A DNA stretch of 29,479 bases. Source: a virus. Position numbers and translations under genes: made by a program. Below, piece after piece: positions 1 through 29,479 of the stretch. Position 1 is the first letter of the stretch, and every line of letters starts with the position of its first letter. The DNA lies in the IMG/VR virus record IMGVR_UViG_3300022837_000059, positions 1-29,479 of that record; one strand, 5' to 3'. The notes beneath the pieces are model-generated. The model was given only the letters and a program-made list of their open reading frames with translations. It had not been told where the DNA came from and did no database searches.

Positions 1-660
1 CAAACGCTTACAAACAAAACTTTAACTTCACCTAAAATAAATGAAGATGTAGCTGTAACTTCTACTGCAACAGAACTAAATTTATTAGATGGTGTTAGTG
101 GATTAGTTCAAGCTGACTTTACTAAATTAGCAGCTGTTACTTCTACTGCTGATGAACTTAATTTACTTGATGGAGTATCTGGATTAGTACAAGCAGATTT
201 TACTAAACTTGCTGCTGTAGATTCAACTGCTGCAGAATTAAATTATTCTGATCTTGCAACACTAGGTACTACTGCTGCTTCAAAAGTATTATCAGCAGAT
301 GCTAACAATCTAACAAAAGTATCTGGTGCTGTAGCAAATGTAGAAGATACATTAACAGATGATACTACTATAACTTGGGACGTAATTGATTCTCCAGTTG
401 CAAAAGTTACGTTAGCTGGAAACAGAACTTTATCTGCACCAAGTGGAACTACACCTATTTCTGGTCAATTTGTTTCATTACTTATTATTCAAGATGGAAC
501 TGGTAGCAGAACTATTACTTGGAACGCAGCATACGAATTTACAGAAGATACTGCACCAGATTTAACAGAAACAGCATCTAAAGGCGATTTATTTACGTTT
601 CGTTATAATGGAAGTAAATGGCTAGAGATTGGTAGAAATTTAGAATTAACTTTATCATAG
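1..660 (+). CDS. Tail-fibre-like structural protein, C-terminal part (5' truncated by window edge)
   Basis: The reading frame is open from base 1 to a TAG at 658-660, giving 219 residues with no start in the window. It opens with an NKTLTSPKI-type motif, followed by two near-identical 27-residue units containing TSTAxELNLLDGVSGLVQADF and a diverged third unit. Such 'NKTLTSP' and 'ELNLLDG' phrases are common in fibre and appendage proteins of marine phages. The last ~110 residues are Thr/Val/Gly-rich and look like a beta-strand-rich tip domain ending in a RYNGSKWLEIGR-type motif. The position just before fibre-accessory and repeat proteins fits a host-contact appendage. The family label is from recognition of motifs; the receptor is unknown. 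Confidence 0.7.
   Translation, partial: QTLTNKTLTSPKINEDVAVTSTATELNLLDGVSGLVQADFTKLAAVTSTADELNLLDGVSGLVQADFTKLAAVDSTAAELNYSDLATLGTTAASKVLSADANNLTKVSGAVANVEDTLTDDTTITWDVIDSPVAKVTLAGNRTLSAPSGTTPISGQFVSLLIIQDGTGSRTITWNAAYEFTEDTAPDLTETASKGDLFTFRYNGSKWLEIGRNLELTLS
55..216 (+). repeat. Tandem 27-residue coding repeat in the fibre-like gene
   Basis: Two consecutive 81-nt units (55-135 and 136-216) encode almost the same 27 residues, V-T-S-T-A-(T/D)-E-L-N-L-L-D-G-V-S-G-L-V-Q-A followed by D-F-T-K-L-A-A. A third, partial and diverged unit starts at 217. The DNA differs at many third positions while the protein is nearly unchanged. Confidence 0.85.
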
Positions 661-667
661 GAATATT

Positions 668-1222
668 ATGTACGCATTAGTAACAGACGGAACAATCACA
701 AAATACTTTAATAATATAGAAGGATTTACTATTGGAGATTTACAATATCCTAAAGACATATTTACTAAATGGTCTGTTGAAGAAAAAAAGGAAATAGGTA
801 TTTACGAAATAGTATTTGATAAAAGTAATTTTAAAAATGAAAATTATTATATTAATACTGTTCCAACTTTTGCTTTTGCTAATGATACAGTTACAGCTTC
901 ATATGGAACTGCTACTCCAAAATCTTATACAGAATTAAAAACACAATTTATTAAAGATTTAAAAATAAATGTTGCAAATGAATTATCTAAAACTGATTGG
1001 TATATTACAAGAAAAACAGAAAAAACAACTGCTATACCTAGTGCTATTACAAATCACAGAGATGCAGTTAGAACTATACAAGCAAGTATGGAAACTTTAA
1101 TTACAAATGCAGCAAACACACCAGCATTAGAAACTCTTTACACTTATGTTAATACCTCTGCAGAAGGTGATCCTGTAATAATGGAAAGACCATTAGGGGT
1201 ACTACCAACATTGGAAATTTAA
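668..1222 (+). CDS. Tail-fibre accessory/assembly-like protein
   Basis: 184 residues, starting 7 nt after the fibre-like gene; its stop overlaps the next start at 1222. The N-terminal half begins MYALVTDGTITKYF and resembles the small N-terminal domains of phage fibre-chaperone proteins. The segment around residues 108-140 (LSKTDWYITRKTEKT...AIPSAITNHRDAVR) matches the pattern of DUF4376/XkdW-like fibre-associated domains (acidic/aromatic 'TDW', a Pro-containing turn, then a helix ending in R-x-A-V-R). A role in assembling or capping the neighbouring fibre is inferred from this pattern and from gene order. It could instead be a minor virion component. Confidence 0.5.
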   Translation: MYALVTDGTITKYFNNIEGFTIGDLQYPKDIFTKWSVEEKKEIGIYEIVFDKSNFKNENYYINTVPTFAFANDTVTASYGTATPKSYTELKTQFIKDLKINVANELSKTDWYITRKTEKTTAIPSAITNHRDAVRTIQASMETLITNAANTPALETLYTYVNTSAEGDPVIMERPLGVLPTLEI

Positions 1223-2127
1223 TGTTTTCTATTATACCAGCAAATTCGGCACAAGGAGTTTCACCAACACAAAAAGCAATATTTGGTTATGGAAATACTG
1301 GAAGTATAGTTTCAATAACTAACTTAGTAAATAGTTCTGGTGTTGTAGCAACAGACGTAACTGGTGTAGGTACAGCAAGATCATTGATTGGAGCAACATC
1401 TTATGGAACAGATAAAGCAATCTTTGCTTATGGTTATAATGGAGGATACCTTTCAATGAGTAATTTAGTATCAAACTCTGGAGTTGTAGCAACAGATGTA
1501 ACTGGAGTTGGTACTGCTAGGAGAGGATTAGGTGCTGCTGCATATGGTGGCGACAAAGCTATTTTTGCTTATGGTACTACTGGAAGTAGAGTTTCATTAT
1601 CAAATCTAGTTAATAATTTAGGTGTTATTGGAAGTGATGTAACTGGTGTAGGTACTGCTAGAGCTGATATAGCAGCTTCTGGATATGGAGGAGATAAGGC
1701 TATTATGGGTTATGCTATTAATGCTAGTGGAGTATCTTCTATAACCAATTTAATTTCTAATTCTGGTGTTGTGGCAAGTGATGTAACTGGAGTTGGTACA
1801 GCAAGATATAATGCAGAAGGTGCAACATATGGTACAGACAAAGCAATATTTGCATATGGATATGCTGGTTCTAATGTTTCAATGAGTAATCTAGTTAGCA
1901 ATCTTGGTGTAGTTGCTACTGATACTACTGGAGTAGGTACAGCTAGGAGATCTATAGCTGCAAATGGGTATGGTGGTGATAAATCTATATTTGGTTATGG
2001 TTATGTTTCAGGTGCAGTAAGCATGACTAATCTAGTTTCAAATAGTGGTGTAATAGCAACTGATGTTACAGGAGTTGGTACTGGTAGATATTTATTAGCA
2101 GCTTGTGGGTATTCAATAAGTGCATAA
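1222..2127 (+). CDS. Six-repeat, propeller-like appendage protein
   Basis: 301 residues made almost wholly of six ~47-residue repeats after a short leader (residues 1-17). Each unit runs DKAIFAYG-xxG-xxxS-(I/M/L)-(T/S)NLVxNxGVVATDVTGVGTAR followed by four or five variable residues and a YG(G/T)D. Strong constant strands with two short variable loops per repeat suggest a beta-propeller or beta-solenoid. No signal peptide or membrane segment is seen. The start overlaps the stop of the preceding gene by 1 nt, so translation is probably coupled. The setting among fibre genes suggests a receptor-binding or enzyme-like head on an appendage; this is inference. No reverse transcriptase or template repeat is nearby, so there is no sign of a diversity-generating retroelement. 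Confidence 0.6.
   Translation: MFSIIPANSAQGVSPTQKAIFGYGNTGSIVSITNLVNSSGVVATDVTGVGTARSLIGATSYGTDKAIFAYGYNGGYLSMSNLVSNSGVVATDVTGVGTARRGLGAAAYGGDKAIFAYGTTGSRVSLSNLVNNLGVIGSDVTGVGTARADIAASGYGGDKAIMGYAINASGVSSITNLISNSGVVASDVTGVGTARYNAEGATYGTDKAIFAYGYAGSNVSMSNLVSNLGVVATDTTGVGTARRSIAANGYGGDKSIFGYGYVSGAVSMTNLVSNSGVIATDVTGVGTGRYLLAACGYSISA
1273..2124 (+). repeat. Six tandem ~141-nt coding repeats
   Basis: The units begin at each K-(A/S)-I-(F/M)-(G/A)-Y of the protein, the first at base 1273. Five are 47 residues; the fourth is one residue longer. The core TDVTGVGTAR is retained in almost every unit (DTTGVGTAR and DVTGVGTGR variants occur), while codon choice differs between units. Confidence 0.85.
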
Positions 2128-2162
2128 AATTAATAACAACAACATAGAAAGAAGATAAAAAC

Positions 2163-2768
2163 ATGGCATCAAAACTAAATACAGAGTTTAATTATAGATA
2201 CCAAGTAATAGGAGATACACCTTGGGAAAAGATAAAAACTTTACAAGGATTTCTTGAAGGTAGAATTAGAGCAGCAGCACTTGAAGAAGTAGGTGATTTA
2301 AAAGATCAAGCTAAAGTTGCTAAACTAAAACACCTAGAAGAAAATGGTGGACTACAACATGAAATATTAGAACTTAAAGCTGAAATACTAGAAGGCATAA
2401 GTCATCAACCAGCAGCTAAAGAATCATTTGAGTTGAATCAAAAAGAGATTAAAATACTAGAAAAGCTATTAGAAGAACTTTACGTCATTGCAGAACCTAC
2501 AAGAATAGCTGGTTATAGTGATGAAGAAATGTTTGAAGCTAATGCTGCAAATGAATTTACTGTAAATATAGGTAGAGAAATACAAGCTGAAATGATTGCT
2601 AATGGTAGACCATCACCAGCTAAATTAAGAAATGCTATGAGTAATCCTTATACTTGGAACGCATTAAAAGGAATTGGTTTAATACCTAAAGAAACAAAAA
2701 TATTAGAAGGCAATATTAACCCAAGAGACAAGATAAAATTAATAGGAGTAGAAGATGAGGTTATATAA
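2163..2768 (+). CDS. Conserved-looking virion-region protein of unknown function
   Basis: 201 residues, mostly predicted helical, with charged stretches (about 35-105) that could form a coiled coil: repeated L-K-A-E, K-E-I-K-I-L-E-K-L-L-E-E-L. The C-terminal part has a small globular-looking section (SPAKLRNAMSNPYTWNALKGIGLI). It is acidic, has no signal peptide or membrane segment, and sits between the repeat protein and small virion proteins, so a structural or assembly role is likely. I do not recognise the family. The upstream AGAAAGAAGATAAAAAC gives a weak purine-rich ribosome site. Confidence 0.6.
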   Translation: MASKLNTEFNYRYQVIGDTPWEKIKTLQGFLEGRIRAAALEEVGDLKDQAKVAKLKHLEENGGLQHEILELKAEILEGISHQPAAKESFELNQKEIKILEKLLEELYVIAEPTRIAGYSDEEMFEANAANEFTVNIGREIQAEMIANGRPSPAKLRNAMSNPYTWNALKGIGLIPKETKILEGNINPRDKIKLIGVEDEVI

Positions 2769-2808
2769 ATTTACAACATCAACTGGTGTACCAGCTACTG
2801 CGAGATAA
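2755..2808 (+). CDS. Possible 17-aa micro-ORF with STGVPATAR end
   Basis: ATG at 2755, overlapping the last 14 nt of the preceding gene, encodes MRLYKFTTSTGVPATAR and stops at 2808. The interest is that its last nine codons are repeated about 96 nt downstream (SSTGVPACAR plus stop). Repetition of the peptide, the stop codon and the following ATAATTA argues that this is more than chance, but whether it is translated as such or is the remnant C-terminus of a larger gene cannot be told from the sequence. Confidence 0.3.
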   Translation: MRLYKFTTSTGVPATAR

Positions 2809-2907
2809 TTATGCCTAGAAAATCTAACTCCAACTTGGAAGATCACAATGGAATTAGATTAACCTTTTGTTTCATCAACTGGTGTACCAGCTTGTGCAAG
2901 ATAATTA
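2777..2907 (+). repeat. Direct repeat pair, CATCAACTGGTGTACCAGCT
   Basis: The 20-mer at 2777-2796 recurs exactly at 2873-2892. Similarity continues downstream in both copies through (A/G)AGATAATTA. Both copies read ...STGVPA(T/C)AR-stop in one frame. The copies are 96 nt apart and lie in the only sizeable gap of this gene cluster. Confidence 0.85.
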
Positions 2908-2912
2908 ATTGA
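2811..2912 (+). pseudogene. Probable frameshifted second copy of the micro-ORF
   Basis: An ATG at 2811 opens 33 codons (MPRKSNSNLEDHNGIRL...) ending at 2912. The repeated STGVPACAR-stop peptide is present here in a different frame, reachable by a +1 shift near GATTAACCTTTTG (about 2858-2870). In the shifted frame no start codon precedes it. This looks like a degraded or shift-dependent small gene. The alternative is that the ATG-initiated frame is meaningless and the whole 2769-2942 gap is untranslated. Confidence 0.3.
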
Positions 2913-2942
2913 AAAAAATAATAAAAGAATTATAAATAAAAC

Positions 2943-3281
2943 ATGGCTAACGTATATAAAAACGCAGGGTTTGCAATAAGCACAACAGATCTTACAACTA
3001 TTTATACAGTACCTGCTGGAAGAACAGCAATTGTTAAGAATATACAAATTAGTAATGAACATGCTTCAAACAATCTTGTAGAAGTTTCTGTAACTGATAG
3101 TTCAGCTTCAGCTACTTTTGAAGTATATCATAAAGATTTATCTTCTGGAGAAACAGTTAATGCTGCATTATCTCCTATTGTTTTAGAGTCAACAGATATA
3201 CTTAAAATACAAGTAGAAACAGTAGATACCATTGAAGGTATGGTTAGTTACTTAGAAATATTTGACGAAAAAAGTACATAA
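2943..3281 (+). CDS. Small beta-rich virion protein
   Basis: 112 residues, MANVYKNAGFAISTT..., with alternating short hydrophobic/Thr/Ser strands (TIYTVPAGRTAIVKNIQISN; VEVSVTDSS; LSPIVLESTDILKIQVE), as in small immunoglobulin-like or decoration domains of phages. No signal peptide. It has a 1-nt overlap with the GNAT-like gene downstream. Proteins of this size and pattern are frequent near the fibre genes of marine phages, and I recall similar ones annotated as structural proteins, but no catalytic or binding motif can be named. Confidence 0.6.
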   Translation: MANVYKNAGFAISTTDLTTIYTVPAGRTAIVKNIQISNEHASNNLVEVSVTDSSASATFEVYHKDLSSGETVNAALSPIVLESTDILKIQVETVDTIEGMVSYLEIFDEKST

Positions 3282-3703
3282 TGAATTTGGTGCAAGTACC
3301 AACAAAACACATTGAAGAAGTCTGGCATATAGTAGTTAAAGATATAGCAGACGCATTAGCAAGATCTAATGGATATGCTTTGGCAGACCACATTAAGAAA
3401 TGGATCCTAGAAGAAAAAATGCAGTTATGGATTTTATGGGATCAAGATAGTAAAGAAAAGTATTTTGGTACAGTAGTAACAGAAGTAATAACAAGACCAT
3501 TACAGCGATGTCTTAATATTAGAATTATGACTGGTAAGCATCGTGAAAAATGGCAACATTTAATAAAACATATTGAAGAATTTGCATGGCAAAACAAGTG
3601 TGATTTATTAGAGTTAGTTGCAAGACCAGGTTGGAAGAAAATTTTAAAACCATTTGGTTATAAAGAAAGTCATATATTATTAGAAAAGAAAAAGGAGAAC
3701 TAA
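3281..3703 (+). CDS. GNAT-fold-like protein in virion cluster (T7 gp13-like context)
   Basis: 140 residues. The pattern fits the C-terminal half of the N-acetyltransferase fold: an N-terminal helix with W-H-I-V, strands LWILWD and YFGTVVTEVITR, a long helix (KHREKWQHLIKHIEEFAWQN) and the closing LLELVARPGWKKILKPFGYKE, which matches the usual 'G-W-xx-L-xx-G-F' end of GNAT domains. T7-like phages keep a short GNAT-like protein (gp13) immediately before the internal virion proteins, as here. The acetyl-CoA pyrophosphate-binding loop (Q/R-x-x-G-x-G/A) is not clearly present, so it may be non-catalytic. Confidence 0.55.
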   Translation: MNLVQVPTKHIEEVWHIVVKDIADALARSNGYALADHIKKWILEEKMQLWILWDQDSKEKYFGTVVTEVITRPLQRCLNIRIMTGKHREKWQHLIKHIEEFAWQNKCDLLELVARPGWKKILKPFGYKESHILLEKKKEN

Positions 3704-3705
3704 AT

Positions 3706-4431
3706 ATGTCATCAGGAGGAAATGATGGAAATACTACAAGCACAGTAGTACAACCATATGCACCAGCAGAACCAGGACTGAATCAGATTTTATCTGAAGC
3801 TGGTACTATATATGGACAAGGCCCAGAAGCAGCAGGATATGTTGCACCGTCACAACAAACTTTACAAGGTTTGGGTGCACAGGAAACTATTGCAGGTGCT
3901 GCAAATCAACAAATATTAAATACTATACAAGGTCAGTATAGCAATCCATTCTTATCTCCAATGATTGCTCAAGCTGGTCAAGACGTATATTCTAGTGTTG
4001 CAGGACAATTTAGTGGAGCAGGTAGAACACCTGGATCTCCTTTAATGCAAAGCCAAGTAGTTGGACAAGTTGCAGACAAAATGGCACCTTACGCATTTCA
4101 AGCATATAATGCTGAAAGACAAAGACAATTAGGAACAGCTCAACAAGTACCTAGCTTAACAGCAGTAGGTGGAGCTTTAGAAGATATACAAAGACAACAA
4201 AACATGGCACCTCAACAATCATTAGCTCAGTACTATAATACTGTAGCACCAATTGCTTTTGGATTGCCAACACAACAAAACACACAACCAGCACCTAATT
4301 CTTTAGGTATGGCTGCAGGTGGAGCTATGAGTGGAGCTGCTATGGGTAATATGTTTGCCCCTGGTGGATCTGGAGCTATGATGGGTGCAGCAGTAGGTGG
4401 ACTTGGTGGATTATTAGGAGGACTATTATAA
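3706..4431 (+). CDS. Gln/Ala/Gly-rich probable internal virion or ejection protein
   Basis: 241 residues. The central part is Gln-rich with helix-forming segments (QQILNTIQGQYSNPF, MAPYAFQAYNAERQRQL). The last ~45 residues are a small-residue hydrophobic stretch with Gly/Ala/Met repeats ending GGLGGLLGGLL, a pattern suited to membrane insertion. No signal peptide. This composition and the position ahead of a very large virion protein resemble the ejection-protein genes of podoviruses. The stop shares its last base with the start of the micro-membrane gene at 4431. Exact family not recognised. Confidence 0.5.
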   Translation: MSSGGNDGNTTSTVVQPYAPAEPGLNQILSEAGTIYGQGPEAAGYVAPSQQTLQGLGAQETIAGAANQQILNTIQGQYSNPFLSPMIAQAGQDVYSSVAGQFSGAGRTPGSPLMQSQVVGQVADKMAPYAFQAYNAERQRQLGTAQQVPSLTAVGGALEDIQRQQNMAPQQSLAQYYNTVAPIAFGLPTQQNTQPAPNSLGMAAGGAMSGAAMGNMFAPGGSGAMMGAAVGGLGGLLGGLL

Positions 4432-4526
4432 TGAAAATACAAGAACATATACCACATTTTGTAAAAGAACATAAAAAAGCAATAGCAGTTGCTGTTGTTA
4501 TTTTAATCATTGCAATAATTATATAA
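4431..4526 (+). CDS. 31-aa single-pass membrane microprotein
   Basis: ATG at 4431 overlaps the previous stop by 1 nt. The product is MKIQEHIPHFVKEHKKAIAV followed by about 12 residues of Ala/Val/Ile/Leu and a TAA at 4524-4526. It has a short basic/amphipathic N-terminus and one C-terminal transmembrane helix. Translational coupling and the next gene's ribosome site (AAGGAAAAACT) straight after it make it a credible gene despite its size. It could be a small holin-like or ejection-complex membrane anchor; nothing in the sequence decides this. Confidence 0.5.
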   Translation: MKIQEHIPHFVKEHKKAIAVAVVILIIAIII

Positions 4527-4535
4527 GGAAAAACT

Positions 4536-5294
4536 ATGTCAGGTGGTGGTGGAGGATCAGGAAATGATAGTGGAGGAGGTTCTGGAGTTGGAAGACAAGA
4601 TGCTGAATCACAATACGGTGCAGACTCTCAAGGATCTTATGATTCTTCACAAAATCAATCTGGTAGAAACGAAAATACAAGTGGTGATGGTGGTGGAAGT
4701 AGTTATTCTAATGTAAATACAACACCTAATAGCAATGATAATACAGTAGATCCTGGTTTTCAAAGAGCATTAAAAGAACAAGCACAAAAACAAGCTGATC
4801 CTGTATATGGAGATCCTGATCCAGAAGTAGATGTTGATCCAAGAGACAGAGATAGTATTACAAGTTTTAAAGATAATTACATAGCTAATGTAAAATCAAA
4901 TCCAATGTATCTTGGTATAGGTGGTTTGCTACATACAGCTTATCAAACTGATAAAGCTAAAAGTATGCTTTCAGGTGTACCAGGTTATGAATTTTTAGAT
5001 TATAGTGATGGAAATAATAATGTTCCAACAATTGCTCAAGGTAAAGGAGAATTACTTGCTGCATCACCTTATATAGTAAGTGGAACTACACCAGTTGAAT
5101 CAGAAGCATCTAAATGGTATAACAGTATAGGAAATAATACTAAAGAATTTAATTTTGCTAGTGCTTATTCAACTGCTAAAGAAAAAGTTTCAAAAACATT
5201 AAATGACAAAGGACCAATAGGAATGTTAGCTGTAAGTGACAGTCCATATTACGATTGGTTAAAAACAAATAAATTAGATAAAGGAATATTATAA
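4536..5294 (+). CDS. Gly/Ser-rich N-terminus, virion-region protein
   Basis: 252 residues. Residues 1-70 are disordered and dominated by Gly, Ser, Asn and Gln; then a Pro/Asp stretch (DPVYGDPDPEVDVDPRDRD) and an ordered C-terminal half with aromatic residues (YIANVKSNPMYLGIGGLLHTAY, SPYYDWLKTNK). No signal peptide. The stop overlaps the next start. A structural or ejection role is inferred from the run of similar low-complexity proteins on both sides. I do not recognise a family. Confidence 0.5.
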   Translation: MSGGGGGSGNDSGGGSGVGRQDAESQYGADSQGSYDSSQNQSGRNENTSGDGGGSSYSNVNTTPNSNDNTVDPGFQRALKEQAQKQADPVYGDPDPEVDVDPRDRDSITSFKDNYIANVKSNPMYLGIGGLLHTAYQTDKAKSMLSGVPGYEFLDYSDGNNNVPTIAQGKGELLAASPYIVSGTTPVESEASKWYNSIGNNTKEFNFASAYSTAKEKVSKTLNDKGPIGMLAVSDSPYYDWLKTNKLDKGIL

Positions 5295-6442
5295 TGGGAC
5301 TATTAGACATATGGAGTGATTGGAAAAGAGATAACCAAGGTACAGTCCAAGATGATTTTTCAGGAATGAATAGTGATGCAATGTCACCAAATTTAAATAC
5401 AGCAGGTGGAATAGATAATCCTTCTTACAGAAGAAAAGAATCTCCATTAATTAAAAACCCTATATTTCCAGAAAAATATGTACCACCAGGACAAGGTAAA
5501 ATTGTAATTAATCCAGACGGAACTAATAAAGTTCTGCCTAATGAAATACAAATGTTTAAACCTGAGAATCAACCACAAGGTACTCCTGTAGATAAAGCTA
5601 CAGATCCTATTACTCAAGGTGGAACAGGTGTTAAACTTGCTGAAGATCAAGGATTTTTATCTAAGCTATCTGGTATGGCAGGTGTAGATATGAAACAAGC
5701 ATCAGCTAATTGGAAAGACAAAGGTGGATTTGAAGGACTTATGTCTAACCCAGCATTCTCTTTAGGATTAGCATTAATGCAATCATCAGCTAATGGTAAA
5801 ACTATTAACCAAGGTATTCTAAATAATTTTGTTAAAGCAGGTGGTATTTCTGCAGAATACAAAGACAGAATTGAAGCAAGAAAACAAGAACCTATTCAAG
5901 CAACAGCTGGAGATATATCTGAAACTAAAGATTTATTAAAAGCAATAAATATTGAAGAAGGTAACTGGTTTGAAAATATAATAAGTAAAGCTAAAGGTGG
6001 AAAACCAGGACTAGAATGGGATTCAGCAGTAGAAGAAATTTCTTTAAAGTATCAAATGCAAATTAGAGATGAACAAGAAAAACTTAAAAAAGCTGGTAAA
6101 TCTCAAGTTATTAGAAAAACTGATAAAATTAGAATTATGAGAAAGTTAATTAAAGAAGGTAAAATTAAAGAAAGTGGTGGAATACCTTTTCTTACATCTT
6201 CTACACTTAGTATGCCTATACCAAAAGCTGAAGGTGGCCCAATACAAGAAGGTAAATCTTATCTTGTTGGAGAAAAAGGGCCTGAGATTATTATACCAAG
6301 CTCAGATGGTAATGTTTTAACTAATGATGATTCACAAATATTTAATATGCTATTAGCATCTAACCCACAACTACAGAAAGTATCTAAACAAAGAGCTGAA
6401 AGAATTCTTAAGTCTAGATTCCCTGAATATTTTGAAGGATAA
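5294..6442 (+). CDS. Virion protein with tape-measure-type 'VGExGPE' C-terminal motif
   Basis: 382 residues. Near residues 313-340 it carries AEGGPIQEGKSYLVGEKGPE followed by I-I-I-P-S-S-D-G-N-V-L-T-N, which closely matches the 'GG.v..G..ylVGE.GPE...P...G.i..n' motif found at the C-terminal end of many phage tape-measure and other tail-tip/ejection proteins. The rest is polar with a central hydrophobic helix (SNPAFSLGLALMQSSANG). At 382 residues it is too short for a typical tape-measure protein, so I prefer an internal virion or tail-associated protein bearing that module. It has a 1-nt overlap with the upstream gene. Confidence 0.5.
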   Translation: MGLLDIWSDWKRDNQGTVQDDFSGMNSDAMSPNLNTAGGIDNPSYRRKESPLIKNPIFPEKYVPPGQGKIVINPDGTNKVLPNEIQMFKPENQPQGTPVDKATDPITQGGTGVKLAEDQGFLSKLSGMAGVDMKQASANWKDKGGFEGLMSNPAFSLGLALMQSSANGKTINQGILNNFVKAGGISAEYKDRIEARKQEPIQATAGDISETKDLLKAINIEEGNWFENIISKAKGGKPGLEWDSAVEEISLKYQMQIRDEQEKLKKAGKSQVIRKTDKIRIMRKLIKEGKIKESGGIPFLTSSTLSMPIPKAEGGPIQEGKSYLVGEKGPEIIIPSSDGNVLTNDDSQIFNMLLASNPQLQKVSKQRAERILKSRFPEYFEG

Positions 6443-6445
6443 ACT

Positions 6446-7015
6446 ATGAAGAAATTTGTAATTAAAAAGATTATAACTGGTGTAAGTAAAAAGTTTAAAG
6501 GAGTTCAAAAACTTCCTGCACAAAAACCACCTACTAGGTTTACATCTATTATGAGTGAAGCTACAATCAAAGCTAACCAAAGAAAGGTTTTAGGTGACGT
6601 TCCTGAGTTTATGGGATTATCATCAAGAGCTACTGGTAGTTTAGCTGCTGAAAGTTTAGCACTTAAAACATCAAACAAAAAATTCTTTAGTACTTTAAAA
6701 ACAGGATTAAAAAGATCTAGAGCAAGAACAGCTACTGGTATTAAAACTGCTAGACTAAATAAACCTGTATCTAAACCTGCAGTATTTAAAGCTAAATCTA
6801 AAGGTGCTATGAAAGCATATACAGAAGCAAATTTAAAATCAGAAAAAGTATTTACTAGCACTATGGATAAGTTTACAGGTAGAAGTAAGTTAAGTCCATT
6901 TGTAATGAAAACAGCCCCAGCTAAAAGAGGTCTTAGAGAAGGTACTAAATTAAAACGAGAAGGACAAAGAATTATAGAACAAAACAAAAGATTAAAAAGA
7001 GAATGGGGATTCTAG
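6446..7015 (+). CDS. Highly basic virion-region protein
   Basis: 189 residues, very rich in Lys and Arg throughout (MKKFVIKKIITGVSKKFKG...; KTGLKRSRARTATGIKTARL; ending RLKREWGF) with almost no acidic clusters. There are no membrane segments. The composition suggests nucleic-acid contact or disorder, as in proteins packaged with DNA. It starts 4 nt after the preceding gene and ends 2 nt before the GTG of the large protein. The long antisense frame here is a composition artefact. Function unknown. Confidence 0.5.
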   Translation: MKKFVIKKIITGVSKKFKGVQKLPAQKPPTRFTSIMSEATIKANQRKVLGDVPEFMGLSSRATGSLAAESLALKTSNKKFFSTLKTGLKRSRARTATGIKTARLNKPVSKPAVFKAKSKGAMKAYTEANLKSEKVFTSTMDKFTGRSKLSPFVMKTAPAKRGLREGTKLKREGQRIIEQNKRLKREWGF

Positions 7016-7016
7016 T

Positions 7017-10000
7017 GTGGCTAATGATTTTAATCTTGAGGAATTTAAATTAAAAGACCCTGTGAGTAATATCAATGATGGACTTAAAGAGCCTGTCAAA
7101 GATAGTACTCCAGGGTTTTTTTCGTCTTTAAGAAATCCAATGGATCTTATGTTGGAAGAATCTATGCCAGCATCTCTATATCAATGGGCTACTGGAAACA
7201 CTAAAAAAAAACAAGCTCAAGAAGCATTAGATTATATAAATAATAATCCACAACAACAAGGTTCTAAAATCTATAAAGAAGCTGAACGTAAGTTAAATCG
7301 TTTTGGTTACTTGTTAGAAGATGGGCCAATGGATATAGACCTAAAAGAAATAGGTAATCTTGTTAAACAATCACCAGGTTTATTTGGTGCAGAAATGGTT
7401 AACATGATAGTTGCAGATCCTTATTTATTATTTATGCCTTTAGGTTGGGGTAGATTAGGTAGAGGTGTAGTTAACTCTCTACGAATGAAGTACTCTAAGA
7501 ATTTTCAAATTACTAAATCTGTATCAGAACTTGGTAAACTAAAAGCTGGTGCACAGATAAAAGAATTAGCAAGATTAAGAGAAGCAGCAAAGCTAGACAT
7601 GGCAGTAGGTAGTATAGCTACATTAGGTGTTCCCTTTGTGTTTTCTACATCATATCAATTAGGTGAAAAAGGTGAGTTCTCAGGTAAGAGAACAGCTGCA
7701 GAAACAACTATTGGAGCAACAGCAGGAGCTTTGTTCTCAGTAGGTTTTGCAGGAATGGGAGCTATGGTTGGTAAAAATACTGGACTATCTCCTGAAAGAG
7801 TACAGAAACAAATGATTAGTACTCTTAACAAATATAAAAATTCAGCAGAAGCAGTTGAGTACACAGAGAATGGTACGTTTAGAGCTGTCGATGATATATT
7901 AAAAGATATAAGAAAAGAAGTAGGAGTCGTAATAGATGAAGCTGAGTTTGCAAGAATAGCTAATGAAGTAACATCATTTGCAAGACCTACAGTAGAGAGT
8001 GCTAAAGACATAGCAAAAAATACATTATTTAAAGCAGCATCTATTGGTGGTGTTGTAGGTACTGCACAATTTTTAACATCAGATGATGAAAAACTTATAG
8101 CAACAGCTAAAGGATTTGCAGGTGGTGTTGGTATTTATGCAGCAGCCAAAGCAGCAACAGCATACTTTGGAAGAAGTGGGGCAGCATTTAATAAAGCACA
8201 AACTGAAGTAGAGTCTGCATTAGATGCAGCATCTTACAGTACTATAAAGTATAACTCATATGCACAAGAGTTAGCTAACAAAATTAAAGATACATTACCA
8301 GATCAATTAGATTCTAGACGTAAAGTATTTTATTATCTTACTGGTGCTACAGTAGATGAGAACTTTAGATTTAATAAGAATGTTAAAGCCTTTGATAAAG
8401 GTTTATTATCTGATGCTGAACTTAAAGCAGCAAATGATATTTCTAAAATATTTAATGAGTTCTATGAGATCTTCAATAAGCAAGGTGCTGGTATAGTTAA
8501 ATATAAGAAATCTAATTACTTACCTTTACTTTGGGAAGGATATAAAAGTAAAACAGGAGAACTGTTTAGCTTTACTAATAAGTTTGAAACAGCAATTACT
8601 GGTGATAATCCTAGTTTTAGATTTAATAGATCAAGAGTATTTGAAGATATTAACCAAGGTTTAAGAATAGGTTATAAGATTAGACCAGGAATGGATGATC
8701 CTGCAGAGTTAATGAGACTGTATTTGCAGTCAGCTGGTAAAGCATTAAGTACTCAGCAAGTATTAAACTTTTTAGAAACTAATTACATTGGTAGTGGTAA
8801 GAATATACTTACTAAACCTTTCCTTGCTAGAACAAGAAAACAAATAGCTTTTATAGATCCACAAGAAAGAATTAACTATAGTGAATTTAATCACCCATAT
8901 TTTCAAGGTGAAAAAGGATTTACTCCATTAATACATAAAGGTATTGAACCTGCTGTAAGAATGGTATTTGATGCTACAAATGAACAACAGTTAATGTCTG
9001 CATTGTTTACTACTAACATGATGATGAAAAGACTAGCAGTAGGATTCTCATTCTTTCATGCTGGTGCATTAGTAGAAAGTCTTTGGTTTGCAGGAGCTAA
9101 AATGAAAACTATAGGTAAGTTTTTAAGTCCTAAAACTAAACCAGAAGTATTAAAACAATTACAGGATCCAGGATATTATCTTACAGATTATCCTCATGCT
9201 ATTAAACAATTACAACAACAAGGTTTTAAAGACGTTGTAAGATTTGGTCAAGGTAGTGGTTTAAATATATCAATGCCTGAAGATATTGGTTATGATAGAT
9301 TCTACCAAAACATTAGAGGTGTAGATACATTTCTTAAAAGACATTTTGGTATAAGTGCTAATGGAAATATTGAAAAAACATTTAAGTTCTTTGATAGAAT
9401 TACTTGGGATAGAATATTTACTTCTGCTAAACTACATACGTTTCTTACATCTTTAAACAAAGGTACTAACGCTATTAAGCCTGGTGACACTCAGGCAGAA
9501 ATATATAAGAAAGCTCGTAGAGCAGCACAGTTTACTAATGATGCATATGGTGGACAAAATTGGGCACAAGTTACTCAAAGAATAGAAAATAACTTTGTTA
9601 AAAAATTAGCTCAAACTACATTAAATCCAGGATCTAGAGGATATATGCAATTGCTTATGTTTGCTCCAGACTGGACAATATCTAATGTAAGAATTATAGC
9701 TAAGTCATTACCAGGTTTTGAAAGCGATCCTAAGACAAGAAGATTATATCAATATTATTTTGCTAGAGCTGCACTTACTTATGCAATAGCAGGATCTACT
9801 TTAAACCATATATTTTCAGGACATGGTATATTAGAGAACACAGATCCAACAAGAATTGATTTAGGAAATGGTGAAGTATTAACTTTTTCTAAACAACTAA
9901 TGGAACCTTTTCATTGGATAACAGCACCACAGTCTACTGGTCTTAAAAAGATTGGTTCATTACCTAGAACAGTTATAGAAGTCTTAACTAATAAAGATTA

Positions 10001-10292
10001 CTTAACTACTAAGTATAGTCCAAATATGACTAGACAAGATGATAGTGCTATTGAAAAAGGTTTAACAATTGGTGGTCATGTTGGTAAAAGGTTTTTACCT
10101 ATTTGGTTACAACAAGCTTCAGCTTCAGTAGAAAAAGGTTTGCTTCAACAAGGTCTATCTTTAGACTTAGCTGCAGACACTTCTGTTGATTTTGTACTAG
10201 GGCAATTAGGTCACCCTAGATATAAAGGGCCTAGATATACACAATACAAAACGAAAGGGTTAGTAAGGTCTCCTTACGAAACATTATTTTAA
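7017..10292 (+). CDS. Large internal virion / DNA-ejection protein (1091 aa)
   Basis: Starts with GTG at 7017, 2 nt after the preceding stop, with GGGGA upstream. It is by far the largest protein here. It has several hydrophobic or small-residue segments: about residues 122-145 (LFGAEMVNMIVADPYLLFMP), 200-250 (with TTIGATAGALFSVGFAGMGA), 340-385 (GGVGIYAAAKAATAYFG) and 650-695. Between them are long polar helical tracts. Around 878-892 it has the motif MFAPDWTISNVRI, which I recall from very large phage virion or polyvalent proteins. Size, membrane-compatible helices and position after small Gly-rich proteins fit the ejection proteins that cross the envelope with the DNA. I see no transglycosylase E-S-x-x motif, so no enzymatic activity is assigned. 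Confidence 0.6.
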   Translation: MANDFNLEEFKLKDPVSNINDGLKEPVKDSTPGFFSSLRNPMDLMLEESMPASLYQWATGNTKKKQAQEALDYINNNPQQQGSKIYKEAERKLNRFGYLLEDGPMDIDLKEIGNLVKQSPGLFGAEMVNMIVADPYLLFMPLGWGRLGRGVVNSLRMKYSKNFQITKSVSELGKLKAGAQIKELARLREAAKLDMAVGSIATLGVPFVFSTSYQLGEKGEFSGKRTAAETTIGATAGALFSVGFAGMGAMVGKNTGLSPERVQKQMISTLNKYKNSAEAVEYTENGTFRAVDDILKDIRKEVGVVIDEAEFARIANEVTSFARPTVESAKDIAKNTLFKAASIGGVVGTAQFLTSDDEKLIATAKGFAGGVGIYAAAKAATAYFGRSGAAFNKAQTEVESALDAASYSTIKYNSYAQELANKIKDTLPDQLDSRRKVFYYLTGATVDENFRFNKNVKAFDKGLLSDAELKAANDISKIFNEFYEIFNKQGAGIVKYKKSNYLPLLWEGYKSKTGELFSFTNKFETAITGDNPSFRFNRSRVFEDINQGLRIGYKIRPGMDDPAELMRLYLQSAGKALSTQQVLNFLETNYIGSGKNILTKPFLARTRKQIAFIDPQERINYSEFNHPYFQGEKGFTPLIHKGIEPAVRMVFDATNEQQLMSALFTTNMMMKRLAVGFSFFHAGALVESLWFAGAKMKTIGKFLSPKTKPEVLKQLQDPGYYLTDYPHAIKQLQQQGFKDVVRFGQGSGLNISMPEDIGYDRFYQNIRGVDTFLKRHFGISANGNIEKTFKFFDRITWDRIFTSAKLHTFLTSLNKGTNAIKPGDTQAEIYKKARRAAQFTNDAYGGQNWAQVTQRIENNFVKKLAQTTLNPGSRGYMQLLMFAPDWTISNVRIIAKSLPGFESDPKTRRLYQYYFARAALTYAIAGSTLNHIFSGHGILENTDPTRIDLGNGEVLTFSKQLMEPFHWITAPQSTGLKKIGSLPRTVIEVLTNKDYLTTKYSPNMTRQDDSAIEKGLTIGGHVGKRFLPIWLQQASASVEKGLLQQGLSLDLAADTSVDFVLGQLGHPRYKGPRYTQYKTKGLVRSPYETLF

Positions 10293-10492
10293 TGAGTAGA
10301 AATACAGAAAATAAAGAAGAACTTCTAAAAGTTCATAGTAGAATTGATCTTATTGATCAAAAACTGCACATCCTAGAAACCAATCATTTGGCTCACATTC
10401 AGAAAGATGTAGATAGAATTATATACATCATATCAGCTATTGCATTAGGTTTATTAGGACAGTTTTTATATCTTTTAACAAAAAACTTGTAA
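10292..10492 (+). CDS. XhlA-like small membrane protein (possible lysis accessory)
   Basis: 66 residues: a charged amphipathic helix with L-I-D-Q-K-L-H-I-L-E-T-N-H-L-A-H-I-Q-K-D, then one C-terminal transmembrane helix (IIYIISAIALGLLGQFLYLL). This 'H-L-x-H-I-x-K-D' helix followed by a single membrane span is the pattern of XhlA/haemolysin-type proteins that accompany holins. The ATG overlaps the last base of the large virion gene. It is followed by a 58-nt gap, the first real break in this operon; a TTGACT at 10510-10515 lies there but no good -10 sits at the right distance. Confidence 0.6.
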   Translation: MSRNTENKEELLKVHSRIDLIDQKLHILETNHLAHIQKDVDRIIYIISAIALGLLGQFLYLLTKNL

Positions 10493-10550
10493 CAAAAAGT
10501 TGTACCTTATTGACTAGATTTATTAGTTAAATAGTTGTAAAAGCTTTAAT

Positions 10551-11255
10551 ATGCTTCGCAAATCAATACTTGTTATAAGTGATCAACACGCACCATATCA
10601 TCATATAGATACTCTTGACTTTTTAAAAGCTATTAAGTTAAAGTATAAACCTGACTGTGTAGTTAACATAGGTGATGAAATGGATTGGCACTCAATATCA
10701 TTCCACGATTCACATCCTGGTTTATATTCACCAAGTCATGAGCTGGTAGTAGCTAGAAAATTTCTTCAAGATTTAGAAAAGTTATTTCCTAAGCAACATA
10801 TTATGGACTCTAATCATGGTAGTTTAGTTTTTAGAAAAGCTACTAAATATGGGTTACCTCATGAAATCTTTAAGTCATATAATGATATGCTTGGAGTTGG
10901 TAAAGGTTGGACATGGCACGATGATTTGATTATCAAAGCATCTAATGGTCAAAATATTTACTTCTGTCATGGTAAGTTTAAAGACGTACTTAAAGTTGCA
11001 CAACAATATGGAATGTGTACTGTCCAAGGACACTATCACACTTCATTCAAAATAGATTATTGGAGTAATCCAAATGAACTACTTTGGGGTATGCAAGTTG
11101 GATGTTTAATTAATATGAAAAGTTTAGCTTTTGAATATAATAAATTACAGAAGTCTAGACCAGTAATAGGAACAGGAGTTATCATTGATGGATTACCAAT
11201 ATTAATCCCAATGGTTTTAGATAAAAATGGTAGATGGAATAGAAAAATTACCTAG
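10551..11255 (+). CDS. Calcineurin-like metallophosphoesterase
   Basis: 234 residues with a full set of two-metal phosphoesterase motifs: D11-x-H13 in SDQHAP, G41-D42 in NIGDEMD, N88-H89 in SNHG, H140 in FCHGKF, and G160-H161-x-H163 in GHYH. These residues bind the two metal ions and the phosphate in this superfamily. No signal peptide. Phage members of this type are usually called calcineurin-like phosphoesterases, and their substrate (nucleotide, DNA end or phosphoprotein) is not settled by sequence. Its last 29 nt overlap the start of the lysozyme-like gene, so the two are probably co-translated. Confidence 0.85.
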   Translation: MLRKSILVISDQHAPYHHIDTLDFLKAIKLKYKPDCVVNIGDEMDWHSISFHDSHPGLYSPSHELVVARKFLQDLEKLFPKQHIMDSNHGSLVFRKATKYGLPHEIFKSYNDMLGVGKGWTWHDDLIIKASNGQNIYFCHGKFKDVLKVAQQYGMCTVQGHYHTSFKIDYWSNPNELLWGMQVGCLINMKSLAFEYNKLQKSRPVIGTGVIIDGLPILIPMVLDKNGRWNRKIT

Positions 11256-11676
11256 AGGAATTAGAAACAAAAACCCAGGCAATATAAAGCTTGGTACTGA
11301 TTGGGATGGACTGGCAGATGAACAATCTGATCCAGTTTTTTGTGTATTTAAAGAGTCTGTTTGGGGCATTAGAGCTCTAGTTAGAATACTTTTGGTATAC
11401 AGGTTTCATCATAAAAGATTTACAGTAGAGGACATCATTGAAAGATGGGCTCCACCAAGTGAGAATGACACAGATGCTTACATAGTATTTGTTTGCAAGA
11501 AACTTGGGGTAAATCCTCAAGACAAATTAGATAATAGTATAGAAGATTATTTACCATTAGTTAAAGCAATTATACAAATGGAAAATGGTATGCAGCCATA
11601 CGATGATGAGCTGTTAGTAGAAGGTATGTATAAAGCATGGGACGGATTCCCAACAGGTTCTAACAAGGTATATTAA
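11227..11676 (+). CDS. Lysozyme-like / 'structural protein P5'-type virion or lysis protein
   Basis: 149 residues. The N-terminus has LPRGIRNKNPGNIKLG, then W-G-I-R-A-L-V-R-I-L-L-V-Y (about 55-67) and ERWAPPSENDTDAYIVFVCK (about 78-97). This set (R-G-I-R-N-x-N-P-G-N-I; G-I-R-A; W-A-P-P-x-E-N-D-T) is the signature of a widespread phage family annotated 'structural protein P5' or lysozyme-like, thought to act on peptidoglycan. The start at 11227 lies inside the phosphoesterase gene and puts PRGIRN at residue 9, as usual. No signal peptide, so release would need the holin-like proteins nearby. The enzyme role is inferred from the family. Confidence 0.7.
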   Translation: MVDGIEKLPRGIRNKNPGNIKLGTDWDGLADEQSDPVFCVFKESVWGIRALVRILLVYRFHHKRFTVEDIIERWAPPSENDTDAYIVFVCKKLGVNPQDKLDNSIEDYLPLVKAIIQMENGMQPYDDELLVEGMYKAWDGFPTGSNKVY

Positions 11677-11693
11677 TATGGAAGGTAGTCTCA

Positions 11694-11780
11694 GTGAATT
11701 ACTGGTTTACTTTCTGGTTAGTGGTTGGCTTTATAGTACTAGTTCTATTTGGTGGGCCTAATCCAATAATATTTAGATAA
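11694..11780 (+). CDS. 28-aa single-pass membrane microprotein
   Basis: A GTG start at 11694, 8 nt after GGAAGG, opens a peptide starting NYWFTFWLVVGFIVLVLFGG after the initiator Met and ending PNPIIFR at 11780: one strongly hydrophobic helix and a short polar tail. A competing ATG at 11678 in another frame gives a peptide with no such pattern. The location between lysozyme-like and holin-like genes suggests a lysis accessory, but this is only positional. Confidence 0.45.
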   Translation: MNYWFTFWLVVGFIVLVLFGGPNPIIFR

Positions 11781-11791
11781 GGGAGATTAAG

Positions 11792-12172
11792 ATGTGGTTA
11801 AATTTATTATCCATGGGCATTAAGACTGGTGCACATTTATATAAGAACAAACAAACAACAAAACAATTAATGTCAGATGCTCGTATGAGACACGCTGAGA
11901 AAATGAGTACTGGTGAAATTGAATATAAAGCGAAAATTATTGAGAGCAATGATCAAGGTTACAAGGATGAGTTTGTCCTTATTCTTATATCTATGCCTAT
12001 CTGTTTATTGGCTTGGTCTATCTTTTCTGACGATCCAGAGATTCATACTAAATTAACATTATTTTTTGATTACTTTAATCAGCTACCATACTGGTATCAA
12101 GCTATCTTTATAGGTGTCGTAAGTGCTATCTATGGTTTAAAAGGTGCTGACATTATGCGTAAGCCAAAATGA
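11792..12172 (+). CDS. Holin-like protein
   Basis: 126 residues. A cytoplasmic N-terminal half (MRHAEKMSTGEIEYKAKIIESN) leads into a first membrane span preceded by the typical Asp-Glu (KDEFVLILISMPICLLAWSIF), then an acidic loop, and a second span after a PYWYQ motif (PYWYQAIFIGVVSAIYGL). This layout, 'W/Y..DE(F/Y)..ll.s.P' followed by 'lP.WY...i..i....yGl', is the pattern of a holin family common in marine podoviruses. GGGAGATTAAG gives a good ribosome site. It overlaps the zinc-ribbon gene by 4 nt (ATGA). Confidence 0.7.
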   Translation: MWLNLLSMGIKTGAHLYKNKQTTKQLMSDARMRHAEKMSTGEIEYKAKIIESNDQGYKDEFVLILISMPICLLAWSIFSDDPEIHTKLTLFFDYFNQLPYWYQAIFIGVVSAIYGLKGADIMRKPK

Positions 12173-12336
12173 AGAAGGTTGAAGGATATTGCATAGGGTG
12201 TAATAAAGAAATTATACACACTCAATCTTTTATTACTTTACCAAATAAAAAAATCTTATGTCCTAAATGTTACCAGAGCTCAGGAGCTCAGCTACCTTTT
12301 TGGGATAGAAACAACAAACCAACATTCAATAAATGA
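12169..12336 (+). CDS. 55-aa zinc-ribbon microprotein
   Basis: Coupled to the holin-like gene by ATGA. The product has C8-x-x-C11 (GYCIGCNKE) and C31-x-x-C34 (ILCPKCYQ), spaced about 20 residues apart, as in a small zinc ribbon, followed by a short tail FWDRNNKPTFNK. Its stop overlaps the next start by 4 nt. No enzymatic motif is seen. DNA- or protein-binding is the usual role of such a fold; the target is unknown. Confidence 0.6.
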   Translation: MKKVEGYCIGCNKEIIHTQSFITLPNKKILCPKCYQSSGAQLPFWDRNNKPTFNK

Positions 12337-12944
12337 GAATATTAATAATACTATTTTGTTTAATTACTACGTATGCTTTAGGAGACTCTACACAAACAAA
12401 TGTGAGTGGCTCAAATACAGCTATTGAAGGTGGATATACATCTTCTGCTACTACTAATTATGCAACAGGAAGTTCATCAAACTCTACTACAAATAGTACA
12501 TCAAATTCTAATATAAAATCAGCACCACCAACTGCTAATTCACCATCATTTTCAGCTGGATCACAAGACGTTTGTGCAACTGGAATGAGTGCTGGAGTTC
12601 AGACATTTGGTTTTGGAGTATCTGGTGGTAAAACTAATAGAGATATGAACTGTGAAAGAATTAAGTTAGCTAAAGTTTTATATGACTTTGGAATGAAAGT
12701 TGGAAGTGTGGCTTTATTGTGTCAAGACGAGAGAGTCTTTGAAGCTATGATTAATGCTGGAACACCTTGTCCAATAGATGGCAAGATAGGTAAAGACGCT
12801 ATGGATATTTGGATTAAATACGATTTTGAAAGACCAGATTATAAAACATATGTTAAACGTATGGAGAAAAGAGAAGTAATAGATAAGTCTATTCAAACAG
12901 AAGTATTAAAAACTATAGAAACTCAACCAATACATAATGAGTAG
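12333..12944 (+). CDS. Exported Ser/Thr/Asn-rich protein with conserved Cys-containing C-terminal domain
   Basis: 203 residues. It begins with a signal peptide (MRILIILFCLITTYALG, probable cleavage near ALG-DS). A low-complexity Ser/Thr/Asn linker spans about 20-70. The C-terminal domain (about 75-190) has D-V-C-A-T-G, N-R-D-M-N-C-E-R-I-K-L-A, a G-M-K-V-G-S-V-A-L-L-C-Q-D-E-R-V-F stretch and N-A-G-T-P-C-P-I-D-G-K-I-G. I recall this Cys-bearing domain from other marine phages, where its role is not known. Four cysteines in an exported protein could form disulphides in the periplasm. It lies in an ATGA-coupled chain with its neighbours. Confidence 0.6.
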   Translation: MRILIILFCLITTYALGDSTQTNVSGSNTAIEGGYTSSATTNYATGSSSNSTTNSTSNSNIKSAPPTANSPSFSAGSQDVCATGMSAGVQTFGFGVSGGKTNRDMNCERIKLAKVLYDFGMKVGSVALLCQDERVFEAMINAGTPCPIDGKIGKDAMDIWIKYDFERPDYKTYVKRMEKREVIDKSIQTEVLKTIETQPIHNE

Positions 12945-13119
12945 AAAAACTAATACAATGTTAATAGGTTTGTTAGGTACAATACTTATGGGATTAGCTA
13001 CTTGGACACTTATAACATTAATAGAACTACAACTTTTAGTAACAATGATTCAACAAGATTTATTTAGTATTGATAAACAATTTGGGAGAGTCTACAGTTT
13101 TATAGATTCAGTTAGATAA
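12937..13119 (+). CDS. 60-aa membrane protein
   Basis: MSRKTNTMLIGLLGTILMGL begins a basic N-terminus and one or two closely spaced hydrophobic helices (about residues 8-36), followed by a short polar tail IDKQFGRVYSFIDSVR. The start overlaps the stop of the exported protein upstream; TAA and the next ATG overlap at 13119-13120. Topology suggests an inner-membrane anchor with an outward tail, as expected for a spanin or holin accessory, but no family is recognised. Confidence 0.5.
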   Translation: MSRKTNTMLIGLLGTILMGLATWTLITLIELQLLVTMIQQDLFSIDKQFGRVYSFIDSVR

Positions 13120-13227
13120 ATGAAACATTTAATATTATTTATATATCATTACTCAAGTAAGTTAAGTTCTTGGTCTTGGCAAAAATTATACAAAAATAGA
13201 AAAACAGGTTTAGGTTATAAAAAATGA
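13120..13227 (+). CDS. 35-aa microprotein
   Basis: ATG at 13120 continues the overlapping chain. The product MKHLILFIYHYSSKLSSWSW is followed by a basic tail QKLYKNRKTGLGYKK. It has a short hydrophobic N-terminus and is too short for a confident membrane call. It ends 13227, overlapping the next start by 4 nt (ATGA at 13224). The unbroken ATGA/1-nt overlap chain is the main reason for listing it. Confidence 0.35.
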   Translation: MKHLILFIYHYSSKLSSWSWQKLYKNRKTGLGYKK

Positions 13228-13325
13228 TTTGGCTATTAGCAATAGTAATAGGAGGATGTTATGCGATACACAGCGTTAATAAGTTTGCTGATTATATTAA
13301 TCCATACAACTTCCATAAAAAGTGA
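13224..13325 (+). CDS. 33-aa microprotein with lipobox-like IGGC, overlapping the next gene
   Basis: ATG at 13224; MIWLLAIVIGGCYAIHSVNK then FADYINPYNFHKK, stop 13325. The first 11 residues are hydrophobic and end in V-I-G-G-C, which resembles a short lipoprotein cleavage site, though there is no basic n-region and the cysteine is unusually early. It overlaps the first 65 nt of the 432-aa secreted protein in another frame and carries that gene's strong AGGAGG ribosome site. The arrangement recalls overlapping spanin pairs; this is inference. Confidence 0.35.
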   Translation: MIWLLAIVIGGCYAIHSVNKFADYINPYNFHKK

Positions 13326-14559
13326 AGTTATTACAACAAATAATTTACTTGATAAAAACTTTGATAATGGATCTTGGACAGGAACTGCCGATGGTAGGCA
13401 TGGTTCTAATGTCATTGCTTCTGAGCATGATACTTATATCCAATCTGATGATATAAGTTTAAAGAATGATGCAAATTTAACAGAATTACAAATACAAAAT
13501 GGTTATACAACTAATCATGAATTTGAATATTTGCATTGGAATACATATGATTCTAGTGTTAAATCTACAGTAACTATAACAGGAGCAAATGGTGAAACAA
13601 CAACACAGATTAGGAATTATAATAGTAGTAGCTGTGGCAGTGTTAACTGTGGTGATTACGTCACTGGCAGTGATACTTATACTGTACTTTCAAGTTTACA
13701 AACCGACTATGATTTATCAGTTCGATATGATTTTACAGATTCATCAAATGCTACAGAGAATCATTATGGGGTCGATGTCAGGGAACCTTCCCTCACTGTA
13801 ACATACGAGTCAGATCCTTTTGTTTTAAATGAAGATATTAGAGATGAGATAAAAAATGTGTTGGAAGAATTTAAACCAGAAAAAGAATTTATAGTTAAAG
13901 AAGAATTTAAGTTTGTAGAAATTAAAACTGAACCTAAACCAATGGAAGAAACAAAGGTTATAGAGCAATATAAAACTGAACCTAAAATAGAGAAAGTTTA
14001 TAATGAAAAACCTAAAGAAGAAATTAAATTAGAAACTAAAGTTGCTGATAAAATTACTGAAGAATACAAAAAAGAAGTATCTACAGAAGTTACTGAACAG
14101 GTATCAGATAATGCTAAGAAAAAAGTAATAAAAGAAGATACAGATAAGAATGATTCTAAAAAGGTAGTTAAGAAAGATTCTAAAGAAGAAGTTAAAACTA
14201 AAGTAAGCTCTACAAAGACTAAGACAAGTAAACCAAAATTAGATGTAATAATGGCTAAAGTAGACGCACAAGTTAAAGACGCATCTAAAAATTTAAACAT
14301 TAAAAACATTATTAAATTAGATGCTATGCAGAAAGATTCAGTATCATTAGTAGAGTATAACAATACAGAGTTCTATAAACCTAAAGATATATATTTAGAC
14401 CAAATAGCTATATTTGATAATAGATCTATTTATAAAAACTTTGATTTAGTAAAATACAGAAACAACGATATTATAGGAATTAAGAATAGAACATTAGAAG
14501 AACTAAACATAAACAAACAAAGAATATTAATAGAACTTAAGGAACTTAAGAATGAATAA
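13261..14559 (+). CDS. Secreted protein: lectin-like N-terminal domain plus TolA-like Lys/Glu stalk
   Basis: 432 residues, with AGGAGG 5 nt before the ATG. Residues 1-20 form a signal peptide (MRYTALISLLIILIHTTSIK). Residues ~22-195 are a beta-rich domain (NLLDKNFDNGSWTGTADG, ELQIQNGYTTNHEFEYLHW, a GANGETTTQI turn, a Cys pair CGSVNC at 125-130, then NHYGVDVREPSLTVTYES) resembling jellyroll or carbohydrate-binding domains. Residues ~195-330 are a Lys/Glu/Val-rich helical stalk with KTEPK and KKVxK repeats, like TolA-type periplasm-spanning segments. The C-terminal ~100 residues are again mixed and end IELKELKNE. I recall the N-terminal domain from other marine phages. It likely acts in the periplasm or at the envelope; function unknown. 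Confidence 0.6.
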   Translation: MRYTALISLLIILIHTTSIKSEVITTNNLLDKNFDNGSWTGTADGRHGSNVIASEHDTYIQSDDISLKNDANLTELQIQNGYTTNHEFEYLHWNTYDSSVKSTVTITGANGETTTQIRNYNSSSCGSVNCGDYVTGSDTYTVLSSLQTDYDLSVRYDFTDSSNATENHYGVDVREPSLTVTYESDPFVLNEDIRDEIKNVLEEFKPEKEFIVKEEFKFVEIKTEPKPMEETKVIEQYKTEPKIEKVYNEKPKEEIKLETKVADKITEEYKKEVSTEVTEQVSDNAKKKVIKEDTDKNDSKKVVKKDSKEEVKTKVSSTKTKTSKPKLDVIMAKVDAQVKDASKNLNIKNIIKLDAMQKDSVSLVEYNNTEFYKPKDIYLDQIAIFDNRSIYKNFDLVKYRNNDIIGIKNRTLEELNINKQRILIELKELKNE

Positions 14560-14824
14560 ATTAAAAAGTAACATTGGTGTAATTATGGTAATACTAGGAC
14601 TGATTGGTTCTACAGGTACATTTTACTCTAAGTTTGCTACAATGGAATTAAAGATAGAACAGTTGTCTAATGCTACTGCACCAGATTTAACTGGTATAGA
14701 AACTAATGGTTTTGCAGTATTAGATTTAGATAAAAATATCTCTATTCTAGAAAAAGAAATAGAATTGCTGAAAGTACAATTGCAAGAACTAAAAATAAAC
14801 TCATCGAATCCATTATCTCAATAG
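14552..14824 (+). CDS. Membrane-anchored coiled-coil protein (inner-membrane spanin-like)
   Basis: 90 residues. The basic N-terminus and one transmembrane helix (NIGVIMVILGLIGSTGTFYS) are followed by an outward-facing region ending in a heptad-patterned helix (ISILEKEIELLKVQLQELKI). One N-terminal membrane anchor plus a periplasmic coiled coil is the layout of Rz-type i-spanins. It overlaps the preceding gene by ATGA and is the last gene of the plus-strand run. Its stop overlaps the end of the oppositely oriented DUF3310-like gene by 7 nt. Spanin function is inferred from topology and place only. Confidence 0.45.
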   Translation: MNKLKSNIGVIMVILGLIGSTGTFYSKFATMELKIEQLSNATAPDLTGIETNGFAVLDLDKNISILEKEIELLKVQLQELKINSSNPLSQ

Positions 14825-15024
14825 TCTCTTTCTATTATCATTTCGATAAAGTGTATTGCTTTAAGTAAATCATCTTTACCACCTTTGTCCTGGTGCCTGA
14901 TAATATATTTAATTGCACATCCTTCTGGGAATAGAAGTTTGTTTTCTACTACAAATTTGCTTGGTTGAATTTTATACTTTTGGTAGTGATCACCACCTAT
15001 TTGTTTATTATAAGCTTTACTCAT
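14818..15024 (-). CDS. DUF3310-like small protein
   Basis: 68 residues. The motifs G-G-D-H-Y (10-14), a short IQPSKF, F-P-E-G-C-A-I-K-Y-I-I-R-H (about 32-44) and K-G-G-K-D-D-L-L-K-A-I-H-F-I-E (about 47-61) are exactly those of the DUF3310 ('SaV'-like) family, which is widespread in phages and often sits among nucleotide-metabolism and replication genes. It has been annotated as nucleotide kinase-like, but no kinase P-loop is visible, so the activity is unproven. Last gene of the minus-strand unit; an AGG lies upstream of the start. Confidence 0.8.
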   Translation of the reverse strand: MSKAYNKQIGGDHYQKYKIQPSKFVVENKLLFPEGCAIKYIIRHQDKGGKDDLLKAIHFIEMIIERDY

Positions 15025-15328
15025 TGAATGTTAACCTAAACTTTCCTTTATGTTTATATTTTTTACGTGGTTTATTTAATACTAAATTTTGATCATCTCT
15101 TAAAGCATAGAGATCTAACTTCATAGCTTCAGTAAACTTACGAGTAGCTTGAGAAGCATCTATTTCTGCATAAGAACATATAGTTCTAAAGTCTATAGAA
15201 TCACTGGTAAGCCATTGAATAGCTTCACGCTTATCTATAATATGATATTTATATACACCATCATACATAGCATCATGTATAGCTTGGTTTATAATAGCTC
15301 TAAACAATTTAATCTGATGGTTGCTCAT
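15017..15328 (-). CDS. Small phage protein with HTH-like segment
   Basis: 103 residues from the ATG at 15328 (a TTG two codons earlier is possible). The central section REAIQWLTSDSIDFRTICSY followed by AEIDASQATRKF resembles a phage family in which 'A.xWL.s.xxdFxxvCxxAxxdxxxvR' forms a helix-turn-helix-like unit; the C-terminal tail is basic (KPRKKYKHKGKF). It overlaps the upstream gene by 20 nt and the DUF3310-like gene by 8 nt. A DNA-binding role is plausible but not established. Confidence 0.55.
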   Translation of the reverse strand: MSNHQIKLFRAIINQAIHDAMYDGVYKYHIIDKREAIQWLTSDSIDFRTICSYAEIDASQATRKFTEAMKLDLYALRDDQNLVLNKPRKKYKHKGKFRLTFNE

Positions 15329-15497
15329 TAACAATTTCGTATGTCATACGTTGCTCTACAGTTTCTGCTTGTTCCCAAGTTAAACTTTTAGAGTCTAAAG
15401 AGTTATGTATTTTAATAGCTTCTTCATCTGAGTCAGCTTTAATAATAACTTCTGCAAAAGCAGGAAGTATAACCCATCTCTTAAACTTATAAATCAT
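15309..15497 (-). CDS. 62-aa hypothetical protein
   Basis: Starts MIYKFKRWVILPAFAEVIIK and continues with an acidic helix (ADSDEEAIKIHNSL) typical of small ferredoxin-like alpha/beta phage proteins of the 'y.v.a.s.eEA...' type. It overlaps both neighbours (4 nt upstream, 20 nt downstream). No further assignment. Confidence 0.5.
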   Translation of the reverse strand: MIYKFKRWVILPAFAEVIIKADSDEEAIKIHNSLDSKSLTWEQAETVEQRMTYEIVNEQPSD

Positions 15498-15820
15498 ATA
15501 GTATTTTTACGTCTACTAGCTTCTAATGTTCTAAATAGATCTATAATAAGACCTTCTTTATCACGTTTGTTTTCTAATGTAGATGCTGTAACTTCTGCAT
15601 CAAACAATTCTTTAACAGCATTGTTATAAATATCAGACGCATAAAAAGATTGTTCTTTAGCAGATATACTTTTATCTTCTGAGTTACCTGTAATATGTAA
15701 TGCTTTTTTTCTTTTTAATAATCTATCTAAATATTTTACATTAGCATTTGATTCAGCGTTACTCTCATCTGTGTCTGAAAGAAATGTTAGTGCATCTTCT
15801 AATCGTTTTTCAGTTATCAT
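15494..15820 (-). CDS. Helical phage protein next to SSB/nuclease genes
   Basis: 108 residues, almost entirely helical. It starts MITEKRLEDALTFLSDTDES and ends with LIIDLFRTLEASRR. The pattern 'I(T/S)E.RLE.AL.fL..TDE' at the N-terminus and 'L....RT.EASRR' at the C-terminus is one I recall from small phage proteins that lie beside recombination genes. AGAGGATAAAA gives a good ribosome site. Its function is not known to me. Confidence 0.55.
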   Translation of the reverse strand: MITEKRLEDALTFLSDTDESNAESNANVKYLDRLLKRKKALHITGNSEDKSISAKEQSFYASDIYNNAVKELFDAEVTASTLENKRDKEGLIIDLFRTLEASRRKNTI

Positions 15821-16046
15821 TTTTATCCTCTGTTGGTTTACAATATGTTAACATAACTTGGTACTCTTTGGTATCTATTTTATAAAATATTCCTACACCT
15901 TGAGAATCTTTGTAATATAAATTTTGTTCTACATATTCTTCACAAGTTTTGTAATCTATAAATTTTTCTTTAAGAACATATTTCATTGTTAATTTTGCAG
16001 GATCTATTTCAGTTGGAATAATTAACATCATTAATAATTCAATCAT
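15810..16046 (-). CDS. 78-aa hypothetical protein
   Basis: Starts MIELLMMLIIPTEIDPAKLT; the hydrophobic first 10 residues might be a short signal or membrane-associated segment, but lack basic residues. The rest is polar with C-E-E-Y-V-E and an aromatic-rich end (GIFYKIDTKEYQVMLTYC). AAGGAG lies 4 nt before ATG. It is the first gene downstream of a strong intrinsic terminator, so it either has its own promoter or depends on readthrough. Confidence 0.45.
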   Translation of the reverse strand: MIELLMMLIIPTEIDPAKLTMKYVLKEKFIDYKTCEEYVEQNLYYKDSQGVGIFYKIDTKEYQVMLTYCKPTEDKNDN

Positions 16047-16060
16047 AAACTCCTTAATTT

Positions 16061-16106
16061 AAAAAGGCACTACCACAGTGAACAACCTTGATTCTGTAGT
16101 AATGCC
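16061..16106 (-). terminator. Intrinsic terminator, minus direction (weaker in plus direction)
   Basis: On the minus strand GGCATTACTACAG (16106-16094) pairs with CTGTGGTAGTGCC (16078-16066), 13 consecutive pairs including two G-U, with a 15-nt loop. It is followed at once by TTTTT (16065-16061). In the plus direction two pairs are lost (A-C mismatches), though TAGTTTT follows, so it mainly serves the minus strand. It lies between the SSB-like gene and the 78-aa gene. Confidence 0.8.
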
Positions 16107-16138
16107 TAGTTTTCTAACTCGAGGGAGATAAGAAATTG

Positions 16139-16639
16139 TTAAAATGGTACATCGTCTTTTAGTATCTCATCGACACTAGAAGCTTTTGCATCTAATACTT
16201 TTCTGACTAAATTATCTATTTGCTGAAACTCACTATCAGTTGGTACTTTGCCACCTGACATATAAGACGCAATAAGATTACTCATAGTCAATCTATACTT
16301 TTCGGAAAATTGGTCCAAAGTATTTCTTGTTGCATAAGAATTGTTTGCTGTATTAGCAGAGTATGTAGCGTTAACTACAGGAGCTGATCCTGAGCTATCT
16401 GATACTTCACTTAAGCATTCTATTCTAGATGCTGTTTGATATTGCTTACCAGTTTTACTTGTTCTAACTGGCTGTGCATCAATTTTTAGTCTTGCTCCCT
16501 TTGGCCATCTTGATGAGCCTAAAGCTTCACCATATACAGTCATGTCTGTACCATCATCTTTAGTAATGTACACAGTAACTTGACCATCATCTTTCTCAAA
16601 TGCTTTTTTAAATGAGCATTCAAATGTTTCGTGTTCCAT
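16139..16639 (-). CDS. Single-stranded DNA-binding-like protein
   Basis: 166 residues from the ATG at 16639, chosen because AGGAGA lies just upstream (an in-frame ATG 16 codons earlier lacks this). The N-terminal half is beta-rich (MEHETFECSFKKAF, VTVYITKDDG, KGARLKIDAQPVR) as in an OB fold; then a Ser/Ala/Asn linker, a helical section, and a final acidic peptide DEILKDDVPF. The last element mimics the D-D-x-(I/V)-P-F tail with which bacterial and phage SSBs recruit partner proteins. It is adjacent to the nuclease gene and just upstream of the terminator. Function inferred from fold pattern plus tail. Confidence 0.65.
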   Translation of the reverse strand: MEHETFECSFKKAFEKDDGQVTVYITKDDGTDMTVYGEALGSSRWPKGARLKIDAQPVRTSKTGKQYQTASRIECLSEVSDSSGSAPVVNATYSANTANNSYATRNTLDQFSEKYRLTMSNLIASYMSGGKVPTDSEFQQIDNLVRKVLDAKASSVDEILKDDVPF

Positions 16640-16700
16640 GTTCGTTCTCCTATTTATTTGTTTTATTATTTTTCCAAACTTTTGCATTGGTTCTTATAGC

Positions 16701-17468
16701 CTATTTAAAGGCTTCTTGCCAAACCTTTTTTGCATATATTCTAGATGGCTCATTATCTGATTTACCCCATCTAAAGTTATCCATAGTCAATGGAAACATT
16801 TTAACTATGTCCTCTTTTGTTTTAGCAATATCCAAGATATGTTCTATATGTTTCATAGCTTGTATAATGGTCTCTAAATGACCCTCTCTGCCCTCCATAT
16901 CCACGCTGTAAACGTCCTTGTAAGAACAATACAGCAATGCTGTCGGTTTATTGAAAAGGTCTTTGTACAGAGCTTGTTGACGCAAATCAGCGTCTTTTGG
17001 GTACCATCTGCTATCAATAGCACCAGATTTAAGTCTTTTTATGTAAGCAGTAGCTTTAGTATCTATGATTACATCATCAAATTCGAAGTCAGTAACACCT
17101 TTGACATCAAATTTTAAACCATATTTTTCGCCAGGCGACACAATTTCTTTCTGATAAGAAATAATTTTACCGAACTGAGGAAGTTCTTTAACAAATTGAT
17201 TTGCAATTATACCAGACCAAAGACATTCGTCATCTGACTCATCACCTTTTAGTTCTAGGTATTTGGTTTTTGCAATATCTATGATAACTTCTTCATCAGT
17301 GATTTGGTTTTGCAAAGCGTGTTCTGCTGCAGCTTCAGCAGTACTGCCCATTTTCATTCTGGCGTTAGCTTCAGAACTAAAATCATACAAGTTATTAATT
17401 ATCCAATGAGGTGGAGAATCAATAAAACTATTAGTTTTAGAAGCACTATGTCTATACTCAATTTTCAT
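16701..17468 (-). CDS. PD-(D/E)XK exonuclease (Cas4/RecB-like)
   Basis: 255 residues from the ATG at 17468 (AGGAT upstream); a possible longer start would add 9 residues. The core motifs are a helix with M-G-S-T-A-E-A-A-A-E-H-A-L (about 40-52), then G-V-T-D-F-E-F-D-D-V-I-I-D-T-K-A-T (about 124-140), giving the catalytic Asp (D127), the second acidic residue (D136) and Lys (K138) of the PD-(D/E)XK fold, and a downstream Q-x-x-x-Y helix (LRQQALYKDLF). Such phage nucleases trim DNA ends for recombination or degrade host DNA. Next to an SSB-like gene, a role in recombination-dependent replication is likely. Confidence 0.75.
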   Translation of the reverse strand: MKIEYRHSASKTNSFIDSPPHWIINNLYDFSSEANARMKMGSTAEAAAEHALQNQITDEEVIIDIAKTKYLELKGDESDDECLWSGIIANQFVKELPQFGKIISYQKEIVSPGEKYGLKFDVKGVTDFEFDDVIIDTKATAYIKRLKSGAIDSRWYPKDADLRQQALYKDLFNKPTALLYCSYKDVYSVDMEGREGHLETIIQAMKHIEHILDIAKTKEDIVKMFPLTMDNFRWGKSDNEPSRIYAKKVWQEAFK

Positions 17469-17477
17469 GTTTATCCT

Positions 17478-17777
17478 ATGGTTAGTTATGTTCAAAAGTA
17501 TTGTAGTTTATCTTATAATGTATCTTTAGATATATTAAAAGGTAAAAGAATTGTTAGTAATAGTAACGAATATAAAATATATAATTTATGTATTTTACTT
17601 TCTTGGCTATTGCACCCTACACAAGTGTATGGGTGTAAGAGCATTATTGCACGTCTACATAATTGTAACAAAAACAGAGTTTATAGATTAAATAATTTGT
17701 ACAATAAAAACGAAAAATTTAGATCTTTCGTTGATAAAGAATTAGAAAATTATAAAATAAATTATGCGTCAGATTGA
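17478..17777 (+). CDS. Possible DnaA-domain-IV-like DNA-binding protein
   Basis: 99 residues from the ATG at 17478; the frame is open further upstream (ATG at 17448) but that would run into the divergent nuclease gene. The C-terminal half has a helix-turn-helix-like segment (YGCKSIIARLHNCNKNRVYR) followed by L-N-N-L-Y-N and a final helix EKFRSFVDKELENYK. The 'xxxHxxVxxxxxxxxxLxxxxxxFxxxvxxLxxxL' flow recalls the DNA-binding domain IV of DnaA. The match is weak and no ATPase domain is present. First gene of a plus-strand island of DNA-binding proteins. Confidence 0.35.
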   Translation: MVSYVQKYCSLSYNVSLDILKGKRIVSNSNEYKIYNLCILLSWLLHPTQVYGCKSIIARLHNCNKNRVYRLNNLYNKNEKFRSFVDKELENYKINYASD

Positions 17778-18237
17778 GAAACCAGAGCTAATTTCTACTA
17801 TCTTAGATAAGCGTCAAGTATGGTTAAACATACGTGAATCTCGTTTATTATATATGTATCATCGTAAACTTATATCTATAGAATTATACGAAGCTGGTTC
17901 TCGTTATCGTATTATGTGTGAACTCCAAGGTGGAGGAACTGGCAATGTTCTAAAAGAACGTATTGACAATTCTAACACAGACTTTATAACTTCATCTCTT
18001 GGTGCTGCATTAGCAGTCAAAGATGTTGATGATGAGTTAGGTAAAAGAGTTTCTAAAATTATGAAATTGTTTTGTCATTTTAATTATGGTATTATTGAGA
18101 TAGCAAATATTTTAGGTTTAACAGAACGCAAAGCATCTAACCAAGTACATGAAGGGTTATCAGATTTAGCAATTTATTATGGCTACAAAAAAGTGCACAA
18201 TACTATCAGAGGAAAAGGTACAAAGAATAAAAGATAA
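17764..18237 (+). CDS. Phage HTH protein, sigma-region-4-like C-terminus
   Basis: 157 residues. The N-terminal half has a helix with L-Y-E-A-G-S-R-Y-R (about 41-49). The C-terminal third is a helix-turn-helix, HFNYGIIEIANILGLTERKA followed by S-N-Q-V-H-E-G-L, whose 'I.eIA..LgLteR....v..gL..La' pattern fits sigma-70 region 4 or late-regulator proteins of phages. Proteins of this size and layout occur in alphaproteobacterial phages next to nuclease genes. It overlaps both neighbours (14 and 59 nt). Likely a transcription regulator; target unknown. Confidence 0.55.
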   Translation: MRQIEKPELISTILDKRQVWLNIRESRLLYMYHRKLISIELYEAGSRYRIMCELQGGGTGNVLKERIDNSNTDFITSSLGAALAVKDVDDELGKRVSKIMKLFCHFNYGIIEIANILGLTERKASNQVHEGLSDLAIYYGYKKVHNTIRGKGTKNKR

Positions 18238-18601
18238 AGAATATCTTAAATGGGTAGCTTCTAATCCATGTATCTTATGTCAAGACACACAGTCTCAAGC
18301 ACACCATATAACTTTTGCTATGCCTAGAGGTTTCTCACAGAAAGTTGGAGATCAATTTACTGTTCCTCTTTGCTATAAACATCATCATCAATTGCATACT
18401 AATGGTATGAGTGAAAAAGATTTTTGGATCAAATTAGATATAGATGCTGTTGATATATGCTCTAAATTCTATAGTCATTACCACGATATGTGGAAGAATA
18501 AGAACTTTTTTTATGATGATTCTATGCTTTGGCGTACAGTTTATGATGAACTTGTACCTAAGATACAGAATAACATTGATTTTTTACTGCAACCCAAATA
18601 A
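18179..18601 (+). CDS. HNH-type nuclease (DUF968-like)
   Basis: 140 residues. Zinc and catalytic residues are in the expected order: C31-x-x-C34 (NPCILC), A-H42-H43-I, a KVGDQF segment, then V-P-L-C65-x-x-H68-H-H70-x-x-L-H73. This matches the DUF968/NinG-like phage HNH family (C-x-x-C ... A-H-H ... P-L-C-x-x-H-H-x-x-x-H). Family members act on Holliday junctions or double-stranded DNA. No ribosome site precedes the ATG and there is a 59-nt overlap with the upstream gene, so the true start may be slightly different, but the domain is intact. Confidence 0.75.
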   Translation: MATKKCTILSEEKVQRIKDKEYLKWVASNPCILCQDTQSQAHHITFAMPRGFSQKVGDQFTVPLCYKHHHQLHTNGMSEKDFWIKLDIDAVDICSKFYSHYHDMWKNKNFFYDDSMLWRTVYDELVPKIQNNIDFLLQPK

Positions 18602-18635
18602 TTAATATAAATATCCTCACTAGAAGTACGCACAT

Positions 18636-18923
18636 ATGAATAAATTATTAAAGTTTCCTAAGAAATCTAAAAAGAATTATTCTGAAACATTCTTGGATAA
18701 TGTTAAACCAGAAGCTATTGGCGATTTTATTAAACGTCAAAATCCTGATATGTGTATTAGAGCTGCAGACGCAATGGCTCTAGCTATTATTTACAGTACA
18801 TATCTTCAATTAGTCTTTGACGAAGAAGGTCACAATGTTCCAGATAACATTATGGACGCTTTAGACGAGAACGATAGATCAACTTTTATATGGGCTGCTA
18901 ATGGCAAAGAAACTCTCCACTAA
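18636..18923 (+). CDS. 95-aa hypothetical protein
   Basis: Starts MNKLLKFPKKSKKNYSETFL, a basic N-terminus, followed by a mainly helical acidic body (DMCIRAADAMALAIIYSTYL, NIMDALDENDRSTFIWAANG). No membrane segment beyond one moderately hydrophobic helix. It ends inside the next gene (23-nt overlap). Not recognised. Confidence 0.5.
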   Translation: MNKLLKFPKKSKKNYSETFLDNVKPEAIGDFIKRQNPDMCIRAADAMALAIIYSTYLQLVFDEEGHNVPDNIMDALDENDRSTFIWAANGKETLH

Positions 18924-19203
18924 AAACAAAGTTTGTTTTACTTCTAAAGAATCTACAATCTTTCCTTACGACAAATATAGAGTGGAGTGGCTTGACTGTA
19001 TAAGTGATTCAGGTTGGGCAGATAAAAAAGAATTTATTAATATGAAATTAGCTACACCTGTAAATGAAGGTTGGCTATTTTCTAAAGACAAAAATTACGT
19101 TAAGCTGTTTGCAGCATACATACCTGAAGATGATGGTACATATACTTATGGAGATCGTACTAATATTCCTACGTCTTGGGTTGTTAAGATAACTAAAATT
19201 TAA
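18901..19203 (+). CDS. 100-aa hypothetical protein, possibly SH3-like
   Basis: Begins MAKKLSTKNKVCFTSKESTI. The later part is beta-rich: RVEWLDCISDSGWADKKEF, then GWLFSKDKNYVKLFAAYIPE and a closing Y-G-D-R-T-N-I-P-T-S-W-V-V-K-I-T-K-I. This 'V.W.D...d.gW.....' to 'IP.s.I..i..l' shape recurs in small phage proteins of unknown function. Last gene of the plus-strand island; a structured element starts directly after its stop. Confidence 0.5.
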   Translation: MAKKLSTKNKVCFTSKESTIFPYDKYRVEWLDCISDSGWADKKEFINMKLATPVNEGWLFSKDKNYVKLFAAYIPEDDGTYTYGDRTNIPTSWVVKITKI

Positions 19204-19273
19204 TAAAACAGCCGTTATCTGGTGTTTAAACTCACCAGCCCTAACAGGTACGGAATCCGATTGAACTGTTTTA
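19204..19273. ncRNA. Structured 70-nt element (three-way-junction-like), possible bidirectional terminator
   Basis: Outer stem TAAAACAG (19204-19211) pairs with CTGTTTTA (19266-19273), 8 bp. Inside, CCGTTA (19212-19217) pairs with TAAC-A-GG (19242-19248), enclosing CTGGTG (19219-19224) paired with CACCAG (19233-19238) around an 8-nt loop TTTAAACT. A small CGG/CCG pair (19251-19259) fills the remainder. It lies between convergent genes and is flanked by T/A-rich runs in both directions. It has tRNA-like size but no T-arm consensus or CCA-type end. I call it a structured element; the terminator role is the simplest explanation. Confidence 0.45.
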
Positions 19274-19312
19274 ATTTAATTGGCTTTGTATATTATTTAA
19301 TAAAACTTTATA

Positions 19313-19393
19313 TTAAGCTGGTATAAATTTAATACGTTTACCACTTTTGTCGTAACCAATTAACAAGTCAGACAGTCTCCCATCTGGCTCTAT
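19313..19393 (-). pseudogene. Start-less ORF fragment, possible small-gene remnant
   Basis: The minus strand encodes IEPDGRLSDLLIGYDKSGKR followed by IKFIPA and a stop at 19313. The composition is convincingly protein-like, but an in-frame TAG at 19394-19396 precedes it and no ATG/GTG is available. A -1 shift near TTTTAGA (about 19392-19398) would join it to an upstream open frame that has only a TTG start. It may be a decayed gene, a shift-dependent microprotein, or chance. Confidence 0.25.
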
Positions 19394-19405
19394 CTAAAAT
19401 AGGTA

Positions 19406-19422
19406 AAAGGTTGCGAACCTTT
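19406..19422. terminator. Perfect 7-bp hairpin between convergent genes
   Basis: AAAGGTT (19406-19412) and AACCTTT (19416-19422) enclose a GCG loop. No long T-run follows on either strand (TCTTTAG in plus, TACCTATTTTA in minus), so as a terminator it would be weak; it lies 28 nt past the stop of the minus-strand gene ending at 19451. The rest of 19274-19450 holds only the ORF fragment noted above. Confidence 0.35.
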
Positions 19423-19450
19423 CTTTAGTATCAAAACCTAATCAGAATTC

Positions 19451-19750
19451 TTAAATACCTTTTGTAGTATACATATCATTAATATTATCAGAATCTTTTT
19501 GAGCTTCTGTTTTTAATGGGTCTGTATATACTTCTTCTACTTTAATTGTAGAGTGTTCTATTATACGTTTTCTAGTAGCTGTTATCTCAGCTTTAACATG
19601 GTCTTTAGCGTGTTCTAATACCTGAATTAACTTTGGAAAGTTAGTTGGGTATATACCATATATACTTAGATCGTTAATTGCTGTCGCTACTCTTTGAAGT
19701 CCTCTTTGACGTTTTTCTAGTCTCAGAATCTCGCTGTCTGGCATTATCAT
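19451..19750 (-). CDS. 99-aa hypothetical, coiled-coil-like
   Basis: Starts MIMPDSEILRLEKRQRGLQR (a second ATG two codons on is equally possible); AAGGAG lies about 10 nt upstream. It is mainly helical and charged, with a mid-section NDLSIYGIYPTNFPKLIQVL and an acidic C-terminus (KTEAQKDSDNIND). It is the last gene of the right minus-strand arm and overlaps the preceding micro-gene in another frame by 77 nt. Function not recognised. Confidence 0.5.
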   Translation of the reverse strand: MIMPDSEILRLEKRQRGLQRVATAINDLSIYGIYPTNFPKLIQVLEHAKDHVKAEITATRKRIIEHSTIKVEEVYTDPLKTEAQKDSDNINDMYTTKGI

Positions 19751-19838
19751 TTTCTTCCATCTCCTTTATTATACGTTTTAACTTATCTATTTCTAATTGC
19801 TTTCCAGCAAGTAGCATACGCATTGCTCTTTCATCCAT
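19674..19838 (-). CDS. 54-aa microprotein, helix plus basic/Ser tail
   Basis: ATG at 19838 overlaps the stop of the upstream gene (8 nt). The product is MDERAMRMLLAGKQLEIDKL then KRIIKEMEENDNA, a single amphipathic helix, followed by a low-complexity Arg/Lys/Ser/Thr tail that lies entirely within the overlap with the next gene. The first 33 residues look real; the tail may be a by-product of the overlap. Confidence 0.4.
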   Translation of the reverse strand: MDERAMRMLLAGKQLEIDKLKRIIKEMEENDNARQRDSETRKTSKRTSKSSDSN

Positions 19839-20076
19839 GGTCTCTTACCTCTGTTAAGTGTGTGTCTAATTGTTCAGACAATTGCTCATATTCTACAAGC
19901 CATTCTTGTAAAATCAAGGAATGTTTATCATGTAGAAAACCACATTCTATAGCATTACCAAGTACTGCAACAGATTCTTTAGCATCAGATAACTGATTTA
20001 CTAAATTATCTATTTCATACTTTCTTGACTTATTTTTAGATATAACTTCTAGATGTTCATCTTTAAGTTCTGTCAT
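19831..20076 (-). CDS. 81-aa hypothetical, coiled-coil-like
   Basis: MTELKDEHLEVISKNKSRKY leads two helical segments with leucine/isoleucine spacing (IDNLVNQLSDAKESVAVLGN; LILQEWLVEYEQLSEQLD). The protein is acidic with no membrane segment. It overlaps the upstream gene by 4 nt and the next by 8 nt. Not recognised. Confidence 0.5.
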   Translation of the reverse strand: MTELKDEHLEVISKNKSRKYEIDNLVNQLSDAKESVAVLGNAIECGFLHDKHSLILQEWLVEYEQLSEQLDTHLTEVRDHG

Positions 20077-20336
20077 TTTTGCATCTCCTCTACAGCACCT
20101 CTTGCTGAGTTTAGTTTATCAGTCATTAATTTATCTAAGTTATTTTTCATAGACTCATATTTTAATTGAGTCAGTTGATGTTCTTCTTTTTCCAAATCTA
20201 AATCTTTACGAAGTTTTAATACTTCTTGTAATGATTTACTTAACTTAGATCTTAAATCTAAGATTAATGTATTTAGTTCAAACAAAGAATCATTCATATT
20301 TTCTTGTTCTTTTAAGTTTTCCATACCTTCATTCAT
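20073..20336 (-). CDS. 87-aa coiled-coil protein
   Basis: The start is set at the ATG at 20336 because AAAGGAGG lies 6-7 nt upstream; an upstream in-frame ATG has no such site. The product MNEGMENLKEQENMNDSLFE continues as one long heptad-patterned helix (LILDLRSKLSKSLQEVLKLR, DLEKEEHQLTQLKYESMKNN). Nothing indicates a specific function; such small coiled-coil proteins in phage early arms often bind host proteins, which is only a general expectation. Confidence 0.55.
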   Translation of the reverse strand: MNEGMENLKEQENMNDSLFELNTLILDLRSKLSKSLQEVLKLRKDLDLEKEEHQLTQLKYESMKNNLDKLMTDKLNSARGAVEEMQK

Positions 20337-20658
20337 TATTTTCCTCCTTTTGTATAACGCATACTGTACCATGTAATACAGATCCTGGCAATGCCATATG
20401 ACCTGTCTTATCTTGCCATGCTTTCCAAGCCACTGTAGCTCCTATATTTGGTTGAGAATCTTCTTGCATAAGAAATTCCTCATCAAAGTATATATCTACA
20501 TACCCATCTTTTCTATTAGAATACTCAGGGTAATAAGCTTTAGACATTTCTATCATACTACAATCTATTTGTTTATACATATCTTGAAATGTAGGTTTTT
20601 TAGAATAATCAACAGATTCTGTTGTATTATCTGATTTAATTACGTGTAATTTATACAT
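20329..20658 (-). CDS. DUF3846-like protein
   Basis: 109 residues. The central part 'MYKQIDCSMIEM' followed by a short strand D-G-Y-V-D-I-Y-F-D-E-E-F, then Q-P-N-I-G-A-T and the closing LPGSVLHGTVCVI follow the DUF3846 pattern (hydrophobic 'q.iVgG.iE.v', 'D...y.nEe....p.N..A', 'G.ilGtvvv'). The family is common in phages and plasmids and has no known function. Starts 1 nt into the upstream stop, so coupling is likely. Confidence 0.5.
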   Translation of the reverse strand: MYKLHVIKSDNTTESVDYSKKPTFQDMYKQIDCSMIEMSKAYYPEYSNRKDGYVDIYFDEEFLMQEDSQPNIGATVAWKAWQDKTGHMALPGSVLHGTVCVIQKEENNE

Positions 20659-20888
20659 TATTCTTCCTCATAAGGTTCAAAAGTAACTTCTATTTTACAA
20701 GTTTTACCTTCATGTTTATGCCAAACATCATCTAAATTATCTATTAAAGATATAAAATCTTTACTTTGAATACATTCGTCTGATGTTAAGTATTGAGTTA
20801 CTGTAGTAGTTTTACTTTTCTTTTGATTTTTCCAAGTATAGTCCATTGAAAATATTTTATATTTATCTATGTGCATTAGTTCATCCAT
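20658..20888 (-). CDS. 76-aa hypothetical, MDELM start
   Basis: MDELMHIDKYKIFSMDYTWK begins a small alpha/beta protein with a basic mid-part (KNQKKSKTTTVTQYLTSDEC) and an acidic end (EVTFEPYEEE). The first five residues are shared with the next gene upstream because both begin in a copied 28-bp segment. Not recognised. Confidence 0.5.
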   Translation of the reverse strand: MDELMHIDKYKIFSMDYTWKNQKKSKTTTVTQYLTSDECIQSKDFISLIDNLDDVWHKHEGKTCKIEVTFEPYEEE

Positions 20889-21200
20889 TTAGTTAATTGT
20901 TTTTATGTATTGGTGGTAAGTCGTTTCCATCAATAATTTTTAATATTGATTCTTTTATAAAATCAGTACTATTTTTTTGTCCATTTTTTCCATAAATATG
21001 CTGAAAATTAGCCCAAAATATTAAAAAATAAGTAGATATTATATGATCGCAATTTTTTGTATCAAATATTTTGTCATAGCCATCTATATAATCTTGTACA
21101 TTTTTTTTTACATTTTCTTGCAACTTAAAAAACAAATCATCTTTTTTAAATTCACTTGAAAGTTTTTTAATCATTAATTCATCCATTTGGTTAATTGTTT
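20875..21200. repeat. Near-identical 28-bp direct repeats flanking one gene
   Basis: The segments 20875-20902 and 21173-21200 match at 26 of 28 positions (differences at the fifth base, G/A, and the seventeenth base, A/G). Each spans a stop codon and a downstream MDELM start on the minus strand. The unit between them is 298 bp and holds exactly one gene (20893-21186). Confidence 0.85.
20893..21186 (-). CDS. 97-aa hypothetical in a repeat-flanked cassette
   Basis: MDELMIKKLSSEFKKDDLFF starts a helical, very AT-rich gene (Lys/Asn/Ile/Phe-rich, e.g. STYFLIFWANFQHIYGKNGQ). Codon use leans to A/T even more than its neighbours. It lies between two near-identical 28-bp repeats and shares its first five residues with the following gene, suggesting it was inserted by, or could be lost by, recombination between the repeats. 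Function not recognised. Confidence 0.5.
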   Translation of the reverse strand: MDELMIKKLSSEFKKDDLFFKLQENVKKNVQDYIDGYDKIFDTKNCDHIISTYFLIFWANFQHIYGKNGQKNSTDFIKESILKIIDGNDLPPIHKNN

Positions 21201-21332
21201 GCTTACTAACTCTACGTATCTAAACCACTCTAATATAAAGTTACGTTTTTTACCTGCACGTTCTTTAGTTATTTGTTTGATAGCTTTGTTAGTTGCTCTA
21301 TCTAGTAAGTCTGTTTGGTCTTTAAGTTTCAT
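21174..21332 (-). CDS. 52-aa hypothetical
   Basis: From the ATG at 21332 the product is MKLKDQTDLLDRATNKAIKQ then ITKERAGKKRNFILEWFRYV and a short tail. Upstream in-frame Met codons exist within the preceding gene, but this one sits just where that gene ends (11-nt overlap) with GAGG upstream. It is basic, all-helical and unrecognised. Its last codons lie in the 28-bp repeat. Confidence 0.45.
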   Translation of the reverse strand: MKLKDQTDLLDRATNKAIKQITKERAGKKRNFILEWFRYVELVSKQLTKWMN

Positions 21333-21606
21333 CTGCATATACCTCATCATCTTCTTCGTTATATTTAATTTTTGCAATTTCTTGTACTTTACTAATTTGA
21401 GTATAATCTTTGGCATAAGAGCATACACAATCTTTACCATCTTCAGTTGATAAATCTAGCTTATGTTCTTCTAACCATTTATTCATAGCTTCATTTTGAT
21501 CTTCGCCTATTACTTGCCATTTAGTTACATAAGTAACTTCGTACTCTATCTCGTATACTTTTTTATCTACATCATTGTGAAATAAACATAATGATTCATC
21601 TATCAT
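21322..21606 (-). CDS. 94-aa acidic hypothetical
   Basis: Start taken at the ATG at 21606 because AAAGGTAG lies just upstream. MIDESLCLFHNDVDKKVYEI is followed by a beta-strand pair (EYEVTYVTKWQVIGED) and a helix ENA-like segment (NEAMNKWLEEHKLDL), the 'V.a.s.eEA...' pattern of small alpha/beta phage proteins, then an acidic tail EEDDEVYADET. Not recognised further. Confidence 0.5.
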   Translation of the reverse strand: MIDESLCLFHNDVDKKVYEIEYEVTYVTKWQVIGEDQNEAMNKWLEEHKLDLSTEDGKDCVCSYAKDYTQISKVQEIAKIKYNEEDDEVYADET

Positions 21607-21627
21607 AACTACCTTTCTATAAGGGCT

Positions 21628-21652
21628 AAGCCCCACAAAATGTGTAGGGCTT
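21628..21652. terminator. Hairpin in intergenic gap
   Basis: AAGCCC (21628-21633) plus CAC pairs with GTG plus GGGCTT (21647-21652), interrupted by a 2-nt bulge, with loop AAAAT. GC-rich by local standards. In the minus direction it lies between two genes, but no T-run follows (AGCCCTTATAG), so it may be a processing or attenuation structure and not a full terminator. Confidence 0.4.
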
Positions 21653-21665
21653 TGACCGATATTAT

Positions 21666-22265
21666 TTATTTAGTAATTGCTAAGAACTCTGGCTTAGGAA
21701 TTGTAGTTGTATTTATTTTTTCTTTAGACATTTCTATATCTATTGTTTTCCAAACTGTAGCAAGAGATTGACCTGCGTTAAGTAAGTTCTTACAATATTC
21801 TTTAGACATATCTAACATTTGTAATGATTTACCTCTTGGGCCTTTATAAAAGTTACGTGTAGTTTCTTCATGACATAACTTTTTAAGTAACCTATCGAGC
21901 TCATCTGGTTGTTTAAGTAGGGATCTACTAATTTCACTTTCCCACTTTCTAACTTTCTTCCATTGCTCTAATTTATCTTCTAAAGTGTTGATAGCATTGT
22001 CTAATTTACCTTTTTTTAAAAGTAAAACATTATCCATTTCGCTCTCAAACTTTTTATGATCTTCATAGTAAGCATATACTTCTTTGTGCATTGTATTGAT
22101 TTTTAATTTATCTTTAAATGCTTCAAAGTTATCTTCTGACTCTTTGTCTATGATGTCTTGCATCTCAGTTTTTAAAGTATTTTTTCTATCATCATACTTT
22201 GTTTCTAAGAAGTGATCTATATGATCCATCTCTGCTTGTCTTATAGGTGTTTTAGTGCTGCTCAT
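21666..22265 (-). CDS. 199-aa coiled-coil protein
   Basis: Strong ribosome site (AAAGGAGATAGC) before ATG. The protein is helical throughout: MSSTKTPIRQAEMDHIDHFL, long acidic/basic heptad stretches (EMQDIIDKESEDNFEAFKDK; ALNTLEDKLEQ-like segments) and a C-terminal section LDMSKEYCKNLLNAGQSLAT. It is the largest protein in this minus-strand arm. No nuclease, kinase or membrane motif is visible. Its placement among small early genes suggests a host- or replication-interacting factor. Confidence 0.55.
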   Translation of the reverse strand: MSSTKTPIRQAEMDHIDHFLETKYDDRKNTLKTEMQDIIDKESEDNFEAFKDKLKINTMHKEVYAYYEDHKKFESEMDNVLLLKKGKLDNAINTLEDKLEQWKKVRKWESEISRSLLKQPDELDRLLKKLCHEETTRNFYKGPRGKSLQMLDMSKEYCKNLLNAGQSLATVWKTIDIEMSKEKINTTTIPKPEFLAITK

Positions 22266-22528
22266 GCTATCTCCTTTTGTTGATTGATTTTACTTACATT
22301 TTCTAACTTGTCTGCAATCTCCTTAGCGTCTATTGATTTGTCCATTCTTTGACAAACTCTAATAAACAATGATGTTGCAGTAGTTTTCTTACCCATAGGG
22401 TCTAGCATTTTTAACGATTGCGTTTCTGCAACAGTTTCATGGCATAGTCCTATAAGTTCTGCATAATAAGTAAGCATAGGCTTATATTTATCTGCTACTC
22501 TAGATTTAACTGGTAGTTTTGTCTGCAT
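22262..22528 (-). CDS. 88-aa hypothetical
   Basis: MQTKLPVKSRVADKYKPMLT with an excellent ribosome site (AAGGAGGATAACA). It is helical, with Y-A-E-L-I-G-L-C-H-E-T-V-A-E-T-Q and T-S-L-F-I-R-V-C-Q-R-M-D-K. The start lies within the preceding micro-gene (23-nt overlap) and the end overlaps the 199-aa gene by 4 nt. Not recognised. Confidence 0.5.
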   Translation of the reverse strand: MQTKLPVKSRVADKYKPMLTYYAELIGLCHETVAETQSLKMLDPMGKKTTATSLFIRVCQRMDKSIDAKEIADKLENVSKINQQKEIA

Positions 22529-22679
22529 TGTTATCCTCCTTTTTTAGTTTGATTTCAATTGGCATTTCTAATGTATCAGGCATATTTTTTTCTACTGCCT
22601 TGCATACACCTATAATCATTCTTAATGGGAATGTTATAGATTTTACTATTGCTTCACCTACTTTTTCTATACGTTTCAT
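22506..22679 (-). CDS. 57-aa microprotein
   Basis: ATG at 22679 preceded by GGAAGCAC. The product is MKRIEKVGEAIVKSITFPLR, then a hydrophobic stretch with one Cys (MIIGVCKAVEKNM) and a charged tail (EIKLKKEDNN). The chain of short overlaps with both neighbours (26 nt and 23 nt) and a credible ribosome site support it. Possibly membrane-associated through an amphipathic helix. Confidence 0.45.
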   Translation of the reverse strand: MKRIEKVGEAIVKSITFPLRMIIGVCKAVEKNMPDTLEMPIEIKLKKEDNNADKTTS

Positions 22680-22860
22680 GTGCTTCCTTTTTTTTGGTTA
22701 ATCTATTATATTTAATAGTTGTTTTCATATACTCATCTTCAAACTCTTTTGTCCCAGGAATTGGATCGACATCTTCGATGAGCCAATTCCAAGCTTTCCT
22801 GATGGCTAAACCACCAACAGTATAAGTAACAAATCGAATAACAGTAAAAACTCCATTCAT
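22654..22860 (-). CDS. 68-aa hypothetical with hydrophobic N-terminus
   Basis: MNGVFTVIRFVTYTVGGLAI is a moderately hydrophobic N-terminal helix (possible membrane anchor), followed by R-K-A-W-N-W-L-I-E-D-V-D-P and a basic tail (RLTKKKEAHETYRKSR). GGGAGACTA lies before ATG. The start overlaps the stop of the HTH gene by 1 nt. Not recognised. Confidence 0.45.
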   Translation of the reverse strand: MNGVFTVIRFVTYTVGGLAIRKAWNWLIEDVDPIPGTKEFEDEYMKTTIKYNRLTKKKEAHETYRKSR

Positions 22861-23282
22861 TAGTCTCCCTTCATTTCTTGGATTATATTTTTATATCTTG
22901 GATTATTTTCGTTAAAGTAGTTTTGTCTACCTACTGTATCTATCTTATCCCAAGATCTTTGTATTTGACTTGCTCTTTGTGGGTAGGGAGTATCAAAACT
23001 ATGTTCTGGTATTTGTTTACACCACTCATCAAAGATTGCTTCTGGTTTATCAGTTAAAAATAACTGTATATCCCATTTCTTTTGTCTGCATATATCTATA
23101 AGATTTTCTGCAGCCAATCTATTTATACATCGTTCATACTTTTGTATTTGTTGAAACGATACATTTAAACATTTAGATATTTGTGTTTGGGTAAACCCAT
23201 TCCACACTCTATGTAATACTAGCACTTTAGCTATATTTTTATTGATCTCATAATTGTTAAACGCTTTAACTCGCTTACCCAT
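22860..23282 (-). CDS. XRE/Cro-type HTH regulator
   Basis: 140 residues from the ATG at 23282, preceded by GGAGGTGATA (a start four codons earlier lacks this). Residues ~14-65 form a helix-turn-helix of the Cro/C1 type: IAKVLVLHRVWNGFTQTQIS, then K-C-L-N-V-S-F-Q-Q-I-Q-K-Y-E-R (the 'S..tiskyE.g' recognition-helix pattern), and A-A-E-N-L-I-D-I-C. The C-terminal half (NSFDT-like loop, SQIQRSWDKIDTVGRQNYF) is not a typical peptidase domain, so this is not a LexA-like repressor. It probably controls this early arm. No integrase is seen, so a lysogeny role is uncertain. Confidence 0.7.
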   Translation of the reverse strand: MGKRVKAFNNYEINKNIAKVLVLHRVWNGFTQTQISKCLNVSFQQIQKYERCINRLAAENLIDICRQKKWDIQLFLTDKPEAIFDEWCKQIPEHSFDTPYPQRASQIQRSWDKIDTVGRQNYFNENNPRYKNIIQEMKGD

Positions 23283-23577
23283 TATCACCTCCATATATTT
23301 TATTTAATACCAATAGCTCACGCTTGTCGGAGCTAGTGGGTACTGTCACTACTCTAATTGATGGTTTCTTATCTCTATATACTTTAACTATCTGTATATA
23401 TCCCATCTTGGGATAAAGGATAGGTAGGTGGATTACTTTAAGAAAGTACTTCTTCCACCACAGTATATTTTCTTTTCTTATCGAGCCAGTAAAGTCCTGA
23501 TTATACAGTAGCTTGACTGCTCTGCTTAGATTTATTGGATTTTCTCGGAACTTTCCTTCTATTATTACTCTGAACAT
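23275..23577 (-). CDS. 100-aa hypothetical
   Basis: Start set at the ATG at 23577 (GAGG upstream; an in-frame ATG 10 codons earlier lies in the previous gene). MFRVIIEGKFRENPINLSRA, then K-L-L-Y-N-Q-D-F and a beta-rich, basic section (ILWWKKYFLKVIHLPILYPK, IQIVKVYRDKKPSIRVVTVP). It overlaps the HTH gene by 8 nt. Perhaps a small nucleic-acid-binding protein from composition; not recognised. Confidence 0.45.
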   Translation of the reverse strand: MFRVIIEGKFRENPINLSRAVKLLYNQDFTGSIRKENILWWKKYFLKVIHLPILYPKMGYIQIVKVYRDKKPSIRVVTVPTSSDKRELLVLNKIYGGDNG

Positions 23578-23680
23578 TGTTAACCTCTTTGTTGCTAGTA
23601 AATCCACTAATCCATAGTAGGTGGTCTGCCCAAGCTTTCGCTGTCCAGAATTTAGGTGTTCCTAATTTAGTTTTTTTCAT
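23501..23680 (-). CDS. 59-aa hypothetical
   Basis: ATG at 23680 overlaps the upstream stop as ATGA, which is why it is preferred to an ATG six codons earlier. The first 27 residues are protein-like (MKKTKLGTPKFWTAKAWADH then LLWISGF). The rest is Asn/Lys/Ser-rich low complexity and lies in the 77-nt overlap with the next gene. Not recognised. Confidence 0.4.
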   Translation of the reverse strand: MKKTKLGTPKFWTAKAWADHLLWISGFTSNKEVNNVQSNNRRKVPRKSNKSKQSSQATV

Positions 23681-23910
23681 GCTTTTTTTATACTCCATAT
23701 TGAATATCTACCTTGTTCATTAGATTCGTGAGTTTCCATTTGATCAAAAAATTTTTTACTCACTCTACTGTGATTACGCCAGTAGCCATCTGTTTGATTT
23801 ACCTCATCAGGTGTCATAATTATTCTTTTAGTTTTAATAAACTTATCTCTATTCCATGGGTCTGAATTAAGTCTATATTGTACTTTGTATACTATTAATC
23901 TTCTATTCAT
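23677..23910 (-). CDS. 77-aa hypothetical
   Basis: MNRRLIVYKVQYRLNSDPWN begins a basic alpha/beta protein (KFIKTKRIIMTPDEVNQTDG, SKKFFDQMETHESNEQGRYS). It overlaps its upstream neighbour by 8 nt and the next by ATGA. No membrane segment. Not recognised. Confidence 0.5.
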   Translation of the reverse strand: MNRRLIVYKVQYRLNSDPWNRDKFIKTKRIIMTPDEVNQTDGYWRNHSRVSKKFFDQMETHESNEQGRYSIWSIKKA

Positions 23911-24127
23911 TGTCCTCCTTTGGTATTGGTATATTGCCTAGTTTCTGAGCCATTAGCATTACAGCTGACTTACATTCACTAGATGTTAATAAATCATACA
24001 TAGCTAATTTATATAATGCTCTGCACTCTAAATCTGTAAAGTCATATTTTATTGAGTCCATTAGCTTATATCTTATCTGATCAAGCTCATGTTTAGTAAT
24101 ACCTAACTCATTTAAATTATCTTTCAT
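23903..24127 (-). CDS. 74-aa helical hypothetical
   Basis: Start set at the ATG at 24127, 6 nt after AGGAGA; the upstream in-frame extension runs through a GC-rich hairpin and is unlikely coding. MKDNLNELGITKHELDQIRY then KLMDSIKYDFTDLECRALYK and L-G-N-I-P-I-P-K-E. All-helical with two Cys. Not recognised. Confidence 0.5.
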   Translation of the reverse strand: MKDNLNELGITKHELDQIRYKLMDSIKYDFTDLECRALYKLAMYDLLTSSECKSAVMLMAQKLGNIPIPKEDNE

Positions 24128-24148
24128 ATATTCTCCTATTAGGGGTAA

Positions 24149-24165
24149 CCCCTCATTACGAGGGG
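24149..24165. terminator. Hairpin CCCCTC/GAGGGG upstream of a gene start
   Basis: CCCCTC (24149-24154) and GAGGGG (24160-24165) enclose loop ATTAC; a second overlapping GGGGT..ACCCC pairing is possible (24142-24152). On the minus strand it falls just upstream of the AGGAGA ribosome site of the 74-aa gene, and no T-run follows. It may be an RNA-processing or attenuation structure more than a terminator. Confidence 0.4.
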
Positions 24166-24179
24166 GTGTACCCAATTAT

Positions 24180-24362
24180 CTACTTCTTAGCTAAGATCTC
24201 ATTCATCTTGCTATCTAACGCATCTATCTTGGCATTTAAGCCTTTGATAAGATCATACTGAGCTTTAGGCATATACTTGCCAGGATTAGCTTTAACGTAA
24301 GCTATTCTATCTTCTGCTGATTTAGACTCAGCGTATGGTATAAACGTTTGTTGTGTTGTCAT
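24180..24362 (-). CDS. 60-aa hypothetical
   Basis: AATAGGAGTTACTT precedes ATG. MTTQQTFIPYAESKSAEDRI then AYVKANPGKYMPKAQYDLIK and an amphipathic end (NAKIDALDSKMNEILAKK) that could form a short coiled coil. Soluble. Not recognised. Confidence 0.5.
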   Translation of the reverse strand: MTTQQTFIPYAESKSAEDRIAYVKANPGKYMPKAQYDLIKGLNAKIDALDSKMNEILAKK

Positions 24363-24377
24363 AAGTAACTCCTATTG

Positions 24378-24560
24378 TTAACAATTATTATTATTACTCG
24401 TTGTAATAATGATTGGCTTATTTAATATCCTATTCATTTCTTTATCTCTTTCGATTAGAACAGAATTCTCTGGGAAAGGGAACTCGTACTGATTAAGCTG
24501 ATAGTTACTATGCTTATCTGTATCTCCCTCTACTTGCTGTAACATTTCGTATGTTATCAT
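24378..24560 (-). CDS. 60-aa hypothetical
   Basis: AAGGAGGATAT before ATG. MITYEMLQQVEGDTDKHSNY then QLNQYEFPFPENSVLIERDK and an Asn-rich tail ending NNNNC. Polar, no membrane segment, no recognised motif. Second gene of the right minus-strand arm. Confidence 0.5.
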   Translation of the reverse strand: MITYEMLQQVEGDTDKHSNYQLNQYEFPFPENSVLIERDKEMNRILNKPIIITTSNNNNC

Positions 24561-24569
24561 ATATCCTCC

Positions 24570-24689
24570 TTATTTCTGGGGTGAGATTGACTTATATAAA
24601 TTATAAGCTACTACCCCCCCTATTACTTGACCTAATATCATTATAGTTAACCATATACATAGTAGGCTTATCATTATAGTACTTAACAT
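24570..24689 (-). CDS. 39-aa membrane microprotein, first gene of the minus-strand arm
   Basis: ATG at 24689, with a strong ribosome site AAAGGAGATAAGAT. The product is MLSTIMISLLCIWLTIMILG followed by QVIGGVVAYNLYKSISPQK: about 28 hydrophobic residues, enough for one long or a hairpin pair of helices. As the first-expressed gene next to the control region it could be an early membrane effector (for example superinfection exclusion); this is inference from place and type. Confidence 0.5.
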   Translation of the reverse strand: MLSTIMISLLCIWLTIMILGQVIGGVVAYNLYKSISPQK

Positions 24690-25083
24690 ATCTTATCTCC
24701 TTTGGTTGATTGATATACCTACACACACATCTAATAATGTCTGGATATAGGTACTTTATACGTTGCTATCAATTACACTAGCAATCAAGATGTCTAGTAT
24801 TATCAATAGGTTAAATCATTATCGGCAATCAATTAATCAATAGACAAGCTAAGGTTAATTAACTACCAATATATAATAACAACTTATAACGCTGTCACTT
24901 GCGACAGCGATTATCAGTTGACTAACAAGAACTTAATAAAAGACAGCGAACAACAGTGAGCTGAAGAACTAACAACAATAACAATTAAGGTGGGTTTTAG
25001 ATTCACCCCATCGTCATGATAGTCGTAGAACTATCTGACTATAGGGGGGTTATGTACACCACCATAACAAAGGGGACATCATT
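24690..25083. promoter_or_regulatory. Divergent control region (394 bp), candidate promoters/origin
   Basis: Non-coding gap between minus-strand and plus-strand operons, and the longest gap in the window. It contains: TTGATTGATA at 24706-24715; five AATCAA/ATCAAT copies between 24768 and 24841; a perfect -10-like TATAAT at 24872-24877 on the plus strand without a matching -35; a perfect 7-bp hairpin at 24890-24909; GACAGCG repeated at 24903 and about 24942; and leader hairpins at 25018-25035 (GATAGT/ACTATC) and 25049-25068 (GTTATG/CATAAC) just before the AAAGGGGA ribosome site of the first plus gene. A minus-strand pair TTGCTA/TATAAA (18-nt spacer) at 24756-24784 is a weak promoter candidate. 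Either promoter assignment is tentative. Confidence 0.55.
24890..24909. promoter_or_regulatory. Perfect inverted repeat CGCTGTC-N6-GACAGCG
   Basis: CGCTGTC (24890-24896) and GACAGCG (24903-24909) are perfectly complementary around ACTTGC. GC-rich against an AT-rich background, with a further GACAGCG-like half site at about 24942-24948. Could be an operator for a dimeric regulator such as the XRE-type protein (22860-23282) or a hairpin in a leader RNA. Confidence 0.5.
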
Positions 25084-25341
25084 ATGATACCAGCAGCAGG
25101 AACAATAGGATTAAGAATCCTAAAGACACTATATAAGACAAAAGGTAAGATTGGCAAAGTATCTACTAACCTAGCTGATAAAGCAGGAAAAGCAGGGTTT
25201 ACTGGAACATCTAAAGCAATTACAGGTGTATCTAAAAAGGTACATTCAGGCTCTAGAATGGTAGGAAAAACTATCAAGAAGAATCCTAAGTCTAGCTCAG
25301 CAGTAGCTGGTGCATCACTTATGGCATTTCTTGACGATTAA
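25084..25341 (+). CDS. 85-aa basic protein, first gene of packaging operon
   Basis: MIPAAGTIGLRILKTLYKTK then GKIGKVSTNLADKAGKAGFT and a Ser/Ala-rich end (NPKSSSAVAGASLMAFLDD). AAAGGGGACATCATT upstream gives a ribosome site. Rich in Lys, Gly and Ser, weakly hydrophobic at its C-terminus. It overlaps the next start by 1 nt. Not recognised. Confidence 0.5.
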   Translation: MIPAAGTIGLRILKTLYKTKGKIGKVSTNLADKAGKAGFTGTSKAITGVSKKVHSGSRMVGKTIKKNPKSSSAVAGASLMAFLDD

Positions 25342-25475
25342 TGGCTAAGCAGAATTTTAGCAGCTTTATACCTAGAGATAAACCTAAGAAAAGACCAGGA
25401 ATCCACAAAAAATCGAAATCGAAATCGGAAAAACTACAGCAAAGTCACAATAGATATAAAGGACAAGGAAAATAA
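25341..25475 (+). CDS. 44-aa conserved-looking basic microprotein
   Basis: MAKQNFSSFIPRDKPKKRPG then IHKKSKSKSEK and a polar tail ending in RYKGQGK. I recall almost the same 'FxPRdkpKKRPGiHkKs' peptide next to packaging genes in many marine podoviruses. It is very basic and likely disordered, suggesting nucleic-acid contact. ATG overlaps the previous stop by 1 nt (TAATG). Confidence 0.6.
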   Translation: MAKQNFSSFIPRDKPKKRPGIHKKSKSKSEKLQQSHNRYKGQGK

Positions 25476-25477
25476 TC

Positions 25478-25630
25478 ATGAGATCATATTTACAATTCCC
25501 AGTTATCAAGGAACTATCAGCAAAAGTTTTAAAAAAGAGCTGGAAGAAACGTGATGCATTGGTAAAGAACTTAAAAGATCCTAAGTTTAGAGCTAAAGCT
25601 AAGCTTAAAGACTACAAATCTAGCGTATAA
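25478..25630 (+). CDS. 50-aa basic helical microprotein
   Basis: ATG at 25478; AAGGACAAGGAAAATAATC provides a weak ribosome site. MRSYLQFPVIKELSAKVLKK then SWKKRDALVKNLKDPKFRAK and a final KLKDYKSSV: one or two amphipathic basic helices. It overlaps the next start by 1 nt. Not recognised. Confidence 0.5.
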   Translation: MRSYLQFPVIKELSAKVLKKSWKKRDALVKNLKDPKFRAKAKLKDYKSSV

Positions 25631-25881
25631 TGGCACAAACAGCAGCATGGCAACGAAAAGAAGGTAAAAACCCAAAAGGTGGGTTGAATGCTAAAGGTCG
25701 AGCTAGTTATAAGAAGCAGACTGGAGGAACATTAAAAGCTCCTAGTAAAAAAGTAGGGAATAAAAGACGTGCGTCATTCTGTGCTAGAATGAGTGGCATG
25801 AAAAAGAAACTTACCTCTGCTAAGACTGCAAGAGATCCTAATTCAAGAATCAATAAGTCATTAAGAGCATGGAACTGCTAA
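25630..25881 (+). CDS. DUF6321-like small phage protein
   Basis: 83 residues with a highly characteristic sequence: TAAWQRKEGKNPKGGLNAKG then R-A-S-Y-K, a S-F-C-A-R-M-S-G-M block and the end D-P-N-S-R-I-N-K-S-L-R-A-W-N-C. These match what I recall as DUF6321, found in phages and marine metagenomes beside terminase genes; no function is established. The conserved Cys residues in SFCARM and the terminal WNC are unusual for so basic a protein. Overlaps both neighbours by 1 nt. Confidence 0.65.
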   Translation: MAQTAAWQRKEGKNPKGGLNAKGRASYKKQTGGTLKAPSKKVGNKRRASFCARMSGMKKKLTSAKTARDPNSRINKSLRAWNC

Positions 25882-26048
25882 TGAGAGATACTAAACTTAT
25901 TAATGCTTATGTAGTACAACAAGCACGAGAAAAAAAAAGACAAGAATTATTCAAAGTGTTAAAAAAAGAAGTAGAAACTGGAGCTAATGGCACACAGGAC
26001 TACATTATTAAAAAAGGCATAAACAAAGATAAACTAGCAAAGAAATAA
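25881..26048 (+). CDS. 55-aa basic helical microprotein
   Basis: ATG overlaps the previous stop (TAATG). MRDTKLINAYVVQQAREKKR then QELFKVLKKEVETGANGTQD and IIKKGINKDKLAKK. A long charged helix with a short second part. Not recognised; position in a chain of 1-nt overlaps supports it as a gene. Confidence 0.45.
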   Translation: MRDTKLINAYVVQQAREKKRQELFKVLKKEVETGANGTQDYIIKKGINKDKLAKK

Positions 26049-26049
26049 T

Positions 26050-26316
26050 ATGAAAAAACCAATAGTAAAAAAGAAAACAGTAAAGCTAATTAAAAAAGTA
26101 AGACCATTAGCTATACCTGCAGCTATCTTTACAGCAGGAGCATATGCTTATGGTAAAACACCAATGGCTAGAAAAAATCAAAATATGAGAATAGAGATGC
26201 AAGCCATTGCTAAAGAAAGAAAAACAAGAGATATTTCAAAATTAGAAATAAAAACAAGATTAAATAAGGCTAAAAAAAGCAAAAGAGAATTTACATACTT
26301 TGGATTTGGAGATTAA
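26050..26316 (+). CDS. 88-aa basic protein with one hydrophobic helix
   Basis: The strongly basic N-terminus (MKKPIVKKKTVKLIKKVRPL) leads into a single hydrophobic helix (AIPAAIFTAGAYAYG), then a basic/polar helical tail (KTRLNKAKKSKREF). Could be a membrane-tethered DNA-binding protein, or a virion component. Not recognised. Confidence 0.45.
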   Translation: MKKPIVKKKTVKLIKKVRPLAIPAAIFTAGAYAYGKTPMARKNQNMRIEMQAIAKERKTRDISKLEIKTRLNKAKKSKREFTYFGFGD

Positions 26317-26317
26317 T

Positions 26318-26569
26318 ATGGATAAAAAATTAGAAAAACTAGCTGACGAAATGATTAGATTGTCTCCAGAAGAAGGACAGCAACTATCATTAATTATTAA
26401 AGCTAAGATTATGCCAGAGATGGCTAAACAGCAACAGCAACAAGGATTACTACAGCAGCAAAATCCTCAAGCTCAACAGCAAATGGCTAATATGGGTAAG
26501 AGACCACAACAAGGTCAAGTACCTATGCCTAATGCAAGAATGGCTGCACAACAAGGTTTATTAAAATAG
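26318..26569 (+). CDS. 83-aa Gln-rich protein
   Basis: ATG at 26318 chosen over an in-frame TTG six codons earlier. MDKKLEKLADEMIRLSPEEG is a helix, followed by I-I-K-A-K-I-M-P-E-M-A-K and a Gln/Met/Pro-rich tail (GLLQQQNPQAQQQMANMGKR). Acidic helix then low complexity; unlike its basic neighbours. It could be a scaffold- or adaptor-type protein, but this is a guess from composition. Confidence 0.45.
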   Translation: MDKKLEKLADEMIRLSPEEGQQLSLIIKAKIMPEMAKQQQQQGLLQQQNPQAQQQMANMGKRPQQGQVPMPNARMAAQQGLLK

Positions 26570-26579
26570 GATAATTATT

Positions 26580-26684
26580 ATGCCAATGGTAGGAAAAAAG
26601 AAGTACCCATATACAAAAGCTGGTAAAAAAAAAGCTAAGATGGCTGCTAAAAAATCAGGTAAAAAAGTTAAAAGAGGTTACTAA
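26580..26684 (+). CDS. 34-aa Lys-rich microprotein (MPMVGKKKYPYT type)
   Basis: MPMVGKKKYPYTKAGKKKAK then MAAKKSGKKVKRGY: about half the residues are Lys/Arg. I recall near-identical 'MPMVGKKKfPYtxxGk' peptides beside terminase or capsid genes of many marine and other phages, so it is conserved despite its length. Probably disordered and packaged with DNA; role unknown. Overlaps the next start by 1 nt. Confidence 0.6.
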   Translation: MPMVGKKKYPYTKAGKKKAKMAAKKSGKKVKRGY

Positions 26685-26908
26685 TGATTATAGGTGGAGA
26701 TAAAGGTTTTGGTAAAACACCAAAGAAAAAACCTTCTGTATTTAAGAAGGCTGCTAAGACTATAGTAAAAAAAGGAATTAAGTTTGCAGTAAGTCCATTA
26801 ACTCTTGGAATAACTGCAGGTACTATTTTGTATAAAGGTGGAAAAGCTAAAAGTTTTAAATATTCTAATGTTAGACAATTTGACAAAAGAGGAAGAAAAA
26901 TAACATAA
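26684..26908 (+). CDS. 74-aa basic protein
   Basis: MIIGGDKGFGKTPKKKPSVF then a basic amphipathic region, a hydrophobic-leaning segment (IKFAVSPLTLGITAGTILYK) and a basic end (RQFDKRGRKIT). The G-x-x-x-x-G-K-T look-alike (GGDKGFGKT) lacks the rest of an ATPase and is not a P-loop enzyme. Shares 1 nt with the TerS start. Confidence 0.45.
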   Translation: MIIGGDKGFGKTPKKKPSVFKKAAKTIVKKGIKFAVSPLTLGITAGTILYKGGKAKSFKYSNVRQFDKRGRKIT

Positions 26909-27231
26909 TGGTTGAAGATAACAAATTACCAGATCAAGAGGGCAAAACATCAGATAACCATGGTGGTAAAAGACCAGGTTCTGGTAGACCTTTAGGTGCT
27001 AAGACTAAAAAGAATTGGAAGTCTATGCAGGAGATGGCTGAGAAATATCAACATTCTCCTTTGGATTACTTATTAGCTGTGTTAAACAATCCTATGAGCT
27101 CACCTGAACGTAAAATGTACGCAGCCGAAAAGGCAGCACCATTCGTTCACCCAAGGTTAGCGTCAACAACATCTAAAATAGGAACAGATGAACCAATCGC
27201 AATCAAAGTCTCCTGGCAAAAAGACGACTAA
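26908..27231 (+). CDS. terS: Terminase small subunit
   Basis: 107 residues. A Gly/Arg-rich N-terminus (GGKRPGSGRPLGAKTKKN) is followed by a helix (MQEMAEKYQHSPLDYLLAVL) and the typical small-terminase segment (MYAAEKAAPFVHPRLA) ending in a charged tail. It directly precedes and overlaps (44 nt) the large subunit. The protein would bind the packaging start site on phage DNA and recruit TerL. The assignment rests on the R-P-G-S-G-R-P and A-A-x-x-A-A-P-(Y/F)-V-H-P-R-L patterns plus gene order. Confidence 0.75.
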   Translation: MVEDNKLPDQEGKTSDNHGGKRPGSGRPLGAKTKKNWKSMQEMAEKYQHSPLDYLLAVLNNPMSSPERKMYAAEKAAPFVHPRLASTTSKIGTDEPIAIKVSWQKDD

Positions 27232-28501
27232 TAAAAAAGTCGCTAAGATAGAAATACCTTACAAGCCAAGACCTTATCAGTTAGACGTTCATAACTCACT
27301 TAAAAGATTTAGTGTTCTAGTATGTCACAGACGATTTGGGAAATCAGTACTAGCTATTAACGAATTAATTAAAACAGCAGCAGACAAACCAAGATCTTTG
27401 TGTGCATTCATAGCTCCGACTTACCGACAAGGTAAATCAATCGCTTGGGAATATTTAAAATTCTACACAGAACCTTTAATGAAATTTGGTGGTAGTAGAA
27501 ATGAAACAGAATTAAGAATAGATCTATTCAATCACTCACGTATTCAAATCTTTGGAGCAGATAATCCAGATAGTATTCGTGGTATGGGTTTTGATAAAGT
27601 TGTTATGGACGAATACGCAATCATGTCCCCTAGAGTATGGACCGAAATTGTTAGACCAGCAGTATCTGATAAACTAGGATCAGTTTTATTTATTGGAACT
27701 CCAATGGGACACAATCAGTTCTGGGAAGTATTTGATTTTGCACAACGTGGTCATAAAGATTGGTATGGGAAATTATACAGAGCATCTGAAACAGGAGTAA
27801 TCCCTGATGACGAGCTCCAACAAGCTAAGGATATAATGAGTCCTGAGCAGTACGAACAAGAATTTGAATGTTCATTTACTGCAGCAGTATCAGGAAGTTA
27901 CTTTGGAAGGTTAATAACTAAAGCAGATAAAGAAAAAAGAATTGGTGAAGTACCTTATGATGAATCAGTAGGTGTAGAAACTTGGTGGGACTTAGGTATT
28001 GGAGATTCAACTGCAATATGGTTTGCACAAAGAGTTGGAACTGAAATTCATTTAATAGATTATTACGAAACTTCAGGTGAATCATTAGCACACTATGCTG
28101 ATATACTAACTGAAAAAGACTATGCATATAGTCGACATATAGCACCTCACGATATTATGGCGAGAGAGCTTGGAACAGGTAAGTCAAGATTAGAAGTTTC
28201 ACAAGAACTTGGTATTGACTTTGAGGTAGCACCTAAGTTAGAAGTAGATCATGGAATTGAATCTGTAAGAAATACATTAGGAAATTGTTATTTTGACAGA
28301 GTAAAATGTAAAACAGGATTAGATGCTTTAAGACAGTATCGAAAACAATGGGACGACAAGAATCAAGTATTTAAAAACAAACCACTTCATGACTGGTGTT
28401 CACACGCAAGTGATGCATTTAGATATGGATGTGTACACGACCCAATTGATACATCAGACTGGGATAAACCAATTAATATAGATACAAAATACGTAGTATG
28501 A
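27188..28501 (+). CDS. terL: Terminase large subunit
   Basis: 437 residues, complete. ATPase: Walker A-like HRRFGKS (47-53), Walker B VVMDE (138-142), and the coupling motif FIGTPMG (168-174). Nuclease: D268 in WWDLGIGDS, H321-D322 in APHD, and the final HDWCSHASDAFRYG (401-414) with D409, the RNase H-like acidic set. It is the motor that cuts and packages concatemeric DNA into the prohead. Length and motif order are normal. It overlaps TerS by 44 nt and the portal start by 4 nt (ATGA). Confidence 0.95.
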   Translation: MNQSQSKSPGKKTTNKKVAKIEIPYKPRPYQLDVHNSLKRFSVLVCHRRFGKSVLAINELIKTAADKPRSLCAFIAPTYRQGKSIAWEYLKFYTEPLMKFGGSRNETELRIDLFNHSRIQIFGADNPDSIRGMGFDKVVMDEYAIMSPRVWTEIVRPAVSDKLGSVLFIGTPMGHNQFWEVFDFAQRGHKDWYGKLYRASETGVIPDDELQQAKDIMSPEQYEQEFECSFTAAVSGSYFGRLITKADKEKRIGEVPYDESVGVETWWDLGIGDSTAIWFAQRVGTEIHLIDYYETSGESLAHYADILTEKDYAYSRHIAPHDIMARELGTGKSRLEVSQELGIDFEVAPKLEVDHGIESVRNTLGNCYFDRVKCKTGLDALRQYRKQWDDKNQVFKNKPLHDWCSHASDAFRYGCVHDPIDTSDWDKPINIDTKYVV

Positions 28502-29479
28502 AAAATAAAGAAAAATCACAAAAAGAAATATTATCAGTAGTAAGCAGAGAAATACATAACGCATCAGGTTATATTGGTGGAGAACTTGTAGCTAAAAGAA
28601 AAAAGTCATTAGAATATTATTTAGGACAACCTCTTGGTAACGAACAAGAAGGTAGATCTCAAGTTGTTTCTAATGATGTTTTAGATACAGTAGAAAGTTT
28701 AATGCCATCATTGATGAGAATTTTTACATCAGGTGATAATGTATTTAGTTGTGAAGGACAAGGGCCTGAAGATGAAGAAATGGCTAGACAATGTTCTGAC
28801 TATTTAAACTATATATTTTATAAACAGAATGATGGTTTCTTAGCGTTATACACAGCATTCAAAGATGCATTGATCCAAAAGAATGGAATCCTAAAAGTAT
28901 ATTGGGATGATGCACAAAAAATTGAAAGAGAAGAATATTCTAGATTAACAGATGATGAGTTTAATGATTTGGTTTCTATGGATCAAATTAAAGTTAAAAA
29001 TCATACTGAATACGAAGAAAAAATAACTGATGCATCTGGTAAAGAAATAGATACAGTTAAACTACATGATGTAGTAATTAATAGAATAGAAATTCATGGT
29101 AAGGTTAAAATAGAACCAGTACCACCAGAAGAATTTTTAATTGAACGTAGATGCAAATCAATTGATACTGCTAATTTTGTTTGTCACAGAGTGAACAAAA
29201 CAAGAACAGAATTAATAGAGATGGGTTATGATAAAGAATTAGTAGAGTCATTACCACAAGGTGATGGTGATTATTATACAGAAGATAAATTTACAAGACA
29301 CCAAGGTGTAGACTTTTCACATGGAGAAACAGATGGAGATAAAAGTACACAGGATGTTTTAATTCACGAATGCTATGTAAGAATGGATGTAGATGGTGAT
29401 GGTAAAGCAGAGTTATTAAAAATCACTGTTGCAGGTGATGGTAAGAAATTTCTTGATATGGAAGAAATAGATACAATGC
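28498..29479 (+). CDS. Portal protein (3' truncated by window edge)
   Basis: ATG at 28498 overlaps the TerL stop. 327 codons are visible without a stop. The N-terminal part has the podovirus-type portal signature: S-G-Y-I-G-G-E-L-V-A-K-R-K-K-S-L-E-Y-Y-L-G, then E-Q-E-G-R-S-Q-V-V-S-N-D-V, a L-M-P-S-L-M-R-I-F-T-S-G-D stretch, and D-Y-L-N-Y-I-F-Y-K-Q-N-D-G-F leading to the F-K-D-A-L-I-Q-K-N-G block. Twelve copies form the channel at the head vertex on which TerL docks. The conserved block and the place after TerL make this near-certain; the fold most resembles P22-like portals. The C-terminus is outside the window. Confidence 0.9.
   Translation, partial: MKNKEKSQKEILSVVSREIHNASGYIGGELVAKRKKSLEYYLGQPLGNEQEGRSQVVSNDVLDTVESLMPSLMRIFTSGDNVFSCEGQGPEDEEMARQCSDYLNYIFYKQNDGFLALYTAFKDALIQKNGILKVYWDDAQKIEREEYSRLTDDEFNDLVSMDQIKVKNHTEYEEKITDASGKEIDTVKLHDVVINRIEIHGKVKIEPVPPEEFLIERRCKSIDTANFVCHRVNKTRTELIEMGYDKELVESLPQGDGDYYTEDKFTRHQGVDFSHGETDGDKSTQDVLIHECYVRMDVDGDGKAELLKITVAGDGKKFLDMEEIDTM

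Follow-up and report, generated by a model that had tools for sequence, protein, structure and literature searches.

A conserved exported envelope module with an exchangeable, predicted jelly-roll head in SAR11 phages

Phages of SAR11, the commonest bacteria of the ocean, carry a conserved exported module of three proteins (A, B and C), in which the head of B, an exported protein, is nonetheless exchanged in the manner of a receptor-binding tip. We tentatively read the cassette as one late, periplasm-crossing envelope module that would do the job of spanins and would carry an exchangeable glycan-recognition head; in our judgement the chances of this reading are slightly less than even. Should the module breach the outer membrane, the final step of lysis in SAR11 phages can be put to the test; should it mask receptors, it would be a widespread superinfection-control system. 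On either reading, several hundred IMG/VR contigs (at least 599 in a profile scan) contain a relative of A. No spanin can be identified in about 13% of surveyed Gram-negative phages, and the nature of the substitute has been called an open question (PMC6139136, PMC12819732). We found no description of the A-B-C module in the literature.

Layout of the cassette

The six ORFs of the cassette occupy positions 12333-14824 of the window, by which we mean the whole stretch of DNA analysed (29.5 kb). All are on the + strand, and convergent minus-strand genes begin at 14818. These coordinates match the six-gene cassette that the first-pass annotation had placed between a zinc ribbon and the convergent point. 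Signal peptides and membrane anchors were called from hydropathy, which agrees with the two of each claimed earlier: the 203-aa A (12333..12944) and the 432-aa B (13261..14559) have signal peptides, and the 60-aa ORF (12937..13119) and the 90-aa C (14552..14824) have single membrane anchors. The remaining two ORFs encode a cationic, Trp-rich 35-aa microprotein (13120..13227) and a 33-aa membrane microprotein (13224..13325), the latter read in another frame from DNA that also encodes the B signal peptide. The overlaps are 8 nt for A and the 60-aa ORF, 4 nt for the 35-aa and 33-aa ORFs, 65 nt for the 33-aa ORF and the start of B, and 8 nt for B and C, while the 60-aa and 35-aa ORFs abut.

Just upstream, also on the + strand, lie an endolysin gene (11227..11676; phrog_873, E=1.7e-50) and a gene for a holin-like membrane protein (11792..12172; phrog_2524, function unknown). 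The earlier picture of an exported, membrane-associated cassette following the holin is borne out. The gap between the holin-like gene and A holds a 55-aa zinc-ribbon-like ORF (12169..12336, + strand), which is found only in close relatives and in locus L031 and is probably outside the module. Pfam, PHROGs and NCBIfam assigned no function to A, B or C (A matches phrog_20531, function unknown, E=1.5e-11). A defence library search gave no match of note, and sequence profiles of the three proteins had no significant hit in PDB, CBM22 appearing for B only at E=1.6.

Conservation and the Roseobacter-phage version

All six ORFs are conserved past near-identical copies. Of 80 IMG/VR loci, nearly all have homologues of A, B and C in this order, as do cultured Pelagibacter phages, a conservation which confirms that the proposed cassette is real; the Cys-containing protein (A) and the 432-aa protein are conserved neighbourhood partners across marine phages. 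A strong N-terminal hydrophobic segment is present in 94% of homologues for A and in 92% each for B and C, compared with 12.5% of 882 other genes. The profile search of genome contigs resulted in nine MAG contigs only, with no clear host prophage.

The genes might also be unrelated small envelope genes that have gathered at a permissive site and share no function, as the stretch between A and B gains and loses optional extra genes (the 60-aa ORF, C2, c9 and small lipoproteins). We consider this improbable, given that C accompanies A in 55/55 loci of the first set and in 69/69 of the Roseobacter-phage set (the two sets share a few isolates), and the loci represent several kinds of phage and of genomic setting. 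Moreover, an identical 8-nt B/C overlap is common to 32 loci, and the divergence of the proteins is correlated (A-Bc r=0.81, A-C 0.53, raw values that ignore phage phylogeny). The first set has B in 50/55 loci.

In the Roseobacter-phage set the order is Lip-A-X-C, where Lip is a small Cys-containing lipoprotein that shares homology with one segment of A, and X is an unrelated exported protein; together they replace B. Homology of X to B or C was considered and rejected (hhalign probability at most 0.3%). A GH19 endolysin gene follows this version of the module at a distance of ~2 kb in 24 loci.

Architecture of A, B and C

B consists of a signal peptide, a head (residues ~21-185), a Pro/Lys/Glu stalk and a conserved helical C-terminal region (~327-432). 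Structure predictions were built with IMG/VR loci only. The head was modelled by AlphaFold2 with a pLDDT of 90-96 over most of residues 21-185, and its best PDB fold matches in Foldseek were the sugar-binding domains of Fbs1/Fbs2, CBM22 and CBM16 (E ~1e-5, TM normalised to target 0.43-0.61, identity 7-15%). We are confident that the predicted head is a jelly roll of carbohydrate-binding type with putative ligand binding, in agreement with the lectin-like domain suggested earlier; the likeness to CBM22/CBM16 and Fbs domains lies in the predicted fold, at that low identity, and B has no attached enzyme. The head is swapped as a cassette between the signal peptide and the stalk, whereas identity in A, the stalk and C remains as high as 92%; exchange of this kind is consistent with a recognition role. 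The stalk had been described as TolA-like, which did not hold, as it is modelled as disordered and is composed of Pro/Lys/Glu. This make-up is nearer to TonB than to the helical stalk of TolA.

Could B be a fibre, spike or decoration protein on the virion? The jelly-roll head is reminiscent of many tail and neck proteins, receptor-binding proteins typically swap domains, and B matches phrog_2636, annotated as tail fiber. The match is, however, confined to the low-complexity stalk (214-357), the fold matches are to generic jelly rolls, and we rejected B as a tail fibre. Signal peptides are retained by 92% of homologues for B and 94% for A, the profile of the B head matched nothing else among the proteins of the loci and the window, and a separate tail fibre is annotated in CRP-810, all of which makes a place on the particle unlikely. 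A known tail-fibre domain lacking export was looked for and not found, since the export signals are conserved and the PHROG match covers the stalk only.

A consists of a signal peptide, a Ser/Thr/Asn-rich linker and a helical domain with four invariant cysteines (81, 107, 130 and 146). The fold was predicted with modest confidence (pLDDT ~83 for 101-190), and the predicted structure had no match in PDB. The linker is repetitive, as might be expected if A and B formed surface fibres of a curli-like or aggregation system ('sibling capture'), and pelagiphages do encode curli genes (PMC7029224, PMC9599517), which like the module specify exported proteins in SAR11 phages. Those are different genes with a different distribution. 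Curli identity was rejected, as A, B and C show no homology to CsgA/B/F/G in Pfam, NCBIfam or PHROG, and HTVC023P has A-B-C although T8SS genes were reported absent from cultured HTVC023P-type phages (PMC7029224 / PMC9599517). We regard the fibre explanation as very improbable.

According to hydropathy and alignment, C has one N-terminal membrane anchor followed by a coiled-coil region with a conserved NP[LMI] at its end (NPLSQ in the window). A single N-terminal anchor with a predicted periplasmic domain is the topology of an i-spanin.

Relationship to lysis genes

A homologue of the holin-like gene adjoins the M15 endolysin gene in many pelagiphages, and in Mosig a GTA_holin_3TM match lies directly before A, the same position as in the window. 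In HTVC023P and several contigs the M15 endolysin gene directly follows C. For 31 loci, sequence extends 3 kb to either side of the module, and 23 of these have a lysis gene within that distance (a count uncorrected for shared ancestry and without a formal null). The exceptions include HTVC202P and Baldr, in which the module sits by the terminase and 9-18 kb or more separate it from the lysis enzyme. Genomic context ties the module to lysis in most genomes and separates the two in some, and the role beyond lysis suggested in the first pass may or may not apply.

Most pelagiphages have a C2-c9 pair, in which C2 is homologous to C, adjoins the holin or M15 endolysin gene and is followed by a small exported two-Cys protein. 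Unlike the module, the pair is without A and the B head and ends in NGxxH, not NPL. The module takes the slot of this smaller pair beside one and the same endolysin: HTVC023P has PurM-A-B-C-M15 where HTVC027P has PurM-gp14-C2-c9-M15, with flanks of 72-78% identical DNA. We recognised no Rz/Rz1 in the window, and a scan for ORFs of 55-220 aa with an N-terminal anchor or signal peptide found them only inside the cassette.

The main rival of the spanin-like reading is receptor masking, superinfection exclusion or a debris decoy, in which B would bind the host surface glycan used by phages and, together with A and C, block secondary adsorption or prevent released progeny from adhering to envelope debris. 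T5 Llp, a small exported lipoprotein acting on the outer membrane, is a phage precedent, likened by description and not by sequence, and encoded by a single gene. Such a role would suit the precise swapping of a carbohydrate-binding-type head between signal peptide and stalk, the small Cys-containing lipoprotein of the Roseobacter type, and the genomes in which the module is separable from lysis genes or coexists with the C2-c9 pair. However, the module is usually beside lysis genes and not early genes, B has no obvious route through the outer membrane, and an obligate inner-membrane coiled-coil partner such as C would be needless. We see masking as possible but doubtful.

Comparison with spanins

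The spanin-like reading draws on A-C co-occurrence and synteny, the lysis context, the HTVC023P/HTVC027P slot replacement, the confinement of anchored and signal-peptide ORFs in the window to the cassette, and the homology of Roseobacter Lip to a segment of A; its glycan-recognition part draws on the fold and swapping of the B head. In phages that infect SAR11 and its marine alphaproteobacterial relatives, the module would breach the outer membrane after the holin and endolysin have acted. C may serve as the inner-membrane partner in the way of an i-spanin and A as a disulfide-bonded periplasmic adaptor, while B would span the periplasm, with its conserved C-terminal part docked on A or C and its head bound to a host glycan of the outer envelope. 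After the peptidoglycan has been cut, this linked complex would draw the two membranes together or tear the outer one. The head would be exchanged when host envelope sugars differ, and in Roseobacter phages Lip and X, replacing B, could supply the outer-membrane anchor.

Like lambda Rz/Rz1 and T4 PseT.3/PseT.2, the module has a component (C) of i-spanin topology with a conserved C-terminus, a partner with periplasmic cysteines and overlapping genes; two-component spanins usually have both disulfides and overlapping genes (PMC6139136). It also shares their usual lysis or terminase neighbourhood and, in the Roseobacter-phage version, a small lipoprotein. Nearness to holin and endolysin is not strictly required of spanins, because the T4 spanin genes lie away from both (PMC6139136). 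Unlike these systems, the module has three to four components and no measurable homology to spanins, the best Rz-like PHROG match (E=0.076) coming from the coiled coil. In SAR11 phages the exported partner is not an outer-membrane lipoprotein, as A and B lack a lipobox in the window and in most homologues, and a large glycan-type head sits on a stalk. Unimolecular spanins (T1 gp11, and those predicted in cobaviruses such as SIO1; PMC6775973) resemble B in having a beta-rich periplasmic domain and in occurring in phages of marine Alphaproteobacteria, but they combine an N-terminal lipobox with a C-terminal membrane helix, and B has no lipobox and no hydrophobic segment past its signal peptide. 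B is long, as the first-pass annotation stressed in calling it far too large for a usual spanin; this is an argument from length alone, because B is one of three components.

Several points count against the spanin-like reading: the missing homology to known spanins, the lack of a lipoprotein in the SAR11-phage module, the distance from the lysis enzyme in HTVC202P and Baldr, the several genomes with both A-B-C and C2-c9, in which a second spanin-type system would be redundant, and the fact that known spanins need no exchangeable glycan-type head. Judged by the tests run, the module is not a canonical spanin, a tail fibre or a curli system. It is conceivable, though we would not expect it, that the inner-membrane coiled coil, disulfide adaptor and lectin-headed stalk form a new class of outer-membrane breaching machine, attached to the outer envelope not through a lipid but through an exchangeable glycan-binding head, which would tune the final step of lysis to the surface sugars of the host strain.

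Small proteins of the cassette

The 60-aa protein (phrog_33111, function unknown, E=3.6e-34) has a short amphipathic tail after its single membrane pass and gave 20 tblastn matches down to 47% identity, Baldr and Lederberg included. The two microproteins noticed in the first pass are both conserved in divergent loci, a stronger result than had been claimed. The 35-aa microprotein (66-91% identity in loci L017, L189, L031 and L042) is cationic and Trp-rich, a composition that could suit a disruptin, one of a class of outer-membrane-disrupting peptides that are short, cationic and amphipathic. The 33-aa ORF, found in 16 divergent loci with the conserved pattern MIWL..G..YA.Y.INKFADDINPYNF, is the only ORF in the window with a lipobox (lipobox-like IGGC). 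We rejected it as an Rz1-like lipoprotein, as the IGGC coincides with the Shine-Dalgarno sequence of B and is absent from the other copies, although the ORF itself is conserved. In its overlap with B, pN/pS is 0.50 in the 33-aa frame, 0.80 in the B frame and 0.73 in the third, and the microprotein is under stronger constraint there than B.

Organisation and conservation of the cassette

The window, a 29.5-kb IMG/VR virus record, has a GC content of 32 %. The closest named relatives of its cassette region are Pelagibacter (SAR11) phages, and the host was assigned from these nearest isolates. From 11227 onwards, the plus strand encodes an endolysin, a holin-like protein, a zinc-ribbon-like ORF and six tightly packed ORFs reaching 14824, where minus-strand genes converge on the module. 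The three larger ORFs, all on the plus strand, encode the exported four-Cys protein A (12333-12944), the exported 432-aa protein B (13261-14559) and the membrane-anchored coiled coil C (14552-14824). The 60-aa protein of the cassette represents a PHROG family in its own right. A 1091-aa protein in the structural region (7017-10292) is a candidate tail protein; the PHROG search gave no match for it at E 0.001.

Relatives of A, B and C were found in the same order in the cultured phages HTVC023P, HTVC202P, HTVC033P, Baldr and Mosig, the last a T4-like member of Kyanoviridae, and likewise in MedDCM-S28-C10. With few exceptions, the order is also kept across 80 IMG/VR loci. The first-pass annotation proposed a neighbourhood search for the Cys protein with the 432-aa protein across marine phages, and the pairing proved conserved: among the 55 A-bearing loci of our first set (at least 4 kb available past A), B was present in 50 and C in all 55, counts that include related phages without correction for kinship. 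The loci lacking B are three of Roseobacter type, one from a freshwater-spring phage and HTVC115P. This set and the second one described below share a few isolate loci, and both were gathered via A, so the counts of A with C give no measure of how common C or B is on its own.

Protein A consists of a signal peptide, a Ser/Thr/Asn-rich linker (SGSNTxIxGGYTS) and a helical domain whose Cys 81, 107, 130 and 146 do not vary among 55 sequences; signal peptides were called from hydropathy. Its structure model is of modest confidence and matched no known fold. Protein C has a single membrane anchor followed by a coiled-coil-like tail, ending in NPLSQ in the window. Among 36 SAR11-phage sequences the NPL does not vary, and 11 sequences spanning SAR11 and Roseobacter types all have NP. 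Many C homologues share a His-rich stretch in the periplasmic part (HxHDFDHTHD, e.g. L004 8233-8556), which the window copy lacks and which possibly binds metal.

The two microproteins noticed in the first pass are real. The 33-aa ORF (13224-13325, plus strand) shares 65 nt with the start of B, read in a different frame, and its relatives, MIWL(hydrophobic)G..YA.Y.INKFADDINPYNF, align over the full length in 16 divergent loci; Mosig carries a relative as a GLNPYDF fragment. This membrane microprotein is dual-coded with the B signal peptide. In the overlap, the nonsynonymous/synonymous ratio (uncorrected proportions) is 0.50 in the 33-aa frame, 0.80 in the B frame and 0.73 in the third frame. 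As constraint is stronger on the microprotein, the signal peptide of B seems to be shaped by it. The 35-aa cationic Trp-rich microprotein SWSWQKLYKNRK (13120-13227, plus strand), a possible membrane-active peptide, has 66-91% identity in four other loci, which are few and divergent.

An exchanged jelly-roll head in protein B

Behind a signal peptide with a signal-peptidase-like site, the head of B (residues about 21-185) is modelled as a jelly roll, mostly at pLDDT 90-96; the stalk is modelled at low confidence and the tail contains helices. The best Foldseek matches of the head in PDB were sugar-binding F-box domains (Fbs1/2), CBM22 and CBM16 (E 2e-6 to 1e-4; TM normalised to target 0.43-0.61). 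The earlier description of the head as lectin-like is therefore supported by the model as a fold only.

Comparison of loci shows that the head is exchanged between them. Between L014 and L016, identity is 85% in A, 87% in the signal-peptide region and 92.5% over the 951 nt that cover stalk, tail and C, yet no DNA similarity could be detected between their heads, which are about 26-37% identical as proteins. The opposite case is the window against L058, with 76-93% identity in the head and 24-35% in most of the stalk. Across 54 loci, 32 pairs had tails above 60% and heads below 28% identity, and 23 showed the reverse; the pairs are not independent. Receptor-binding tips follow the same swap pattern, but B is an exported protein.

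Association with lysis genes

The module recurs in three placements: endolysin/holin-A-B-C (window, HTVC033P, Mosig-like), DNA polymerase-PurM-A-(C2-c9)-B-C-M15 endolysin, and A-B-C-terminase (HTVC202P, Baldr). Where 3 kb of sequence is available to either side, 23 of 31 loci have a holin or endolysin within 3 kb, a count likewise uncorrected for kinship. HTVC023P and HTVC027P share the PurM and M15 endolysin flanks at 72-78% DNA identity; between them the former carries A-B-C and the latter gp14-C2-c9. Profile comparison shows C2 and C to be homologues (E=6e-8 to 5e-5), and C2 occurs in 45 phage records, of which 40 are from Pelagibacter phages. In several records C2 adjoins the holin and the next gene is c9, which encodes a small exported protein with two Cys; C2-c9 looks like an unannotated spanin-type pair. 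C2 is a coiled-coil membrane protein ending in NGxxH, with c9 close behind, near a holin or M15 endolysin (L202 5010-5590; L203 5001-5631; L204 5001-5575; L201 5651-6577).

Neither C2 nor c9 was seen in the window. When the whole record was scanned for lipoboxes and for proteins of 55-220 aa with an N-terminal anchor, the only hits were the cassette and a single ORF lying out of frame within B. The cassette is the candidate for a spanin-type system, should this phage have one; a piece could be missing from the window, as the record may be incomplete.

Export signals are conserved in the module, an inner-membrane coiled coil always accompanies A, one exported partner contains Cys, the glycan-type head is swapped, and the module is associated with lysis genes. 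The proteins of the module would form one complex that spans the periplasm and breaches the outer membrane at lysis. We hold this spanin-equivalent role tentatively, at somewhat under an even chance; a periplasmic head would have to reach an outer-surface sugar. The ligand could instead be peptidoglycan or fragments of it, though this would not account for head swapping. Masking of the receptor or exclusion of superinfecting phages by the module is the main rival reading and less likely. The outer-membrane lipoprotein that defines spanins (PMC6139136) was absent from the SAR11 version when tested, and for this reason we do not file it as a spanin, although it may work like one. The module was also tested as a tail fibre and as a curli system (PMC7029224, PMC9599517, PMC9004378) and matched neither in these tests.

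The Roseobacter-phage version

A broader A profile yielded a second set of 80 loci of Roseobacter-phage type (CRP-207, CRP-810). The order small lipoprotein-A-X-C, with the exported protein X in the place of B, is complete in all 69 scorable loci, kinship again uncorrected. X showed no relationship to B in profile comparison. By profile, Roseobacter C is only weakly comparable to SAR11-phage C (19% probability, E=0.001); the two share topology, position and an NP[LMI] end, and we treat them as the same component on position. At least 62 of 82 copies of the small lipoprotein carry a lipobox, and in profile comparison the lipoprotein matches A over a 36-residue segment (E=2e-6, 89% probability). 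Its presence suggests that in modules with B the head may take over from lipid anchoring. The u-spanins of cobaviruses are described in PMC6775973.

The small lipoprotein gene overlaps the start of A and was found in 82 of 84 Roseobacter-type loci (e.g. L009 1725-1940, L010 5600-5860, L109 5834-6037). The C homologues of CRP-207 (L009 3292-3873) and CRP-810 (L010 7204-7626) overlap 'lysozyme' annotations, though they are membrane-anchored coiled coils. In the SAR11-phage contigs L024, L026, L027, L028, L029 and L044, a lipoprotein of 53-56 aa (LSACSVGKKC...) ends near the start of A.
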